The notes below the pieces were generated by a model, which worked only from the letters and a program-made list of their open reading frames with translations, was not told the origin of the DNA and searched no databases. The position numbers were made by a program, and so were the translations under genes. Source: Pedobacter insulae (GTDB lineage Bacteria; Bacteroidota; Bacteroidia; Sphingobacteriales; Sphingobacteriaceae). From it: 64,000 nt of DNA. The stretch lies in the NCBI RefSeq assembly GCF_900113525.1, contig NZ_FOPP01000001.1, positions 434,001-498,000 on the forward strand. The letters are read 5' to 3'. Positions 1-64,000 of this stretch are shown here, in pieces (positions within the stretch are counted from its first letter, which is position 1; each line of letters starts with the position of its first letter).

Positions 1-776
1 CTTTCTTTGCCAAAATAGTAATCTCCATAATCATGATTACCTAACGTGGAATAAACACCTAAGGGAGCTTTTATTTTAGCAAAAATGTCTTGGTATTCGG
101 AAACTTCGCTGGTTAAGTTATTGACAAGATCGCCAGTGAAAAAAATAAGATCGGGTTTCTCTGCCAGTAATAAATCTACACCACCTTGCACGGCTGTTTT
201 ATTGTAAAAGCTGCCCGAGTGGATATCTGATATTTGCGCTAATTTGATGCCGTCGAATGCTTTTGGAAGATTTGGTAATACGAGTTTAACACGCTTGACG
301 TGATAGTCATACGCTCCTGATACGATGCCCCAACTGAGAGAACTTAAAGGAACTGCGGCGGCTACCAGACCGGCTTTTGTTAAAAAAGCGGAGCGACTGA
401 TGAGGTCGTTTGTTGGTTTGTTGGTTAGGTTTTTGGTTTGCTGGTCAGTTTGTTGTTTGGTTTTACTGAAGCCACTAAGTTTATTAATTCCCCGTCTAAT
501 ATCATCTACCACGAAAAATGGGAGCATAAACATTTTTGCAACGGCCGACAAGAAGAAAGCAACCAGGATAACTGCTCTTAATGTTAGGAATAAGTTTAGA
601 AATATGGCAGCAAAGACACCAATGATCAGTAAGATGTTGAATGTCCACCACGCTATAGTAAAGTTTCTTTTTACTTTGGCAGACCATTTTGTGAAAGAAT
701 TTATGATTGCTTTATAACAGTAAAAATCCAATAACAATACTAGTAAGCATATGACGAATAACAAGTAAGATCTCAT
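1..776 (-). CDS. Membrane-anchored metallophosphoesterase (3' end outside window)
   Basis: About 258 residues are visible before the frame leaves the left edge. The N-terminus has three hydrophobic stretches (about residues 1-20, 32-55 and 58-80), then a Tat-like SRSAFL motif and a second hydrophobic run. The catalytic part shows the calcineurin-like blocks SDIHSG, FTGDLVNN and GNHDYG, which bind the two metal ions. This is the architecture of YkuE/YaeI-like phosphoesterases that act on the outer face of the cytoplasmic membrane; the substrate cannot be read from sequence. Its ATG (776-774) overlaps the TGA of the upstream MoxR-type gene by four bases, so the two are probably translationally coupled. 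The C-terminal metal-binding block is missing only because the window ends. Confidence 0.88.
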   Translation of the reverse strand, partial: MRSYLLFVICLLVLLLDFYCYKAIINSFTKWSAKVKRNFTIAWWTFNILLIIGVFAAIFLNLFLTLRAVILVAFFLSAVAKMFMLPFFVVDDIRRGINKLSGFSKTKQQTDQQTKNLTNKPTNDLISRSAFLTKAGLVAAAVPLSSLSWGIVSGAYDYHVKRVKLVLPNLPKAFDGIKLAQISDIHSGSFYNKTAVQGGVDLLLAEKPDLIFFTGDLVNNLTSEVSEYQDIFAKIKAPLGVYSTLGNHDYGDYYFGKE

Positions 777-2248
777 TCGTCCTCGTCGGCTAAATCTACA
801 TTGAAAAGACTATCAAACATATCTGAAAAGCCAAAGCCGCTGTTTAGGTAGTTTTTGCTTAGCTGTGAGAATTCGGCTAGGCCATGAAGTACAAATTCCA
901 TTAATAATAAGCTTTGGTTTTCGCTTAACTTGGGATGAAATTTTTGCACAACTTCTTGAAGTCCATCAACTTCTAGCAAAGCTTTTTTGTAAGCCGGGAG
1001 GGTTAACTCGTCTCCAATGTCGAGGGTATTACCCTCCGTAAACCATTCGGTTATTTTGCTGTAGGGATTGGCGTTTCTGCTTTTCTTCGCTTTTTCGGGG
1101 TCGGGGAAGTATCTGGCAAATAAATGTTTAATTGATTTGCCAATTAAAGTATGTGCTACTTTCGCAGGTCCTTCTAATTCGCCTTCATAGACTAATTCTA
1201 TTTTACCGGTAACTGCCGGAATAATTCCACTTAGATCGGCTAACCTAGCAAAGGTAGTTTGTTCGTGATTGATCAGCATTCTTCGCTCAGCATTGCTCAC
1301 CAAGTTTTCATAGGCAGAGATGGTTAGGCGTGCTGAAACGCCCGACTTTTGATCGATAAATTCACTTTTTCGGGCTTCGAAAGCTACTTGCTCTACTAAG
1401 TCTTTAATCAGGCCATCTACTTCAATTTGGGAGCGCTGTTCAGTACTAAGTTTCGCTTCCTGAAAAGTAATTTTTTTAGCTATCTCTACTGTCTTCGGAT
1501 AGTGTGTTAAGATTTGGCTTTCTATCCTGTCTTTTAATGGTGTTACAATACTGCCACGATTGGTGTAATCTTCAGGGTTTGCGGTAAACACAAACTGAAT
1601 ATCTAAAGGCAAACGGAGCTTAAAACCTCTGATTTGAATATCCTTTTCTTGTAACATATTAAATAAGGCAACCTGAATTCTTGCCTGTAGATCGGGCAGC
1701 TCATTGATGACAAAAATACTTCTATGGGCTCTTGGGATAAGTCCAAAATGGATTACTCGCTCATCGTTATATGTTAACTTAAGTGTGGCGGCTTTAATCG
1801 GGTCTACATCGCCAATTAAATCGGCTACTGTTACATCGGGCGTTGCCAATTTTTCGGTATAACGTTCGCTGCGGTGTTGCCATAAGATTGGCGTTTCATC
1901 ACCTTTTTGTGTAATTTCATTTTTGGCAAACCAGGAAATCGGATTCAAAGGATCGTCGAATATCTCGCTGCCAGCAACATAGGGAATGTATTCATCTAAT
2001 AGGTTTACTAATAAACGGGCGATACGTGTTTTCGCTTGTCCGCGCAAACCCAATAATAATATATTGTGACGAGATAGAATAGCTGTTTGTAATTCGGGAA
2101 TTACCGTCTCATCATAACCTAAAATGCCTTCAAAGCCAGCTTCTTTGTTTTGTAGCTGCTTGATCAGGTTTTTTCGCAGTTCGTCTTTAACGCTTAATGA
2201 TGTATAGTTGCTGGCTTTTAATTGGCCTAGTGTTGTTATTTCTATCAT
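773..2248 (-). CDS. MoxR/ChlI-type AAA+ ATPase
   Basis: This 491-residue AAA+ ATPase resembles magnesium-chelatase subunit I and MoxR proteins. Walker A is GLRGQAKT (about 67-74), Walker B is SIFVINE (about 177-183, with Asn-Glu in place of the usual Asp-Glu), sensor 1 is near FTANPEDYTN (about 221-230), and an arginine-finger-like LKDRIES follows. The C-terminal 200 residues are helical and less recognisable. MoxR ATPases usually work with a VWA-domain partner to remodel or insert cofactors into client proteins, and the gene directly upstream (2252-3343) is such a partner, three bases away. No cobalt or magnesium chelatase genes are nearby, so a chaperone role is more likely than chelation. 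The client is unknown. Confidence 0.88.
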   Translation of the reverse strand: MIEITTLGQLKASNYTSLSVKDELRKNLIKQLQNKEAGFEGILGYDETVIPELQTAILSRHNILLLGLRGQAKTRIARLLVNLLDEYIPYVAGSEIFDDPLNPISWFAKNEITQKGDETPILWQHRSERYTEKLATPDVTVADLIGDVDPIKAATLKLTYNDERVIHFGLIPRAHRSIFVINELPDLQARIQVALFNMLQEKDIQIRGFKLRLPLDIQFVFTANPEDYTNRGSIVTPLKDRIESQILTHYPKTVEIAKKITFQEAKLSTEQRSQIEVDGLIKDLVEQVAFEARKSEFIDQKSGVSARLTISAYENLVSNAERRMLINHEQTTFARLADLSGIIPAVTGKIELVYEGELEGPAKVAHTLIGKSIKHLFARYFPDPEKAKKSRNANPYSKITEWFTEGNTLDIGDELTLPAYKKALLEVDGLQEVVQKFHPKLSENQSLLLMEFVLHGLAEFSQLSKNYLNSGFGFSDMFDSLFNVDLADEDE

Positions 2249-2251
2249 TAT

Positions 2252-3343
2252 TTACTTAAATGTTTTTCTTCTGTTCTTAATATAATCTTCAAAAATGTAT
2301 TCTCCCAAACCGGTAAGAGAACTATAAAATGCCCTACCTCCATTTATTTGGGTGAACTGTCTTACAAACTGCTGAAGATAGGGGTCTTGAGCAATCATAA
2401 AGGTGGTGATTGGAATATTTAAACGTTTGCATTGTGCAGCCATATTTAAGGTTTTTCCAATTACTTTGCGATCTAATCCCATGCTATTTTTATAATATCT
2501 CCCATTTTCTTTTAGGCAGGTAGGTTTGCCATCGGTGATCATGAAGATTTGTTTATTATGTGTTTTTCGTCGTCTGAGTAAATCGGTTGCCAATTCCAAT
2601 CCTGCCAAGGTGTTGGTATGGTAGGGGCCAACTTGGAGGTACGGAAGGTCTTTAATGGTGATTGGCCAAGCGTCATTCCCAAATACTACGATGTCGAGCG
2701 TATCTTTTGGATATTTTGTTTTAATAAGTTCCGCTAATGCCATCGCTGTTTTCTTTGCTGGCGTAATCCGGTCTTCCCCATATAAAATCATCGAGTGGGA
2801 AATATCTATCATGAGCACAGTGGAAGTTAGGGTTTTATAGTCTTTTTCTTCTACTTCTAAATCACGTTCTGTTAAAGTAAAATTTCCAATGCCATGGTTA
2901 ATTTGCGCATTTTGGATGGAAGCTGTCATGTCGATCTGGTCTAAACTGTCGCCAAAGGAAAATTCTCTCCTGTCTGCATTTTTCTCTTCACCAATTCCAG
3001 AGATATTGCTATTGTGATTTCCCTTTCCGGCTTTTTTTAATTTTCCGAAAATTTCTTCTAATGCCGATTTGCGGATGGTTTGTTCTGTTTTGGCTGTGAT
3101 TTTAACTTCTCCGTTTTCTTCTTTGATGTATCCTTTTTCTTTTAAGTCATCCATGAAATCGCCCATGGCATAGTCGTTATTGGTAAACTTGTATTGTTTG
3201 TCCAGTTCATTCATCCATGCTAAGGCCTCACCTGCATCTCCCGCAGTATAGTTTAGCAATTCGGTAAAAAGCTTCAGCATTTCATCGAAGCCCCCTTTCG
3301 GGCGCTCATCAGGCGTAAAATCAGAAAAATGAAAACCTCTCAT
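2252..3343 (-). CDS. VWA domain protein (CoxE/ChlD-like), partner of MoxR ATPase
   Basis: The protein has 363 residues and no signal peptide, so it should be cytoplasmic. Its C-terminal half is a von Willebrand A domain with a complete metal-ion site: DISHS at about 180-184, the Thr in HTNTLAG at about 245, and Asp in MITDGKP at about 271. The N-terminal 170 residues are charged and helical, and carry no domain I recognise. It is the first gene of a tight unit with the MoxR-type ATPase and the phosphoesterase. In the family, VWA proteins recruit substrate to the AAA+ ring through the metal site. The intact site argues for a working pair. Confidence 0.87.
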   Translation of the reverse strand: MRGFHFSDFTPDERPKGGFDEMLKLFTELLNYTAGDAGEALAWMNELDKQYKFTNNDYAMGDFMDDLKEKGYIKEENGEVKITAKTEQTIRKSALEEIFGKLKKAGKGNHNSNISGIGEEKNADRREFSFGDSLDQIDMTASIQNAQINHGIGNFTLTERDLEVEEKDYKTLTSTVLMIDISHSMILYGEDRITPAKKTAMALAELIKTKYPKDTLDIVVFGNDAWPITIKDLPYLQVGPYHTNTLAGLELATDLLRRRKTHNKQIFMITDGKPTCLKENGRYYKNSMGLDRKVIGKTLNMAAQCKRLNIPITTFMIAQDPYLQQFVRQFTQINGGRAFYSSLTGLGEYIFEDYIKNRRKTFK

Positions 3344-3472
3344 ATTAGGGTATTAACGGAATATCGAAGGTAAAAGTTTAGGATAGAAGTATTTTAAGCG
3401 GGATGTCATATTTGCTCGGCTGGAGCGACGAGCGACGAACTTTTTGCGAGCATAGAAATTAGAATGTTTTAG

Positions 3473-3480
3473 TAGATTTG
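3473..3480 (+). promoter_or_regulatory. Putative -7 promoter element TAGATTTG
   Basis: The octamer matches the Bacteroidota -7 consensus TAnnTTTG and lies 19 bases before the ATG of the NTF2-like gene. A TTG lies too far upstream (about 26 bases) to be a convincing -33 box, so only the -7 half is supported. Confidence 0.5.
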
Positions 3481-3499
3481 TTTTATCAATAATTTAGCC

Positions 3500-3925
3500 A
3501 TGAAGAAAATTTCAATCCTTTTATTTTTAATAGTTACTGTATCGGTGCATGCCCAGAAAGTGAGTGATAAACAAGCGATTTTAAACGTATTGGAAAAACA
3601 GCGTAGTGACTGGAATAAAGGCGATGTAAAGGCTTATATGCAAGGTTATTGGAAAAGCGATAGTTTATTGTTTGTAGGAAAGAATGGACCTACCTATGGC
3701 TGGCAAAAAACCTTAGAGAATTATGAAAAGGGATATCCAGACAAAGCAGCTATGGGATTTTTGACTTTTGGCATTAAAAAGGTTAATCTCATTGCGAAAG
3801 ATCAAGCCTTTGTACTAGGAAGTTGGCATTTGAAACGTGAAAAAGACGAACCAAAGGGGTATTTCACTTTATTGCTTCGTAAAATTGATGGTATTTGGAA
3901 GGTTGTGGTTGATCATAGTAGTTAA
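3500..3925 (+). CDS. Secreted NTF2-like protein (SnoaL/DUF4440 type)
   Basis: This 141-residue protein begins with a clear signal peptide (hydrophobic core about 4-16, cleavage near VHAQ). The mature part has the pattern of a small NTF2-fold domain: an N-terminal helix with a WNKGDVKAYMQGYW motif, a central KTLENYEKGYP segment, and closing strands ending in GIWKVVVDHSS. Relatives are often annotated as DUF4440 or ketosteroid-isomerase-like proteins, and most have no known reaction. It is a single gene that ends tail-to-tail with the DUF5690 gene, overlapping it by four bases. The catalytic role is unknown. Confidence 0.82.
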   Translation: MKKISILLFLIVTVSVHAQKVSDKQAILNVLEKQRSDWNKGDVKAYMQGYWKSDSLLFVGKNGPTYGWQKTLENYEKGYPDKAAMGFLTFGIKKVNLIAKDQAFVLGSWHLKREKDEPKGYFTLLLRKIDGIWKVVVDHSS

Positions 3926-5202
3926 GCAGCTCGGGATGACAAAGTGGTTAATTTTTGATATTTCTTCGTAAAATATACCAGTGAAAACAAGGTAATTAGA
4001 CCCCCAACGATGGAGAGAATTACCACGCTATTTGAGAAAAAGGTAACCCAGTTAAGTTGTATCTTAAAAATTTCTTTACTCATGAGAACGCCAATACTAC
4101 CCACATAGCCGAAGGAATCGGCAATGTAGATTAGGAAGCCAACGTTACTTGTGTACTTGAAGGTTGAGATTAACCTATCAAAGAATACTGCATTAAAGGG
4201 GATATAAACCATATATAAACCTAATCCTACTAAAGTCATCCACCAAATGGGAGATAGGTAATTGATTTTGAATAATATTGTACAGGTGCCAGCTAAGATG
4301 AAGCCTGCTAAGATGAAATAGTGTGCTGTTTTTAAAGCGGTAAAATTATTTTTAATTAATACCATACTTCCGATTAGGACAAGTACAATTAAGGTAATTG
4401 GCGTTTCTGTTTTAGAAAAAATAGCTGGTTGATTAAAGAATCCCATTTCCTTCCACATCTCTGCTCCAAAATTATCTCTGATGTCTCTAAATATAGTTGC
4501 GAAACAATAAATTAATACGCAGGCAATTAGGCCTCCTAGGAATTCTTTGATAAAATTACGTCGGTCATCTTTCGACATGGGTACTCGTTCAGCTCTATAG
4601 GTTACATCATCTGCTGTGGGCGGTGGTATCTGCTCCATTAAGTAAACAAATAAGAGCAGGGGCAGCGCAAACGCTAAGCCGGTATAAAATGGTACCCAAA
4701 ATTCGGAAATGCCGAAATTAACCATCAGCCAAGCGCCAACAGATTTAACAAAACCTGAGGCAAAAATAAAGCTTACTGCTAAGGTGGCTCCAATAAAATC
4801 GGTACTCCTTCGTCCCTCGACATAGGAAAATACAACACCCCAAAGCATTCCCAATGGGAAACCATTTAAGAATAGGAAAACGATATTATAAGGTACTGGG
4901 ATTAAGGCAAAAAGCAACCAGCAAAGCCATGCAAATGCTGTTAATATTAAGATAATTTTACCTCTTCCAGTTCGTTTTAATTCGGAGATGTATTTGATGC
5001 CATAGAACTTTGCCAGGAGATATCCGAGCATCTGGCAGATGACCAACACAGTTTTATAGCTATAACCGGCTATGGTGATCCCATCAAAAGTGGCGACGGT
5101 AAATGATTTTCGGAAACCGAATATCATGGTATAGGCCAAAAAAACAGCTATTGCTGCGTATAGGCCAGTTTTAACTTGATTGTTGTTTTTGAAGAGACCC
5201 AT
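3922..5202 (-). CDS. DUF5690 family membrane protein, MFS-like transporter
   Basis: The 426 residues contain about a dozen hydrophobic segments and short loops, which is the layout of a major-facilitator-type transporter. The sequence matches my recollection of the DUF5690 family, found in Bacteroidota and without known substrate. The central cytoplasmic loop (about 190-215, rich in charged residues, ending MSKDDRRNF) separates two halves of six helices. It lies 56 bases downstream of the JmjC-like gene on the same strand, so the two may be co-transcribed. A hairpin stands directly upstream of its start codon. Confidence 0.8.
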   Translation of the reverse strand: MGLFKNNNQVKTGLYAAIAVFLAYTMIFGFRKSFTVATFDGITIAGYSYKTVLVICQMLGYLLAKFYGIKYISELKRTGRGKIILILTAFAWLCWLLFALIPVPYNIVFLFLNGFPLGMLWGVVFSYVEGRRSTDFIGATLAVSFIFASGFVKSVGAWLMVNFGISEFWVPFYTGLAFALPLLLFVYLMEQIPPPTADDVTYRAERVPMSKDDRRNFIKEFLGGLIACVLIYCFATIFRDIRDNFGAEMWKEMGFFNQPAIFSKTETPITLIVLVLIGSMVLIKNNFTALKTAHYFILAGFILAGTCTILFKINYLSPIWWMTLVGLGLYMVYIPFNAVFFDRLISTFKYTSNVGFLIYIADSFGYVGSIGVLMSKEIFKIQLNWVTFFSNSVVILSIVGGLITLFSLVYFTKKYQKLTTLSSRAA

Positions 5203-5211
5203 GCTTATTAT

Positions 5212-5245
5212 CAGATTTTCAAGTTGAAGATAACTTAAAAATCTG
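5212..5245 (-). promoter_or_regulatory. Hairpin just upstream of DUF5690 start codon
   Basis: A 14-base stem with one mismatch (5212-5225 against 5232-5245) and a six-base loop ends nine bases before the ATG at 5202. No T-run follows it on the minus strand, so it does not look like a terminator. It may influence translation of the downstream gene or processing of a two-gene transcript. This is inferred from the sequence alone. Confidence 0.45.
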
Positions 5246-5258
5246 TAAGTCGAGGCGA

Positions 5259-6140
5259 CTATTTGGGACTTCCGTTACGCATCGCTCTTTCAGCGATTCT
5301 TACAGCGCCTTTTTCTCGCCAAGCTGCATATTTTTCTTTGAAAGCCATTTTTATTACGCTGTCTACAGCGCCATGTCTAAATAAGCTCCAAACACTGGCG
5401 ATTTTACGAGAAATAGATTGATCCCAAGCTCTTAAACTTAAAGAGAATGAACCATCTACATACTTCATCCAATGCCACATGCCAGTAGGCATAAATAAGG
5501 TGTCGCCGTGCTCTAAAAATACTTCGTAGCCTTCTACGCCTTTAAGCGCTGGGAATTTCTCAAAATCAGGGTTATCCACTTTATAATCTTCTAAAGCATA
5601 AGTAGCGTTAGGTAAGCAGTATAAACGGTCTTTCCATTTATAATCAAAAAGGATAATGTGCTTGCGGCCCCCAAAATGGGTATGGAAAATATGAGGTAAA
5701 TCGATGTCGTAATGTAAGAATGTTACAGAGTTGGATCCCCCAAAGAACATTGCTGGCATGCTTTCAATAAAGCCGCCCATTAAATCTTTAGGGATTTTAA
5801 TATCATTTATCAGACTGGGAACTTTCTTAAATAAGTTGAAGAAGAAGATTCTCAATTCAGTAGGTTCTCTTTTAATCAAATCTAAATAATCACCGAATTT
5901 CATATGGGCTGTTGCCGCATTGATTGGCTTTGAAGGATCTGCTTTAGAATTGTCGTATAGCGGGACTTCTAGGTCACCTCCAATTTCCTTTAAATAATCT
6001 GTTGTCCATTTTTCTCTGGCGGGCCAATCTTTGGTTAAGCCTTTAATAATCAATGGTTTTCTAGCGTCGAGGTAATTTTTTTTAAAATCTTCTCTGCTAA
6101 TAGTTTCAACGGTGTCAACAGGTTTTAAAATGAAACTCAT
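5259..6140 (-). CDS. JmjC/cupin_8-type Fe(II)/2-oxoglutarate oxygenase-like protein
   Basis: The 293-residue protein looks like a cupin_8 (JmjC-like) enzyme. The N-terminus carries the family motif KPLIIKGLTKDWPA. The metal triad appears complete: HYD (about 142-144) supplies His and Asp, and the distal His is in MPTGMWHWM near residue 222. GGRKHIILFDY is the usual strand after the first metal ligands. Members hydroxylate protein or small-molecule side chains in the cytoplasm using iron and 2-oxoglutarate; here the substrate is unknown. It is followed by the DUF5690 transporter gene on the same strand, and a strong terminator separates it from the fasciclin gene upstream. Confidence 0.85.
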   Translation of the reverse strand: MSFILKPVDTVETISREDFKKNYLDARKPLIIKGLTKDWPAREKWTTDYLKEIGGDLEVPLYDNSKADPSKPINAATAHMKFGDYLDLIKREPTELRIFFFNLFKKVPSLINDIKIPKDLMGGFIESMPAMFFGGSNSVTFLHYDIDLPHIFHTHFGGRKHIILFDYKWKDRLYCLPNATYALEDYKVDNPDFEKFPALKGVEGYEVFLEHGDTLFMPTGMWHWMKYVDGSFSLSLRAWDQSISRKIASVWSLFRHGAVDSVIKMAFKEKYAAWREKGAVRIAERAMRNGSPK

Positions 6141-6263
6141 ATGCTGTTTGTCTATGTTTTACGAGGATACAATCTAAATTATTTTCCTCACCACAAAAAT
6201 GTAAATTAATATTTGAAAAAAATAATTCGCTTTACAAAATGTTAACAGTATGATAATAATCAA

Positions 6264-6296
6264 AAAGAGCCTCCTTAATTTTTAAGGAGGCTCTTT
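6264..6296. terminator. Strong terminator with 15-bp perfect stem
   Basis: The arms 6264-6278 and 6282-6296 pair perfectly around a three-base loop. The A-run to the left gives a T-run on the minus strand, so it ends the fasciclin transcript before the JmjC-like gene. Confidence 0.85.
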
Positions 6297-6321
6297 AAGA
6301 CAGATTAAAATAGACGATTTA

Positions 6322-6873
6322 TTACTTTGGCATAAGCACTGTGTCAACTACATGGATTACACCATTGCTTTGAAACACATCTTTAATTGTTACCATAGAA
6401 GTTCCCCCTTTTTCATCTTTAAGCATTAACTTTTTGCCTTCCATCCAAGCCCATAATTTGCCGCCTTGTACGGTAGTTAATTCTGCTTTTCCATTACCAG
6501 CTTTAATTGCTGCGGCGATTTCTTTGCTGCCCATTTTGCCTGCTACCACATGGTAGGTTAAAATGGTTGTTAATGTTTTTTTGTTTTCCGGTTTAACAAG
6601 AGTAGCTACTGTTCCAGCGGGTAGTTTATCAAATGCGGCATTTGTTGGTGCGAATACGGTGAACGGTCCGGCACTTTTTAAAGTTTCTACTAAACCGGCT
6701 GCTTTAACGGCGGCAACTAAAGTAGTATGATCTTTCGAATTCACGGCATTATCAACAATGTCTTTTGTTGCGTACATTGCTGCGCCGCCAACCATTGGAT
6801 TTTTTTGTGCTTGCACTTGAGTGCTGATTGTCATAGCTACTACGACAATTGTAGATAGAATTATTCTCTTCAT
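6322..6873 (-). CDS. Secreted fasciclin (FAS1) domain protein
   Basis: The protein has 183 residues: a signal peptide (cleavage near TQVQAQ, about residue 23) and one FAS1 domain covering about 35-183. Typical FAS1 blocks are visible: TLVAAVKAAGLVETLKSAGP, FTVFAPTNAAFDKLPAGT (H1 region), LTYHVVAGK and NGVIHVVDTVLMP (H2 region). Such proteins sit in the periplasm or at the surface and mediate adhesion or protein contacts; the exact role is unknown. It is a single-gene unit with a strong terminator downstream. Length is normal for bacterial single-domain members. Confidence 0.92.
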   Translation of the reverse strand: MKRIILSTIVVVAMTISTQVQAQKNPMVGGAAMYATKDIVDNAVNSKDHTTLVAAVKAAGLVETLKSAGPFTVFAPTNAAFDKLPAGTVATLVKPENKKTLTTILTYHVVAGKMGSKEIAAAIKAGNGKAELTTVQGGKLWAWMEGKKLMLKDEKGGTSMVTIKDVFQSNGVIHVVDTVLMPK

Positions 6874-6943
6874 AGTTTTATATTTTATGAAGACAGATAC
6901 GGAGAAAGAAATAGCTTGGATTTTTAGAACGAGGTTTTTTTTT

Positions 6944-7014
6944 CGACTTCGTAAGTCGACCTAAAATAAGTCGACTTACGAAGTCGGTTATGAATCGGTC
7001 AACTTACGAAGTCG
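6944..7014. repeat. Palindromic repeat cluster reaching into the end of hemW
   Basis: The 16-base unit at 6944-6959 is the exact reverse complement of 6971-6986; with the flanking C6960 and G6970 it forms a 17-bp stem with a nine-base loop. A third partial copy, in the same orientation as the second arm, lies at 7002-7014 and encodes the last residues (DFVS) and frame end of hemW. The structure lacks a T-run in the right place for either neighbour, so it resembles a REP-type repeat more than a terminator. Confidence 0.7.
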
Positions 7015-8150
7015 TTATCGTCGTCATCTGTAAAAAGTTCCACAGCCAGGCCATCAGCAAATAGTTTTCCAGTTTCACTCAAAATTATTTTATTATCAAG
7101 CCTAATAAGTTTGCCATTTTCGATAAATTCTGCAGCTTGGGATAAGGTTTGTGCTGTATATTTTTGCCCAAATTCTGTTGATATTTTTGTAAGGTCAACG
7201 CCCCATTGGGTACGCAAAGCTGTCATAATATACTCATTAAACTGGTTCGTGATCGACAATTCTTCAATGGTTTCTGGAAGGGTGCGGCCATTTAAAGCGG
7301 CGAGGTATTGTGCATTATTGGCGACATTTAGATACCTTGTAGTCCCGTTGAAACCATGGGCCGATGGGCCAATTCCTAAGTATGGTACGCCTCGCCAATA
7401 ATTCGTGTTATGTACAGCATAGCAACCTGGCATACTATAGTTTGAGATCTCGTAATGCTCAAATCCCGCCTTGGTTAAATGCTGATTGAGCATGAGGAAT
7501 TGAGCGGCGCTTTGCTCATCGTCCAGACCAGTTTGCTGGCCTTTTTTAATAGCGGCAGCTAAAGCAGTTCTGGGTTCGACTGTTAACGAATAGGCGGAGA
7601 TATGCGGTGTTTTTAATTCGATTGCCTGTTGAATATTTGCCAACCATTTTGGGTCGGTTAATAAAGGATACCCATAAATTAAGTCGATACTCAAGTTCTC
7701 AAAGCCTGCATCCTGACTTCTTTTAATACAGCTTTCTGCTTCAATTGCGGTATGTGCTCTGTTCATCCAAACTAAATCTTCCTCAAAAAAAGATTGGATG
7801 CCAATGCTAAAGCGATTGATTGGTAGCTGCTTTAAGGCTGTAATTTTTTGCCCATCTAAATCATCTGGATTTGCCTCCATGGTAATTTCGGCAGCGCTTG
7901 CAATGGTAAAACACGAAGTTAAGGTGTCGAATATCTTTTGATAGGCTTTTGCAGGCAATACAGAAGGAGTGCCACCACCAAAATAAATACTCTCAATCGT
8001 TTCTGCTAGCAGACGATCTTTTTTGAGCATAATCTCTTTGCAAATTGCATCCACCATTTCATCAGCATATTTTAAGGAAGTGCTAAAATGGAAATCGCAA
8101 TAAGTACATGCTTTTTTACAGAATGGGATGTGAATATAGATGCCGGCCAT
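6999..8150 (-). CDS. hemW: HemW-type radical SAM heme chaperone
   Basis: The 383-residue protein starts with the radical SAM cluster motif C11-K-K-A-C15-T-Y-C18, followed by YFGGGTPS (SAM binding) and MEANPDD. It belongs to the HemN-like group lacking the extra N-terminal residues of true coproporphyrinogen III dehydrogenase; such proteins are HemW, which binds heme and helps insert it into respiratory enzymes. The C-terminal domain contains a winged-helix-like part (NQFNEYIMTALRT). Many databases still call it coproporphyrinogen III oxidase-like. The last codons lie inside a palindromic repeat, which gives an unusual acidic tail (DDDDND). Confidence 0.92.
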   Translation of the reverse strand: MAGIYIHIPFCKKACTYCDFHFSTSLKYADEMVDAICKEIMLKKDRLLAETIESIYFGGGTPSVLPAKAYQKIFDTLTSCFTIASAAEITMEANPDDLDGQKITALKQLPINRFSIGIQSFFEEDLVWMNRAHTAIEAESCIKRSQDAGFENLSIDLIYGYPLLTDPKWLANIQQAIELKTPHISAYSLTVEPRTALAAAIKKGQQTGLDDEQSAAQFLMLNQHLTKAGFEHYEISNYSMPGCYAVHNTNYWRGVPYLGIGPSAHGFNGTTRYLNVANNAQYLAALNGRTLPETIEELSITNQFNEYIMTALRTQWGVDLTKISTEFGQKYTAQTLSQAAEFIENGKLIRLDNKIILSETGKLFADGLAVELFTDDDDNDFVS

Positions 8151-8486
8151 GTTATGAACCTTGATTAGATGAACTTAAAATGAGGGTAAAATTTATAGTT
8201 GTTTTGTTCATTATCTGTGTATAATAATTTCAATTTTTCTTTTACTATGTTGTTACTTAAATGTTACTCGTCTCGATTTTCCACTAACGAAAGTAACAAA
8301 CATTGTTTCATCTAACCTACATAGCAATTCACGTTTTAGCTCCAGTCCAATTACAAAAAAGAAGATTGCCATCAATCCGTCATTGATCCAGATATGCAAG
8401 AGTTATTTAGTTGGGGTCTTTCTGGCTGCTGGCATATTGAAGATTAATTAGTGTACATTTCGTCAATTATAGCCAAAAATAGTATT
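8151..8486. other. Intergenic gap without a recognisable gene
   Basis: Between hemW and the small membrane protein gene at 8601 there is a 450-base gap. One plus-strand frame stays open from about 8180 to 8450, but it has no usable start codon until near its end, so I do not call a gene. The region holds the hemW upstream sequence and ends in the promoter at 8487-8516. Confidence 0.5.
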
Positions 8487-8516
8487 ATTGTAAGGAATTA
8501 AATCACTTTACTTTTG
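8487..8516 (+). promoter_or_regulatory. Bacteroidota-type promoter, ATTG-N18-TACTTTTG
   Basis: TACTTTTG at 8509-8516 fits TAnnTTTG, and ATTG at 8487-8490 lies 18 bases upstream, one base from the usual spacing. It would drive the gene at 8601 with a leader of roughly 80 bases. Confidence 0.6.
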
Positions 8517-8600
8517 TATCTTGATAGGAGTTACTTGTTTGTAACAATTCAGGTACTTTATAGTCAAAAGGTATAGTGTGAAATTAATTGGCTGAACCAC

Positions 8601-8987
8601 ATGATTCTAATCGCGAAATGGGTAGTGGTACTTTTTGGATTGTTTCTTATCTGTATAGGATTGCTTATGCTCTTTGCCCCACAGAAAGCTAGAGAAACTT
8701 TAAGAAAGGCTGGCAGTACCAATTTTATCAATTATGCTGAAATAACCTTCAGAATGATTCCTGCAGCGGGAATCATCATCTATTCGGACTATTCAAGATT
8801 TCCAGAGATATTCAAGATATTTGGATGGTTTATGTTAGCAACCTCTGGTGTTCTTTATCTTGTGCCTAGAAGAATTCACCACGCATTCTCTATGAGCGCG
8901 GCAGACGTTCTGAAGCCGCTCTATTTCCGTTTGTTATCGCCATTAACATTGCTATTCGGGGTTGCAGTGATTTATTGCGTAATCTAG
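8601..8987 (+). CDS. Small multi-pass membrane protein, function unknown
   Basis: I do not recognise this 128-residue protein. It has about four hydrophobic segments (roughly 5-27, 50-65, 72-88 and 108-127), a basic stretch PQKARETLRKAG after the first helix, and VPRRIHH before the last third. It has no signal peptide cleavage site, so it should be an inner-membrane protein. It is transcribed alone, from a plausible promoter about 85 bases upstream, and the next gene starts 270 bases later. The hydrophobicity pattern and promoter support a real gene. Confidence 0.7.
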   Translation: MILIAKWVVVLFGLFLICIGLLMLFAPQKARETLRKAGSTNFINYAEITFRMIPAAGIIIYSDYSRFPEIFKIFGWFMLATSGVLYLVPRRIHHAFSMSAADVLKPLYFRLLSPLTLLFGVAVIYCVI

Positions 8988-9224
8988 TTAGTTTAAAAGA
9001 TTAAATAGAGGTGTCTAGTTTAGAATACCAATTGATGGGTTGCGATCTTAATCTGAAACGATCATTTTTTTCCACATGATATGGCGATAAAAACCTAATT
9101 AAGGTACCTTACCTCTGTTCTTAAAAAGTTAAATATAAGGGTAAGATTTGCGTGTTAACTTATTCCAAAAAGCTTTGATATAAGTGCTTGATAAAGCGAT
9201 TAGGAAATCAAAATAATAAAGCAC

Positions 9225-9232
9225 TATTTTTG
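9225..9232 (+). promoter_or_regulatory. Putative -7 promoter element TATTTTTG
   Basis: The octamer matches TAnnTTTG and lies 25 bases before the DUF4271 gene. I see no convincing -33 partner at the proper spacing. Confidence 0.45.
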
Positions 9233-9257
9233 CGATGGCTAATATCTAATCTGTTCT

Positions 9258-10208
9258 ATGTACCAAAAGCTTATTCTGTTTCTTCTTTTAGGTCACTACA
9301 CTTTCGCACAACAGCCTGGTGTTGATTCATTAACTCAAAAGATCAAACTGGATGCCCGATATTTAGACACTGCAATTATTCAGCAGCAAAGTGTTCGGGA
9401 TACTGTAGCCCCCGTTTTGCTTCGCACATTAGATTCTTTACAGCGAGTGCAATATGATGACAGTGTTAGGAGAACTTTTGGATTTCCATTTTTCAATCTG
9501 CAAGATGCGGTCAAAAATTATAAACGAGCTGATCAAATTCCTCAATATCAAGAAGGAAAACCCATTGAAAGAAGGGACCTATGGATTGTCGCTTCAATTG
9601 CTTTCCTACTTATTTTGTTTGCTGTATTAAAGAATTTTTTTGATAAACAACTCACACTGCTCGTTCAATCTTTTTTTAGCAACCGGATACTTGCTAACGT
9701 AAATAAGGAAGAAAATTTATTTACTTCTTGGCAATTTTTATTGTTATTTATTCATTTCGGCTTTACTATTGGCTTATTTTTTTATCTAGTTGGACGCCAT
9801 AAGGAGTTGAGCTTTGTGAAGGACGGCTTTTCAGCATTCATCAGTATTTCAATTGCTATTCTGATTCTTTATGCCTTAAAGATTGTAGTTCTAAAGATGC
9901 TAGGCTTCTTTTTTAAAGTGCAGAAACCTATCAATGAATATGTTTCTATATTGTATCTCACTTATTTTAATGCATCATTTTTGTTCATGCCATTGGTAAT
10001 TGCCTTTGCTTTGTCGCCAGCTCCGTATGGCAAATTTTATATGGCAACTGCGATTGTTTTGTTGTTGATTATATTTGTTTTTCAGATGATTAGAGCGGGA
10101 TTTACTATTTTATCTCAAAATCGATTTTCAAAAGTCTATTTATTATTGTACTTTTGCACCCTCGAAATTTGCCCTATATTAATATTAATCAAGGCAATAG
10201 GATTTTAA
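9258..10208 (+). CDS. DUF4271 family membrane protein
   Basis: The 316-residue protein has a signal peptide (HYTFAQQ cleavage region), a periplasmic segment of about 90 residues, and then about six or seven transmembrane helices from residue 110 to the end. This matches DUF4271, a Bacteroidota family of unknown function that is commonly found beside hemD. The stop codon is 16 bases before hemD, so the two are very likely one operon. The conserved pairing suggests a link to tetrapyrrole synthesis or to envelope biology, but nothing in the sequence shows a reaction. Confidence 0.82.
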   Translation: MYQKLILFLLLGHYTFAQQPGVDSLTQKIKLDARYLDTAIIQQQSVRDTVAPVLLRTLDSLQRVQYDDSVRRTFGFPFFNLQDAVKNYKRADQIPQYQEGKPIERRDLWIVASIAFLLILFAVLKNFFDKQLTLLVQSFFSNRILANVNKEENLFTSWQFLLLFIHFGFTIGLFFYLVGRHKELSFVKDGFSAFISISIAILILYALKIVVLKMLGFFFKVQKPINEYVSILYLTYFNASFLFMPLVIAFALSPAPYGKFYMATAIVLLLIIFVFQMIRAGFTILSQNRFSKVYLLLYFCTLEICPILILIKAIGF

Positions 10209-10224
10209 GCGGTAATTATTTAAA

Positions 10225-10995
10225 ATGCAGGAAAAGAACGAAGATAGGGTACTCAAGGTAAAAAGTATACTAGTTACATTGCCAAAGCCCGAAACAGAAA
10301 AATCACCTTATTTTGACTTAGCGAAGAAGTATAATTTAAAAATTGATTTTAGATCTTTCATTCATGTTGAAGGTGTTGCAGCAAGAGACTTTAGAAAAGA
10401 CAAGGTTAATTTAGCAGATTTTACGGCCGTGGTATTTACGAGTCGCAACGCGGTTGATCATTTTTTCAGAGTTTGTGAAGAGATGAGATATGAAGTGCCG
10501 GCTGATCTAAAATACTTTTGTATTTCGGAGTCGACGGCATTATACCTACAAAAGTATATTCAATATAGGAAGCGAAAGATCTTTTTCGGAAAGCAAACTG
10601 CTTCTGATTTAGCGGAGGTTTTGAAAAAGCACTCGACAGAGAAATTCCTTTATCCATGCTCTGATGTAGCTACTGAAGACACGATGAACTTTCTTCAGAA
10701 AAACGGATATGACGTTACGCCTGCGGTTTTGTTTAGAACAGTGGTGAGTGATCTTTCCGATCTTGCTGAAGTTTTTTATGATGTGATTGCATTTTTTAGT
10801 CCATCAAGTATTCAATCGCTTTACACAAATTTTCCTGATTTTAAACAAAATAAGACTCGAATTGCTGCTTTTGGACTAAATACTCATAAAGCTGTGATGG
10901 ATGCTGGACTTATTGTAGATATTGCAGCTCCAAGTCCGGAAGCACCCTCCATGATTATGGCAATTGAGAATTATATTAAGAAGTCTAATAAATAA
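10225..10995 (+). CDS. hemD: Uroporphyrinogen-III synthase
   Basis: The 256-residue cytoplasmic enzyme closes linear hydroxymethylbilane to uroporphyrinogen III, the branch point of heme and corrin synthesis. HemD is weakly conserved; the support here is the two-domain layout and typical blocks: VFTSRNAVDHFF (about 72-83), YFCISESTALYL, FFGKQTASDLAEVL, FLYPCSDVA and the ending strand IAFFSPSSIQSL. The length matches the family. It is the second gene of the DUF4271-hemD pair and is followed by a strong terminator. No other tetrapyrrole synthesis gene is adjacent; hemW is nearby but on the other strand. Confidence 0.88.
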   Translation: MQEKNEDRVLKVKSILVTLPKPETEKSPYFDLAKKYNLKIDFRSFIHVEGVAARDFRKDKVNLADFTAVVFTSRNAVDHFFRVCEEMRYEVPADLKYFCISESTALYLQKYIQYRKRKIFFGKQTASDLAEVLKKHSTEKFLYPCSDVATEDTMNFLQKNGYDVTPAVLFRTVVSDLSDLAEVFYDVIAFFSPSSIQSLYTNFPDFKQNKTRIAAFGLNTHKAVMDAGLIVDIAAPSPEAPSMIMAIENYIKKSNK

Positions 10996-11020
10996 GATAA
11001 TTGAATTCAAATTGAATTGG

Positions 11021-11056
11021 AAACCCTCTCAAAGTTAACTTGAGGGGGTTTTTTTA
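11021..11056 (+). terminator. Terminator after hemD
   Basis: Arms 11021-11032 and 11040-11051 form a 12-bp stem with one G-T pair, followed by a run of seven T. It ends the DUF4271-hemD transcript. Confidence 0.85.
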
Positions 11057-11305
11057 TTCTCCTTGGCTTTTCACCTCTATGAGGTGAATGTTTTTGATGA
11101 TGCGTTTTACTTTGAGTCGAAAGGATAAACCGAAGCGTTAAATACGCTTAACAAGCTTAACGACAATTATTTGAAGTAGTCATGCGGGTAGGGACTGGTT
11201 GATTCCATTGTTCAATTTGTTTTTTTTAGGTAAAATATTGTTTATATCGATGATTTTCGATAAAATTGCTATAAATATAGTTTTGATATTGCTATAACTA
11301 ATAGT
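11057..11305 (+). promoter_or_regulatory. Upstream region of the gld operon with TAGTTTTG element
   Basis: This gap between the hemD terminator and gldK holds no gene that I can support. TAGTTTTG at 11278-11285 fits TAnnTTTG and lies 20 bases before the gldK ATG. No clear -33 TTTG stands at the usual distance. The region from about 11220 is very AT-rich, with repeated TATTG-like words. Confidence 0.5.
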
Positions 11306-12631
11306 ATGAGAAAAATTTACTTTCTTGGTTTTCTGATTATTTCAAGCCTTTTTATAGGGTGTTCTAAGAATGGTCAGCAAGGAGAACTGGTAGGCGCTTA
11401 TAATAAGAAATTCAAGAATAAAACCATTCCATTGGGCATGGTGTTTATTCCGCAAGGAAGAACGTTAATTGGTATGACAGATGAGGACCTGAGTTTTTAT
11501 CAAGGGTCCCCAAGTAGGATGACTTCATTTACGGCCTTTTATATGGATCAGACGGAGATTACCAACGCCGAATACAGGCAATTTGTAAACTGGGTGAGGG
11601 ATTCTATTGCGATCACTTCTATGGGGCAAGCCGGGGCGCCAAACCTGTATAAGCCTGCGCCTACAGGAACCACTCCAGCTGGCCCACAAAGCATTAACTG
11701 GAATGCGGCTAGTAAAAGTGGAGTGCTTTGGGGAAAAAATAATCAATATTCAGCCAAGCTACAAAACATGTATTATAGTGGTAACGATGCTATTTCAGGG
11801 AGAAATGAGATAGATGTGAGACGATTAAGATATGCCTATGAGTATGTTAATTTAGGTTTAGTTGCTGAAGGGAGAAACGACTCTACCAAAAGCAGACAGG
11901 ATTTTATTGAGAGATATTTAGACAATCCTACTCCTGGAAAGGCAAATGAACACCCATCAGTGAATGTGTATCCTGATACCATGGTTTGGAGAATGGACTA
12001 TTCTTATTCCCAAAATGATCCAATGGTTGAATCTTACTTCAATCACCCCTCGTACGATGAGTATCCGGTTGTAGGGGTGACTTGGGAGCAGGCTAATGCT
12101 TTCTGTAATTGGAGAACTGTTTTTTATAACAATGTTGCAGCAGCACGTAAAATCCCGGTTAATTCGAGAAATAAATACAGGTTGCCAACAGATCAAGAGT
12201 TTGAATACGCTGCAAGAGGTGGCAATACTAAAACAACCTATCCGTGGGGCGGGCCATACATCATGAACATCAAAGGATGTTTACAGGCTAACTTTAAAGT
12301 GGGAAGAGGGAATTATACGGATGATGGTGGAATGTACACCGTAAATGCAAAATCATATTTGCCAAACGATTACGGTTTGTATTGTATGGCGGGTAATGTT
12401 GCAGAATGGACAATTACGGCTTATAATAAATCGGCGACTAGTTTGTTGTTAGATTTTAACCCCAATTATACGAGTAATAGAAAAGGTAATAAAGTAGTGC
12501 GTGGAGGTTCGTGGAAAGATATTGGTTTTTTCCTTCAAAACTCCGTGGGCACCTACGAAATGCAGGATAAGCCTAGATCCTATATTGGCTTCCGTTGTGT
12601 ATCTGATTTCGCAGGTAACAGCATCAACTAA
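11306..12631 (+). CDS. gldK: T9SS outer-membrane-ring lipoprotein GldK
   Basis: The 441-residue protein begins with a lipoprotein signal (hydrophobic core, lipobox LFIGC with Cys about residue 19). The rest is a formylglycine-generating-enzyme/sulfatase-modifying-factor fold without known enzyme activity in this family: PLGMVFIPQG, MDQTEITNAEYRQFV, YPVVGVTWEQANAFCNWR, YRLPTDQEFEYAARGG, GNVAEW and VVRGGSW are visible. In the family GldK (PorK) makes the periplasmic ring under the outer membrane with GldN. It is the first gene of gldKLMN, 34 bases before gldL, and gliding and T9SS secretion in relatives need all four. Confidence 0.95.
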   Translation: MRKIYFLGFLIISSLFIGCSKNGQQGELVGAYNKKFKNKTIPLGMVFIPQGRTLIGMTDEDLSFYQGSPSRMTSFTAFYMDQTEITNAEYRQFVNWVRDSIAITSMGQAGAPNLYKPAPTGTTPAGPQSINWNAASKSGVLWGKNNQYSAKLQNMYYSGNDAISGRNEIDVRRLRYAYEYVNLGLVAEGRNDSTKSRQDFIERYLDNPTPGKANEHPSVNVYPDTMVWRMDYSYSQNDPMVESYFNHPSYDEYPVVGVTWEQANAFCNWRTVFYNNVAAARKIPVNSRNKYRLPTDQEFEYAARGGNTKTTYPWGGPYIMNIKGCLQANFKVGRGNYTDDGGMYTVNAKSYLPNDYGLYCMAGNVAEWTITAYNKSATSLLLDFNPNYTSNRKGNKVVRGGSWKDIGFFLQNSVGTYEMQDKPRSYIGFRCVSDFAGNSIN

Positions 12632-12665
12632 CTTCAAACAATAAAACAAAATTTTAAAATAGCAT

Positions 12666-13475
12666 ATGGCAGCAAGAAAACAACCAGGTTGGTTACACGT
12701 AGCGATTTCCTGGGGAGCAAGTATAGTAATTATCGGAGCATTGGCAAAAATTGTGCATTGGGGAGGCTCCTATGCCAATTATATTATCGGAGTAGGCCTC
12801 GGTGTAGAAGCCGTATTGTTCTTTTTGACAGGGTTTTTTCCTCCTGAACCTGAATTGCCTTGGGAACGCGTTTATCCAGAATTAAACCCTGGTTTTGCGG
12901 GAGAATTACCGAAAGCAACAGTTAGAACTGCGCCTGCTACAGGTTTCTCTTCCACTGCAGCACTTGACAAAATGTTAGTGGATGCGAAAATTGGTCCCGA
13001 TCTTATCGAAAGTTTGGGAACTGGCTTGCGCACTTTTGGAGATAAAGTAGCCGCAATTTCAACTGTTTCTGACGCAGCACTTGCTACGAATGAATTTACC
13101 GGTAAAGTTAAGACGGCAAGTACCAGTTTCGACAATTTGAATACAGCATTTGGAAAAGCGACCGCTCAATTAGTGGAAATGGGCGAAAGCAACATTGATT
13201 CTAAAGCATATCATGACCAAATAAATAATTTGGCTAAGAATTTATCAGCTTTAAACGCAGTTTATGAATTAGAATTACAGGATTCAAGTGCTCATTTAAA
13301 ATCAATGAATAAATTTTATCAGAATCTATCGTTAACGATGAATAATTTCAATGAGTCGATGGAAGATTCGAAACAATTCAAGGACGAAGTAGGTAAACTG
13401 GCTAAAAATCTTTCTTCATTGAATGCTATTTATGGCAATATGCTTACGGCGATGAATCAACCACGTACAAATTAG
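12666..13475 (+). CDS. gldL: T9SS inner-membrane motor subunit GldL
   Basis: The 269-residue protein has two transmembrane helices near the N-terminus (about 12-32 and 37-58), including the motor motif region AKIVHWGGSYANY, then PPEPELPWERVYPEL and a long helical cytoplasmic tail. In T9SS, a GldL ring surrounds a GldM dimer and uses the proton motive force to drive secretion and gliding. A glutamate in the second helix (GLGVEAVLFF) is the expected proton-path residue. The tail contains repeated LAKNLSALNAVYE-like heptads (about 180-195 and 240-255), which indicates coiled coil. It lies between gldK and gldM. Confidence 0.96.
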   Translation: MAARKQPGWLHVAISWGASIVIIGALAKIVHWGGSYANYIIGVGLGVEAVLFFLTGFFPPEPELPWERVYPELNPGFAGELPKATVRTAPATGFSSTAALDKMLVDAKIGPDLIESLGTGLRTFGDKVAAISTVSDAALATNEFTGKVKTASTSFDNLNTAFGKATAQLVEMGESNIDSKAYHDQINNLAKNLSALNAVYELELQDSSAHLKSMNKFYQNLSLTMNNFNESMEDSKQFKDEVGKLAKNLSSLNAIYGNMLTAMNQPRTN

Positions 13476-13513
13476 TATTTTAATTAAATAACCATTACAA
13501 AATCTAATTAGAC

Positions 13514-15052
13514 ATGGCTGGAGGAAGAGAAACAACAAGGCAGAAGATGATTAATATCATGTATTTGGTATTATTAGCGATGCTTGCTTTGAATGTTTCA
13601 GACACAATACTAAATGCTTTTAAGAATATCAACGATAGTTTAGACGCTTCAAAAACCAATGTGAGCACGAGCCTTGACCAGCTATTCAGCGCATTTCAAA
13701 ATACAGAATTAAAAAATAAGCCTGAACGTGCGAAACCTATTTGGGAAAAGGCAAATAAAGCTAGAGCGTATGCGGATGAGCTGAATAAAGAAATTCAAAG
13801 ACTTAAAAATGAATTTAGAACTGCTGGTGAGGGGATTGATGAAGAGACAGGAGATTTCGTATTAAGAGAGAATATGGATATCGCTCAAAACATCATGCTC
13901 AACAAAAAGGAGGGACAAAAATTAAAAGCCAAAATAAATGAAACCAGAGCAAAATTGATCTCATTGCTGGATGCGAAAGCACAAAGAAATGTTTCTTTTT
14001 CGCTAGAAGCCAAAGACTCGGAGAAACCAATTAATGGTAAAAAGAAATGGGAAGAGATTAATTTTGGAGAGGGAACACCTTTAACTGCTGCAAATACAAT
14101 CCTTACTAAAATTCAAGCGGATTTAAAGAATGCAGAGGCGGAAGTTGTAAAGAGATTGTTTAGTGAAATGAACCAAAATCAAATGACTTTGGATGTATTT
14201 AAGGCTGTTGCCGTACCGTCTGGAAGTTATGTAATCCAAGGTCAACCTTATAAGGCTGAAGTGTTTTTGACAGCAAGCGATTCGAAATCTAATCCTAGTA
14301 TTAGTGTAGGAGGTAATTCCCTGAATGTAAAAGATGGTGTTGGAACCTATACGGGTAGTACAAATGCGGTGGGCTCATACACTTGGCGTGGAACAATACG
14401 TGTTAAACAAGCGGATGGGGAAATTAAGATATATGAAACCCAGCCAATTACTTATCAAGTTGCAAAGCCGTCTGCAACGGTTTCTTCTACGAATTTGAAT
14501 GTAATTTATGCTGGTATTGCAAATCCATTTTCTATTTCTGCTCCGGGTTTTTCATTAGAAAGCATTAAGGCAAGTATTTCTGCGGGCTCTTTATCGGGAA
14601 GTGCTGGCAAATATATGGTAAATGTTCCGGGGAGTATGGTTGGTAAGGAAGTTACTATTAATGTATCTGGAACAGCTGATGGAAAATCGCTAAGTTTAGG
14701 AAGCAATAAATTTAGAGTAAAACCGATTCCTAATCCTACTGCTAAATTTGCAGGCAGAATGGGGGGCATAATTTCGGGGAATAAAATTGTGAATGAAGGT
14801 GTGGTAGTAGCGGCGATAGAGGATTTTGAGTTTGACGTTAAAATTCCGGTTTTAAGATTTACAGTTGTGATTGCTAAACCGAGGCAAGATGCTCAAACTT
14901 ATAACTGCCAAGGGAGTGCTTTGAGTGCCCAAGCTAAATCGGCGATGTCTTCATTACCTTATCAATCGAGGGTTTATGTCGAGAATATTCAGGTTCAATT
15001 GCCAGACGGACGTACGCCGACGATTAATTCTATGGTATTTACAGTAAATTAA
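13514..15052 (+). CDS. gldM: T9SS motor shaft protein GldM
   Basis: The 512-residue protein has a single N-terminal transmembrane helix (INIMYLVLLAMLALNVSDTI, about 12-31) and a long periplasmic part. In the family this part is a helical domain (to about 220) followed by three Ig-like beta domains that reach the GldK/GldN ring. The region from 225 on is beta-rich here, with segments such as SYTWRGTIRV and FRVKPIPNPTAKFAG, which agrees. Length matches GldM of gliding relatives. It starts 38 bases after gldL and ends six bases before gldN. Confidence 0.96.
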   Translation: MAGGRETTRQKMINIMYLVLLAMLALNVSDTILNAFKNINDSLDASKTNVSTSLDQLFSAFQNTELKNKPERAKPIWEKANKARAYADELNKEIQRLKNEFRTAGEGIDEETGDFVLRENMDIAQNIMLNKKEGQKLKAKINETRAKLISLLDAKAQRNVSFSLEAKDSEKPINGKKKWEEINFGEGTPLTAANTILTKIQADLKNAEAEVVKRLFSEMNQNQMTLDVFKAVAVPSGSYVIQGQPYKAEVFLTASDSKSNPSISVGGNSLNVKDGVGTYTGSTNAVGSYTWRGTIRVKQADGEIKIYETQPITYQVAKPSATVSSTNLNVIYAGIANPFSISAPGFSLESIKASISAGSLSGSAGKYMVNVPGSMVGKEVTINVSGTADGKSLSLGSNKFRVKPIPNPTAKFAGRMGGIISGNKIVNEGVVVAAIEDFEFDVKIPVLRFTVVIAKPRQDAQTYNCQGSALSAQAKSAMSSLPYQSRVYVENIQVQLPDGRTPTINSMVFTVN

Positions 15053-15058
15053 AAGATT

Positions 15059-15991
15059 ATGAAAAGATTGCTTTTTTTGGCCATATTTATTTTTACCACA
15101 GTGTTCGCGTTTGCACAAACACAAGGCGCCATAACACCTCCAGTTGTCGATAAAAAGGACACTCCAAAAAAGAAACTTATTCCTAAAAAGGATGGATATC
15201 TTTCTAAGGAAGTTACTGAAGCGGATACGGTGGTCCCTTATTCTGTTATTAAGGATGAAGATAAAGCTTTTGTAAAGAGGGTTTGGAGAGAAATAGATCT
15301 ACGTGATCGGGGCAATTCAATACTTGCTTCCCCTAAAGTAAATTTACTAGGCGTAATTTATACGGCACTAAATAATGGCGAATTAGACATGTATGCGCCA
15401 GACGACGAAGATTTTAAAGGGCAGCCCTTAAATTCCTCAAGAGGAAATAGCACTACTGCAGGAACGGGTTCGGCTGCTGATACCGCTTTTTTAGGCCTTA
15501 ATCAAAATACAAATGAATTAAACAGAGCAGACAATGAGTTTTTTGCCGCTAGTTACTCGATCATAAGAATTAAGGAAGACTGGGTATTAGACATTAAAAG
15601 AGGGATTTTTGAACCCCGGATTGTTGGTATTGCTCCGGTAAGAATAGACGTTAAAACACCTGTTGATAACAATGGGGTGCCTTTGGTGGATCCCGTTACA
15701 AACACGGTGAGAGGGGATACATTGAAATCTGTTGCAGGGTGGTTTTATTTCGATGACCTGAGAGAAATTTTAGTAAAAACCAAGATTGCTAACAATGGCA
15801 ATGATAACTCGGGTATTAACTTTGATGATGTGTTTGTAAGAAGATTATTTTATAGCAATATTACAAAATGGTCTAACGCAGCAGATAACAGAATTGCGGA
15901 TTATATAGCTAACTCAAAGGATAGATTAATCGAATCAGAAAGAATAAAGAAATGGTTATCTGATTTTGAACAGGGACTTTGGGAGTATTAA
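15059..15991 (+). CDS. gldN: T9SS ring protein GldN
   Basis: The 310-residue periplasmic protein has a signal peptide (cleavage near VFAFAQ, about residue 20). Family blocks visible are VWREIDLRDRGN, DEDFKGQPLN and EDWVLDIKRGIFEPRIVGIAP. GldN (PorN) joins GldK in the periplasmic ring and contacts GldM. It is the last gene of gldKLMN. Its stop codon overlaps that of uvrC on the other strand by four bases, and there is no room for a hairpin terminator between them, so transcripts from the two strands probably run into each other. Confidence 0.95.
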   Translation: MKRLLFLAIFIFTTVFAFAQTQGAITPPVVDKKDTPKKKLIPKKDGYLSKEVTEADTVVPYSVIKDEDKAFVKRVWREIDLRDRGNSILASPKVNLLGVIYTALNNGELDMYAPDDEDFKGQPLNSSRGNSTTAGTGSAADTAFLGLNQNTNELNRADNEFFAASYSIIRIKEDWVLDIKRGIFEPRIVGIAPVRIDVKTPVDNNGVPLVDPVTNTVRGDTLKSVAGWFYFDDLREILVKTKIANNGNDNSGINFDDVFVRRLFYSNITKWSNAADNRIADYIANSKDRLIESERIKKWLSDFEQGLWEY

Positions 15992-17799
15992 ACCTCGTAA
16001 GTCTTGCTAAAATATTCAGTTAAGGCTTGGATCTGCTTTTTGTTTAATAAGGTAACCAGCTCTTCTTCTTTAGCTTCTTTAATCCGCTTTACCGACTTAA
16101 ATTTGACCAATAACTTATCGGCTGTTGCTTTGCCAATGCCCGCTATTTGCTCAAGCTCTGTTTTTAGCGTTCCCTGGTCTCTTTTTTTCCGGTGAAAAGT
16201 AATTCCAAAACGGTGTGCCTCGTCCCTTAGCTGCTGAATGATTTTAAGCGTTTCGGATTTTTTATCGAGGTATAACGGCAGGCTATCACCTGGGTAATAT
16301 AGTTCTTCCAACCGTTTAGCTATACCGATTACAGTCACTTTTTTATCTATACCTAATTTCTTTAAACTAATTAAGGCAGATGATAACTGACCTTTTCCCC
16401 CATCGATGATAATCAACTGCGGTAGAGGTTCATTTTCGTCGAGCATTCTTCGATAACGTCTATAAACGGCTTCTTCCATTGTCGCAAAATCATTCGGTCC
16501 TTCAACTGTTTTTACGTTAAAATGCCGATAGTCTTTTTTACTGGGCTTGGCATCTTTAAATACTACAATAGCCGAAACGGGATACTTGCCTTGAAAATTC
16601 GAATTGTCAAAACACTCTATATGTTGGGGAAGTTGAGTTAAACGCAAATCATTTTTCATCTGACTTAAAATGCGATCAGTACGGAGATCGGGATTAAGTT
16701 TTTCGTATTGGTTTAATTTCTCTCTCCTGAAAAATAATACGTTTTTCTCCGAAAGCTCTAACAGCTTTTTCTTTTCACCCAGTTTAGGGACTATGAGTTT
16801 TAAATTTGCATCGCTTAAGCTAATCGGGAATGGAACAATAATTTCTTTGGAAGTACTATTAAATTTCGTTCTAAATTCTGTAATTGCGATGGTTAATAGC
16901 TCTTCATCGGTTTCATCCAAGCGCTTTTTGATTTCAATGGTCTGCGTCTGGATGATACTGCCATTCATCACTTTTAAGTAGTTCACAAAAGCATATCTCT
17001 CATCCGATGCAATACTCACCACATCGATATTGGTAATTGCACTGTTTACCACAGTAGATTTGCTTTGATATTTTTCTAAAAAGGCTAATTTCTTTTGATA
17101 AGAATGAGCCAACTCGAAATTTAGTTGATCTGAGGCAACTTTTATGACTTGTTTTACACTTCTAATTACATTGCCAATTTTTCCGTTTAAAATGTCTTTG
17201 ATCTCTTCAATATTTTGATCATAGTCTTCTTTACTTTGGTAATGCTGACACGGACCTTTACAATTTCCAATCTGATATTCCAGGCAAACCTTGAACTTGC
17301 CTGCATCTATATTTTGCGGTGTTAGAGGCAAATTGCAGGTTCTGAGTGTATAGATTTCCTTAATCAGATCTAAGATGGTATGCATCATTCCTACTGAGGC
17401 ATAAGGGCCGAAATAGGTTGATCCATCTTTAACCATTTTACGGGTCCAATATATGCGAGGGAATGCTTCTCTTTTAATGATAATCCACGGATAAGTTTTA
17501 TCATCCTTCAGCATAATATTATACTTTGGCTGATGTTTCTTGATCAAGCTGTTTTCTAACAGCCATGCATCTATTTCAGTGTCTACAATAGTAAAACTTA
17601 TCCTGCGGATTTTGGATACCAGGACCTTGGTTTTTCCATTGAATTGATTTTTATCCTGATTAAAATAAGACCCGACACGATTGCGCAGGTCTTTTGCCTT
17701 GCCAATATAAATGAGCAAGTCATCTGAATCATAATACTGGTAAACTCCGGGCTTATGTGGAACATCTACCAATGCCTTTTTATAATCGAAAGCACTCAT
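15988..17799 (-). CDS. uvrC: Excinuclease ABC subunit C
   Basis: The 603-residue protein is a full-length UvrC. The N-terminal GIY-YIG nuclease domain is visible (GVYQYYDSDDLLIYIGKA, about 18-35). It is followed by the cysteine-containing region CLEYQIGNCKGPC, the UVR motif (about 200-240), the RNase H-like second nuclease half (CFDNSNFQG, IIDGGKGQL), and two helix-hairpin-helix motifs at the end (IAGIGKATADKLL). It makes both incisions of nucleotide excision repair after UvrA/UvrB damage recognition. The penicillin-binding protein gene lies 22 bases upstream on the same strand, so co-transcription is likely but functionally unrelated. Confidence 0.97.
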   Translation of the reverse strand: MSAFDYKKALVDVPHKPGVYQYYDSDDLLIYIGKAKDLRNRVGSYFNQDKNQFNGKTKVLVSKIRRISFTIVDTEIDAWLLENSLIKKHQPKYNIMLKDDKTYPWIIIKREAFPRIYWTRKMVKDGSTYFGPYASVGMMHTILDLIKEIYTLRTCNLPLTPQNIDAGKFKVCLEYQIGNCKGPCQHYQSKEDYDQNIEEIKDILNGKIGNVIRSVKQVIKVASDQLNFELAHSYQKKLAFLEKYQSKSTVVNSAITNIDVVSIASDERYAFVNYLKVMNGSIIQTQTIEIKKRLDETDEELLTIAITEFRTKFNSTSKEIIVPFPISLSDANLKLIVPKLGEKKKLLELSEKNVLFFRREKLNQYEKLNPDLRTDRILSQMKNDLRLTQLPQHIECFDNSNFQGKYPVSAIVVFKDAKPSKKDYRHFNVKTVEGPNDFATMEEAVYRRYRRMLDENEPLPQLIIIDGGKGQLSSALISLKKLGIDKKVTVIGIAKRLEELYYPGDSLPLYLDKKSETLKIIQQLRDEAHRFGITFHRKKRDQGTLKTELEQIAGIGKATADKLLVKFKSVKRIKEAKEEELVTLLNKKQIQALTEYFSKTYEV

Positions 17800-17821
17800 A
17801 AACGAGGAATTACAAGATTAG

Positions 17822-20047
17822 TTAAAAGCCTAATTTTTTATCGAGCTCAGTTTGTTCCTGTTCAGAAGGGGGGGCATATTGATCACAGTCAACGACAATA
17901 TTCAGCCCATCTTTTGGGGGTTCGAAGTCAGCCTTACTTACTTTTAATTTGGGATTTGCGTATACCCGTTTCATAAAGCCTGCAAAGATTGGTAATGCCG
18001 AATTCGCTCCCTCCCCATCTCTTGTACTTGTAAAGTGAAACGCTCGATCTTCACAGCCTGTCCAAATACCTGCTACAATATCAGGAGATATAGCCATAAA
18101 CCAACCATCGGAGTTGTTTTGAGTTGTTCCCGTCTTTCCACCAATCGGGGTCTTTATTCCATATTTTCCACTTAACCGCCAGCCTGTACCTCCAGTAATA
18201 ACCCCTCTTAACATCCTTGTCATTACATATGCAGCCTCTTCGTTCATGGCCAACTTCACAAGTGGCTTACTATCATATAATACTACGCCATTTTTATCTT
18301 CAATTCGTGTAATGTAAGTAGGTTGAATCCAAGCGCCCTTATTTGCAAACACACCATATGCCCCTACCATATCATAAATTGAAGCGTCAAAAGAGCCTAA
18401 ACAGATAGAGGGTACAGCTGGAACGTCGGAAGTGATTCCCATTTTTTTGATTTCATTTACTACGGCAGTAGGGCCTACTTCATTCATTAGGTAGGCAGCA
18501 ATATAATTTTGGGAATAAGCTAAACCTTTTTGTAAGGTTATTGGTCCGGGTATGGTGCCCGATGATCGTGGAGTCCAATCTTCACTTCCCGGATTTTTAA
18601 TGGTAACCGGAACATTCGGTACGGGTTGGCAAGGGGAGTAGCCGTTTTCTATAGCAACAGCATAAGTAAAAGGTTTTGCAGTTGAGCCAACTTGTCTGGT
18701 TCCCATTTTAACTTGGTCATACTTAAAATGTTCGTAATTAATACCGCCCACCCAAGCTTTGATATAGCCCGTTTTAGGATCCATTGCCATCATCGCATTA
18801 CGCAGTAGTAGTTTATAGTATTTTACGGAATCGATAGGTTTCATCAAAGTATCAATATTCCCTTTCCAGCTAAAAATGCTCAGATTTGTGGGAGTATTAA
18901 AATCTGCTGTAATCTCTTCTTCAGACTTTCCTTCTAGGATTAAAGATTTGTACCGATCTGACCTTTTTATCCCTTGTTGGATCTGCATTTCCATTCCTTT
19001 AAATGGATTTCGGCCTTTCCAGCTATTGCTAAATTGTTTCTGAAGAATTTTCATATACTCTTTTTGCGCCTCTTCCGCATAAACTTGCATATCGTAATTA
19101 ACGGTCGTAATGATTTTTAAACCATCTCTATCTAGATCATAAGGCACCCCATTTTTGGTGATCGACCGCTCTTCTAAGATCTTTTTCACTTCAGATTTCA
19201 CGATTGCTCTAAAGTAAGGGGCAATCCCATCATTAGAGGTGGCGGCATTGAAGTGCAGGTTAAGCGGTTTTTCTTTAAATAGGTCAAACTCCTGCTGACT
19301 TAAAAAATTTTCTTTCACCATAAGGGCCATAATGGTATTCCGTCTGCCCATTGATCTTTCCGGATTTCGTGTTGGGGAATAGCGTGTGATCCCTCTTAAT
19401 ATTCCTACTAATGTGGCCGCTTGCGGAACCGTTAACTTGTCGGCCGTTGTATTGAAATATACTCGTGCTGCCGATTTAATTCCATATGCCTGGTTTCCAA
19501 AATCAACCGTGTTTAAGTACATGGTAATGATTTCTTCTTTGGTATAGTTGCGTTCTAGTTTAACCGCGATTACCCACTCCTGAAATTTTTGTATAATTCT
19601 TTTTAAGTAATTTTTTTGGCGTCCTTCTTCTGAAAACAAGTTCAACGCCAACTGTTGTGTGATGGTACTTCCTCCTTGCTTTTTACCCATCATGGCATAA
19701 GCAAAAATGGTAAATGTACGTTTAAAATCTATTCCGGAATGCGATTTGAAACGGATATCTTCCGTCGCGATTAACGCATTAATTACATTTGGTGAGATTT
19801 GAGCATAACCTACATTCGACCTGTTTTTAACGAAATAAGTCCCTAATACTTTCCCATCTTCCGAAATAACTTCGGTAGCCTCGTTGCTCTTTGGGTTTTC
19901 GATGGCTCTAAATGAAGGGATTTCACCAAATAAGCCGAAACCTATGCAAACTATAAATAGGGCAAAAAGTATTAATCCCCCGAATAGAAGTTTCCATATA
20001 CGACGATTGTATTTTTTAGTTAATTCCGGGCTTAACGGTTTAGTCAT
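17822..20047 (-). CDS. Class A penicillin-binding protein (bifunctional peptidoglycan synthase)
   Basis: The 741-residue protein has one N-terminal transmembrane helix (about 19-42), then a GT51 glycosyltransferase domain with catalytic Glu in ALIATEDIRFKSHSGIDF (about 91-108) and GGSTITQQLALNLF. The transpeptidase domain follows, with SxxK in GSTAKPF, SxN in SQNYIA and KTG in GGKTGTTQ. It polymerises and cross-links peptidoglycan in the periplasm. It is of the PBP1A (mrcA/ponA) type. It lies seven bases after porW and just before uvrC on the same strand, so the three genes probably form one unit. Confidence 0.95.
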   Translation of the reverse strand: MTKPLSPELTKKYNRRIWKLLFGGLILFALFIVCIGFGLFGEIPSFRAIENPKSNEATEVISEDGKVLGTYFVKNRSNVGYAQISPNVINALIATEDIRFKSHSGIDFKRTFTIFAYAMMGKKQGGSTITQQLALNLFSEEGRQKNYLKRIIQKFQEWVIAVKLERNYTKEEIITMYLNTVDFGNQAYGIKSAARVYFNTTADKLTVPQAATLVGILRGITRYSPTRNPERSMGRRNTIMALMVKENFLSQQEFDLFKEKPLNLHFNAATSNDGIAPYFRAIVKSEVKKILEERSITKNGVPYDLDRDGLKIITTVNYDMQVYAEEAQKEYMKILQKQFSNSWKGRNPFKGMEMQIQQGIKRSDRYKSLILEGKSEEEITADFNTPTNLSIFSWKGNIDTLMKPIDSVKYYKLLLRNAMMAMDPKTGYIKAWVGGINYEHFKYDQVKMGTRQVGSTAKPFTYAVAIENGYSPCQPVPNVPVTIKNPGSEDWTPRSSGTIPGPITLQKGLAYSQNYIAAYLMNEVGPTAVVNEIKKMGITSDVPAVPSICLGSFDASIYDMVGAYGVFANKGAWIQPTYITRIEDKNGVVLYDSKPLVKLAMNEEAAYVMTRMLRGVITGGTGWRLSGKYGIKTPIGGKTGTTQNNSDGWFMAISPDIVAGIWTGCEDRAFHFTSTRDGEGANSALPIFAGFMKRVYANPKLKVSKADFEPPKDGLNIVVDCDQYAPPSEQEQTELDKKLGF

Positions 20048-20053
20048 ATTGTA

Positions 20054-22810
20054 TTAATAATTAGTTTTAAAAAATTCAAGGTAGCGGTTTAAAGTTGTCC
20101 TGTCCTTAATTTTATCAAAATTTTCTTTACTTATAAAGAAGTTGTTGTAAATATTGGCTGGCACTTTCATTATCTTTGGTAATTGCTTTTTAATTTCCTC
20201 ACTGTATTCGGCGACCTCACTTAAACTATTGAAATTGCCTACATAAATGATTTGGTCTTCTGCTAAGTCAATGAGTTGATGTTTTAGATTTTCACCAGCG
20301 TAGTTACCGCGATTAAATTGGCCAATCCCGAACCGTGATGAACTTACGCTATGTTCCATGCTACCTACACTTACAATGAAATAATAAGTTGTTGATGCGG
20401 CAGTGCTAAACAGACCATCGCTTTTAATATTGTTAACTATCCTCGTACTATCATTCGCTATCGGGGTAATTGGTGGGGTTGGGCTATTTGGCTGGGTAAT
20501 GGGAGCATTCGCTACAGGTGGTGTTTGTACAGGCGTTCCAGCTATGGGATTTACTTTCTGCGCCACAAATTTTTGCTCTGCTTCATCAAAGTCCAACAGA
20601 GCGATTTTTCTCTGTTTAAAAACATCCAGGTTAGCATTAATATAGTCCAAGTGCGCGTTTATTAAGGGTCTTATTAATGAATCTGTAGGATATTGTGTGT
20701 TGATTTTTTCAAATGCGTTAAGCAGGCTATCTAAATTTGCTGTCTTGCCGATTGAAATAGCCTTTAAATAATCATATTGTATTTGTAATGAGTTTCCTGG
20801 GAATCGTTGATTTACTTCGTTGACGCCGGCGATTACGGTAGCATATTCTTTTTTTTCGTAATTGCTAAAGATGTTATTGTAAATTTTGTTAATTTCCAGA
20901 TCTAAGGCGCTCTGTTTAATACTATATGAGGGGTCTAAAATAGTTTTTGCATAGGTTGATGTCGGATAATCCGTTAAGACCAAATTCTTATAGTAATCCG
21001 ACTTAGTCTGGTCTATCCCTTTATAACCTAAATATAAGCTATAGTAAGTCGCCTCTAGGTGATTGTTTTTAGGAAATCTACTGAGTAAGGTTTCGTACAC
21101 TTTAACAGCTTCTTTTTGATCCTCTAAAACCTGTTGGTAAAATCCTGCAATCTCAAAGTAGGCATTTATTATTTCTTGGTTAGATCTTTTCAACTGCTCG
21201 CTGGTTAATGGTAATGAAGCGGTATAAGCCTTTATTTGGGCAGCGGTATCTGGTTTTTCAGTAATGCCAAGAGCGCCGTTGCCATTACTGCCATTTGCTA
21301 TTCCATTTGCGATATTTTGCTGATTTAGTTGTGATGATGATTTGATGCTTTGTCTCCAGTTGTCGCCCAAGGTACGATTGCCCCAGCGCTTTTTAAAATC
21401 GCTAAAACCTCTACTAATAGCGATCGGACTTCCAAAATAAAACGTGTTGCCTTGTTTATTGTTAGTTGAACCTATGTTTAATATTTGCCTTGGGCTTGTG
21501 GTATTCACATCATCAGCCACTAGTTGAGGTTTTGGCTCAAATAGCTGAGCAATTTTTTTTGTCCGCTGTGGCTCGGTTAGTTTTGCAATAAACTGCAATG
21601 TATCTTGTGCACTGATAATCTCATAGCGATTGCTAAGATATTCCAGATTTTGAGACTTCTTTAAAATTTGCTCGTAATTCGGATAATTTTTTGGAAGTGT
21701 ATTGATGGCGCTATCATAATAAAGTTTTGCGGCAATGTAATCCTTCGTGTTCTTAAAATTAAGATCGGCTATTTTAAGGTAGGATAATCCTTTTTGATTT
21801 GAATTAGTTGTGCTCTCTTTAATCGATAATAAATAGAATTCTGTAGCTTTTTGATAGTCGGCATCACTATAATAATCTTCAGCGACCTCATAATAGATCT
21901 GGTCTGTATAATCAAGATTCTTATCATCCTTAATTAATTTCAATAGTTGTGCTTTTCGATTAGAAGTTTGTTGGTTTAGCAAGTCATTAATTCTGATTTT
22001 GCTCAACCGGGCATTAAAATACATTTCAAAGGGAGCATTACTGTGTTCAACTTTAGTATAATTTTTTAAACTCTCTTCATAATTTTTGTCGTACTCATAT
22101 AGCTGACCTAGAATATAAGGCCATCGTGTGCGACTTAACATGTGGCTTGATTCTTTAATGGCTCTTTCCAGATATTCGATCGCTTTTTTATAATCTTGAC
22201 GATTAATGCTCATTTGCGCAAGAGTGGCAAGCGGTTCCCCTTTTTCACGTTTTACCGAATCAAGTGTAACTATTACAGAGTCTAGTAATCGCATGGCCAT
22301 CATTTCATTATTTAGCTGCATGTAAGTTCTGGCTTTCCAGTTTAATGCATTTAGATAGGTGCGTTTATCTTTTTTGTAAGCTCTTTCTACATAATCAAAA
22401 TATTCTGCAGCGTTATAATAATTTCCATTGTAGAAATTGGTTTTACCTAAAAGAATATAAGCCTCATCAATGTAATTACTAAAATTTTTTTCCTGTATAA
22501 TAGTTTGAGCTTTTAAAGCAATATCTGCTAACTCCTGACTTTGGCCAGGGCCGCCAGTTAAATAATCTATGGATGGTGGAGCGATGTTTACGCTTAAGAT
22601 TTGTTCATAATTATCCTTATAAGTTTGGGAAAGACCTTCTTGATAATCATTAAGTAAAACATTTGCGTTATATATATAGTTATATCGTGCGGATAGATTT
22701 TGAAGACGCCTATTTGCTACAGTATCCTTTTGGGTAGAACAAGCCCATAGCATAGCAATTGCTAGGAAGGTTAAAATTAGACAAGCGCTGGTTTTAATGG
22801 GGCTATTCAA
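20054..22810 (-). CDS. porW: T9SS-associated TPR lipoprotein PorW/SprE
   Basis: The protein is about 918 residues with many tetratricopeptide repeats from about residue 85 to 700, for example FSNYIDEAYILLGKTNFYNG and YNAAEYFDYVER. The start of the mature part (CSTQKDTVANRRLQNLSARY) matches PorW/SprE, the lipoprotein that links the PorK/N ring to the Sov translocon. I place the start at the TTG at 22810, because it gives a proper lipoprotein signal ending MLWAC. A longer frame from the TTG at 22885 would leave only two bases to the divergent ATP synthase gene. The C-terminal region is beta-rich and may be a SPOR-like fold. Confidence 0.85.
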   Translation of the reverse strand: MNSPIKTSACLILTFLAIAMLWACSTQKDTVANRRLQNLSARYNYIYNANVLLNDYQEGLSQTYKDNYEQILSVNIAPPSIDYLTGGPGQSQELADIALKAQTIIQEKNFSNYIDEAYILLGKTNFYNGNYYNAAEYFDYVERAYKKDKRTYLNALNWKARTYMQLNNEMMAMRLLDSVIVTLDSVKREKGEPLATLAQMSINRQDYKKAIEYLERAIKESSHMLSRTRWPYILGQLYEYDKNYEESLKNYTKVEHSNAPFEMYFNARLSKIRINDLLNQQTSNRKAQLLKLIKDDKNLDYTDQIYYEVAEDYYSDADYQKATEFYLLSIKESTTNSNQKGLSYLKIADLNFKNTKDYIAAKLYYDSAINTLPKNYPNYEQILKKSQNLEYLSNRYEIISAQDTLQFIAKLTEPQRTKKIAQLFEPKPQLVADDVNTTSPRQILNIGSTNNKQGNTFYFGSPIAISRGFSDFKKRWGNRTLGDNWRQSIKSSSQLNQQNIANGIANGSNGNGALGITEKPDTAAQIKAYTASLPLTSEQLKRSNQEIINAYFEIAGFYQQVLEDQKEAVKVYETLLSRFPKNNHLEATYYSLYLGYKGIDQTKSDYYKNLVLTDYPTSTYAKTILDPSYSIKQSALDLEINKIYNNIFSNYEKKEYATVIAGVNEVNQRFPGNSLQIQYDYLKAISIGKTANLDSLLNAFEKINTQYPTDSLIRPLINAHLDYINANLDVFKQRKIALLDFDEAEQKFVAQKVNPIAGTPVQTPPVANAPITQPNSPTPPITPIANDSTRIVNNIKSDGLFSTAASTTYYFIVSVGSMEHSVSSSRFGIGQFNRGNYAGENLKHQLIDLAEDQIIYVGNFNSLSEVAEYSEEIKKQLPKIMKVPANIYNNFFISKENFDKIKDRTTLNRYLEFFKTNY

Positions 22811-22887
22811 AAATTTAAATTGAGTGTATAAAACAATATAACAAAATGTAAGCAAAAATATTATATTTTTAATCAATCTTAGCAATT

Positions 22888-23127
22888 ATGACAGATCAAG
22901 AAAAAGACGACGTTGGAAAACAGGCGAATAATTTTGCTAAATATACGGGTATGGCTTTTCAAATGTTAGCCACAATCGGCCTCTTTACATTTATTGGTTA
23001 TAAAATTGACGAACGTCAGCCGCACAATAAGGCTATTTATGCGGCCTTGTTTGGTTTTCTAGGAGTTGTTGTTTCTTTGTATTGGGTAATACGCTCATTA
23101 ACTAAAAAGAGAAACTTAAATAAGTAG
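22888..23127 (+). CDS. atpZ: AtpZ-like small membrane protein of the ATP synthase operon
   Basis: The 79-residue protein has two transmembrane helices (about 22-42 and 50-70) and the pattern FQMLATIGLFTFIGYKIDERQ ahead of NKAIYAALFGFLGVVVSLYWVIR. This is the AtpZ/AtpI group, found at the start of many atp operons. AtpZ has been linked to magnesium or calcium transport and to assembly of the c-ring; I infer a similar role from position. It is the first gene of the operon and is divergent from porW, sharing its upstream region. Confidence 0.82.
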   Translation: MTDQEKDDVGKQANNFAKYTGMAFQMLATIGLFTFIGYKIDERQPHNKAIYAALFGFLGVVVSLYWVIRSLTKKRNLNK

Positions 23128-23153
23128 GTTAACAATATATACCCGCTTTATTG

Positions 23154-23161
23154 TACCTTTG
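23154..23161 (+). promoter_or_regulatory. Putative internal promoter element TACCTTTG
   Basis: The octamer fits TAnnTTTG and lies 19 bases before the TTG start of the next gene, inside the 52-base gap after atpZ. No strong -33 box is visible. It could start a second transcript for the ATP synthase genes. Confidence 0.45.
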
Positions 23162-23179
23162 TAGAAAATTATCGATATC

Positions 23180-23569
23180 TTGAATTTAAGACGTTTTATC
23201 TTTTTTTATTTCTTATTTACATTTTTAGTTGCAGGAATTGCCATTGCCTTACCTTATCTTTTTCCTGATACGCTCTTATTGATTGATAAATTCTGGGTTG
23301 TTTTCTCTTTTGTAGTTGGAATAACTTTTATAGCTTATTTGGTGGCTTATTTTGGTATTAAAAGAAAGCCTGAAATGGGGGTCATGGCTATCATGGCATC
23401 GGTTGGATTAAAGATGTTATTTTCGATGGCTTTTATACTCGTTTACGTGCTCTATACACCCGTAAACCGCATACTTTTTGTGTTCAATTTTTTTTCTTTA
23501 TATTTCTTATTTAGCGGCTTTGAAATTTACGCTTTGTTGTGTAACTTGCGCCACTCAATAAAAAAGTAA
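23180..23569 (+). CDS. Small membrane protein of the ATP synthase operon, function unknown
   Basis: This 129-residue protein has four hydrophobic helices (about 5-24, 36-56, 66-90 and 95-120) with short basic loops such as FGIKRKPEMG. The size, four-helix layout and place between atpZ and atpB fit an AtpI-like accessory protein, but I do not recognise specific residues. It starts with TTG (23180) and ends 15 bases before atpB. A similar hypothetical gene commonly stands here in Sphingobacteriaceae, as far as I recall. The role is probably in c-ring assembly or ion handling, by position only. Confidence 0.72.
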   Translation: MNLRRFIFFYFLFTFLVAGIAIALPYLFPDTLLLIDKFWVVFSFVVGITFIAYLVAYFGIKRKPEMGVMAIMASVGLKMLFSMAFILVYVLYTPVNRILFVFNFFSLYFLFSGFEIYALLCNLRHSIKK

Positions 23570-23583
23570 AAAACATACAGTAA

Positions 23584-24744
23584 ATGCACTTCAGTCATAT
23601 TTTTAAATCAAAAAAAATTGCACAAAGCACTGCTTTTGCGCTTTTTTTAGCATTTTTTAGTCTAAATGTTTCTGCACATCCAGCTTCAGAAGCCCCAGTT
23701 TCGACAGAAAATCATGCAACAGCTGCTGCAGACGGAGCCAAAGAAGAGAAGTTTGATATTACTGGTTTTATTTTACATCACATTGCTGATGCACATAGTT
23801 TCCATGTTCTTGGAGAAGGTGAGGGTTCAATTAGTATTCCGCTTCCAGTAATTTTATGGACGGATAATGGTTTAGTTACGTTTATGTCCAGTGAATTCCA
23901 TCATGACGATCAAGGGAAGCATATAGTTGAAAGGAATGGTCAGCGTTTCGTTAACTATCACGAAAAAATTTATGTAGCGTCTGCAACTCCAAATGCCCAC
24001 GGCGAATATGTGGATGTGGATGCAAAGCATAAGGTGGCGAATGTAATGCCATTGGATTTTTCGATTACGAAGAATGTTTTTACTTTAATTTTTTCCGCAG
24101 TCGTATTAATCATTGTTTTTGTGCGTGTTGCAAATGCTTATGCTAAGCGCAAAGGTAAATCTCCAAAAGGCTTCCAGTCATTAATTGAGCCAGTTATTTT
24201 GTTTATCAGAGATGATATTGCTATTCCTAATTTGGGCGCTAAGTATGAAGGTTATATGCCGTATTTATTAACCATATTCTTCTTTATTTGGTTTAATAAT
24301 ATATTGGGGATGGTGCCTATTTTTCCTGGGGGTGCAAACTTAACAGGTAATATCAACCTTACGCTAGTATTATCTGTCATTACATTTTTGATAACAAACG
24401 TGAAAGCGAATGGTCATTATTGGAAACATATTTTTTGGATGCCAGGTGTTCCTGTTCCAATGAAGATATTTTTAGCTCCATTGGAATTAATGGGCATTTT
24501 CACTAAGCCTATTGCTTTGATGATACGTTTGTTTGCGAACATTACTGCTGGTCATATTTTGGTATTAGCTTTATTATGTTTAATCTTTGTGTTTAAATCT
24601 GCTTTTATTGCGCCAGTTTCCGTGGTATTCGTAGTGTTTATTAGCATGATTGAATTATTAGTAGGTTTTATACAGGCCTTTATATTTACGGTTTTAACCG
24701 CATTATTTATTGGTCTGGCTGTGCAGGAGCATGGCGAACATTAA
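23584..24744 (+). CDS. atpB: ATP synthase F0 subunit a
   Basis: The 386-residue protein is much longer than the 270 residues of E. coli AtpB. The extra part is N-terminal: a cleaved signal (about 1-33, ending NVSAHP) and a His-rich extracytoplasmic segment (FILHHIADAHSFHVLGEGE). The membrane part begins near residue 155 and has the conserved helix MIRLFANITAGHILVL, whose Arg is essential for proton flow, and IELLVGFIQAFIFTVLTALFI. The long N-terminus is usual in Bacteroidota. It lies 37 bases before atpE. Confidence 0.96.
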   Translation: MHFSHIFKSKKIAQSTAFALFLAFFSLNVSAHPASEAPVSTENHATAAADGAKEEKFDITGFILHHIADAHSFHVLGEGEGSISIPLPVILWTDNGLVTFMSSEFHHDDQGKHIVERNGQRFVNYHEKIYVASATPNAHGEYVDVDAKHKVANVMPLDFSITKNVFTLIFSAVVLIIVFVRVANAYAKRKGKSPKGFQSLIEPVILFIRDDIAIPNLGAKYEGYMPYLLTIFFFIWFNNILGMVPIFPGGANLTGNINLTLVLSVITFLITNVKANGHYWKHIFWMPGVPVPMKIFLAPLELMGIFTKPIALMIRLFANITAGHILVLALLCLIFVFKSAFIAPVSVVFVVFISMIELLVGFIQAFIFTVLTALFIGLAVQEHGEH

Positions 24745-24775
24745 TTAGAAACAATATTGTTTACATATAAATTAA

Positions 24776-24997
<222 letters not shown>

Positions 24998-25005
24998 AAA
25001 ACAAG

Positions 25006-25034
25006 ATTTCGGAGCGGTTGGCTCCGAAATTTTA
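25006..25034 (+). terminator. Intra-operon hairpin between atpE and atpF (possible partial terminator)
   Basis: The arms 25006-25015 and 25021-25030 are perfectly complementary (10 bp) around a five-base loop, followed by TTTATT. It sits in the 72-base gap between atpE and atpF. It could be a leaky terminator or a 3'-end stabilising structure for an atpE-ending transcript. Confidence 0.6.
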
Positions 25035-25069
25035 TTGAAATTTTGTAAACAACAATAAAATAATATAAA

Positions 25070-25564
25070 ATGGATTTATTTAGTCCCAGTATTGGTTTAA
25101 TCGTTTGGAGTGGCGTTGTATTTCTTACATTGCTTTTTATTTTAGCAAAATTTGCTTGGAAGCCAGTAATGGCGGCTATCAAAGAACGTGAGCAATTTAT
25201 TGACGATGCTTTAAACAAGGCAGAATTGGCTAAACAAGAAATGGCTAGATTAACTGCACAAAACGAAGACTTGATGAAACAAGCTCGTTCTGAGCGCGAT
25301 GAGATCTTGAAAGAAGCAAAGACGCTGAAGGATAACATCGTTAACGAAGCTAAAACACAGGCTCAAACAGAAGGTGCTAAATTGATTGAAAAGGCTCGTA
25401 TTGAGATTGAGAATCAAAAGAAAGCAGCTTTAGCTGAATTAAAAGGACAAGTTTCTACTTTGTCTTTAGATATCGCAGAGCGGGTTCTACGTAGTCAATT
25501 AGATGATAAAGCAAAACAACAGGATTTGGTAAACAACCTGTTAAAAGATGTGGAATTAAATTAA
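25070..25564 (+). CDS. atpF: ATP synthase F0 subunit b
   Basis: The 164-residue protein has one N-terminal transmembrane helix (about 5-27, LIVWSGVVFLTLLFILAKF), then a conserved WKPVMAAIKEREQFI turn and a long charged helix (about 35-150) with the heptad pattern of the peripheral stalk. It holds the F1 head to subunit a. Length and layout are normal. It lies between atpE and atpH. Confidence 0.95.
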   Translation: MDLFSPSIGLIVWSGVVFLTLLFILAKFAWKPVMAAIKEREQFIDDALNKAELAKQEMARLTAQNEDLMKQARSERDEILKEAKTLKDNIVNEAKTQAQTEGAKLIEKARIEIENQKKAALAELKGQVSTLSLDIAERVLRSQLDDKAKQQDLVNNLLKDVELN

Positions 25565-25668
25565 GTTATAAGTATTACGTTTTAAGTTATAGGTATTTAG
25601 GTTTAAGTTTTAGATTTTTAATCGACAACTGAACTTACAACTTACAGCTTACAACTTACAACTAAGAA
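25565..25668. repeat. Degenerate tandem/inverted repeats between atpF and atpH
   Basis: The 107-base gap has copies of AAGTTATAAG- and TTTAAGTT-like words on the left (25565-25615), and ACTTACAACTTACAGCTTAC-like words on the right (25634-25664). The two sides are imperfect reverse complements, so the transcript could fold into a long weak hairpin. Similar word patterns occur at 27822-27851 and 42117-42182, which suggests a dispersed intergenic repeat family. Confidence 0.55.
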
Positions 25669-25671
25669 TAT

Positions 25672-26208
25672 ATGTCAAGTAAAGCAGCAAGTAGATACGC
25701 AAAATCATTAATCGATCTTTCTATAGAGCAAAACGCTTTAGAGGAGTTGAAAAATGATATGGTGCTATTTGAAGATGTTGTTGATAACAACAGTGAATTG
25801 GAGGCGATCTTAAAAAACCCTATCGTTCCTTTAGATAAGAAGTCTGGGATTTTGAAGGAGGTTTTTGGCAACAAAGTTCATCATATTACCCAAAGCTTTT
25901 TAAAATTGGTTGTGAATAAAGGTAGAGCTGGGATTTTGTTTGAAACATCGAAACAGTTTATTCATCAATACAATTTAATGAAGGGTATTGTAACTGCAGA
26001 AGTGACTTCGGCTATTGCATTAACTGATGACAATAGAAAAGAGATCGTAAGTTTAGTAAAAAAAGAACTAGGCGCCAATGAGGTTGTTGTTAAAGAAAAA
26101 GTTGACGAGAAATTAATCGGTGGCTTTGTTTTAAAAGTTGGCGATAAGCAATTTGATGCTAGTATTGCTAGCGGTTTAAATAAATTGAAAAGAGAATTTG
26201 CACTGTAA
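25672..26208 (+). CDS. atpH: ATP synthase F1 subunit delta
   Basis: The 178-residue protein matches AtpH: an N-terminal helical bundle (SSKAASRYAKSLIDLSIEQ at the start, then LKNPIVPLDKKSGIL), and a C-terminal part with VTAEVTSAIALTDD and the closing GGFVLKVGDKQFDASIASGLNKL. It links the peripheral stalk to the alpha subunits of F1. It follows atpF after a repeat-filled gap and is 39 bases before atpA. Confidence 0.95.
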   Translation: MSSKAASRYAKSLIDLSIEQNALEELKNDMVLFEDVVDNNSELEAILKNPIVPLDKKSGILKEVFGNKVHHITQSFLKLVVNKGRAGILFETSKQFIHQYNLMKGIVTAEVTSAIALTDDNRKEIVSLVKKELGANEVVVKEKVDEKLIGGFVLKVGDKQFDASIASGLNKLKREFAL

Positions 26209-26247
26209 AAAGCAAGTAAAAAAAGAATTTAAAAAAACAGAAATATT

Positions 26248-27819
26248 ATGGTAGAGGTAAGACCAGACGAAGTATCGGCAATTATCAGACAACAATTGTC
26301 GGGCTTTAAATCAGAAGCTGAGCTTGAAGAAGTTGGTACCGTTTTGCAAGTGGGCGATGGTATTGCTCGTGTTTACGGCTTAACTAAAGTTCAAAGTGGA
26401 GAGCTAGTTGAGTTTGCTAATGGATTGCAAGGAATCGTTTTGAACCTTGAAGAAGATAACGTTGGTGTGGTTTTATTGGGGCCAAGCGACGAGATCAAAG
26501 AAGGGGACACGATAAAACGTACTAAGAAAATTGCCTCTATTAAAGTTGGTGAAGGTATGTTAGGTCGTGTTGTAAACACGCTTGGTGAGCCTATTGACGG
26601 TAAGGGACCAATTTTAGGAGAAACTTATGAGATGCCTTTGGAGCGTAAAGCGCCAGGTGTAATTTATCGTCAGCCAGTTACCGAGCCTTTACAAACAGGT
26701 ATCAAAGCAATTGATGCAATGATTCCAATTGGCCGTGGTCAGCGTGAGTTGGTTATTGGAGATCGTCAGATTGGTAAAACTGCTGTTTGTATCGATACTA
26801 TCATCAATCAAAAAGAATTTTACGAGGCAGGAAATCCTGTATTTTGTATATATGTAGCTTGTGGGCAGAAGGCAAGTACTGTGGCAAACGTTGTACGTAC
26901 TTTAGAAGAAAATGGTGCGATGGCTTATACTGTTGTGGTTGCTGCTTCGGCTGCTGAACCTGCTCCGTTACAGTTTTATGCGCCATTTGCAGGTGCTGCA
27001 ATTGGTGAGTTTTTCCGCGATACTGGTAGACCAGCTTTAATTGTTTATGATGATCTATCTAAACAAGCAGTTGCTTACCGTGAGGTGTCATTGTTGTTAC
27101 GTCGCCCACCAGGCCGTGAGGCATATCCAGGTGACGTGTTTTATCTACATAGTCGTTTATTAGAACGTGCTGCGAAAATAAACGCTAACGACGAAATTGC
27201 TAAAAACATGAACGATTTACCTGAGTCGCTTAAAGCAATCGTTAAAGGTGGCGGTTCATTAACTGCATTGCCTATTATCGAAACTCAAGCGGGTGATGTT
27301 TCTGCGTATATTCCAACTAACGTAATTTCGATTACTGATGGACAGATTTTCTTGGAATCTAATTTATTTAACTCTGGTATCCGTCCTGCAATTAACGTAG
27401 GTATCTCGGTATCTCGAGTAGGTGGTAATGCGCAAATTAAATCGATGAAGAAAGTTGCTGGTACTTTAAAATTGGATCAGGCACAATACCGCGAGTTAGA
27501 GGCGTTCTCTAAGTTCGGTTCAGATTTAGATGCAGCTACCAAATCCGTATTGGATAAAGGTGCGCGTAACGTAGAGATGTTGAAACAAGCTCAGTTCTCT
27601 CCCTTTACGGTAGAGAAACAAGTTGCGATTGTTTATTTGGGTACTAAAAACTTAATGCGTTCTGTTCCAGTAAATAAAGTAAAAGAGTTTGAAGCGGAGT
27701 TTTTACAAGCATTAGAATTGCGTCACCCTGAAGCTTTAGCAGCATTAAAAGCTGGTAAATTGGATGATGCTACTGCGGTGTTAGAAACAGTAGCAAAAGA
27801 GATCTCAAGTAAATACTAA
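26248..27819 (+). CDS. atpA: ATP synthase F1 subunit alpha
   Basis: The 523-residue protein is a complete alpha subunit: N-terminal beta-barrel (about 25-95), nucleotide-binding domain with P-loop [10 protein letters not shown] (about 171-180), and the signature [14 protein letters not shown] near residue 380. It forms the hexameric head with beta and does not itself catalyse. The beta gene (atpD) and epsilon gene (atpC) are absent from this operon, which is common in Bacteroidota where they lie elsewhere. A small hairpin lies between atpA and atpG. Confidence 0.98.
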
Positions 27820-27826
27820 TAGTTAT

Positions 27827-27847
27827 GAGTTACGTAACCCGTAACTC
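27827..27847 (+). repeat. Short hairpin between atpA and atpG
   Basis: GAGTTACG at 27827-27834 pairs perfectly with CGTAACTC at 27840-27847 around a five-base loop. There is no T-run, so it is not a terminator. It resembles the repeat words found at 25565-25668 and 42117-42182. Confidence 0.55.
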
Positions 27848-27862
27848 GCAACCCAATATAAG

Positions 27863-28744
27863 ATGGCTAATTTAAAAGAAGTAAGAATTCGTATAGCGTC
27901 AGTACAATCTACCCAGCAGATTACCAAAGCCATGAAAATGGTTTCGGCTGCGAAGTTGAAGCGTGCAACTAACGCTATTGTTCAATTACGTCCGTATGCT
28001 ACTAAACTAAAAGAAATTTTAGGGAATCTTTCAGCAAGTTTAGAAGGGGGTTCTTCTCCATTTATTGAAGAACGCGAGCCTAATAAAGTGTTGATCGTAG
28101 TCGTATCATCAAATCGTGGTTTGGCAGGTGCCTTTAACATGAATGTGATTAAAACTGCGAATAATTTAATTGCCGAAAAATATAGCGAACAGCTTAAAAA
28201 GGGTAATGTAAGTATCGTTGCGATTGGTAAAAAGTCTCAAGATTTTTATGAGAAGCGCAATTACAAAGTTATTGGAAATAATAATGAAATATATGCAGCG
28301 CTTACTTTTGAAAATGTAACAAAAATAACCGAGGCGATTATGACTGGCTTTGAGCAAGGCGAATTTGATAGAGTTGAGGTAGTTTATAATCAGTTTAAAA
28401 ATGCAGCCGTGCAAATTTTAACGAGCGAACAATTATTGCCGTTACCAAAAGCAGTGGTTAATCTTGAAGCCAAGGCAACAAATGTTGAATACATCCTGGA
28501 GCCAAACCAAGAAGAGATTGTTAAGGAACTAATTCCTAAATCGATTAAAACGCAATTATATAAAGCGGTATTGGATTCACACGCTTCTGAGCATGGTGCA
28601 CGTATGACTTCAATGGATAAAGCGACAGAAAATGCTGGTGATTTATTAAAGGCATTGAAGTTAGCTTATAACCAAGCGCGTCAAGCTGCAATTACTACAG
28701 AGTTAACAGAAATTGTAAGTGGTGCAGCAGCACTTAATGGATAA
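27863..28744 (+). CDS. atpG: ATP synthase F1 subunit gamma
   Basis: The 293-residue protein is the central rotor shaft. The N-terminal helix starts ANLKEVRIRIASVQSTQQITKAMKMVSAAKLKRA-like (split here: ITKAMKMVSAAKLKRA), and the C-terminal helix carries ASEHGARMTSMDKATENA and QARQAAITTELTEIVSGA, the two most conserved parts that form the coiled coil. The middle Rossmann-like domain includes VVVSSNRGLAGAFN. It is the last gene of this operon and a strong terminator follows. Confidence 0.97.
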   Translation: MANLKEVRIRIASVQSTQQITKAMKMVSAAKLKRATNAIVQLRPYATKLKEILGNLSASLEGGSSPFIEEREPNKVLIVVVSSNRGLAGAFNMNVIKTANNLIAEKYSEQLKKGNVSIVAIGKKSQDFYEKRNYKVIGNNNEIYAALTFENVTKITEAIMTGFEQGEFDRVEVVYNQFKNAAVQILTSEQLLPLPKAVVNLEAKATNVEYILEPNQEEIVKELIPKSIKTQLYKAVLDSHASEHGARMTSMDKATENAGDLLKALKLAYNQARQAAITTELTEIVSGAAALNG

Positions 28745-28766
28745 GTTAGCAAAGATTTAAAATATT

Positions 28767-28797
28767 AACCCTTATCTTAAACGATAAGGGTTTTTTT
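28767..28797 (+). terminator. Terminator of the ATP synthase operon
   Basis: Perfect arms 28767-28776 and 28783-28792 (10 bp, six-base loop) are followed by a run of seven T up to 28797. It ends the operon after atpG. Confidence 0.88.
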
Positions 28798-28812
28798 ATG
28801 CAACTTTGTCGT

Positions 28813-29595
28813 ATGAAAAGATGCACATTTATTTGGATACTGTTACTGTTGGTCTCCTTCCCAATTGCTAGCTTAGCACAAGCACTAACTCCGGCAAGGG
28901 ATTTTACAAATGCAGTACTTTGGCAACAAACCAGTGGCGAATATAGGGCGCTCGCTTTTCAAGCCTATAATTTTGCTAGATTATCATTAAAGGAAGCTTT
29001 GTGGGAGCAAGCGAATGGTAAACCCAATTGTGTGATTGTAGATGTCGACGAGACGGTATTGGATAACTCCCCTTTTCAGGGACATGAAATTAAAAAAGGT
29101 ATAAGTTTTTTGCCAGAGGATTGGCATAAATGGACTAGCTTGGCTACTGCTGATACTGTGCCAGGAGCTTTGGCTTTTTTAAAGTTCGCCGCCAGTAAAA
29201 AGGTAGAGACTTTTTATGTTACAAATAGGGAGGAAGTTGAGTATACGGCTACTTTAAAGAACCTTCAAAGATTAGGTTTTCCTAACGCTGATGATGCTCA
29301 TCTATTAGTAAAAACAACTACATCAGATAAAGAAGCACGTCGCCAGAAGGTGTTGGAAAAGTATAATGTACTTTTACTATGCGGAGATAATTTAAGCGAT
29401 TTTTCTAACGTGTTTTATCGGGAAGGCAAAAATACCAAGGAACAGGTTGATGCGGTTCAGCATTTGTTTGGGGTTAAGTTTATTTTATTGCCCAATCCGA
29501 TGTATGGCGATTGGGAAAAGCCATTATATAGTGGAGAGAAATTGAGTGAAGGCGATAAAGCTAAGCAGCGATTGGATCGTTTGAAGAGTTATTAG
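28813..29595 (+). CDS. Secreted acid phosphatase, lipoprotein e(P4)/class C HAD family
   Basis: The protein is 260 residues from the ATG at 28813. I prefer this start to one 15 bases upstream, because the upstream ATG lies directly against the T-run of the atpG terminator and the signal peptide MKRCTFIWILLLLVSFPIASLAQ is complete without it. The HAD motif I is DVDETVLDNSPF with both catalytic aspartates; later motifs are YVTNREE (motif II) and LLLCGDNLSDFS (motif IV). Family members are class C (e(P4)) acid phosphatases or 5'-nucleotidases in the periplasm or at the outer membrane. The lipobox Cys is absent, so this one is a soluble secreted form. Confidence 0.88.
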   Translation: MKRCTFIWILLLLVSFPIASLAQALTPARDFTNAVLWQQTSGEYRALAFQAYNFARLSLKEALWEQANGKPNCVIVDVDETVLDNSPFQGHEIKKGISFLPEDWHKWTSLATADTVPGALAFLKFAASKKVETFYVTNREEVEYTATLKNLQRLGFPNADDAHLLVKTTTSDKEARRQKVLEKYNVLLLCGDNLSDFSNVFYREGKNTKEQVDAVQHLFGVKFILLPNPMYGDWEKPLYSGEKLSEGDKAKQRLDRLKSY

Positions 29596-29693
29596 GCCGT
29601 AGGGACTCGAGGTATTTTTTTTAAAAAGCCTTAATTTTATGCAATAATTAGCGAATAAATATTAATTTTGTAATCAATAAACTTAAAGAAATC

Positions 29694-29909
29694 ATGGGTC
29701 AATCGGAAGAAAGAGAAAAAAGCATGGAAAGTGCAAATAGTACATCAAATTACACACTCATTTTGTGGGGGGTACTTATAGGTATGGTTGGTGTTTATGC
29801 ACGTTTTGCTTTCGATTCAACTGCGCTTTCTATCGCGTCATGGGTTGTGCTATTCATTGGTTCGGTTGTCGCTTGCAAAGGGGTTTTCAAAATTTTAGAC
29901 GCAAAATAA
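29694..29909 (+). CDS. Small membrane protein, function unknown
   Basis: This 71-residue protein has a polar N-terminus (about 1-20, rich in Ser and Glu) and two hydrophobic helices (about 22-42 and 46-66) joined by FDSTALS. I do not recognise it. It ends with a clear hairpin terminator 19 bases downstream, which supports a real transcript. It lies between the phosphatase and ruvC, without close functional partners. Confidence 0.6.
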   Translation: MGQSEEREKSMESANSTSNYTLILWGVLIGMVGVYARFAFDSTALSIASWVVLFIGSVVACKGVFKILDAK

Positions 29910-29927
29910 TTTGCCAGATTTTATATT

Positions 29928-29962
29928 AAAAGTCTATTTCGCTTATCGGAATGGACTTTTTT
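29928..29962. terminator. Bidirectional terminator between the 71-residue gene and ruvC
   Basis: Arms 29928-29941 and 29947-29960 pair along 14 bases with two G-T pairs and a five-base loop. A T-run follows on the plus strand, and A-rich sequence on the left can serve the converging ruvC transcript. Confidence 0.75.
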
Positions 29963-29974
29963 ATGTAAAAACCT

Positions 29975-30541
29975 TTAGCCTTTAACTCTTTTCTTATTGT
30001 CTTGTGCAAAAGCTTCCCAGCCAGAGTAAGACTTCGAATTACTAGTGGTGGCTATTCGTTGGAATGAATGGCAAACGGCAACTGCTAAACCATCCGTTGC
30101 ATCTAGAAACTCAGGGGCTTCGTTAAACTTTAATAAGCGCTGCAACATAGCGGCTACCTGCTCTTTACTTGCCGTACCTTTACCGGTAATAGATTGTTTT
30201 ATCTTGCGGGGTGCGTATTCTGTGACTGAAATATTTCTTGAAAGCGCAGCAGCCATGGCAATTCCCTGAGCCCTGCCTAATTTAAGCATTACTTGTATGT
30301 TTTTTCCGTAAAATGGAGCCTCAATGGCTAGGACATCAGGTTTATATGCTTCTATTAAGCCAATGGTTTTTTCAAATATCAGTTGTAGTTTTAAGAAGTG
30401 ATCATCTAGATGTCCCATTTTAACAATGCCCATGTTAATGAGCTCAATTTTGTTTCCTTTTTCTAAAATTACCCCATAACCCATAATCGCAGTACCCGGG
30501 TCGATACCCATAATTATACGTTCCTTTTTTTCAACCAACAT
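29975..30541 (-). CDS. ruvC: Holliday junction endonuclease RuvC
   Basis: The 188-residue protein is a RuvC resolvase with the acidic residues of the active site visible: Asp in MGIDPGTAIMGYG (about 14), Glu in LAIEAPFYG (about 73), and the Asp pair in FLDATDGLAVAVCH. It cuts Holliday junctions made during recombination, together with RuvAB, which is not in this window. A basic C-terminal tail (DNKKRVKG) is present. It is a single gene, divergent from the flippase-like gene with 42 bases between starts. Confidence 0.95.
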   Translation of the reverse strand: MLVEKKERIIMGIDPGTAIMGYGVILEKGNKIELINMGIVKMGHLDDHFLKLQLIFEKTIGLIEAYKPDVLAIEAPFYGKNIQVMLKLGRAQGIAMAAALSRNISVTEYAPRKIKQSITGKGTASKEQVAAMLQRLLKFNEAPEFLDATDGLAVAVCHSFQRIATTSNSKSYSGWEAFAQDNKKRVKG

Positions 30542-30583
30542 ACAACAATATTAAGCATATTTGCACATACAAAAAGCAAAAAG

Positions 30584-31561
30584 TTGACACTTCAATCAAA
30601 AAAACTATTTTCTATTTCTCTTAAAATTGCGATTGTGGTTTTTGCATTTTGGTTTATTTATACCAAACTAACATCCAATAACGACCTTAAAAAGTTTATT
30701 GCCTTATTGGAAACACTGCCTAAAAGTGAAATTTGGTATGTAGTTTCTTTTGTAATGATTTTAATGCTCCTTAACTGGGGTATGGAAGCCGCTAAATGGA
30801 AGCGCCTTATCAAACCAATTGAACCCATTAGCATGTGGAGGGCAATCGAGTCGGTATTCTGCGGATTAACCCTCGCAATTTTTACTCCAAATAGAGTAGG
30901 TGAGTACGGAGGCAGGGTTTTCTTTTTATCGCCTAAACGGAGAATAGTTGGAGTAGTTGCAATGGCTGTGGGGAACATAGGACAAATGGTTGTTACAAAT
31001 GTGTTCGGCGCAATAGCCCTCAGTATATTTATTTTTAAATTTAATCTGCTCGACTATCGTTTGTGTTTAGCGGGTTTCGCCATTGCTGCAATTTTCTGTT
31101 TATTTTTTCTCCTCTTTTTCTTTAATATAAAATGGCTTAATACACTCTTACTTTCTATTAAGTACACGCGTAAGTATAAGAAATTCTATATCATTTTAGC
31201 GAGATATAAAAAGATAGAGTTGTTTAAAATTTTACTCTTTTGCTTAGCACGATATCTTATCTTTAGTACTGAATATTTTATCATGTTTTATTGGCTGGTG
31301 CCAGGGATAAGCTATTTAAATATTTTAATGCTCGTAAGCATTTTGTTCTTTGTTCAATCTTCATTGCCCTCATTAGATTTATTGGATATTGGAATTAGAA
31401 GTGTCACTGCATTGTTCTTTTTTAAGTTTGTAACTGATCAAAGCACAGCCGTTGTAGCCTGTATTGCGAGCATTTGGTTCATAAATATTATTATTCCTGC
31501 TATCTTAGGTTCTTACTTCGTTTTTAAACTGAATTTCTTTGGAAGCAATAAGCATAGTTAA
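30584..31561 (+). CDS. Lysylphosphatidylglycerol synthase TM region/UPF0104 family flippase-like protein
   Basis: The 325-residue protein has about eight transmembrane helices and the family marks GMEAAKWKRLI, TPNRVGEYGGR (about 105-115) and SSLPSLDLLDIGIRS. This is the UPF0104/AglD-like group, integral proteins related to the flippase part of MprF. They are thought to move lipids or lipid-linked sugars across the membrane. The start is TTG (30584). The next gene, a GT2 glycosyltransferase, overlaps it by 23 bases, so they are likely to act together on an envelope glycan or glycolipid. Confidence 0.82.
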   Translation: MTLQSKKLFSISLKIAIVVFAFWFIYTKLTSNNDLKKFIALLETLPKSEIWYVVSFVMILMLLNWGMEAAKWKRLIKPIEPISMWRAIESVFCGLTLAIFTPNRVGEYGGRVFFLSPKRRIVGVVAMAVGNIGQMVVTNVFGAIALSIFIFKFNLLDYRLCLAGFAIAAIFCLFFLLFFFNIKWLNTLLLSIKYTRKYKKFYIILARYKKIELFKILLFCLARYLIFSTEYFIMFYWLVPGISYLNILMLVSILFFVQSSLPSLDLLDIGIRSVTALFFFKFVTDQSTAVVACIASIWFINIIIPAILGSYFVFKLNFFGSNKHS

Positions 31562-32675
31562 TTATTTATCCATTGCCTTGACACTTGTCTATGTAATTGT
31601 TGTCATTACATTTATTAGGGGTTGGCATAGGATAGCTTTGTACAAGAACATTAAAACGACTGCTAAAACAAGGGTGTCGATTTTGGTAGCTGCTAGAAAC
31701 GAAGAAGCTCATATCGGAAAAACTATCACAGATTTGTTAGCTCAAAACTATCCAACAGAACTCGTTGAAATTATCATTATAAACGATCACTCAACAGATG
31801 ACACTGCTACTGTTGTAACATCTTTTTCAAACGATGGCGTACTCTTGATTAACCTAAATGAAGACCGCGCATTAAATTCATACAAGAAAAAGGCTATTCA
31901 AATTGCAATTGAGCAAGCCGGAGGTGATTTGATTATTACTACTGACGCAGATTGTAGAATGGGGTCGAATTGGCTTAGCACAATCGTAAGTTTTTATGAG
32001 GAACATGATTTTAAAATGATTTCTTCGCCAGTAGCCTATTATGAGGAAAAAAATCTCTTTGAAAAATGCCAGACTTTAGAATTTTCTTACTTAATAGGTT
32101 TGGGTGCTTCAACAATAGGAAGCAAAAGCCCAAGCACCTGCAATGGCGCTAATCTGGCTTATGAGCGTGAAGCTTTCTATGCTGTAAATGGATTTAAAGG
32201 GATTGATGATCTTGCTTCTGGTGATGATGAATTATTATTGCATAAGATAGCGGCAAAGTACGAAAATAAGGTAGGCTTTTTAAAAAACCATGATGCTATT
32301 GTTTATACCTATGCTAAGGAAACACTCAGCGCTTTTATTGAACAGCGAAAAAGATGGGCATCAAAAAGCACCCGCTATAAAAATAAAGGAATTGTAATGC
32401 TTGGTCTTGCTATTTGGCTATTTAATTTAAGTATTGTCGTAAATGGAGTAGTAGGGATATTTCTTACACCATTTCTTAATGTTTTTGCCTTTCAGCTAAG
32501 TATAAAATTGGTTGTTGAAATGTTTTTTTTAATGGGCATTACGAGTTTCTTTAAAAGAAAACAATTGCTAGTTTTACAACCATTAGTCAGCACCCTACAT
32601 ATTGTTTATATGGTGTATATTGGCATTGCTGGTAATTCTGGAAAATACAACTGGAAAGACCGAATGGTAAAATAA
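31539..32675 (+). CDS. Membrane GT2 family glycosyltransferase
   Basis: The 378-residue protein has one N-terminal transmembrane helix, a GT2 catalytic domain and two to three C-terminal helices. The fold is marked by VSILVAARNEEAHIGKTI (about 46-63), IIINDHSTDDT, the DAD motif in TTDADCRMG, and the QRKRW motif in FIEQRKRWASK near residue 270. It is a processive-type inverting transferase that uses a nucleotide sugar at the membrane. The start is TTG (31539), inside the end of the preceding gene, which points to translational coupling with the flippase-like protein. The product glycan is unknown. Confidence 0.87.
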   Translation: MEAISIVNYLSIALTLVYVIVVITFIRGWHRIALYKNIKTTAKTRVSILVAARNEEAHIGKTITDLLAQNYPTELVEIIIINDHSTDDTATVVTSFSNDGVLLINLNEDRALNSYKKKAIQIAIEQAGGDLIITTDADCRMGSNWLSTIVSFYEEHDFKMISSPVAYYEEKNLFEKCQTLEFSYLIGLGASTIGSKSPSTCNGANLAYEREAFYAVNGFKGIDDLASGDDELLLHKIAAKYENKVGFLKNHDAIVYTYAKETLSAFIEQRKRWASKSTRYKNKGIVMLGLAIWLFNLSIVVNGVVGIFLTPFLNVFAFQLSIKLVVEMFFLMGITSFFKRKQLLVLQPLVSTLHIVYMVYIGIAGNSGKYNWKDRMVK

Positions 32676-32682
32676 AAGGAAA

Positions 32683-33819
32683 ATGAGCATAAACAGTCCC
32701 TCAAAAAAAATATGGAATAAATTTAAACGTAATAAATTAGCTTTTGGAGGACTAATTTTCATCTTACTATTAATGCTTATGGGAGTGTTGGGATATTTAA
32801 TTACGCCAGATCAAACTCCTTACGCCAACACGATGCATCTGCAGCTGAGTAATAAAAAACCATTTAGGACTTTTGATTTCCTCATAATTAGCCAAAACAA
32901 GAGTATTAAAAAAGTTAACCTTTTTGAAAAAATGCTTTACGGGCAGGAAGCTAGTATTAAAAGTATCCCGATTACATCTTTTAGGTTTAAAGAAAATCGG
33001 GTATTTGTTCGTGAATATATTGGCGACGATGAAATTGCAGAGGAAACCTCTTATCAATTAAAGGATTTATGCAACTCTTGTGTGCTAAATAGCGATGCTC
33101 GATTAAATTTTGAAAGAAATTATATATATCGGCAAACTTTTTATCTAGGAACTGATATGTATGGTAGAGATTTGCTGAGCAGACTTATTTTAGGAATTCG
33201 CGTATCGCTTTCTGTTGGACTAATGGCTGTTTTAATATCTTTATTTATTGGTGTAAGTTTAGGTTCCATAGCAGGTTATTTTGGTGGTAAAACGGATGCT
33301 TTTATTAGCTGGTTTATGAACGTTATTTGGGCTTTGCCTTCACTGTTGCTGGTAATTGCTATCTCTTTTGCACTTGGTAAGGGCTTTTGGCAAATATTCA
33401 TTGCCGTTGGACTTTCAACTTGGGTTGACGTATCCCGCTTAGTTCGGGGGCAAGTAATGGCCTTAAAAGAAGTTGAATTTGTTGAAGCAGCAAAAGCGCT
33501 AGGATTTTCTACAACAAGGACTATTGTTAAGCATATCTTACCAAATATAGCAGGGCCTATTTTAGTGGTTGCTTCTGCAAATTTCGCTTCCGCAATACTA
33601 TTGGAAACAGGTTTGAGCTTTCTTGGATTTGGCGCCCAGCCTCCGATGCCAAGCTGGGGTAGCATGATTAAAGAGCATTATGCTTATATCATCATGGATG
33701 CTGCATATTTAGCGGTGTTGCCAGGCTTAGCCATCATGCTTACTGTTTATGCATTTAATTTGCTTGCGATTGGATTAAGAGATGCATTTGATGTAAAAGG
33801 GGGAAATACTAATGTTTAA
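32683..33819 (+). CDS. ABC transporter permease, DppC/OppC type, with large extracytoplasmic insertion
   Basis: The 378-residue protein has the OppC layout: first helix at about 20-42, then a 100-residue external segment, then the binding-protein-dependent permease domain with five helices. FYLGTDMYGRDLLSRL marks the entry to the domain, and the EAA loop is EFVEAAKALGFSTTRTIVKHILPN (contact with the ATPase). The external segment (about 48-145) is longer than in typical peptide permeases. No second permease, ATPase or binding protein is adjacent, so the partners must be elsewhere. The substrate is probably a peptide, by family. It starts seven bases after the GT2 gene. Confidence 0.88.
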   Translation: MSINSPSKKIWNKFKRNKLAFGGLIFILLLMLMGVLGYLITPDQTPYANTMHLQLSNKKPFRTFDFLIISQNKSIKKVNLFEKMLYGQEASIKSIPITSFRFKENRVFVREYIGDDEIAEETSYQLKDLCNSCVLNSDARLNFERNYIYRQTFYLGTDMYGRDLLSRLILGIRVSLSVGLMAVLISLFIGVSLGSIAGYFGGKTDAFISWFMNVIWALPSLLLVIAISFALGKGFWQIFIAVGLSTWVDVSRLVRGQVMALKEVEFVEAAKALGFSTTRTIVKHILPNIAGPILVVASANFASAILLETGLSFLGFGAQPPMPSWGSMIKEHYAYIIMDAAYLAVLPGLAIMLTVYAFNLLAIGLRDAFDVKGGNTNV

Positions 33820-33836
33820 ATCACATGTAAATAAAA

Positions 33837-33868
33837 AACCTCCCATTCGTTCCAGAGAATAGGAGGTT
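33837..33868 (-). terminator. Hairpin with T-run on the minus strand
   Basis: Arms 33837-33843 and 33862-33868 plus an inner four-base pairing form a stem. A run of six A (33833-33838) stands on its left, so a U-tract exists only in a minus-strand transcript. No gene is called on the minus strand to the right of it. It may still help to end the permease transcript. Confidence 0.45.
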
Positions 33869-33888
33869 GCTTCAGAGTTAAATTTCGC

Positions 33889-33902
33889 TATCGCTAGCGA
33901 TA
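33889..33902. repeat. 14-bp perfect palindrome TATCGCTAGCGATA
   Basis: The palindrome lies in the 559-base gap between the permease gene and the lipoprotein gene. It could be an operator or a DNA methylation/recombination site; nothing adjacent decides. Confidence 0.45.
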
Positions 33903-34378
33903 TATCTCATTAAACGATTGAAACATAAAAAACGCTACAACTATTTTGAAATATTTTTTGTTAAGAAAAATTACCTGCCTAACTGGTAGGACAGGTAACT
34001 AACACCAAATTTTTTATAGGTAGATAGGTGTGATTATTATAGCTTATGAAGAATAGACCTGCAGAACTCAATCTTGAGTTGAATGGAAGTTAAAAAATCC
34101 TTAATTTTCTTAAAATGTCTATTCATTGCTGTATTTTCCTTGCTTCTTAATTAATTAAAAACAAATAGTTTCTCGTCATTTATCTTGAAACAAATTTGCA
34201 GACTGTTTTGAGATTTTTTATTGTGGTAATAACGAAATTTATACTGGTGTATTAACGGTAAATTTTACCGTTGTTTAACGGATATAGAAATGAGGTTTTA
34301 ACGACGCTTTTTTCAATGGAGGATAGTTTCTTTGTAAAGTAAAAAGTATATTTAATTAAATTAATCGAAAATAAACTC
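33903..34378. other. Long gene-free region before the sensory cassette
   Basis: No coding frame can be supported here. The region includes a bulged inverted repeat at 33971-33998, several stretches of T- and A-rich sequence, and GTTTTAACG- and TTAACGG-like words at 34250-34305. The promoter of the lipoprotein gene at 34379 should be within the last 100 bases, but I do not find a full TAnnTTTG match. A small RNA is possible but not shown. Confidence 0.4.
33971..33998. repeat. Bulged inverted repeat (11-bp stem)
   Basis: TTACCTGCCTA at 33971-33981 pairs with TAGG and CAGGTAA at 33987-33998, with one bulged A and a five-base loop. There is no T-run. It may be a dispersed repeat element or an RNA structure. 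Confidence 0.45.
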
Positions 34379-35053
34379 ATGGAAAAGAAATACTTAGTTT
34401 TAATAATAGGCATTTTACTGTCTGCGTTTGGAATCTATTCATGTAATTATCCACCGACAAAAAAGGAGAACGACACAGATACAACACATGGTGAAACATT
34501 GAAGGGTGGTAGACATGATACAGAACCAAGTAAACTTAGGATGACCTTAATTCAAGAAATGGTGGATAATTATAGGAATACGCAATTAGTTTCCATTGAA
34601 GATGCACCCAGAAATGGTGTAAAAGGTGATTCGCATTCTATTTTATTTGATCTTGATACCTTAAAGAAATTTATAAGTGATATTGAAAAGGGTGTAAAAC
34701 AAGTTCAGCCTAATGCTAACCCGAAACTTGCTATAAGAATGTATTATGCTGCCTATCCTTTAGCCTCAAAGTGGGGAGAGCCGGGTTACGAAAATTTAAG
34801 AGATTTGCTTGGTGAGGAAATAACGAAACAATATGAACGAAAGCACACTTTAATTATGATCCCTGTAATTAAGAATAAAAAGGGCGTTTTCGCAGACTTT
34901 AATCCCTTCGATAAAAATACCTATCAAGGTTTTCCAAAAAGGCTGAAAACGGGGATGCAACTTTTTAGAGTTTCTACCGATACAACTGAAGTAATGGGTT
35001 TAAATCATGGGCAACTTATTCCACCAAAAAGCATTGAAGGGGAAGCCTTTTAA
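34379..35053 (+). CDS. Lipoprotein of unknown function, first gene of sensory cassette
   Basis: The 224-residue protein has a lipoprotein signal with Cys at about residue 22 (FGIYSCNY). The mature part starts with a polar linker and then has a conserved-looking core: LIQEMVDNYRNTQL, HSILFDLDTLKKFISDIEKG, and LAIRMYYAAYP (about 120-131). I recall Bacteroidota proteins with this FDLDxLKxFIxxxE and IRxYxxAYP pattern, but no known function. The next gene begins five bases after the stop. It may be the extracytoplasmic input of the kinase encoded two genes on. Confidence 0.75.
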   Translation: MEKKYLVLIIGILLSAFGIYSCNYPPTKKENDTDTTHGETLKGGRHDTEPSKLRMTLIQEMVDNYRNTQLVSIEDAPRNGVKGDSHSILFDLDTLKKFISDIEKGVKQVQPNANPKLAIRMYYAAYPLASKWGEPGYENLRDLLGEEITKQYERKHTLIMIPVIKNKKGVFADFNPFDKNTYQGFPKRLKTGMQLFRVSTDTTEVMGLNHGQLIPPKSIEGEAF

Positions 35054-35058
35054 AAACT

Positions 35059-35709
35059 ATGAATGATCTTCAAGTTTTACTAGCTGAAACTTTGATTTGG
35101 GTTCAACTTTTCACTGCTTTGATAGCTTTATTTTATTGGACTAAGCTAAGAAATAGTTATTGGAGATGGTTTATTGCGTACCTCTGCATTGTTTTTCTAG
35201 TAGAAGCCTTAAGTAAATGGGGTTTAAAAAGTTATCCGAATTTTAAAGTTTACCTATACGATTTTTTCGGAATACCTATTCAGTTCTTGTTTTTTTACTG
35301 GCTATATGCTGTCAAGTCGCTAAAAAGTAATAGGTTGTTTTGGATTTGCGTATTGATTTACTGCATTTCATTTTTGCCTTACTTTACTTTATTTGCAAAA
35401 CAAAATATTGTATATTCTTTAAGTTACACTGTAGGGAATGTTGTCTTAATGCTGCTTGTTTTTCTTGAAATATTGAAACAGATCAAATCAGAGAAAATAC
35501 TATTATTTAGAGAGAATTTTATGTTCTATATTAATATTGGGATTATGGTATTTTATATCGGAACGCTTCCCTTCTTCTCGTTTTATGGTTTAATTTTAAA
35601 AAACTTGAGCTTATGGACGAATTATTATATTTTTTTTATGGTCGCTAATCATATTATGTATTTATTGTTTATTTCAGCTTTTTTATGGGGGAAACCGAAT
35701 ACACATTAG
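35059..35709 (+). CDS. Multi-pass membrane protein of sensory cassette, function unknown
   Basis: The 216-residue protein has about seven hydrophobic helices filling nearly the whole length (for example LIWVQLFTALIALFYW, WFIAYLCIVFLVEAL and FLFFYWLYAV), with short basic loops. I do not recognise a named family. Its 3' end overlaps the histidine kinase gene by 25 bases, and its start is five bases after the lipoprotein gene, so it is made together with them. A receptor or transducer role between lipoprotein and kinase is a reasonable inference; no motif proves it. Confidence 0.72.
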   Translation: MNDLQVLLAETLIWVQLFTALIALFYWTKLRNSYWRWFIAYLCIVFLVEALSKWGLKSYPNFKVYLYDFFGIPIQFLFFYWLYAVKSLKSNRLFWICVLIYCISFLPYFTLFAKQNIVYSLSYTVGNVVLMLLVFLEILKQIKSEKILLFRENFMFYINIGIMVFYIGTLPFFSFYGLILKNLSLWTNYYIFFMVANHIMYLLFISAFLWGKPNTH

Positions 35710-36461
35710 TTATCATCGTTTTTAACGTTTTTTTGTTAGCGTTCATAGCTGCTGCTATTACGTTTGTGGTGCAATACAAAAATAAGAAGAGAGAAAATCA
35801 AGCTCGACTTGCCCAACAACAAATCATACATCAAAAGGAACTGCTTTCAACAGAAGTAGAAATCCAATCGCAAACAATGCAGCATATCGGTCGGGAAATA
35901 CACGACAATGTAGGACAAAAGCTAACCTTGGCAAGTTTATATACCCAACAATTGGCCTATGAAAATAAAGCTCCCGATATAAATGAAAAAATTGAAATCA
36001 TTGGCGAAATTATTAACCAATCTCTAGCAGAGTTAAGGCAGCTGTCCAAATCCTTAACAGATAATAAAGTCGAAAAAGGAAATATAAACGATCTTTTAAG
36101 GCAAGAATTTGTTAGAATAGGAGAATTAAAGAAATATAAACTTAATTTAGCTATCGCTCTTGAAGAACTAACCTTACCTTATCAAACCAAAAGCGTAATC
36201 GTAAGAGTTACCCAAGAATTTTTGCAAAATAGCATAAAGTACGCGAATTGTAAAACTTTAAGTATTTCTGCTTCTAAAGTTGAAGATCATCTTAAGATAG
36301 TATTAGCGGATGATGGTATTGGCTTTGATTTGTCGAGTGTGAAAGATAAAGGTATAGGCTTGGTAAGCATGAAAAAGAGAATTGAATTGATTGGTGGCAG
36401 TTATTTGCTGGAAAGCAAGAAAGATGAAGGTACAAGACTAACCGTACAAATTTCCTTATAA
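35685..36461 (+). CDS. Sensor histidine kinase, HisKA_3 (NarX/DesK) type
   Basis: The 258-residue protein has one N-terminal helix (about 5-27), a coiled-coil linker and a catalytic core. The phospho-accepting His is in GREIHDNVGQKLTL (about 72), and the ATP domain shows QEFLQNSIKYAN (N box), LADDGIGFD (G1) and GIGLVSMKKRIEL (G2). There is almost no extracytoplasmic part, so the signal must come from another protein, most plausibly the seven-helix protein or the lipoprotein encoded just upstream. It is followed after two bases by its response regulator gene. Confidence 0.92.
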   Translation: MGETEYTLVIIVFNVFLLAFIAAAITFVVQYKNKKRENQARLAQQQIIHQKELLSTEVEIQSQTMQHIGREIHDNVGQKLTLASLYTQQLAYENKAPDINEKIEIIGEIINQSLAELRQLSKSLTDNKVEKGNINDLLRQEFVRIGELKKYKLNLAIALEELTLPYQTKSVIVRVTQEFLQNSIKYANCKTLSISASKVEDHLKIVLADDGIGFDLSSVKDKGIGLVSMKKRIELIGGSYLLESKKDEGTRLTVQISL

Positions 36462-36463
36462 CC

Positions 36464-37108
36464 ATGAAACATAGTATCGTAATTGTAGATGACCATATTT
36501 TAATTGCCAAGGCAATAGGAAGTATTTTAGCAAATTTCAAACAATTTGAAGTGCTTTACGAATGTGAAAATGGAAAAGAATTGCAGGAAAAATGTAACCA
36601 TAAAAATAATGTGCCTCATATTGTGTTATTAGATATTAGCATGCCTATAATGGATGGTTTCGAAACTGCAAAATGGCTTAAAGAAAATCACCCGGACGTG
36701 ATTGTAATGGCATTAAGTATGCAAGATGACGAACAGAGCTTAATAAAAATGGTTAAATGCGGTGCAAAAGGTTACTTACTTAAAAATGTGCATCCTGTTG
36801 AATTAGAGAATTCGTTGAACAGCCTCATAAAAATGGGTTTTTACTATCCCGATTGGGCAGCAAACAAAGTGTTTTCGAGTATTAGCAATGGCAACACCGA
36901 GTCGGATGAAAAAATTCACTTCACTGAAAGAGAAAAGGATTTTTTGCGTTATACTGTAACAGAGATGAGTTATAAAGAAATAGCGGATCAAATGTTTTGC
37001 AGTCACCGAACAGTTGAAGCTTACAGAGACAGTTTATTCGAGAAATTAGGGTTGAAGTCTCGCGTAGGCCTTGCCGTTTATGCAATCAGGAACGGTTTTG
37101 ATAGTTAG
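36464..37108 (+). CDS. LuxR/NarL-family response regulator
   Basis: The 214-residue protein has a receiver domain with the acidic pair DDH, the phospho-Asp in VLLDISMPIMDGFE (about 58) and Lys in GAKGYLLKN (about 108). It is followed by a LuxR-type helix-turn-helix: FTEREKDFLRYTVTEMSYKEIA, HRTVEAYRDSLFEKLGLKSR. It is the likely partner of the preceding HisKA_3 kinase and binds DNA when phosphorylated. Target genes are unknown; its own operon or the 559-base upstream gap are possible sites. Confidence 0.93.
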   Translation: MKHSIVIVDDHILIAKAIGSILANFKQFEVLYECENGKELQEKCNHKNNVPHIVLLDISMPIMDGFETAKWLKENHPDVIVMALSMQDDEQSLIKMVKCGAKGYLLKNVHPVELENSLNSLIKMGFYYPDWAANKVFSSISNGNTESDEKIHFTEREKDFLRYTVTEMSYKEIADQMFCSHRTVEAYRDSLFEKLGLKSRVGLAVYAIRNGFDS

Positions 37109-37132
37109 CATAAGAATTGATACTTTTATAAC

Positions 37133-37735
37133 ATGTTATTAAATTGTTATCAGGAAATTCATGTGGAAGCAGGATGCGATGAGGCGGGTAGAGGCTGTTT
37201 AGCTGGTCCTGTTTTTGCAGCTGCAGTGATTTTACCCAAAGATTTTTATTTAGAAGGCTTAAATGACTCGAAACAATTAAATCATATCCAAAGAGAAAAA
37301 TTAAGACCAATCATTGAAAGAGAAGCACTTTCATGGGCTGTTGCATCCGTGGATCACGAAGAAATAGATCGGATCAATATTTTAAATGCGTCTTTTTTGG
37401 CAATGCACCGAGCTATTGAAAAATTGGTGATCCAGCCTGGTTATCTTGTTATAGATGGAAATAGATTTAAGGCATACGCCAAAATCCCACATACCTGTAT
37501 TGTTAAAGGTGACGGTAAATTTTTAAATATCGCAGCAGCTTCTATTTTGGCAAAAACGCATCGAGATCAATTTATGGAAACCATTGGCGTGGAGTATCCT
37601 CAATACAATTGGCAAAAAAATAAAGGGTATCCAACTGTTGCCCATAGAACTGCCGTAATTGAAATGGGCCTATCGCCATTTCATCGTAAAACTTTTAATG
37701 TGAGTGATCCACAACTTACAATTTCTTTTGAATAA
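37133..37735 (+). CDS. rnhB: Ribonuclease HII
   Basis: The 200-residue protein is a complete RNase HII. Active-site acids are in GCDEAGRGCLAGPV (about 14-27), the catalytic Asp in YLVIDGNRF, and the last acidic region near KTHRDQFMETI. It removes single ribonucleotides and RNA from RNA-DNA hybrids in the cytoplasm. It starts 24 bases after the response regulator gene, so it may share a transcript by chance. A short hairpin fills the gap to the next gene. Confidence 0.95.
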   Translation: MLLNCYQEIHVEAGCDEAGRGCLAGPVFAAAVILPKDFYLEGLNDSKQLNHIQREKLRPIIEREALSWAVASVDHEEIDRINILNASFLAMHRAIEKLVIQPGYLVIDGNRFKAYAKIPHTCIVKGDGKFLNIAAASILAKTHRDQFMETIGVEYPQYNWQKNKGYPTVAHRTAVIEMGLSPFHRKTFNVSDPQLTISFE

Positions 37736-37761
37736 GGCTGATATTTCGTAATTTCAGCCTT
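37734..37761 (+). promoter_or_regulatory. Hairpin ending one base before the GTG start of the GT4 gene
   Basis: AAGGCTGA (37734-37741) pairs with TCAGCCTT (37754-37761) around a 12-base loop. There is no T-run. It begins within the rnhB stop codon and ends one base before the GTG at 37763, so it may affect translation of the glycosyltransferase gene. Confidence 0.5.
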
Positions 37762-37762
37762 A

Positions 37763-38965
37763 GTGAAAGCTTTAATTTTAACCAACCGAGTTCCCTTTCC
37801 GCCTAATAGTGGATACCCAATTGTTGTTTACAATACCATAAAAGGTTTGTTAAACCTTGGGGTAGAAATTTCTCTGTTTAGTCTTAATGTAAGCAAACAC
37901 AGAGTAGATGTGGATGATATTTATGACCTGGTATTTGAGAAAATTAATTTCCATTCCTACCATATTGATATAGAGGTAAATATTTGGGGAGCTTTCTTTA
38001 ATATTTTTTCTAATCAATCTTACAATGTTTCTCGTTTTTATGATGATGATGCAGCAAGAATCTTAGAAAATGTGTTGCGGGAAAATGAGTTTGATATTAT
38101 CCAGTTTGAAGGTTTGTTTGTGGTGCCATATTTAGATTTGGTGAAGGCAAATAGTAAGGCAAAGTTAATTTATCGGGCACATAATATTGAATTTGATGTT
38201 TGGGAACGCTTAGCCGCAAGAGAACGGTTTACGCCTCGAAGAAAATATTTAGAGTTTTTATCTCGAAGGTTAAAGATTTATGAAAAGGAACAAATTAACC
38301 GTTTTCATCAAGTGTTTGCAATCAGCGAGCCGGATAGACAAAACATATTGCAATTTGGGTGTCAGACTAAACTTGATGTATTCCCTGTAGCAGTAGATTT
38401 TGAAAAATACAAAGTCGATTTGACCAAAACAAGCTTTCCTACTTTATTTCATTTAGGAGCAATGGACTGGCGACCGAATAAGGAGGGACTAGAATGGTTC
38501 TTAGAAGAGATTTGGCCCGACATTGAAAAATTAAGCGGAGAGTTGAGATTTTATATTGCCGGAAAGAACATGCAGCGCGAATTTTTTGACTATGATTCTG
38601 ATAACTTAATTGTTGAAGGGGAGGTATTCGATGCTGTAGAATTTATGAATTCAAAAGCAATTATGATTGTTCCACTCTTATCAGGTAGTGGTATGCGGGT
38701 AAAAATTATAGAGGGGATGGCTATGAAAAAATGCATTATAGCCACTTCTATGGCCGCAGAAGGTATAGCGTGTGAACACGGAAAGGATATCTTAATTGCA
38801 GATACACCAGACGAATTTTATCGATCGATCCTTCAGTGCATTACCCAGCCCCATAGATGGCGAGAAATTGGAGAACAAGCCCGTAAAACGGTAGAACGAG
38901 ATCACGACATCAACGGGAATACCAAGCGAATGTTAGCAATCTATGAGAGCCTTACCACCAAATAG
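37763..38965 (+). CDS. GT4-type glycosyltransferase
   Basis: The 400-residue protein has the two Rossmann-like halves of a GT-B enzyme. The N-terminal half starts KALILTNRVPFPPNSGYPI and includes YRAHNIEFDVWERLA. The C-terminal half has AMDWRPNKEGLEWF, and PLLSGSGMRVKIIEGMAMKK with the conserved glutamate. The start is GTG. It should be a retaining transferase that uses a nucleotide sugar; relatives build cell-surface glycans. No other glycan genes are adjacent, so its pathway cannot be named. It is separated from rnhB by a 27-base hairpin gap. Confidence 0.88.
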   Translation: MKALILTNRVPFPPNSGYPIVVYNTIKGLLNLGVEISLFSLNVSKHRVDVDDIYDLVFEKINFHSYHIDIEVNIWGAFFNIFSNQSYNVSRFYDDDAARILENVLRENEFDIIQFEGLFVVPYLDLVKANSKAKLIYRAHNIEFDVWERLAARERFTPRRKYLEFLSRRLKIYEKEQINRFHQVFAISEPDRQNILQFGCQTKLDVFPVAVDFEKYKVDLTKTSFPTLFHLGAMDWRPNKEGLEWFLEEIWPDIEKLSGELRFYIAGKNMQREFFDYDSDNLIVEGEVFDAVEFMNSKAIMIVPLLSGSGMRVKIIEGMAMKKCIIATSMAAEGIACEHGKDILIADTPDEFYRSILQCITQPHRWREIGEQARKTVERDHDINGNTKRMLAIYESLTTK

Positions 38966-39022
38966 CGATGAGATTTGAAATCCTGAAATAAAAACACATT
39001 AAAACGGTAAATAAAAGGCAAT

Positions 39023-39032
39023 CAAACGTTTG
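39023..39032. promoter_or_regulatory. LacI-family operator-like palindrome (upstream copy)
   Basis: CAAACGTTTG is a 10-bp palindrome with the central CG typical of LacI-family operators. Its centre is 116 bases from that of the copy at 39138-39149. Confidence 0.55.
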
Positions 39033-39137
39033 TGCGGTATTTTGTAATACTAAGGTTAAAAATTGCGCATTTTGTCGAACCGATAGCTCGAGATTATTCA
39101 TAAACTAAGATTTAATTTCTTATTAACAATTTGATAG

Positions 39138-39149
39138 GCAAACGTTTGC
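39138..39149. promoter_or_regulatory. LacI-family operator-like palindrome (downstream copy)
   Basis: GCAAACGTTTGC is a perfect 12-bp palindrome of the LacI operator type. It stands 82 bases before the ATG of the DUF3472-ricin gene. The spacing to the upstream copy is about eleven helical turns, which would suit DNA looping. Confidence 0.6.
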
Positions 39150-39230
39150 GTTTAATTTATACAGGTTAAAACATAAAAAGAGATTTAACTTGTTGTTAAT
39201 TAACCTAAACCAATACTTAAACCTTTTGTT

Positions 39231-40883
39231 ATGAAACTCCAACCATTAAGTCACCTTTTAGTATGTATAATCGTATTGTTCGGTATCGGATGCAAAAAAA
39301 GTGATACCCTAGCGCATTCATCAGAAAATTCTACCGAAGAAGGAGCAACCAATATCAAAAAAACTAGCAAGACTGGCATAGCAGCCACAGAAAATGCCGC
39401 CCCATCACAGCATCTTTTTTTTACCTTTCCTACTGACGCAATTCTTAAAATGCACAAAATTAAGGTGACGCAATCAGCAAACTCTTCCTATTTTTCGGTT
39501 CATAATTATACAGGGGGGTACGCGGGCATTCAACAGACTTCGAGTACTGCTTATGGCACTCCCAATATCCTTATATCTTCGTTATGGGATCCGAATACAG
39601 CTGGAAACATACTTGCAACGGCTTCCTATGTTGCTCCCACTACGGTAAGTAGCAGGTTTGGTGGCGAAGGAGATGGTGCAAAAACTATCAATCCGTATAA
39701 TTGGTCGCTTAATGTATGGTATAATGTGGTATTGAGATCGTGGAAGGCGAATAACAAGTTGTATATCGCAACCTTTATCCAAAACCTGTCCAATAATAAT
39801 TGGTTTCACACCTCTACGTTAACTATTCCTGAGCGTACTACTTTCTTAGGGAAAAATAATGATGCATTTTTAGAAAATTGGGAAGGATTTCAATATGACG
39901 GAAGCTACGAAAGAAAAGCGTTTTTTAAGGATTGTTGGAATTTAACTACTGGTAACCAATGGGAAAAACATACCTCAAGAAGTTTTAGTGCTAATGCCAA
40001 TGATGCTTATCGAAATGGGATCTATGATAGAGCCTTTAATGCAGGATATGACGCAAATGAAGATGCTTATTTTATGGAGCACGGTGGCAATGTTGTACCC
40101 AGTGCAGCCTTTGGGCAAGGGCGCACACTTAATTTGCCTGTTCAAACCAACCAAGGAAGTGCCCCCATTATTACCACGGGTAGTATCACATCAGTTTCAG
40201 CGAACTACAGTAATGGTTCGGTTGCAGTAAGCTGGATCATTAATCAAACTAAGAGCCCACAATTCTCCTCTAAAGTGGAGATTTTAAACTCGTCGGGCAC
40301 TGTAATCCATACCGCTAATGACAATTTACCGGAGAAAAGGACTACAAATATTCCTATTTCCTTGTCGACCGGTAATTATACGGCAAGGGTAACTATTACC
40401 GACATTTTTAACCAGGTCTCGTCAGCTTTTACCAGTGCTTTCGTGGCAAGTACGAATGCCATCACTACTGGAACATATAGATTAGTTAACGCAAATACTG
40501 GAAAATCTTTAGATAACTTGGGTGTTTCAACAAACGGATCGGGGATAGGGATATATTCAACTAATAGTGGAAACAATCAAAAATGGGTTATTACGCTCAA
40601 TGGGGGTTATTATAGGATTAGCTGTGTAAGTGCGCCAGGAAAATCATTAGATAGTGGTAATAACACAGCCGATGGCTCAGCAGTTATTCAATATTCAGAT
40701 AATACCGGGACTAATCAGCAATGGTCGTTGGTTTCAACAGGGGATGGATATTACTATATCATTAACCGCACAAATGGTAAATATTTAGATTCAGTAAATG
40801 GCACAACAAATGGATCACTTGTTAAATTCTGGTCATTATCTGCTGGTAGTACTAATCAAAAATGGTCTGTTATAGCGCTCTAA
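39231..40883 (+). CDS. Surface lipoprotein with DUF3472 and ricin-B-type lectin domains
   Basis: The 550-residue protein has a lipoprotein signal with Cys at about residue 21 (FGIGCKKS). Residues about 65-290 fit DUF3472 (SSYFSVHNYTGGYAGIQQ, ILISSLWDP, FGGEGDGAKT, RSWKANNKLYIATF, FLENWEGFQYDGSY). A linker of Fn3-like or DUF5077-like character follows, and the last 140 residues are a beta-trefoil lectin with repeated GKSLDNLG, GKSLDSGN and GKYLDSVN plus NQKW motifs. This is a glycan-binding outer-membrane lipoprotein, probably used to handle a polysaccharide. The pair of LacI-like operators upstream indicates regulation by a sugar-sensing repressor. Confidence 0.87.
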   Translation: MKLQPLSHLLVCIIVLFGIGCKKSDTLAHSSENSTEEGATNIKKTSKTGIAATENAAPSQHLFFTFPTDAILKMHKIKVTQSANSSYFSVHNYTGGYAGIQQTSSTAYGTPNILISSLWDPNTAGNILATASYVAPTTVSSRFGGEGDGAKTINPYNWSLNVWYNVVLRSWKANNKLYIATFIQNLSNNNWFHTSTLTIPERTTFLGKNNDAFLENWEGFQYDGSYERKAFFKDCWNLTTGNQWEKHTSRSFSANANDAYRNGIYDRAFNAGYDANEDAYFMEHGGNVVPSAAFGQGRTLNLPVQTNQGSAPIITTGSITSVSANYSNGSVAVSWIINQTKSPQFSSKVEILNSSGTVIHTANDNLPEKRTTNIPISLSTGNYTARVTITDIFNQVSSAFTSAFVASTNAITTGTYRLVNANTGKSLDNLGVSTNGSGIGIYSTNSGNNQKWVITLNGGYYRISCVSAPGKSLDSGNNTADGSAVIQYSDNTGTNQQWSLVSTGDGYYYIINRTNGKYLDSVNGTTNGSLVKFWSLSAGSTNQKWSVIAL

Positions 40884-40906
40884 TAATTAGTTAATTATAA
40901 ACTTGT

Positions 40907-40947
40907 CTAAAGTAAAGCAGGTTGCAGATGGCTTTACTTTAGATTTT
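40907..40947 (+). terminator. Terminator after the DUF3472 gene
   Basis: The arms 40907-40918 and 40931-40942 are perfect 12-bp complements, followed by ATTTTTAC. It separates the lipoprotein gene from gcvT. Confidence 0.82.
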
Positions 40948-41005
40948 TACTTGAAAGTTTTAGATAACTTGATAAATTATGCTAAAAACATTGGTCAATT
41001 CTTAG

Positions 41006-41013
41006 TATTTTTG
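41006..41013 (+). promoter_or_regulatory. Putative -7 promoter element TATTTTTG of gcvT
   Basis: The octamer fits TAnnTTTG and lies 22 bases before the gcvT ATG. A TTG at 40991-40993 is too close to be a standard -33 box. Confidence 0.45.
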
Positions 41014-41035
41014 GAGCTTATACTTAAAAAACCAA

Positions 41036-42115
41036 ATGAAGAGTACCGCATTATCAGAGAAACATATCACATTAGGGGCTAAGATGGTTCCTTTTGCAGG
41101 TTATAATATGCCCGTTCAATATGAAGGAATCAATGCCGAACACGCAACTGTAAGAAGCGCAGTAGGTGTTTTTGATGTTAGCCATATGGGAGAATTTATT
41201 TTGAAAGGTGAAAATGCCTTAGATTTAATTCAGCGTGTAACTAGCAATGATGCTTCAAAGCTGTATGATGGTAAAGTACAGTATTCTTGTTTGCCAAATA
41301 CTACAGGAGGTATTGTTGATGATTTATTAGTATATCGTATCGACGAGAAAACATATATGTTGGTAGTAAATGCATCCAATATCGAAAAGGATTGGAATTG
41401 GATCCAGCAATTTAATACTGCTGAGGTAGAAATGCATAATATCTCAGATCAGACTTCTTTATTAGCGATTCAGGGACCAAAAGCTGCTGATGCATTGCAA
41501 AGCTTAACAGACATTGATTTAGCTTCAATGGAGTATTACAGCTTTAAAAAGGGTGTTTTTGCCGGTGTAGACAATGTAATAGTTTCTGCAACGGGTTACA
41601 CTGGTGCTGGCGGTTTCGAGATTTATTTCGAAAACAAATATGCCGATCAAATATGGAATGCAATTTTCGAGGCTGGAAAATCTTATGGCATTAAACCGAT
41701 TGGTTTAGGCGCTAGAGATACCTTGCGTCTAGAAATGGGCTTTTGCTTATATGGAAATGATATTGATGATCAAACTTCTCCAATTGAGGCTGGTCTAGGT
41801 TGGATTACCAAGTTCACAAAAAATTTTACCAACTCCGAAGCGCTTTTAGCGCAAAAGGAAGCTGGAGTAAAAAATAAACTAGTTGGTTTTGAAATGATTG
41901 ATCGAGGCATTCCCCGCCACGATTATCCAATTGTTGATGAACAAGGAAACTCCATTGGTAGAGTTACTTCTGGTACCCAATCGCCATCTCTGCAAAAAGC
42001 AATTGGAATGGGTTACGTAAACAAAGAATTTGCTAAGGAAGGAACAGAAATCTTTATCGAAATTAGAAATAACAAGATCAAAGCTAAAGTTGTAAAATTC
42101 CCTTTTTTTAAATAG
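41036..42115 (+). CDS. gcvT: Glycine cleavage system T protein (aminomethyltransferase)
   Basis: The 359-residue protein is a full T protein: [16 protein letters not shown] at the start, FDVSHMGEF (about 46-54), the folate-binding region [29 protein letters not shown], and the C-terminal barrel with [16 protein letters not shown]. It transfers the aminomethyl carbon of glycine, carried by H protein, to tetrahydrofolate and releases ammonia. The other gcv genes are not in this window, which is common in Bacteroidota. No glycine riboswitch is evident in the 150-base upstream region. Confidence 0.96.
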
Positions 42116-42116
42116 C

Positions 42117-42182
42117 GTTATGAGTTATGAGGTGTGTGTTTCCTATTTAGACGCATATACCCATAACCTATAGCCCATAACC
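42117..42182. repeat. Degenerate inverted repeat between gcvT and comB
   Basis: GTTATGAGTTATGAG at 42117-42131 faces CCCATAACCTATAGCCCATAACC-like sequence (the words CATAACC, 42162-42168 and 42176-42182). The two sides are imperfect reverse complements. The words match those in the atpF-atpH and atpA-atpG gaps. Confidence 0.5.
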
Positions 42183-42192
42183 GATAATCCTT

Positions 42193-42906
42193 TTGTCTAG
42201 AACCATCGAAGTTTGCCTTACACCTGCCTTGTTGCATTTATACGCAATTGAAAAGAGCATTGTTGTTGTAATCGATATCTTGAGGGCAACGTCATCTATT
42301 ACGTATGGTTTAGAAAATGGAGCTGAATCGATTATTCCAGTGGCACAAGTAGAGGATTGCTTAAGGTATAGTAATAAAGACTATTTATTAGCAGCCGAAC
42401 GCAATGGTGAGGTGGTGCCGGGTTATGACTTTGGAAATTCACCTTTCTCTTATACTCAGGAAAAAGTGGCTGGTAGAACGATTGTTTTAACCACTACAAA
42501 TGGTACAAAGGCAATGCATATGGCTCAAAAAAGAGCCCACCAAGTAGTTGTGGGCTCTTTTTTAAACCTAACAGCACTATGCGATTGGCTAAAGGTGCAA
42601 GATAAAAATGTATTGTTATTATGCGCAGGTTGGAAAGATCAATTTAATTTAGAGGATACCTTGTTTGCGGGTGCAGTGGTTAATAGACTCCGAAAAGACT
42701 TTATGCATTTCGACGATGCATCTGTAGCGGCCGAGGATATGTACTTATTGGCAAAGGATGATTTAAGAACCTATCTAAAAAAATCTTCACACAGCCATCG
42801 TCTTGAACAATTAAACATTGAAGAAGATGTTCAGTTTTGTTTAAAATTGGATGTATGTAAAGTTATTCCCGTTTTAGATGGAGAGCGATTGGTAAAGTTG
42901 TTTTAG
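42193..42906 (+). CDS. comB: 2-phosphosulfolactate phosphatase family protein (ComB)
   Basis: The 237-residue protein matches the ComB family: VVIDILRATSSITYGLENGAE (about 25-45), LLAAERNGEVVPGYDFGNSP, and GRTIVLTTTNGTKAMHMA. The archaeal enzyme removes phosphate from 2-phosphosulfolactate in coenzyme M synthesis. Most bacteria with this gene do not make coenzyme M, so the real substrate here may be a related sulfonate. The start is TTG (42193). It ends two bases from the patatin gene on the other strand, without a hairpin between them. Confidence 0.9.
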   Translation: MSRTIEVCLTPALLHLYAIEKSIVVVIDILRATSSITYGLENGAESIIPVAQVEDCLRYSNKDYLLAAERNGEVVPGYDFGNSPFSYTQEKVAGRTIVLTTTNGTKAMHMAQKRAHQVVVGSFLNLTALCDWLKVQDKNVLLLCAGWKDQFNLEDTLFAGAVVNRLRKDFMHFDDASVAAEDMYLLAKDDLRTYLKKSSHSHRLEQLNIEEDVQFCLKLDVCKVIPVLDGERLVKLF

Positions 42907-42907
42907 G

Positions 42908-43690
42908 TCATTTCTTTTTAACCATTTCTTGCATTGTTTCGTTAGATTTTATTGCTTTAAGCGCCTCTTCGTGGGCTAGCCAATAAATTGTCTCGGCTTT
43001 TTTCATGTCGAAGGTGCTAATTTCGCCCATCCCTTTAGGTTCGATCAATAAATTACAGAATTTAGCTTTGCGCTCCATATCGTGATTGATGGACATAATC
43101 CCTGCACGTTGCATCAGGTGTGAAATCCGCGTAATCTTGTCTACAGGCTTGAGATGATTACAAGATGATCCAATAATATAGTCGCAATTATCCAGCAGAG
43201 GTTCAACTGGGAAATTGTTTAAAATACCCCCGTCAACAAACATTTGATGCTCAATCATAATTGGTTTAAAAATCCCAGGGATACAGCTCGACGCAAGAAT
43301 CGATCGGATTAATGGTCCTTTAGTAAAATAAGTTAGATTGCCTTCGCTAAAATTTGTAGCACATATAGTTAATGGTATTTTAAGGTCTTCAATTTTATCA
43401 TGTGGGAAATAGTCCTTTAATATTTCACGCGTATTTTCAATATTGATCAAGCCAAGAGAGCCAATCGCCGGCCGTATAAAACGCAATAATTTGGTTTTAA
43501 TGAAAATATTTAACCCTTCTTCAGGGTCGATGCCCGCTGCATAAAAGGCTCCGGCAATAGAACCTGCACTTGTTCCACTGATGTGACTGAATTTTATGCC
43601 AGCATTCATGAAAGCTTTTAGAATGCCTAGGTGTGCTATGCCTCTAATTCCTCCGCCAGATAATACGATACCAATTTTTGGTTTAGCCAT
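42908..43690 (-). CDS. Patatin-like phospholipase, RssA type
   Basis: The 260-residue protein is a patatin hydrolase with all key parts: the oxyanion hole LSGGGIRGIAH (about 10-20), the catalytic Ser in ISGTSAGSIAGA (about 41), and the Asp in FVDGGILNNFP (about 168). It has no signal peptide and is likely a cytoplasmic or membrane-associated lipid acyl hydrolase. It lies 11 bases after gldB on the same strand, so it may be co-transcribed with gldB; a lipid-linked role in envelope quality is possible but not proven. Confidence 0.92.
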   Translation of the reverse strand: MAKPKIGIVLSGGGIRGIAHLGILKAFMNAGIKFSHISGTSAGSIAGAFYAAGIDPEEGLNIFIKTKLLRFIRPAIGSLGLINIENTREILKDYFPHDKIEDLKIPLTICATNFSEGNLTYFTKGPLIRSILASSCIPGIFKPIMIEHQMFVDGGILNNFPVEPLLDNCDYIIGSSCNHLKPVDKITRISHLMQRAGIMSINHDMERKAKFCNLLIEPKGMGEISTFDMKKAETIYWLAHEEALKAIKSNETMQEMVKKK

Positions 43691-43700
43691 TGTTTGATGT

Positions 43701-44741
43701 TTAATTGTCCTTTATCTTCGGTTTATATTTAGATTTGGTTAATATTTTCTGAGCATCGGTATCGGTCATTAATTGCTGTAATGAAATAGTTGGATTTTCT
43801 GCCATATACTTTCTTACAATTTGCCAGCCAATCCAAATTCCTAGTTTGGGCGCCGAATCTGCTCTATCTCCTAAACCAGCAGTGAATGGCCCATCGGTTA
43901 AATACATTTTGATTTTGTGGATATCTGTTTTATATAACAGTTCATTTTCCAATAGCACTCCCCAAATATTTCCTTCAAAATTTTGGCACCAGGCTAATTG
44001 TCGACCCGTGTATCCAATTTTAACCGTATCGCTCACCGCCTCGGGCAATACCTGATCCATAAAGTATAAAATTTTCCCGTTATAAATCATTTGTGATAAT
44101 AAGGTGCGATCTTCATCCCTTGGCATAAAAAGCTCCTGTCTTGCAAACTCTTCGGTGACTCTCGGGACAATATAAATTGGATCAAAGCGCCTAGATTGAT
44201 ATCTGGGAATGCTCTCTACTAATGCCGGGTAAAATTTACTATCTTTTCCCAAAAACATATCAAGACCTATTCCCATGTAATTTTCACCGATAGGAATTTG
44301 GTAAGAGAAGCCGGATAAGAAAGAAATAAAATGTGGAACCTTAATTTTGGGATAATAATACTTAATATATTTAAAGGTTTGAGTTAAGTCTCTTTCTAAA
44401 ATATCAAGATTAGGGTACACACTATCTACTTCATGATTCAAATCCTCGTATGCGCTCCCTTTATATAGCTCTTCAAGAACTTGTATTCTTTTTAAGTCTG
44501 GATTTCCAACCATTCTGGTAATGAAGTCATTGTAAAATTGGCCGTACTTTTTCTGTAATAGTTGATCTACAACGGCAAGATCTTTGCTCTTCCCTTTATA
44601 CAGATCTTGATCGAATCTTTGTATTTTAATGTCAAGGTTAATGTGACCTACATCCGGTTTTTGATCTTGCTGACAAGAAAAAATAATCACAACACATAGA
44701 AAGAATAGATAGATTTGGAGATGTTTTACGTTATTGTTCAT
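43701..44741 (-). CDS. gldB: Gliding-motility-associated lipoprotein GldB
   Basis: From the ATG at 44741 the protein has 346 residues and begins with a lipoprotein signal (hydrophobic about 8-22, lipobox VIIFSCQQD). I prefer this ATG to a GTG 18 bases upstream, which would almost touch the divergent gene. The body matches GldB: IQRFDQDLYKG, FLSGFSYQIPIGENYMGIGLDMFLG, QELFMPRDEDRTLLSQM, and PKLGIWIGWQIVRKYM. In gliding flavobacteria GldB is needed for motility; its molecular action is unclear. The fold recalls zinc metalloprotease-like DUF2268 proteins. It is divergent from a PorT-like barrel gene. Confidence 0.9.
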   Translation of the reverse strand: MNNNVKHLQIYLFFLCVVIIFSCQQDQKPDVGHINLDIKIQRFDQDLYKGKSKDLAVVDQLLQKKYGQFYNDFITRMVGNPDLKRIQVLEELYKGSAYEDLNHEVDSVYPNLDILERDLTQTFKYIKYYYPKIKVPHFISFLSGFSYQIPIGENYMGIGLDMFLGKDSKFYPALVESIPRYQSRRFDPIYIVPRVTEEFARQELFMPRDEDRTLLSQMIYNGKILYFMDQVLPEAVSDTVKIGYTGRQLAWCQNFEGNIWGVLLENELLYKTDIHKIKMYLTDGPFTAGLGDRADSAPKLGIWIGWQIVRKYMAENPTISLQQLMTDTDAQKILTKSKYKPKIKDN

Positions 44742-44786
44742 TATAACAAATATAACCACAAGTAGATGAAAAGAAACTACATTCGA

Positions 44787-45458
44787 ATGAAAACAATCAT
44801 AATTGGATCGTTAATGATATTTTTAACGAATCAAACTAAGGCACAAAGTCTCGCAAGACCATATTATGGTTTTAGACTTGGGTTAACAGCGCACCCTACA
44901 TTTGGTAGCATAAAGGCTGAAGAAGGTAAGCGCAAAGGCACTAATTTGGGCTTTTCTTATGGCTTGATGGGAGATTTTAATTTTGCTGAGAATTATAGCT
45001 TTAACACGGGGATAACTGTAACAACTATCAATGGAAAAAGTACAGAAAAGAATGCGATGCCATACCATGCTGTTGTAAGCAGTACTGCGCCGGTTGCGTA
45101 TGATTTAAAATATAAGATGCAGTATGTCGAGATTCCTCTAGTGGTTAAATTGAAAACGTCTAAAATTGGTGCTATTAAATGGTTTGGTCAGTTCGGTTTG
45201 TCAAATGACTTTAGGATTAAAGCCAGACAAGACGCCAGCAATACAAACGGTGTGTTAGCGGATAATGTTAATGCTTCCGATTGGACTCGTTTTTATAGGG
45301 CAGGGCTTATCATTGGTGGTGGTGGAGAGTTTGATCTTGATGAGCATACTAGCTTAATGGGTGGACTTTCTTTTAATAACGGCCTTACCAATATCACTAA
45401 CTCAAAAAATATGGTCAGAAATCATTTTGTATCCTTAAATTTGGGAGTTTTCTTTTAA
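44787..45458 (+). CDS. PorT-like outer-membrane beta-barrel protein
   Basis: The protein is 223 residues from the ATG at 44787, which gives a clean signal peptide ending TKAQ; an ATG 21 bases upstream is also possible. The rest alternates in beta-strand fashion: YYGFRLGLTAHPTFGS, LGFSYGLMGDFNF, YSFNTGITVTT, MQYVEIPLVVKLKT (a family mark), WFGQFGLSNDFRI, and the closing HFVSLNLGVFF, whose last Phe is the usual barrel-assembly signal. It belongs to the eight-strand PorT/OmpX-like group. The true T9SS PorT may be a different copy, so I do not give a symbol. Confidence 0.83.
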   Translation: MKTIIIGSLMIFLTNQTKAQSLARPYYGFRLGLTAHPTFGSIKAEEGKRKGTNLGFSYGLMGDFNFAENYSFNTGITVTTINGKSTEKNAMPYHAVVSSTAPVAYDLKYKMQYVEIPLVVKLKTSKIGAIKWFGQFGLSNDFRIKARQDASNTNGVLADNVNASDWTRFYRAGLIIGGGGEFDLDEHTSLMGGLSFNNGLTNITNSKNMVRNHFVSLNLGVFF

Positions 45459-45494
45459 TAGTGGGTATAACGCTTAAATAACAAATCGTATCTA

Positions 45495-47138
45495 ATGAAG
45501 ATAGCACTAGCGCAACTTAATTATCATGTAGGTAATTTTGAATATAATACGGAAAAAATAATTTCAAATATTAGCGAGGCTAAAAAGTTGGGCGCAGATA
45601 TTGTTGTATTTGCAGAGCTGGCTATATGCGGGTATCCACCTCGCGATTTTCTGGAGTTTAATGATTTTATCAGCCAATGTGAAAGTGCTACACAGGAAAT
45701 TGCAAAACATTGTTTAGGTATTGCAGCTATTGTAGGTCTGCCAATTAAAAATGATGTTTTAGAAGGAAAGGATTTATATAATGCAGCCTATTTTATGGCT
45801 GATGGGGAAGTGAAAGCAATCACCAGAAAAGCATTGTTGCCAACTTATGATGTTTTCGATGAATACCGATATTTTGAACCTAATACCTTGTTTAAGGCGA
45901 TTGATTTTAAGGGGAAACGGATAGCCTTAACCATTTGCGAAGACTTATGGAATATCAATGACAACCCACTATATGTTTCTTGTCCTATGGATGAGTTGAT
46001 AAAAGACAGTCCGGATTTAATGATTAATATTGCGGCATCGCCATTTAATTATCGCCATGATGAGGATAGGATTAAGATTTTATCCGATAATGCAAAGGAA
46101 TATAAATTGCCTTTATTCTATACTAACCAGGTTGGAGCCCAAACAGAAATTATTTTTGACGGGGGATCTCTTGTCTTTAATGAAGAGGGGGAATTAAAGG
46201 CAGAGATGAAGTATTTCGAAGAGGACCTTCAGGTATTTGATTTAGAGGATGTAATTAAACGCCCTTCTTCGCAAATACTAAGCACAGAACGCCCAAATGA
46301 TATTGCTCAAATCCACGACGCATTGATCTTAGGTATAAAAGATTATTTTCAAAAATCTGGATTTACAAAGGCAGTTTTAGGCTTGTCGGGTGGCATAGAT
46401 TCTGCAATAGTATGTGCATTGGCCTGCCGTGCACTGGGCGCGGAAAATGTAATGGCGGTTTTAATGCCTTCAAAATATTCAAGCGATCATTCTATCAAGG
46501 ACGCATTGGATTTGGTTGGGAACATTGATTGTAAACATGAGATTATTGAGATAGCACAGGTAGCTGATGCATTTGATCAAGTTATGGCGAGACCATTTAA
46601 AGACCTTCCTTTTAACTTAACAGAAGAAAATATCCAAGCTCGTTGCAGGGGGATAATTTTAATGGCTATGTCTAATAAGTTTGGCTATATTTTATTGAAT
46701 ACATCGAATAAAAGCGAGTGCGCAGTAGGATATGGTACATTATATGGCGATATGTGTGGTGCCATTGGCGTAATTGGGGATGTATATAAAACTCAAATAT
46801 TTCAATTGGCGAGGTACATTAATAAGGATGGAGAACTTATTCCTGAGCATACTATCATAAAACCACCATCGGCAGAATTAAGGCCAGATCAGAAGGATTC
46901 TGATTCATTACCAGATTACGATGTACTGGATCAAATTCTTTTTCAGCATATTGAATTACAGCTGGGGTCAAAAGCCATTATTGCAAAAGGATTTGACGAA
47001 AGCTTAGTGCAGCGGATTTTAAAAATGGTTAATCTTGCAGAGTTTAAACGCTACCAAACCCCACCCATATTACGAGTTTCACCTAAGGCTTTCGGTATGG
47101 GGAGACGAATGCCAATTGTGGGTAAATATATGGCGTAG
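45495..47138 (+). CDS. nadE: Glutamine-dependent NAD+ synthase
   Basis: The 547-residue protein is a two-domain enzyme. The N-terminal glutaminase (CN-hydrolase fold) has its triad in FAELAICGYPPRDF (Glu, about 41), TRKALLPTYDVFDE (Lys, about 110) and ALTICEDLWN (Cys, about 147). The C-terminal synthetase has the P-loop LGLSGGIDSAIVCALA (about 290-305). It makes NAD+ from deamido-NAD+, ATP and glutamine in the cytoplasm. It starts 36 bases after the barrel gene and ends seven bases from lspA on the other strand. Confidence 0.97.
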   Translation: MKIALAQLNYHVGNFEYNTEKIISNISEAKKLGADIVVFAELAICGYPPRDFLEFNDFISQCESATQEIAKHCLGIAAIVGLPIKNDVLEGKDLYNAAYFMADGEVKAITRKALLPTYDVFDEYRYFEPNTLFKAIDFKGKRIALTICEDLWNINDNPLYVSCPMDELIKDSPDLMINIAASPFNYRHDEDRIKILSDNAKEYKLPLFYTNQVGAQTEIIFDGGSLVFNEEGELKAEMKYFEEDLQVFDLEDVIKRPSSQILSTERPNDIAQIHDALILGIKDYFQKSGFTKAVLGLSGGIDSAIVCALACRALGAENVMAVLMPSKYSSDHSIKDALDLVGNIDCKHEIIEIAQVADAFDQVMARPFKDLPFNLTEENIQARCRGIILMAMSNKFGYILLNTSNKSECAVGYGTLYGDMCGAIGVIGDVYKTQIFQLARYINKDGELIPEHTIIKPPSAELRPDQKDSDSLPDYDVLDQILFQHIELQLGSKAIIAKGFDESLVQRILKMVNLAEFKRYQTPPILRVSPKAFGMGRRMPIVGKYMA

Positions 47139-47144
47139 AGGTTT

Positions 47145-47648
47145 TTATCTTTGAGTTTTTATTATTTTACCTCTTAGAGATTGGAATAGTAAGATTCCAA
47201 TTCCTACCATAATCGAAACGTCTGCAAAATTAAAGACCCCTGTACTAAATAGACCAAGGTCCATGTGAAGAAAATCTGTTACTGATCCGAACATTACCCG
47301 GTCATAAATGTTACCAATGCCACCTCCTAGTAAAAAAGACATTCCCAGCTGCATAAGCTCGGGTAAATCGGTTTGTGTAAGTAAATAATATAGGCCAAAC
47401 CCTAATACAAAAATGGGCATTAGACTTAATAAAGTAAATCTTACAGCCACAGGTAAATTGTCGCCCATGCTCAAAAATGCACCTGTATTTTCGACTTTCG
47501 TTAGCGTTAAGATGTTTTTTATCAAACTTATGTTTTCGTGATAATCAACTTTTTGACGCACTATGGTTTTTGAAACCTGGTCGCAACCCACATTTAAGCC
47601 AACCAAAAAAAGCAGTACTAGCAGTTTTATTGTCTTTTTCCTCTTCAT
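47145..47648 (-). CDS. lspA: Signal peptidase II, lnt-linked paralogue
   Basis: The protein has 167 residues from the ATG at 47648; a start 21 bases upstream would overlap lnt by 16 bases. Four transmembrane helices and the family motifs are present: CDQVSK, VENTGAFLS, GNIYDRVMFG with the first catalytic Asp, and FNFADVS with the second. It removes signal peptides from prolipoproteins after lipid attachment. A Cys stands just before the conserved DQ, in a lipobox-like LNVGC, as in several Bacteroidota members. A second copy is at 53916-54518. It lies downstream of lnt, which acts in the same pathway. Confidence 0.92.
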   Translation of the reverse strand: MKRKKTIKLLVLLFLVGLNVGCDQVSKTIVRQKVDYHENISLIKNILTLTKVENTGAFLSMGDNLPVAVRFTLLSLMPIFVLGFGLYYLLTQTDLPELMQLGMSFLLGGGIGNIYDRVMFGSVTDFLHMDLGLFSTGVFNFADVSIMVGIGILLFQSLRGKIIKTQR

Positions 47649-47653
47649 GATTT

Positions 47654-49270
47654 TTATTTCTTTATCCATTTTCTATATGGAATGATCAAAGCTAGCAATA
47701 CACCCATTATAGCAAACAATTTAGCTAAGAAGTCTCCGTTATTAGCATAAACAGTAATTGTGTCGTTTAGGTTGATGTCTTCTTTCAGCGCTGTGCTCGT
47801 CCACCATTTTGATTGTTTAACTATATCTCCTCTTTGATTGATGAAGCCAGAAATACCCGTGTTTGCTGATCTCACAACCCATCGCCTGGTTTCAATTGCC
47901 CTTAATTTGGCATACAACATATGTTGATCTTTTCCTGAGGTATTTCCCCACCAACCATCGTTGGTAATTATGGCAATAAATTGGGCGCCATTTTTAACAG
48001 ATTCACCAATCCAACTGCCCCAGATAGATTCGTAGCAAATTACAGGTGCTACACCTATTCCACTGTGTGCATAGAAAACATCGGGATGATCTTGCCAGCC
48101 CCAGCCTGAAACGCTTCCTCCTAACTTTTCAAATACTGGTGCCATAAATGAAAACACCTTCGGGAATGGCATTTTCTCTACCCCGGGCACTAATTTGGAT
48201 TTATGATAAAAAGCTACTTGTGCTGAGTTTTCTATTTGCAGCGCAGCATTGTAATTATCGAAGAATACTCCCGGCTGTTTTTTAGATTCTTTGGCAGAAA
48301 CAGTTTTTTTAGAACTATAGGTTTTGATGCTTTCAATACCAGTAATCAATGTGCCATTTTTGTATTTGCTTAAGAATTGTTGGGCAGCAATAAAATCAGG
48401 GTGACTTCTAATCGCATCTTCCTCAACATATACTGGCATAGCTGTTTCCGGCCATATAAAATATTCGGTATTTACTTGTGCTGCAGAATCGGATAAGCGG
48501 GTTAAAATCCCTAATTGTTGAGCAGGACTAACTTTCCCAAACTTCTCATAGGGATCAATATTGGGTTGTACAACCACTACATTTACCGGTAGGGCTTTTT
48601 CTTTATAGGTAAAGTAAGTGTAGAGGGAATAACCAATAGGTAATAAGAGTACTAGCAATGAAGAAATAATGGGCCGGTAACTTTTAGTGTCTTTTTTAAC
48701 AAAGGCTTTATAGCTTTCAAATAGGAGAATATTGCTAAGCAAAATCCAAATAGAACCGCCGTAAACTCCTGTAAATTCATACCATTGTATGAGTTGATGC
48801 ATTCCGGCAAAACCATTGCCCAATGTCATCCATGGAAAGGCAAGATCCCAGCTCTGGTGAAGATACTCCATCGAGACATAAAATGCTATTAACCCCAAAT
48901 ATGCAAGCTTAAGATTTACATAACTCTTTAAACGATAGTATAACCAAAAAGCAAAGGTCATTAGCAATGCACCTAATCCGTAAGGGATTAAAGAAACTAA
49001 TAATGACACCAAACTTTCTATAAAATTAGTGCTAGCGCTATTAATTGCATTGTACACCCAATAAATAGAAGCTGTATTCCAAATCAGGAATGTTAAACCT
49101 GCAGTTAAGAAAACTTTCTTGCCTTTTCTGGGCTTGTCAATACTTTCAAGCGCAATAAGCAGTGGCACTAAACCGACAAGTAATAATGGTGCTAACCAAA
49201 TATGAGGAGGCCATGCCAACCACATTAAAAGGGCACTAAGCAGCGCTAGTAGATAATTTTGATGTTTCAT
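47654..49270 (-). CDS. lnt: Apolipoprotein N-acyltransferase
   Basis: The 538-residue protein has about six N-terminal transmembrane helices and a periplasmic nitrilase-like domain. The catalytic triad is in YFIWPETAMP (Glu), FYHKSKLVPGVEKMPF (Lys) and VICYESIWG (Cys). It adds the third acyl chain to the N-terminal Cys of lipoproteins. The close link with lspA (five bases) suggests joint control of lipoprotein maturation, fitting an organism with many lipoproteins. The PH/SHOCT gene lies six bases upstream, on the same strand. Confidence 0.96.
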   Translation of the reverse strand: MKHQNYLLALLSALLMWLAWPPHIWLAPLLLVGLVPLLIALESIDKPRKGKKVFLTAGLTFLIWNTASIYWVYNAINSASTNFIESLVSLLVSLIPYGLGALLMTFAFWLYYRLKSYVNLKLAYLGLIAFYVSMEYLHQSWDLAFPWMTLGNGFAGMHQLIQWYEFTGVYGGSIWILLSNILLFESYKAFVKKDTKSYRPIISSLLVLLLPIGYSLYTYFTYKEKALPVNVVVVQPNIDPYEKFGKVSPAQQLGILTRLSDSAAQVNTEYFIWPETAMPVYVEEDAIRSHPDFIAAQQFLSKYKNGTLITGIESIKTYSSKKTVSAKESKKQPGVFFDNYNAALQIENSAQVAFYHKSKLVPGVEKMPFPKVFSFMAPVFEKLGGSVSGWGWQDHPDVFYAHSGIGVAPVICYESIWGSWIGESVKNGAQFIAIITNDGWWGNTSGKDQHMLYAKLRAIETRRWVVRSANTGISGFINQRGDIVKQSKWWTSTALKEDINLNDTITVYANNGDFLAKLFAIMGVLLALIIPYRKWIKK

Positions 49271-49276
49271 TCCTGA

Positions 49277-49861
49277 TTAAAAACTTGCTAAAATTGCTGC
49301 TTTTTTGTTTTCGTATTCTTCGAGTGTGATCAGCTGCTTGTCGTATAAGGTTTTGAGCTTTCTCAATTTCAAGGTTGTTTCATCCTCAGTCTCTTCTATA
49401 AATGATTGCTCAATTATTTGAGCGTCTTCAATTTCAAGCTCAATATTTTTTTGTGAGGATTGCATATTAGCAGTGAATTGTGCTAACTGTTCGTTTGCTG
49501 CCTGATATAACTTCCTGGCTTGTGTTTTTGGGATAAATTCGGTTACAATGTTTTCTCCATGCTGTGGAACGCAGATAAATTTAGAACCAAAAAATTCTTC
49601 TTTAAAAGAAACTTCTTTGATGTTCTTCCAAGAGATATCTTTGAAATTCATCGTTAAACCTAAATTTGCGGGTTCGCAATAAAAGATGCGCTTATTGCTT
49701 ACGGCAATACTATCGGGTAACAAATTTACTGCTGGCTTTTTCTGAACCGCTAAATAGACAAGCTCTTCGCCCGAAGTTAGGAGGTCAGCTAATTTGCTAA
49801 TCACCTTTTCTACCGCTTTAACGTCTTGCTCGTCATTTAAAAATTTATCTATGTTTATCAT
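49277..49861 (-). CDS. PH-like domain and SHOCT domain protein
   Basis: The 194-residue protein has no signal peptide. Residues about 35-125 have the strand pattern of a bacterial PH domain (IAVSNKRIFYCEP, FKDISWKNIKEVSF), followed by a polar linker and a C-terminal SHOCT motif (KLKTLYDKQLITLEEYENKKAAIL, about 168-191). Such proteins are probably cytoplasmic adaptors. The gene lies between rsmI and lnt in the same direction, with gaps of 20 and six bases, so it is part of that operon. The function is unknown. Confidence 0.82.
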   Translation of the reverse strand: MINIDKFLNDEQDVKAVEKVISKLADLLTSGEELVYLAVQKKPAVNLLPDSIAVSNKRIFYCEPANLGLTMNFKDISWKNIKEVSFKEEFFGSKFICVPQHGENIVTEFIPKTQARKLYQAANEQLAQFTANMQSSQKNIELEIEDAQIIEQSFIEETEDETTLKLRKLKTLYDKQLITLEEYENKKAAILASF

Positions 49862-49881
49862 GTTCTATATTGTCCTTTAAT

Positions 49882-50589
49882 TTAATCCTTACGCTTTGTT
49901 CCTTTTCCTTTGTTCTTTACTCCACCGGCTACACAAATTACGAATTCTCCTTTTAATATATTGTTTTCAAAATGTGATTTTATTTCTAGCACAGTTCCCC
50001 GAACGGTTTCCTCATACATTTTAGTTAACTCCCTGCTTACAGAAGCTTGCCTGTCTTCACCTAAAAATTCCCCAAATTCACTCAGTGTTTTAAGTAGGCG
50101 ATGTGGACTTTCATAAAAAATCATCGTGCGTTCTTCACTCGCCAATAGTTTTAACCGCGTTTGTCTCCCTTTCTTGACTGGCAAAAATCCTTCGAAAACA
50201 AACTGATCACTCGGTAATCCCGAATTTACCAATGCAGGCACAAAGGCTGTTGCCCCGGGTAAGCAGTTTACTTCTATTTCATTTTTTAAAGCCTCACGTA
50301 CCAGAAAAAAACCAGGGTCGGATATAGCGGGTGTTCCTGCGTCAGATATCAAGGCTACATTTTGCCCCTGTTTCAAGAATTTAATGATCTCGGAGGTTGC
50401 CTTGTGCTCATTATGCTGATGATGGGAGAAAGCCTTCTTATCTATTTCAAAGTGCTTCAGCATTGGAGCGCTTGTGCGAGTGTCTTCTGCTAAAATTATA
50501 TCTACTTCTTTCAATATCCGGATCGCTCTAAAAGTCATATCCTCTAAATTGCCAATCGGTGTAGGTACGAGGTATAGTTTGCCAGTCAT
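49882..50589 (-). CDS. rsmI: 16S rRNA (cytidine1402-2'-O)-methyltransferase
   Basis: The 235-residue protein starts from the ATG at 50589 (an ATG nine bases upstream is also possible). Family marks are KLYLVPTPIGNLEDMTFRA at the start, LAEDTRTSAPMLKHF, SDAGTPAISDPGFFLVREA and the SAM-binding CLPGATAFVPALV. It methylates the 2'-OH of C1402 in the decoding centre together with RsmH. It ends in a basic tail (KNKGKGTKRKD). It is divergent from serS and is the first gene of rsmI-PH/SHOCT-lnt-lspA. Confidence 0.96.
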   Translation of the reverse strand: MTGKLYLVPTPIGNLEDMTFRAIRILKEVDIILAEDTRTSAPMLKHFEIDKKAFSHHQHNEHKATSEIIKFLKQGQNVALISDAGTPAISDPGFFLVREALKNEIEVNCLPGATAFVPALVNSGLPSDQFVFEGFLPVKKGRQTRLKLLASEERTMIFYESPHRLLKTLSEFGEFLGEDRQASVSRELTKMYEETVRGTVLEIKSHFENNILKGEFVICVAGGVKNKGKGTKRKD

Positions 50590-50614
50590 AGTTCGCATTG
50601 ACGAGTTAAGTTAT

Positions 50615-50622
50615 TATCTTTG
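50615..50622 (+). promoter_or_regulatory. Putative -7 promoter element TATCTTTG of serS
   Basis: The octamer fits TAnnTTTG and lies 15 bases before the serS ATG. A TTG at 50598-50600 is closer than the usual -33 distance. Confidence 0.5.
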
Positions 50623-50637
50623 TGAAAAAATAAAATA

Positions 50638-51909
50638 ATGTTGCAAGTTAACTATATCCGCGAAAATAGAGAGAAAGTTTTAGAGCGCCTTAGCGTGCGC
50701 AATTTCAAACAACCAGAATTGGTTGATCGGATCATCTCCATCGATGAAGAACGCCGTCAAACTCAAACTTCGCTCGATAACTTATCTGCTGCCGCAAATA
50801 CTGCTGCGAAACAAATAGGTGAGTTAATGCGTAGCGGTAAAAAGGAAGAAGCAGAAGCGGTTAAAGCAAACTCTGCCGGACACAAAGAAAGCATTAGAAA
50901 TCTTTCTGAGAAATTAGCCGAACTGGAAGCAAGCCAATTTAATCTGTTAGTTCAGTTGCCTAATTTGCCTCATGATTTGGTGAAGGCTGGAACAACACCA
51001 GATGAAAATGAGATTGTTCTGGTTCATGGCCAACCGGCACAATTACCAGCTGATGCAAAACCGCATTGGGAATTGGCAGCAAAGTACGACATCATTGATT
51101 TTGAGCTCGGTGTTAAAATAACCGGAGCAGGATTTCCCGTGTACAAAGGGAAAGGCGCCCGTTTACAACGTGCCTTGATTAACTTTTTTCTAGATCAAGC
51201 GATCGAAGCTGGCTATAAAGAAGTGCAGGTGCCTCACTTAGTAAACGCGGCTTCTGGATTTGGAACTGGGCAATTGCCGGATAAAGAGGGGCAAATGTAT
51301 CATTCAACGGTTGATGATTTATATTTAATCCCCACTGCTGAAGTCCCGGTAACTAATTTGTACCGCGATGTAATTTTAAAGGAAGAAGAATTACCGATCA
51401 AAAATACTGCTTATACCCCTTGTTTTCGCAGAGAAGCTGGTTCATATGGGTCACACGTTCGTGGTTTAAATCGCTTGCATCAGTTTGATAAAGTGGAACT
51501 GGTACAAGTAACACATCCAGATAGTTCTTATGAAACTTTAGAAGAGATGGGCAGGTATGTACAAAGTCTGCTGCAAAAATTAGGTTTGCATTATCGCGTG
51601 TTACGTTTATGTGGGGGCGATATGGGTTTTGGTTCTGCTATGACTTATGATATGGAAACTTGGAGTGCTTCGCAAGAACGTTGGCTAGAGGTGTCATCAG
51701 TATCTAACGTAGAGACTTTCCAAAGTAACCGTTCAAAGATCCGTTTCAAGGGTAAAGAAGGTAAAACGCATTTAGCGCATACTTTAAATGGAAGCGCTTT
51801 AGCATTACCTCGTATCGTGGCATCAATCTTAGAGAATTATCAAACCGAGAACGGGATTATCATTCCGGAAGTGCTCAGGAAATACACTGGTTTTGATATA
51901 ATTGATTAA
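50638..51909 (+). CDS. serS: Seryl-tRNA synthetase
   Basis: The 423-residue protein has the N-terminal coiled-coil arm (about 30-100, IDEERRQTQTSLDNLSAAAN) that binds tRNA-Ser, and the class II catalytic core: motif 2 TPCFRREAGSYGSHVRGL (about 260-277) and motif 3 near LNGSALALPRIVASILENYQ. It charges tRNA-Ser and tRNA-Sec with serine in the cytoplasm. Length is typical. It is transcribed alone and ends at a strong bidirectional hairpin. Confidence 0.97.
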   Translation: MLQVNYIRENREKVLERLSVRNFKQPELVDRIISIDEERRQTQTSLDNLSAAANTAAKQIGELMRSGKKEEAEAVKANSAGHKESIRNLSEKLAELEASQFNLLVQLPNLPHDLVKAGTTPDENEIVLVHGQPAQLPADAKPHWELAAKYDIIDFELGVKITGAGFPVYKGKGARLQRALINFFLDQAIEAGYKEVQVPHLVNAASGFGTGQLPDKEGQMYHSTVDDLYLIPTAEVPVTNLYRDVILKEEELPIKNTAYTPCFRREAGSYGSHVRGLNRLHQFDKVELVQVTHPDSSYETLEEMGRYVQSLLQKLGLHYRVLRLCGGDMGFGSAMTYDMETWSASQERWLEVSSVSNVETFQSNRSKIRFKGKEGKTHLAHTLNGSALALPRIVASILENYQTENGIIIPEVLRKYTGFDIID

Positions 51910-51924
51910 AATATTTTAAAAAAC

Positions 51925-51975
51925 AAAGGTCAATACTTTAACAAACTGTAAAATTTGTCAAAGTATTGACCTTTT
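51925..51975. terminator. Bidirectional terminator after serS
   Basis: Arms 51925-51939 and 51960-51974 are perfect 15-base complements separated by about 20 bases, with T-rich sequence after each arm on its own strand. It serves serS and the converging small gene at 51998. Confidence 0.82.
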
Positions 51976-51997
51976 GTTTATAGGTAGATCTAGGGTC

Positions 51998-52309
51998 TTA
52001 TAAGATTAAGATCAACAATAAGATGATGATGATAATCGCTCCAACTGAAAGATACACACCTTGCTGTAAAGCACGCGCTTGTTCTTTCATTTCTTTTAAT
52101 TCCTTACGTAAAGCTCTTTTTTCAGTTCTGTTTAAGTTTGATTTATCCATATTGCGGATTTCTTCAACTCGATTTACTAATCTTTCAAACTGAACTTTTT
52201 GCTCCGCAGTTAATTCTTTTTTTGGCTCGTTTTTATCGGCTGCCGAAACAGTATTGGTACTAATTCCTAAAGTGAAAACAAGTACTAATGTGTAAATGAA
52301 TTTTTTCAT
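51998..52309 (-). CDS. Small envelope protein with coiled coil and C-terminal helix, unknown
   Basis: The 103-residue protein has a signal peptide (about 1-23, ending SAAD), a charged helical middle (LTAEQKVQFERLVNRVEEIR, KSNLNRTEKRALRKELKEMK) with coiled-coil character, and a C-terminal transmembrane helix (LSVGAIIIIILLLILIL). It is probably anchored in the inner membrane with its helical part in the periplasm. Similar small proteins, common in Bacteroidota, have no known role. It has its own terminators on both sides. Confidence 0.8.
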   Translation of the reverse strand: MKKFIYTLVLVFTLGISTNTVSAADKNEPKKELTAEQKVQFERLVNRVEEIRNMDKSNLNRTEKRALRKELKEMKEQARALQQGVYLSVGAIIIIILLLILIL

Positions 52310-52360
52310 AATTTTTGATTTTAAACGTTTTGTTCACGGTTACTTACTTAGCTATAAACA

Positions 52361-52393
52361 AAAAACCTACCAATATTTACTTGATAGGTTTTT
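52361..52393. terminator. Terminator between SIMPL gene and the 103-residue gene
   Basis: Arms 52361-52373 and 52381-52393 form a 13-base stem with one mismatch and a seven-base loop. T-rich sequence follows on both strands, so it ends the SIMPL transcript. Confidence 0.75.
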
Positions 52394-52443
52394 GATGTTA
52401 AATAAGCTGATTTGATCAAAAGGCTGTCTACTCTAGTAGGCAG

Positions 52444-53148
52444 TTATTTAATTTCGAACACTGTATTTACTACATAATTCAATTTTATTTTTTTAAAATC
52501 TAGTTCTGGGGCAGCGGCATCAGCAGCCATAGATTCACCCTTCATCATCATTACATTGGCACGGTACATCGGTTGTGGATAAGCTTCATTATTTACCTCT
52601 TGAATATCGATTACACCACCTAATTTTTCTCCCAGGGCTTCTACCATGTACATCGCTTTTGCTTTCGCAGCTTGTAAAGCTTTAATTTTTAATTCTTTTT
52701 TCAAATCTTCAATTTTGGAGTAATCGTAACTTTCGATATTGGTATATGCAATTCCTTTTGCATCAACAGCGCTAATTAGTTCATTCCATTTATTTAAATC
52801 AGTTACCTTTAAACGATATTGCTTGCTTGCTAAGAAATCTGGGTTTTTCTTTTTCTCGGTCGCATAGTTATAGCTTGAGATATTGTTAACCATTAGGTTT
52901 TCTTTTGCTATTCCAGCTTTTAATACAGCATTATACAATTGATTTTCTAAATCGGTAATGTCTACTCTTTTTTTACTATTGTTGTCTTTAAAGTATTCTT
53001 TTAGAGAGATACTTAAATAAATAATGTCCGGAGTTACTTCAGCTTCAGCTGAACCACTAACGTTAATTTTCTTTCTTAAATCTACTTGTTGCGCCATTGC
53101 ACTCATACTAAATAAGGCAATAAAGGCTAGGGTTATTAATTTTTTCAT
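52444..53148 (-). CDS. SIMPL (DUF541) domain periplasmic protein
   Basis: The protein has 234 residues from the ATG at 53148, with a signal peptide MKKLITLAFIALFSMSAMAQ; an in-frame TTG 27 bases upstream is less likely. The mature part has the SIMPL pattern: INVSGSAEAEVTPDIIYLSI (about 25-44), YNAVLKAGI, VNNISSYNY, and IKALQAAKAKAMYMVEALGEKLG. Members are secreted or periplasmic proteins (E. coli YggE type) linked to oxidative stress or oligomeric rings. Function here is unknown. It is a single-gene unit. Confidence 0.9.
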   Translation of the reverse strand: MKKLITLAFIALFSMSAMAQQVDLRKKINVSGSAEAEVTPDIIYLSISLKEYFKDNNSKKRVDITDLENQLYNAVLKAGIAKENLMVNNISSYNYATEKKKNPDFLASKQYRLKVTDLNKWNELISAVDAKGIAYTNIESYDYSKIEDLKKELKIKALQAAKAKAMYMVEALGEKLGGVIDIQEVNNEAYPQPMYRANVMMMKGESMAADAAAPELDFKKIKLNYVVNTVFEIK

Positions 53149-53294
53149 CTTTTTAATTTTTTGTGTGTATACCAATTGGATGTAAATATCGTACCAATTC
53201 CATATGCTTGATGAAAAATAAGGGAAATTCAGAGGGTAAATACCAAAATTTCAAGGATTTAAAATTTTTTGATTTTCTTAGCGGAACTTTCGAA

Positions 53295-53822
53295 TTATTC
53301 GTTTCTATTCACTTCGTAGACAAAATTCAACTTAACAGGTTCTCCGTAATAAGCGACATTTATTTCTCCTGTTTTAGTTGCACCAATTTTCTCAGCTGCT
53401 TTTTGTGAACGAAAATTGGTGGCTCCAATATGCAAGATTATTTTGTCAACATATTGAAAAGCATAATCAAACATTAAGTTTTTAATTGCAGCATTGTATC
53501 CTTTGCCCCAATACTTTCGCCCTATAAAGGTATAACCTATTGCAATAGCATTAGCGTCTTTATCGTAGTATCTGGTGCTTCCAATAACCGTATCACTGTC
53601 GGCTTCGTAAATAATAAAACCTCCTTTACTCTCCATTGCACCTTCGAAGAATTTCTCGAGAACTTTACGTTTATACCGATCTCTATTAGGGTGTTGTTCC
53701 CAAATTAAAGGGTCTGAAGCTACCGCAAATAGGGCTTCGAAATCAGTTTTCTTTAAAGGAACTAGTTTTACTAACTCATTAGCGAGGGTAGGCTGTAAAT
53801 CAAAATATTTCTCTGTTTTCAT
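53295..53822 (-). CDS. GNAT-family N-acetyltransferase
   Basis: From the ATG at 53822 the protein has 175 residues. An ATG 51 bases upstream would start inside the hairpin terminator of the neighbouring operon, so I reject it. It matches the RimJ/RimL-like GNAT group: VKLVPLKKTDFEALFAVASDP, ANAIAIGYTFIGRKYWGKGYNAAI (acetyl-CoA loop, about 95-118), and HIGATNFRSQKAAEKIGA. The substrate is unknown; members modify protein N-termini, antibiotics or small amines. Confidence 0.88.
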   Translation of the reverse strand: MKTEKYFDLQPTLANELVKLVPLKKTDFEALFAVASDPLIWEQHPNRDRYKRKVLEKFFEGAMESKGGFIIYEADSDTVIGSTRYYDKDANAIAIGYTFIGRKYWGKGYNAAIKNLMFDYAFQYVDKIILHIGATNFRSQKAAEKIGATKTGEINVAYYGEPVKLNFVYEVNRNE

Positions 53823-53857
53823 CTTACTTAGCAAGCTGCTTAATAGGTTCCAAAAAA

Positions 53858-53897
53858 AGCCGCTGATGTGCAAATTAAAATGTGCATATCAGCGGCT
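53858..53897 (-). terminator. Terminator of the ileS-dksA-lspA operon
   Basis: Arms 53858-53872 and 53881-53897 form a long stem around an A-rich loop with a small internal mismatch. A run of seven A at 53852-53858 gives a T-run on the minus strand, 19 bases after the lspA stop. Confidence 0.83.
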
Positions 53898-53915
53898 CGA
53901 ATGTGTTTTATTTTT

Positions 53916-54518
53916 TTAATCTTCTACTGTTTCGTTATTGATGCCTATTTCGTCATTAACTTCTTCTTTAAAATAGGTCTTCTGAAATACTAAAATTGCA
54001 ATTACACCTATAGAAATAGCGGTGTCTGCAATATTAAATACAGGACGGAAAAATACTAGCTCTTCACCTCCCCAAATTGGGAACCATGACGGGAAATGGC
54101 TATTTACAATTGGAAAATAGAGCATGTCCACTACACGGCCGTGAAATAAAGTTTCATAATCATAAATTACTCCATAAAATACTGAATCGATGATATTGCC
54201 TAAGGCTCCAGCAAAAATCAACGCAACATTTAAAATTAGCCCTCTATGATATTTACGTTTAATTAAATAGTGTAAGCCATATCCAATTCCAGCAACTGCA
54301 ATCACCCTAAATAAGGATAAAGCTAATTTTCCGAACTCTCCACCAAACTCTAAACCAAACGCCATCCCATTGTTTTCGGTAAAGTGGATGATAAACCAGT
54401 CGCCCAAGATCTTAAATTCTTGACCAAGAAACATGTTCGTTTTTACCCAAACTTTAGAAGCTTGGTCGACCAGCAGCACTAAAAATATTAAGAGTAATGG
54501 TTTTGTATAGCCCTTCAT
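53916..54518 (-). CDS. lspA: Signal peptidase II, ileS-linked paralogue
   Basis: The 200-residue protein is a second LspA. It has four transmembrane helices and LVDQASKVWVK, HFTENNGMAFG, GALGNIIDSV (first catalytic Asp), GRVVDMLYFP, and FNIADTAIS (second Asp). It is longer than the lnt-linked copy because of an extra periplasmic loop (PIVNSHFPSWFPIWGGEE) and a longer acidic C-terminus. Placement after ileS is the standard LspA position in many bacteria, so this copy is probably the general one. It shares its start with the stop region of the DksA-like gene. Confidence 0.93.
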   Translation of the reverse strand: MKGYTKPLLLIFLVLLVDQASKVWVKTNMFLGQEFKILGDWFIIHFTENNGMAFGLEFGGEFGKLALSLFRVIAVAGIGYGLHYLIKRKYHRGLILNVALIFAGALGNIIDSVFYGVIYDYETLFHGRVVDMLYFPIVNSHFPSWFPIWGGEELVFFRPVFNIADTAISIGVIAILVFQKTYFKEEVNDEIGINNETVED

Positions 54519-54901
54519 TAACCCTGCTTCAATTTTGCTTCCATACTTAACGTCGCATGAGGAACTGCACGTAAACGCTCTTTTTGTATGAGTTTTCCTG
54601 TTTCTCTACAAATACCGTAAGTCTTATTTTCAATCCGAACTAATGCAGCTTCTAAATTGTCTATGAATTTTTTCTGACGTGCAGCTAATTGATTGATTTG
54701 CTCTTTTTCCAAAGTAGCAGAACCATCCTCCAAAGTTTTATAAGCTCCAGATGTATCTTCTGTGCCGTGTGCATTAGGATTACTTAACGAAGAGGTTAAC
54801 GAAAGAAATTCTTCTCTAGAGCTTTTTAATTTTCCTTGGATCAGCTCTTTAAACTCTTGTAATTCGCTATCAGAGTAGCGCGTTTTTTCAGTTTTTTCCA
54901 T
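54518..54901 (-). CDS. TraR/DksA-family protein with degenerate zinc finger
   Basis: The 127-residue protein has a coiled-coil N-terminal part (about 10-90) and the remains of a DksA zinc finger at the end. The usual four Cys are reduced to one: YGICRETGKLI has the first Cys, but Thr, Ser and Ala stand at the other three positions (RLRAVPHATLSMEAK). The protein probably still binds RNA polymerase's secondary channel but without zinc, as in some Bacteroidota homologues. It lies between ileS and lspA, six and zero bases away. Confidence 0.88.
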   Translation of the reverse strand: MEKTEKTRYSDSELQEFKELIQGKLKSSREEFLSLTSSLSNPNAHGTEDTSGAYKTLEDGSATLEKEQINQLAARQKKFIDNLEAALVRIENKTYGICRETGKLIQKERLRAVPHATLSMEAKLKQG

Positions 54902-54907
54902 TTTATT

Positions 54908-57900
54908 TTATTGTTTGGCAATTAAAATTTGTAGTTCAACATCTTCAATTACTATTTTGTTTCCGTTTTCTATGCTTTCTGACAAATGAATGTCGTCAGC
55001 TAATATTTCTGCGCAAATGTAGGCCTTGTTTTGCAAAATTGCATCTGTCATAAGATGATGCTTTTGTAAATTTACGGTTATCCGATCGGTAACTTCAAAC
55101 GCTAACTCTTTCCGTAAATTCTGAATACGATTAATTAACTCACGAGATAACCCCTCATTTTTTAATTCGTCAGTAATACTCACATCTAGTGCAACAGTTA
55201 AGTTGCCTAAATTAGTTACTTGCCATCCAGGTATATCTTCAGCAATTATTTCTACATCGCTTAATAGGATCGAGTATCCCGCCTCAGTTAGTGAGATTGA
55301 ACCATCACGTTCAAATTTGGCTAAATCTTCTTGGGACATAGTTGAGATGGCTTCGGCTACCAACTTCATATCTTTCCCAACTTTAGCACCCAATGCCTTA
55401 AAATTAGGTTTAACCTTTTTCTTAATAAAACCAGCAGTATCAGTAATGAAATCTATGGCTTTGATATTTGTCTCTGATAAAATTAAATCTTTTACCAACT
55501 CAACTTTAGCCTGGAAATTATCATCTAAAACTGGAATTAATACTTTAGCCAAAGGCTGACGAACATTAATGCCCATTTTCTTACGAAGTGAAAGCACCAT
55601 GGATGAGATGTTTTGTGCTAACTCCATTCTTTCGTTTAACGCATCATCTACCAAGTCCGTGTCTGCTTCATTCCAAGAAGTTAAATGCACAGATTCGGAA
55701 GCGATGCTTAAATTTTTATATAACCAATCGGCAAAGAAAGGAGCTACAGGGCTCATTAATTGCGATATGCTCATCAGGCAGGTAAATAACGTTTCATAAG
55801 CCGCTTTTTTATCAGCTGTCATCTCACCTTTCCAAAAACGACGACGGGAGAGACGGATGTACCAATTGCTCAAATGCTCGTCTACAAAAGTTTGGATTGC
55901 TCTGGTAGCTTTTGTAGGCTCATATGCATTAAAACTTTCATCAACCTCTGCAATTAATGTTTGTAATAAGGATAAAATCCAGCGATCTAATTCACTGCGT
56001 TGTTCAATAGGGGTTTGGTAATTTAAGTCGATTTCAAACTTATCGATATTCGCATATAAGGCAAAGAAAGAGTAAGTATTATAAAGCGTTCCGAAGAATT
56101 TACGGCGTACTTCATCTAACCCGTCTAAATTAAATTTTAGGTTATCCCATGGTGATGCATTGCTGATCATATACCAACGGGTAGCGTCGGCACTATAGGT
56201 ATCGATTGTGCTAAATGGATCAACAGCATTGCCTAAGCGTTTAGACATTTTATTGCCATTTTTATCTAATACCAAGCCGTTTGAGACCACATTTTTATAG
56301 GCAACACCTAAATTGTTTACGTGCTTGTTAATAGCTTTAACCTCATCGCTGCTTTCGCTTAACATTACTGCAATTGCGTGTAAGGTAAAGAACCAGCCCC
56401 GAGTCTGATCTACCCCTTCTGCAATAAAATCTGCAGGATAGGCATTTTCAAATTCTTCCTTGTTTTCAAAAGGGAAATGCCACTGTGCGTAAGGCATTGC
56501 GCCACTATCAAACCATACATCTATCAGGTCTAACTCACGGGTCATTTTCTCGCCTTTTGCAGACACTAAGATTACCTCATCAACATAAGGACGATGCATA
56601 TCTTTTAGCTCGAAGCCTGCGGGCATAAATCCTGCAGCAATTGATTGTTGTATAGCAATGTTTAATTCTGCAATTGAACCGATGCATTTCTCTTCAAGGC
56701 CATCGGCCGTACGCCAAATCGGTAAAGGGGTGCCCCAGTAACGCGAGCGTGATAAATTCCAGTCGACCAAATTCTCCAGCCAGTTTCCAAAACGTCCTGT
56801 TCCGGTCGCTTCAGGTTTCCAGTTAATTGTTTTATTTAGCTCAACCATTTTCTCTTTCACCGCTGTAGTTTTAATAAACCAACTATCTAATGGGTAATAA
56901 AGTACCGGTTTATCGGTTCGCCAGCAATGTGGATAGGTGTGAACGTATTTTTCTACTTTAAATGCTTTATTTTCTTCTTTTAACTGGATTGCAAGTGCTA
57001 CATCAACAGATTTCTCCGGGGCCTCGCCATCAGCGTAATATTCATTTTTAACATACTTGCCGCCATAATTATCGCCAAGTGAGGTAATAAATTTACCTTG
57101 TAAGTCGACCAATGGAACGGGGTTCCCATTGTCATCTAAAACAAGCATCGGAGGAACCTCGGGAACAGCTGCTTTAGCCACTCTAGCATCATCCGCACCA
57201 AAAGTGGGTGCTGTATGAACGATACCAGTACCATCTTCTGTAGTTACAAAATCTCCGGAAATTACCCTGAATGCATTTTCTGCATTTTGGTAAGGCAACA
57301 CGAATGGTAAAAGTTGCTCGTATTTGATGCCCACTAAATCTGCGCCTACAAATTCATTTAGGATAACATATGGTATCTTTTTGTCGTCGGCCTGGTAATT
57401 CTTTAAATCATCATTACTTTCAGCTAAAAAATATTTCCCGGTAAACTGTTTGGCAACGAGAGCTTTGGCCAAAATAACTTGGATTGCTTCAAAAGTATAT
57501 TGATTAAAAGTCTTAACCAATACGTAGTCAATTTTAGGACCTACAGTTAGTGCCGTGTTACTTGGTAAGGTCCAAGGTGTGGTAGTCCATGCTAAAAAAT
57601 AAACCTCACCATCTATTTGCAATGAACTGGGTAAGCTCTCCTTTTTTGCTTTAAATTGCGCAACAATTGTGGTGTCGCTCACATCTTTATAGGTTCCTGG
57701 TTGGTTTAATTCATGTGAGCTTAAACCTGTACCGGCGGCTGGTGAATAGGGCTGCACCGTATATCCTTTGTACAATAAGCCTTTATCATAAAATGATTTT
57801 AAAATCCACCAAAGCGTTTCAATATATTCGTTATGATAAGTAACATAGGGTGCCTGCAAATCAACCCAATATCCCATTTTTTCAGTAAGGTCATTCCAAA

Positions 57901-58285
57901 CATCTGTGTAACGCATAACTTCTTCTTTACAAGCTGTGTTATAAGCTTCTACAGAAATTTTCTTACCGATGTCATCTTTGGTAATACCTAATTTTTTTTC
58001 AACTGCAAGCTCAATTGGTAAACCATGAGTATCCCATCCGCCTTTGCGTTTAACTTGATAACCTTTAAGTGTTTTGTAACGACAAAAAATATCTTTAATA
58101 GCGCGTGCCATCACATGGTGAATTCCAGGCATGCCATTCGCCGAAGGAGGACCCTCGTAAAAAGTAAAAGGCTTAGCTTTTGAACGGGTGCTAATGCTTT
58201 TTTCAAAGATCATTTCCGCCTTCCAAAAATCTAGTATCTCTTTACCTATTTTAGCTAATTCTAAAGTTTTAAATTCCCTATACAT
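54908..58285 (-). CDS. ileS: Isoleucyl-tRNA synthetase
   Basis: From the ATG at 58285 the protein has 1125 residues (a TTG directly upstream is also possible). It is a class I enzyme: the HIGH-type motif is in PPSANGMPGIHHVMAR (about 44-59), KMSKS is GNKMSKRLGNAVDP (about 680), and the editing domain (about 190-410) includes LAWTTTPWTLPSNTAL and GTGIVHTAPTFGADD. It charges tRNA-Ile and edits valine. The length and the Bacteroidota-type C-terminus (no zinc finger visible) fit the eukaryote-like IleS clade that is less sensitive to mupirocin. First gene of ileS-dksA-lspA. Confidence 0.97.
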   Translation of the reverse strand: MYREFKTLELAKIGKEILDFWKAEMIFEKSISTRSKAKPFTFYEGPPSANGMPGIHHVMARAIKDIFCRYKTLKGYQVKRKGGWDTHGLPIELAVEKKLGITKDDIGKKISVEAYNTACKEEVMRYTDVWNDLTEKMGYWVDLQAPYVTYHNEYIETLWWILKSFYDKGLLYKGYTVQPYSPAAGTGLSSHELNQPGTYKDVSDTTIVAQFKAKKESLPSSLQIDGEVYFLAWTTTPWTLPSNTALTVGPKIDYVLVKTFNQYTFEAIQVILAKALVAKQFTGKYFLAESNDDLKNYQADDKKIPYVILNEFVGADLVGIKYEQLLPFVLPYQNAENAFRVISGDFVTTEDGTGIVHTAPTFGADDARVAKAAVPEVPPMLVLDDNGNPVPLVDLQGKFITSLGDNYGGKYVKNEYYADGEAPEKSVDVALAIQLKEENKAFKVEKYVHTYPHCWRTDKPVLYYPLDSWFIKTTAVKEKMVELNKTINWKPEATGTGRFGNWLENLVDWNLSRSRYWGTPLPIWRTADGLEEKCIGSIAELNIAIQQSIAAGFMPAGFELKDMHRPYVDEVILVSAKGEKMTRELDLIDVWFDSGAMPYAQWHFPFENKEEFENAYPADFIAEGVDQTRGWFFTLHAIAVMLSESSDEVKAINKHVNNLGVAYKNVVSNGLVLDKNGNKMSKRLGNAVDPFSTIDTYSADATRWYMISNASPWDNLKFNLDGLDEVRRKFFGTLYNTYSFFALYANIDKFEIDLNYQTPIEQRSELDRWILSLLQTLIAEVDESFNAYEPTKATRAIQTFVDEHLSNWYIRLSRRRFWKGEMTADKKAAYETLFTCLMSISQLMSPVAPFFADWLYKNLSIASESVHLTSWNEADTDLVDDALNERMELAQNISSMVLSLRKKMGINVRQPLAKVLIPVLDDNFQAKVELVKDLILSETNIKAIDFITDTAGFIKKKVKPNFKALGAKVGKDMKLVAEAISTMSQEDLAKFERDGSISLTEAGYSILLSDVEIIAEDIPGWQVTNLGNLTVALDVSITDELKNEGLSRELINRIQNLRKELAFEVTDRITVNLQKHHLMTDAILQNKAYICAEILADDIHLSESIENGNKIVIEDVELQILIAKQ

Positions 58286-58314
58286 CAATCAAGTATCTTC
58301 AAAAATTAAGGATG

Positions 58315-58322
58315 CAAAGTTA
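58315..58322 (-). promoter_or_regulatory. Putative -7 promoter element TAACTTTG of ileS
   Basis: On the minus strand the octamer reads TAACTTTG and fits TAnnTTTG, 29 bases before the ileS ATG. I see no good -33 box. Confidence 0.48.
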
Positions 58323-58343
58323 CAGTTTTAGAATGAATTATGG

Positions 58344-58351
58344 TAGTTTTG
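58344..58351 (+). promoter_or_regulatory. Putative -7 promoter element TAGTTTTG
   Basis: The octamer lies 14 bases before the ATG at 58366 and faces away from the ileS element at 58315-58322, so the two promoters share a short region. Confidence 0.45.
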
Positions 58352-58365
58352 TTTGAATTTGTTTT

Positions 58366-58551
58366 ATGGATAAGTACCTCAAAATAGGATTAATAGCGAT
58401 GGCAGCTGCGGTTGTATTATTACCAACTGCTATTTTATTGAAAAGTTGGAGCGAGCAAGCCATGTTTGTTGCTTTAGTTTCGACAATGATTTTAGAACTT
58501 ATTGGTTTAATTTTTGTTATCATCAGTATAATCAAAAAAAGAAGAAGTTAA
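58366..58551 (+). CDS. Small two-helix membrane protein, unknown
   Basis: This 61-residue protein has two hydrophobic helices (about 6-24 and 32-54), separated by the short polar segment LKSWSEQ, and ends with KKRRS, so the C-terminus should face the cytoplasm. I do not recognise a family. The gene has a promoter-like element 14 bases upstream and lies 10 bases before a second small membrane protein gene. The pair is probably one transcript. Confidence 0.65.
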   Translation: MDKYLKIGLIAMAAAVVLLPTAILLKSWSEQAMFVALVSTMILELIGLIFVIISIIKKRRS

Positions 58552-58561
58552 AAACTAAGCC

Positions 58562-58825
58562 ATGTTAAAAGTTTTAAAACTACAGAAAGCTGTTTACATC
58601 ATTATTCTAGGAGTCTTGACACTTATAGCGTCTCAAATTATGAGCGAAAATAAAGTTGCTAGAAGTAGTCTGGTTTTAGGAATTTCTGGTGTTTTGTTAA
58701 TTATTGGGGCTTTAATGTTTCTTTATCCCATATTATTTGCCAAAAAAGTGGATGCAGACGGCCAAAAAGTTGAGCTTCAACCTATGGAAAAAGAGTTAAC
58801 AGAAGAGGAGCAAGCGGCGTCATGA
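58562..58825 (+). CDS. Small membrane protein, unknown
   Basis: The 87-residue protein has two hydrophobic helices (about 10-28 and 36-57) and a charged C-terminal tail (about 60-87, rich in Glu and Lys). It has no signal peptide cleavage site. I do not recognise a family. It ends seven bases from the convergent transporter gene, and is 10 bases after the 61-residue gene, so the two look like a unit. Confidence 0.68.
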   Translation: MLKVLKLQKAVYIIILGVLTLIASQIMSENKVARSSLVLGISGVLLIIGALMFLYPILFAKKVDADGQKVELQPMEKELTEEEQAAS

Positions 58826-58831
58826 TAGTTG

Positions 58832-61189
58832 TCAATGATCATCCAAATTTTCTTCATTCCTTGCAGCTTCTTCAGCCGGAATTAGTTTCCGCATTTTTTT
58901 CTTATCCAGCCAAAGCATTAAGGCCGGAAGTAAGGTTAAATTGAATACCAAAGCTACGAGCAAGGTTATGGATAGCAATAAGCCTAATACCACAGTACCT
59001 CCGAAAGTTGAGGCAGTAAAGATTCCAAAACCAAAAAATAGGATCAATGCAATGTGGGTCATGCTAACCCCTGTTTCCCTGATTGTATCAGAAACAACTT
59101 TATTTACAGGGTAATTGGTAAGTGTGAGTTCTTGTTGATAGCGTGTGAGGAAATAAATTGTCTGATCAGAAGCTAAGCCAAATGCAATGGTGAAAATTAA
59201 AATTGTAGAAGGTTTAAGAGGGATGTGAAAAAAGCCCATCAAACCTGCCGTGATAACCAGTGGTACAATGTTAGGCAATAGCGAAACGAACATGATGCCC
59301 AAGCTTTTAAATTGGGCTAATCTGAGCAAGGAAATTAAAATAATAGCCAACCCAATACTTTCAAATAAGTGCTCCAAAAGGTAATCAGTTCCTTTAGAGA
59401 ATATTATACTGGAACCGGTTAATTCTACATTAAATCTTTTTGGTGATAAAATGGAATCGATCCTGGGTTTTAACTCTAATAATAATTCATCCAATCTTTT
59501 TGAACCTACGTCAGCCATTTGAAAACTTACTCTTGCGGTTTGCTTATCCTTATCTACAAAATTAGTGAGCATATTTCCATTACCTTTTCCAGAATTTGCT
59601 GCATAAGCCAATATGAAGTTTTTTTCAATATTTGTGGGTAGTCGATAGAATGCCGAATCGCCATTATAAAATGCTTGAGATGCATATTTTAGGCCAGTGT
59701 TTAGCGATATAGATCTAGAGAACTCAGGATAGGCTGCAATCATCCGTTCCATCCGGTCAATTTTGTTGAGCGTGCTAATGCTTAAAACTCCATTCTTTTT
59801 TCTTGTATCCACACTGATCTCGAGTGGCAGGATACCTTCGAAGTTTTTTTCGAAAAATTTAAGGTCAGTTAAAATCTGCGAGCTTTTAGGTAAATCATCA
59901 ACTACATAGCCGTTGATATTGATTTTGTAAATTCCGATAAAGGAAACTGCAGTTAAAATAAAAGTTATTACATAGATCAATATGCTTTTTTGTTGTACGA
60001 GGATGTCTGTTTTTGCCAATAAGTGGTCTAAGAAATTAGGTACGTGCGGTGTGTTGGCTTTTCCTTTTGGAAGCGGTAAGTAACTAAAAATGATAGGGAT
60101 CAAGCATAGGCACATTAACCAGGTAAACATCACATTTAGGGCTGCCACGCCGCCGAATTGCATTAAAAGCTCACTACCGGTAAAGTATAGCACTCCAAAG
60201 CCTATCGCCGCAGTTACATTGGCAATTAGCGTGGTAATGGCTATCCGTTCAATTGTAATGCTTAGGGCTTTTTGTTGGTCGCCATGCTTTTTTAGTTCGT
60301 TATGGTATTTATTTAATAGTAAAATGCTGTTAGGAATACCGATAATGACAATTAAAGGAGGTACCAGCCCGGTTAAGATAGTGATTTCATAGCCCAATAA
60401 TACGAGGGTACCTAGACTCCAAACAACGCCCATAATTACAACCAAGATAGGGAAGAATACGGCATAAAAATTTCGGAAGAAGATAAGCAATATCAATGCA
60501 GAAACCAAGATAGACAGGCCGAGGAATAGTACAAATTCTTTGGAGACAAGGGCACTCGTTGCTGTCCTAATAAAGGGTAAACCCGACAGATGAACATCAA
60601 TTTTAGTGCTTTGCTGAAATGTTTTTGCTTTGGCTTCAATCTCTTTTAGGATGGGGTTTCTGGCGACTGAATTTAATATTTTCGAATCGAAAGTAATGGC
60701 CATTAAAGTAGCGCCGCTTGTTCGGTTAAACAAGAGACCGTCGTAAAAAGGCATGCCAAGAATCTTGTTTTTCAGGGAATCCATTTCTGCATCGTTTCTA
60801 ACAGGAGTAGCGGGAATCGAACTAACTACAAATTTTTGGTTGATGGTGTCTTTTTGAAGTTCAAATAGCTTTCCGATAGATAACACTCCTTTGATACCCT
60901 TTAGTTGCTGGATTTCATGAGTAAGCTGTACCCATTTAGTGTAATTTTGCTTCTGGTAGATGGAAGAGTCGCTAATTCCTAACACCATTACACTTCCATC
61001 TTCTCCAAATTGTTTTTTGAAGCTATTATATTTAATAAACACTGAATCGGTTAGGGGCAAAATTTTACTTCCTGCATAGGAGAGCTTTAAATTTTTGCCA
61101 TTCCAGGCCATGAAAATGGTTATAACCAAGAAGAAAATAAGAAGAGGAATTCGATTCTGAAGTATAGCCCTGGAGAGTTTAGCCCACAT
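58832..61189 (-). CDS. RND/MMPL-family transporter
   Basis: The 785-residue protein has twelve transmembrane helices in two similar halves. Each half has one helix, a large periplasmic domain (about 35-215 and 430-620), and five more helices. Typical sterol-sensing-type stretches are FVLFLGLSILVSALILLIFF and LVPPLIVIIGIPNSILLLNKY in the first half, and FGLASDQTIYFLTRYQ in the second. It is likely to move lipids or other hydrophobic molecules using the proton gradient. No membrane-fusion or outer-membrane partner is adjacent. It is divergent from the dgkA-family gene. Confidence 0.9.
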   Translation of the reverse strand: MWAKLSRAILQNRIPLLIFFLVITIFMAWNGKNLKLSYAGSKILPLTDSVFIKYNSFKKQFGEDGSVMVLGISDSSIYQKQNYTKWVQLTHEIQQLKGIKGVLSIGKLFELQKDTINQKFVVSSIPATPVRNDAEMDSLKNKILGMPFYDGLLFNRTSGATLMAITFDSKILNSVARNPILKEIEAKAKTFQQSTKIDVHLSGLPFIRTATSALVSKEFVLFLGLSILVSALILLIFFRNFYAVFFPILVVIMGVVWSLGTLVLLGYEITILTGLVPPLIVIIGIPNSILLLNKYHNELKKHGDQQKALSITIERIAITTLIANVTAAIGFGVLYFTGSELLMQFGGVAALNVMFTWLMCLCLIPIIFSYLPLPKGKANTPHVPNFLDHLLAKTDILVQQKSILIYVITFILTAVSFIGIYKININGYVVDDLPKSSQILTDLKFFEKNFEGILPLEISVDTRKKNGVLSISTLNKIDRMERMIAAYPEFSRSISLNTGLKYASQAFYNGDSAFYRLPTNIEKNFILAYAANSGKGNGNMLTNFVDKDKQTARVSFQMADVGSKRLDELLLELKPRIDSILSPKRFNVELTGSSIIFSKGTDYLLEHLFESIGLAIILISLLRLAQFKSLGIMFVSLLPNIVPLVITAGLMGFFHIPLKPSTILIFTIAFGLASDQTIYFLTRYQQELTLTNYPVNKVVSDTIRETGVSMTHIALILFFGFGIFTASTFGGTVVLGLLLSITLLVALVFNLTLLPALMLWLDKKKMRKLIPAEEAARNEENLDDH

Positions 61190-61319
61190 ATCAACTGCAT
61201 TTTAAAAAGGTAAAGAAAGTATAAAAACTGCTGAATACAAAATAAAAACCTTCTTTTGTTGTTAGACAAACAGTGAATGAAGGTGAATTGTTTCTCCTAA
61301 AATTGATGTAATTTAGCGC

Positions 61320-61670
61320 ATGATGAAAGCTCTGCTCAATAGTTTTGTTTATGCATTCAATGGATTAGTATATGCTTTTAAAACGCAGTTAAACTTTAAA
61401 ATCCATTGTGTGGCGGCCCTATTAATCGTAGCACTAGGATGGTGGGTAGGCCTTTCTAATACAGAATGGCCACTCATTGTGATTGCGATAGGCTTGGTCA
61501 TTGTGGCTGAATTGTTTAATACGGGGATTGAGGTTTTAGTTGATCTGGTTTCTCCTCAGCAACATCCTAAAGCAGGAGCTGTAAAGGACATTGCCGCGGC
61601 CGCGGTACTAATCTCCGCAATAATAGCTTTAGCAATTGCCTTGTTTATTTTTGTGCCTAAATTTGTTTAA
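61320..61670 (+). CDS. dgkA: Diacylglycerol kinase family protein (DgkA)
   Basis: The 116-residue protein has three transmembrane helices. The family motif AELFNTGIEVLVDLVSP (about 64-80) includes the catalytic Glu and the metal-binding residues. It phosphorylates diacylglycerol or undecaprenol at the inner membrane; in this group the second is likely. It ends directly at the start of recO with no gap (61670 and 61671), so they are co-transcribed. Confidence 0.93.
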   Translation: MMKALLNSFVYAFNGLVYAFKTQLNFKIHCVAALLIVALGWWVGLSNTEWPLIVIAIGLVIVAELFNTGIEVLVDLVSPQQHPKAGAVKDIAAAAVLISAIIALAIALFIFVPKFV

Positions 61671-62396
61671 ATGCTACATAAAACGCGAGGGATTGTTCTA
61701 AAAACTACCATGTATAGCGAGAGTAGTGTTGTTGTAAAGATTTTTACCGAAAAATTTGGTATTCAGTCTTATCTAATCAACGGTGTGAAAAAGTCAAAAG
61801 CGAAAATATCTATGAATATTTTGCAGCCTTTACATTTATTAGAGATGGTTGTGTATCATAAGGCCACGAGTCAGATGCAGCGGATTTCAGAGGCTCGCCC
61901 ATCACCCACATTTAGAACTATACCTTATCACGTTATAAAGAATACCATTGTTCAGTTTTTGAACGAGGTGCTTTACAAAAGTGTACATCAGCAAAATGCA
62001 GATCAGCATTTATTCGACTTCATTTATAGTGCTATTTGCTGGTTTGATGAAACTGAAGAGCCAAGTGCTAATTTCCATTTGGCTTTTTTGTTAAAACTTT
62101 CGAGATTTTTAGGTTTTGCTCCACATTTTCAGTCGCGTGCAGACCAATTATATTTTGATTTGCAAGGAGGAGAATTTGCGACATTGCCGCCTGTTCATCC
62201 TTATTTTATTGAAAAAATTGATGCGGACTATTTAAATCAATTATTTAATTGTCGATTTGAAAAATTATTTGAAATGGAGATTTCTAATGTTAAAAGAAGA
62301 TTTCTATTGGATAAAATATTGGTTTACTATACGTTACATGCTGCTTCGTTTGGACAAATTAAGTCGCATCAAATTTTAGAAGAGGTGCTTTCATAA
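61671..62396 (+). CDS. recO: DNA repair protein RecO
   Basis: The 241-residue protein has the RecO layout: an OB-fold at the N-terminus (HKTRGIVLKTTMYSESSVVVKIFTE, about 3-27) and a helical domain. The zinc-binding Cys cluster of some RecO proteins is not visible. It loads RecA onto single-stranded DNA with RecR and RecF. It follows the dgkA-family gene without a gap, and is followed by the promoter of tRNA-Val. Confidence 0.92.
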   Translation: MLHKTRGIVLKTTMYSESSVVVKIFTEKFGIQSYLINGVKKSKAKISMNILQPLHLLEMVVYHKATSQMQRISEARPSPTFRTIPYHVIKNTIVQFLNEVLYKSVHQQNADQHLFDFIYSAICWFDETEEPSANFHLAFLLKLSRFLGFAPHFQSRADQLYFDLQGGEFATLPPVHPYFIEKIDADYLNQLFNCRFEKLFEMEISNVKRRFLLDKILVYYTLHAASFGQIKSHQILEEVLS

Positions 62397-62412
62397 AAAA
62401 AGTGAAATTTTT

Positions 62413-62443
62413 TTTGTAAAATAAATACAAGACGCTATATTTG
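62413..62443 (+). promoter_or_regulatory. Near-ideal Bacteroidota promoter, TTTG-N19-TATATTTG
   Basis: TTTG at 62413-62416 and TATATTTG at 62436-62443 are separated by exactly 19 bases, the consensus distance. It should drive tRNA-Val with a leader of about 65 bases. Confidence 0.8.
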
Positions 62444-62516
62444 CAATCCCAAAACGAAAGAGATTTATCTAATTGTTTGGGGTTGATGACTGGATAACTC
62501 ATCACAAAACACACCA

Positions 62517-62591
62517 GGGAAATTAGCTCAGCTGGTTCAGAGCACCTCGTTTACACCGAGGGGGTCGGGGGTTCGAACCCCTCATTTCCCA
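62517..62591 (+). tRNA. tRNA-Val (anticodon TAC)
   Basis: The 75-base gene folds into a cloverleaf: acceptor stem GGGAAAT with ATTTCCC, D stem GCTC with GAGC, anticodon stem CCTCG with CGAGG around loop TTTACAC (anticodon TAC, reading GUA and other valine codons), and T stem GGGGG/CCCC with loop TTCGAAC. Position 62591 is the discriminator A. The following bases are CGA, so CCA is not encoded and must be added after transcription. Confidence 0.95.
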
Positions 62592-62593
62592 CG

Positions 62594-62627
62594 AAAAGCC
62601 TTTCATTGCAAAATGAGAGGCTTTTTT
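62594..62627 (+). terminator. Terminator after tRNA-Val
   Basis: Arms 62594-62606 and 62613-62625 form a 13-base stem with one G-T pair and a run of six T follows. It lies two bases after the tRNA. Confidence 0.85.
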
Positions 62628-62910
62628 CGTTATATCCCTCAAATAATTTCAGTTTTCTTTAGTAGCTCTTATCTAGACTTTGTTCTTGCTTATATCAGTT
62701 TGATGAACTAGAGCGGAACTTTACCGATAGTTCTCCGAAGAAACTCCGAAAGAAGTGGTAAAAAATCACCCCTCTTTTATACTGGTAAAGTGTACACTTT
62801 AGATTTAGAAAGGCTGAAATAATCATAAAGAAATTGTTGAAATAATTAAATAGTCGGGATAATTTTCAGCATCGATTATCAATTCTACATTTTTTTCCTA
62901 TTTTTAGTGC
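62628..62910. other. Gap before the SUMF1-like gene
   Basis: No gene can be supported in this stretch. It holds a 16-bp palindrome at 62786-62801 and AT-rich sequence before the start codon at 62911. I do not find a full TAnnTTTG promoter. Confidence 0.5.
62786..62801. promoter_or_regulatory. 16-bp perfect palindrome TAAAGTGTACACTTTA
   Basis: The perfect palindrome lies 110 bases before the SUMF1-like gene. It has the form of a dimer-binding operator with GTGTACAC core, but its protein is unknown. Confidence 0.5.
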
Positions 62911-63879
62911 ATGAATCGCAAGTTCCAAATTACGATGCTTTGCTTACTGCTTGTCGGTATTCATAGCAAAGCGCAAGAAAAATTTAGCACATATAGTCAA
63001 AACATAGAAGGAACTAAAGTTTCTTATGAAATGGTACCCATTCCCGGCGGTTCCTTTTTAATGGGAAGTGAAAATGGCAACTCCGATGAGCAACCAGTGC
63101 ATAAGGTAGAACTTGATCCTTTTTGGATGGGTAAGATGGAAGTGACCTGGGATTTGTTCGAACTTTTCCTATATAAAGATTACGAAGTTTCCCAAAGTAC
63201 AAAAGCTATTTCTTCGGCAGTTGATGCCGTAACGAGACCAACCAAACCCTATTTAGATATGACTTTTGGAATGGGTAAGCAAAATCATCCAGCCTTAGCC
63301 ATGACGCAATACAATGCTATCCAGTTTTGTAAATGGTTGTACGCCCGTACCGGGATGTTTTATAGATTACCTACTGAAGCCGAATGGGAATATGCTTGTA
63401 AAGCAGGGACTAACGGAGATTTTTATTTTGGGAATGATAAAAAGGAATTAGCTAGTTATGCATGGTATAGCGAGAACAGCGATAAGAAAACTCATCCGGT
63501 AGGACAAAAGAAGCCTAATACATGGGGTTTATATGATATGCATGGAAATGTTGCAGAGTGGACCTACGATCAATATCTGCCTGCTTTTTATGCAGAAGGA
63601 GCTGGGAAGGAAGTAAAAAACCCAGTAGCGAATCCAGAAAAGCTTTATCCACTGGTAGTGCGGGGAGGGGCTTTCGACGATGAAGCTAAGGATCTTCGCG
63701 CTGCTGCTAGGGAGGCTTCAGATCCAGCTTGGAAACAAATAGATCCTCAGATCCCTAAAAGTAACTGGTGGTTTCCGGAGGCTCCATTTATCGGCGTGAG
63801 ATTGGTTAGGCCATTAAACACCCCAAGTAAGGAGCAAATAGAAGCTTATTATAATAAAGCTCCAATTAAAGATTATTAA
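62911..63879 (+). CDS. Secreted sulfatase-modifying-factor-like (FGE/SUMF1) domain protein
   Basis: The 322-residue protein has a signal peptide (cleavage near SKAQ, about residue 22) without a lipobox Cys, then an FGE-sulfatase domain: MVPIPGGSFLMGSENGN, MGKMEVTWDLFELFL, HPALAMTQYNAIQFCKWLYA, YRLPTEAEWEYACKAG, GNVAEWTYD and VVRGGAFDDEAKDL. The formylglycine-generating Cys pair near the end is not evident (about 300-315), so it may not activate sulfatases. The next gene begins 54 bases later with a Tat signal, an arrangement often seen with Gfo/Idh/MocA oxidoreductases. Confidence 0.87.
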   Translation: MNRKFQITMLCLLLVGIHSKAQEKFSTYSQNIEGTKVSYEMVPIPGGSFLMGSENGNSDEQPVHKVELDPFWMGKMEVTWDLFELFLYKDYEVSQSTKAISSAVDAVTRPTKPYLDMTFGMGKQNHPALAMTQYNAIQFCKWLYARTGMFYRLPTEAEWEYACKAGTNGDFYFGNDKKELASYAWYSENSDKKTHPVGQKKPNTWGLYDMHGNVAEWTYDQYLPAFYAEGAGKEVKNPVANPEKLYPLVVRGGAFDDEAKDLRAAAREASDPAWKQIDPQIPKSNWWFPEAPFIGVRLVRPLNTPSKEQIEAYYNKAPIKDY

Positions 63880-63932
63880 ACGAACCAAGTACCTAAAAGA
63901 AACCTAATAAAGTTAAAACCAATTCAGTAAAC

Positions 63933-64000
63933 ATGAAAAATTTGAAAGAAACAAAGACGGAACGTAGAGAATTTTTAAAAGCTTCTGCGCTCGTTGCCGG
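63933..64000 (+). CDS. Tat-signal protein, N-terminal fragment
   Basis: Only 22 codons are visible before the right edge. They read MKNLKETKTERREFLKASAL and onward, which contains a Tat motif (ERREFLKAS) followed by the start of a hydrophobic run. Proteins beginning this way in Bacteroidota are often Gfo/Idh/MocA-type oxidoreductases folded in the cytoplasm and exported, and the SUMF1-like gene upstream supports that neighbourhood. The identity cannot be settled from this fragment. Confidence 0.6.
   Translation, partial: MKNLKETKTERREFLKASALVA

Follow-up and report, generated by a model that had tools for sequence, protein, structure and literature searches.

Kinase-regulator pairs of the HisKA_3 / LuxR-type branch are common. 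In UhpC-UhpB-UhpA such a pair is fed by a separate polytopic membrane protein, the transporter-like UhpC; in LiaF-LiaS-LiaR a short kinase and a LuxR-type regulator are accompanied by a membrane protein of another family than the one described below. The regulator SaeR is of the OmpR type. The SaePQRS system of Staphylococcus aureus to which it belongs consists of a lipoprotein, a membrane protein, a regulator and a kinase: in the account cited, the first genes of the operon encode a small anchored protein and a membrane protein that show no homology to any protein of known function (PMC5083920), and the sensor part of the kinase SaeS is presented as very small (PMC4388633). In QseG-QseE-QseF, as far as the cited description goes, an accessory lipoprotein binds the kinase directly and activates it through its own C-terminal domain, and no seven-helix protein is part of the system as described there (PMC12691602).

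Here we analyse a four-gene cassette of Pedobacter insulae, located in a stretch of 64,000 nucleotides (the window), in which two proteins without a named family, X and the seven-helix membrane protein TM, precede a kinase and a regulator. UhpABC has no counterpart of X, and the best NCBIfam match of the kinase is to UhpB, but at 78.8 bits against a cut-off of 408; LiaS is matched at 68.3 bits against a cut-off of 450. With SaePQRS, as portrayed in the cited accounts, the cassette shares the number of genes, the type of its first two genes and a kinase with a small sensor. The gene order differs, however, X is usually not a lipoprotein (unlike SaeP) and the regulator is of the GerE/LuxR type according to Pfam (unlike SaeR). 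Moreover, SaeQ is described with four predicted helices (PMC5083920) against seven in TM. Word searches of the open-licence literature by titles and beginnings of abstracts (most subscription papers fall outside this scope) brought up no description of such a cassette.

Layout and inheritance of the cassette

All four open reading frames lie in the same direction (Table 1). This bears out the cassette at 34379-37108 proposed in a first-pass annotation of the window, together with its 5-base gap between X and TM (35054-35058) and its 25-base overlap of TM and kinase (35685-35709, the first 25 bases of the kinase); kinase and regulator are 2 bases apart. TM and kinase overlap in 135 of the 137 systems with a profile-positive X (an approximate count, based on longest-ORF starts and with some loci counted twice), which is more than chance.

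Table 1. Features of the cassette and their positions in the window
Feature	Position	Strand	Description and basis
Gene X	34379..35053	+	224 aa, no named family; ORF list, Pfam, NCBIfam, model
Gene TM	35059..35709	+	216 aa, seven-helix membrane protein, no named family; predicted N-out, C-in
Histidine kinase	35685..36461	+	258 aa; hydrophobic stretch, linker, HisKA_3, HATPase_c; Pfam
Response regulator	36464..37108	+	214 aa; receiver and GerE (LuxR-type) DNA-binding domain; Pfam
Conserved tail of X, residues 209-216 NHGQLIPP	35003..35026	+	Alignment of 58 sequences and model
19-bp palindrome AACGGTAAATTTTACCGTT	34254..34272		107-125 bases ahead of X start

The kinase matches HisKA_3 over residues 67-125 (E 2.7e-10, 41.1 bits against a Pfam cut-off of 24) and HATPase_c over residues 172-256 (E 8.5e-11, 42.7 bits, cut-off 26.4). 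Response_reg (E 1.3e-23, 83.7 bits, cut-off 30.2) and GerE (E 2e-16, 59.8 bits, cut-off 23.5) are found in the regulator, and the two proteins are a predicted two-component system of the HisKA_3 / LuxR-type branch. Ahead of its catalytic domains the kinase has one hydrophobic stretch followed by a linker; Pfam recognises no sensing domain, in agreement with the earlier remark that the kinase has almost none of its own. None of the four proteins matches a family of the known anti-phage defence systems in PADLOC at E<=0.01.

All four genes occur in this order in 20 of 20 Pedobacter relatives with an X, in 79 of 80 loci from named genomes (the exception stops at a contig end) and in 21 of 22 more distant loci, where TM and kinase are present in all 22; these sets overlap, with 16 X of the first set and 3 of the last recurring unchanged in the second. 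When 395 genomes of Bacteroidota were searched, X was matched 58 times, in 57 cases with a TM match as the next gene downstream. TM is found in at least 66 genomes and in 41 or more of 170 genera (both counts are minima, with few first-look candidates scored per genome, e.g. 7 of 47). Among 197 TM genes, 7 have an opposite-strand ORF upstream, 4 another TM and 1 a regulator; the remaining 185 upstream genes reduce to 166 distinct sequences and 85 clusters at 50% identity. Loci in which the gene finder called no TM (L077, L078, L079, L164, L282, L311, L317 and L329) were left unused. A kinase follows within three genes after TM for 79 of the 85 X clusters, and a regulator within four genes for 71. 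The genome of the window carries another cassette at G000:C19. A few assignments to X (e.g. L291, L297_3 and L315) may concern unrelated genes.

These observations strongly support that X, TM, kinase and regulator make up one module, defined as the four genes following each other in this sequence on the same strand. The guess that the arrangement is a family recurring by position across Bacteroidota holds more widely than it was made, and from the tabulated neighbours it is not the case that homologues mostly lack an adjacent kinase and regulator. X and TM, neither of which has a family name in Pfam or NCBIfam, recur together with the kinase and the regulator as a unit.

The proteins X and TM

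Neither X nor TM of the window matches a Pfam family at E<=1 or an NCBIfam family at E<=0.1. Against Pfam, scattered weak matches were obtained for 58 X members (best DUF5035, two members, E 0.00085) and for 51 TM members (best E 0.036), while 51 diverged X yielded a single matching member (E 0.0055). The X relative L196 gave two weak NCBIfam matches (best 17.7 of 250 bits), and profiles A5 and A6 found no convincing relative among PDB sequences (best E 0.56 and 0.068). X consists of an N-terminal hydrophobic helix (about residues 2-23), a helix-helix-strand-strand body and a C-terminal tail. Foldseek returned no match to its fold at E<=0.001 and the best VIA-align Z was 2.4; since the model is only moderate (pLDDT 75.5, pTM 0.64), we do not propose a new fold.

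The body of X is conserved within branches. Both core motifs noticed at first pass (FDLDxLKxFIxxxE and IRxYxxAYP) are found in X of the window, as FDLDTLKKFISDIE and IRMYYAAYP. Their conservation is seen in the Pedobacter-Chryseobacterium-Flavobacterium branch and does not extend to more diverged X; these keep the C-terminal tail and a G-x-R-x-Y strand.

Across the sequences compared, the C-terminal tail is the most portable feature of X. It reads NHGQLIPP in the window and CPPxC elsewhere; N209, P215 and P216 are invariant in 58 sequences, and residues 212-224 have a pLDDT under 50 in the model. The tail is conserved yet flexible, as expected for a partner-binding tail. A tail pattern (PP, or CPxxC, or a terminal [LI][YWKRF]P, in the last 45 residues), written after inspection of the first 85 clusters, is present in 77 of these 85 and absent from 8, against 58 of 1176 control ORFs (exact duplicates removed only, spurious ORFs included), whereas PP is found mid-X in just 6 of 85. 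The only fresh test is the one with the pattern fixed beforehand: the 13 genes found upstream of TM on the same strand in new genomes all match, two of which (L332 and L337) are close relatives. For this sample 22 of 119 genomes matched, 9 of them already seen and 13 new, giving 14 loci; these leave out one further new match in G547 (C19), and among them L331 was set aside for the opposite-strand ORF adjoining its TM. Farther upstream, L331 has a same-strand ORF of 107 aa with a terminal CPTQC tail.

TM has seven helices in an AlphaFold2 model (mean pLDDT 89.9), and a charge count over 90 non-redundant TM sequences (positive-inside rule) gives an N-out, C-in topology. Conservation is strongest at G161, W/Y157 and F156, the cytoplasmic start of helix 6. 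Seven helices with the N-terminus outside are also found in 7TM receptors (GPCR and rhodopsin folds), for which the best Foldseek E is 0.12; the comparison with LYCHOS/GPR155 gives a Z of 13.2 (rmsd 4.0 over 199 residues), a level that unrelated helical bundles may nearly reach (about Z 13). The likeness to GPCR-like receptors may be one of shared arrangement only.

Coupling of the parts and possible mode of action

Tree distances were compared for 41 non-redundant systems out of 132 complete ones with a profile-positive X. X is the fastest-changing of the four parts (mean distance 4.31, against 3.27 for TM, 2.67 for the kinase and 1.67 for the regulator). Partial correlations of log distances are 0.49 for X-TM, 0.38 for TM-kinase and 0.63 for kinase-regulator, against 0.09-0.19 for the other pairs; a rank version of the test lifts X-regulator to 0.34. 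The X-TM coupling (0.40-0.49) is not significant against a simulated 97.5% bound of 0.51, obtained with independent rates on a shared tree and noise levels chosen by the analyst. The chain X-TM-kinase-regulator is weakly suggestive, and gene order alone could mimic it. No two of the four genes were seen fused in 193 loci; a fusion would have been an argument for contact.

It is plausible that X and TM supply the signal input. The four genes would form a single signalling unit, in which two further proteins are added to a two-component system. TM would stand in for the sensor that is nearly missing from the kinase, as a receptor or transducer in the membrane acting on the kinase via its single helix and linker. 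X would be the cognate partner of TM: its fast-evolving body would carry the specificity, and its short, flexible and conserved tail (NHGQLIPP) would be the docking element touching TM. A change in X (ligand binding, abundance or cleavage) would then be passed on to TM, to kinase phosphorylation and to the LuxR-type regulator, whose own operon may be among its targets. We give this reading, with TM as the transducer and X as a partner docking by its tail, an even chance. More tentatively, the cassettes might represent a Bacteroidota-wide class in which a hypervariable X acts as a tethered ligand through its conserved tail, on a 7TM receptor that has GPCR-like topology, is split off from the kinase and drives it; because some genomes hold several TM genes (8 matches in G547), X might be an exchangeable specificity part. 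We consider this extension rather doubtful. If true, it would be a widespread way to give two-component systems an exchangeable input protein, and tail deletions and X swaps would offer a direct handle on the stimuli of the regulators.

Alternatively, X and TM might be auxiliaries in the manner of SaePQ, setting the kinase/phosphatase balance and damping their own operon rather than sensing. They come first in the operon, like saeP and saeQ, and the complex of SaeP and SaeQ with SaeS induces phosphatase activity in the account cited (PMC5083920). Autoregulation would also suit the palindrome ahead of X, a possible regulator-binding site. This palindrome is kept in L106, L108 and L109 (0-2 mismatches; L106 and L108 are loci of the environmental P. 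frigiditerrae and P. polaris) and degraded in L107 (5 mismatches, half lost) and L105 (6 mismatches, lost). Its half-sites precede 8 of 85 X representatives and 33 of 442 control genes; a second form of them precedes 10 of 85 and 19 of 442, respectively, a modest enrichment. Feedback is unlikely, nonetheless, as the palindrome is not kept in L105, the relative with the X closest to that of the window, the helix numbers of SaeQ and TM disagree, and X changes faster than a constant feedback part would need. SaePQ is moreover reported in the same account as dispensable for SaeS activation (PMC5083920), whereas no input domain is recognised in the kinase of the cassette.

It is also quite unlikely that X serves as a precursor from which a protease frees a C-terminal peptide for TM and the kinase to sense, in a peptide signalling system. 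Such a self-made ligand would fit the conserved tail on a variable body, several X terminate exactly in ..LYP, ..LWP, ..LRP or ..LKP, and an S8-type peptidase without signal peptide lies divergently beside X in 15 of the 20 relatives from Pedobacter (14 recognised by their active-site motifs, and L057 by its size and identical start) as well as in Chryseobacterium L157 and L176; two tested peptidases match Pfam Peptidase_S8 at E 1.8e-43 and 2.7e-44. However, within branches the body is conserved as well, a crude rule (see below) finds no export signal in most X, and the peptidase is missing beside the cassette of the window and beside most others. It lies within 1.5 kb in only 28 of 186 TM loci (partly redundant), with 5 more farther off, and was rejected as a general fifth member.

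The first-pass annotation called X a lipoprotein. That X is exported as such, captures a ligand outside the cell and relays to TM is a reading we regard as improbable. C22 does follow a hydrophobic stretch in X of the window, and some relatives (e.g. L110, L196 and L198) have a convincing lipobox. As a family trait the lipoprotein fails: C22 is present in 1 of 14 close sequences (A1), unlike the conserved lipobox cysteine of bacterial lipoproteins, and a Cys occupies its column in 2 of 58 (A3; 35 rows are gapped there). Most of 18 more distant Pedobacter X carry positive charges C-terminal to the helix, which suggests a cytoplasmic body. Nearly all Chryseobacterium X examined are without signal, as are 56 of the 85 clusters by a crude localisation rule (at least two of its 9 'lipo' clusters, L054 and L293, look like plain helices, and L195, L196 and L270 look like missed lipoproteins). 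The family is mixed: mostly without a detectable export signal, others membrane-anchored and a minority with a lipobox. Against the docking reading given an even chance above, similar tails occur on predicted lipoproteins (outside) and on signal-less X (inside), e.g. L196 and L199-L202, and therefore a single docking side cannot serve all, unless some X takes another export route.

Finally, an ordinary two-component system beside two bystander genes is barely credible: pairs of this branch are common, but the X-TM linkage (57 of 58), the presence of TM in at least 41 genera and the kinase downstream in 79 of 85 clusters contradict it.

The four-gene cassette and its linkage

The cassette of X (gene 1), TM (gene 2, a seven-helix membrane protein), kinase and regulator is a new, widespread variant of the two-component system; a literature search over titles and abstract openings found no such cassette. 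The first-pass annotation had placed four same-strand genes here, and the ORFs lie exactly there. Ahead of residue 67 the kinase consists of a single hydrophobic stretch and a linker. An OppC-type permease (upstream) and ribonuclease HII (downstream) flank the cassette in the window, and neither adjoins it in most relatives. Separately, the protein encoded at 39231-40883 of the window carries DUF3472 and ricin-type lectin domains.

Features of the cassette and of the region before it (positions in the window)
Feature	Position	Place	Description
Perfect palindrome	34254-34272	107-125 bases before X	19 bp
X-TM-kinase-regulator cassette	34379-37108		one strand, four ORFs (ORF reading)
X		first gene of cassette	224 aa; no family matched in Pfam and NCBIfam searches
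TM		second gene of cassette	216 aa; no family matched in Pfam and NCBIfam searches
HisKA_3 kinase		third gene of cassette	recognised domains from residue 67
Receiver-GerE regulator		fourth gene of cassette	

The palindrome has no other match in the window at up to 3 mismatches. The locus has its near relatives in Pedobacter, and in three of five (L106, L108 and L109) it recurs at the same distance with 0-2 mismatches, being degraded in L107 (5 mismatches) and L105 (6). It is possibly a regulator-binding site, as a candidate and no more.

Positional linkage of the two unknown genes with the kinase and regulator had also been proposed, and tabulating the neighbours of X homologues supports it beyond that claim, in three partly overlapping sets of 20, 80 and 22 loci. 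Within the family, 21 of 301 genomes carry X (all from one genus) and 28 carry TM; leaving aside the window's genome, the full order is kept in all 20 X-bearing genomes. At locus L055 (genome G215) the TM match between X and kinase is in two pieces with stop codons within, and this copy looks broken. Scanning 84,980 species with a pattern turned up 111 X relatives; the best 80 of them were carried forward, and these are all Bacteroidota (Pedobacter, Chryseobacterium, Flavobacterium and Kordia, with some placed only in Flavobacteriaceae, Weeksellaceae or Bacteroidetes), and the four genes are complete in 79. The sole exception is L164, where the sequence ends 517 bases past the X match. A first profile search found X in 22 of 395 Bacteroidota genomes; 22 loci were fetched from its matches, with E values up to 2e-4, and in all of them TM and kinase follow X, while the regulator is present in 21.

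Reach in Bacteroidota and the C-terminal tail

Wide profiles were then run on 395 Bacteroidota genomes, giving lower bounds since only part of the first-look candidates was scored: at least 58 X matches in at least 42 genomes, and at least 123 TM matches in at least 66 genomes and at least 41 of 170 genera. The X match lies directly upstream of a TM match in 57 of 58 cases, the remaining one being a weak partial match within a 602-aa frame. Pooling yielded 197 TM genes and 185 upstream genes, which form 85 clusters at 50% identity, with a kinase close downstream in 79 and a regulator in 71.

X of the window ends in NHGQLIPPKSIEGEAF, and tails in other X include NFGTMGHPP, YDFTKACPPEC and DMGSLYP. 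We defined the tail pattern as PP, CPxxC or a terminal [LI][YWKRF]P within the last 45 residues; it occurs in 77 of 85 X clusters against 58 of 1176 further ORFs from these loci. As the pattern was composed after these first 85 clusters had been seen, it was kept fixed for a search of another order, where all 13 same-strand upstream genes in previously unexamined genomes match (two of the 13 are closely related). We also fetched the loci of the 68 TM matches lacking an X match: what usually precedes TM directly is an ORF on the same strand that has diverged beyond the reach of the X profile, and 40 of 47 such clusters (37 of 42 where a kinase follows) have a tail of the same kind. The window's own genome holds a second, diverged cassette in the same order (L267:6470-9083; G000:C19), whose X has 174 aa and a CPPDC tail.

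N209, P215 and P216 are invariant among 58 closer X sequences, and residues 212-224 of the X model have pLDDT < 50. Because the C-terminus is conserved yet flexible and the body variable, it suggests a docking tail.

TM, the location of X and possible mechanisms

The TM model is good, with seven helices (pLDDT 89.9). Since positive charges gather on loops 1, 3, 5 and the C-terminus (means of 2.98, 2.98, 2.09 and 1.91 over 90 non-redundant sequences, against 0.11-1.21 on the opposite side), the predicted orientation is N-out, C-in. Conservation is highest at G161, W/Y157 and F156, where helix 6 begins on the cytoplasmic side, and in 135 of 137 systems the TM gene overlaps the kinase gene. Structure comparison matches TM to GPCRs and rhodopsins, with Z reaching 13.2 and Foldseek E no better than 0.12, scores that helical bundles may reach without kinship. 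Tree-distance partial correlations run along the chain X-TM-kinase-regulator and do not exceed the simulated null.

TM would supply the transducer that the kinase lacks, with X as its partner, acting through the tail. The features of UhpC and LiaF used in comparison are general background. Rival readings are a SaePQ-like feedback, a released peptide and an external lipoprotein sensor. The comparison with SaePQ draws on PMC5083920, and that with QseG on PMC12691602.

The external sensor would suit those X relatives that are convincing lipoproteins. The lipoprotein label given to X earlier is, however, not a family trait: C22 of the window X occurs in 1 of 14 close sequences, and a crude localisation rule, erring in both directions, assigns no signal to 56 of the 85 clusters, a helix to 20 and 'lipo' to 9. 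Other Pedobacter X keep the hydrophobic helix; in an 18-member Pedobacter branch most have positive charges after it, so that by the positive-inside rule their body would be cytoplasmic. Among the X listed for Chryseobacterium, hardly any has an export signal, and a late ATG, GTG or TTG start cannot account for this, because the longest ORF was taken. One tail with several predicted locations of X is the chief puzzle.

Variant cassettes and a neighbouring peptidase

At L194:3304-7302 no regulator directly follows the kinase, and a separate kinase-regulator pair lies one gene further on. Two X genes occur in the cassettes of L110, L111, L197, L198 and L203; L110 and L111 each pair a lipoprotein-like X with a helix-anchored one (on opposite strands in L111). 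Two or three TM genes lie near one another in L276, L278, L279, L283 and L312.

In 15 of 20 Pedobacter relatives, as well as in two Chryseobacterium loci (L157, L176), X has a divergently oriented neighbour, an S8 subtilisin-type peptidase without signal peptide (e.g. L058:7438-9059); there is none next to the window's cassette. X is helix-anchored in all S8-adjoined loci, and in many a 67-aa partner gene accompanies the peptidase.
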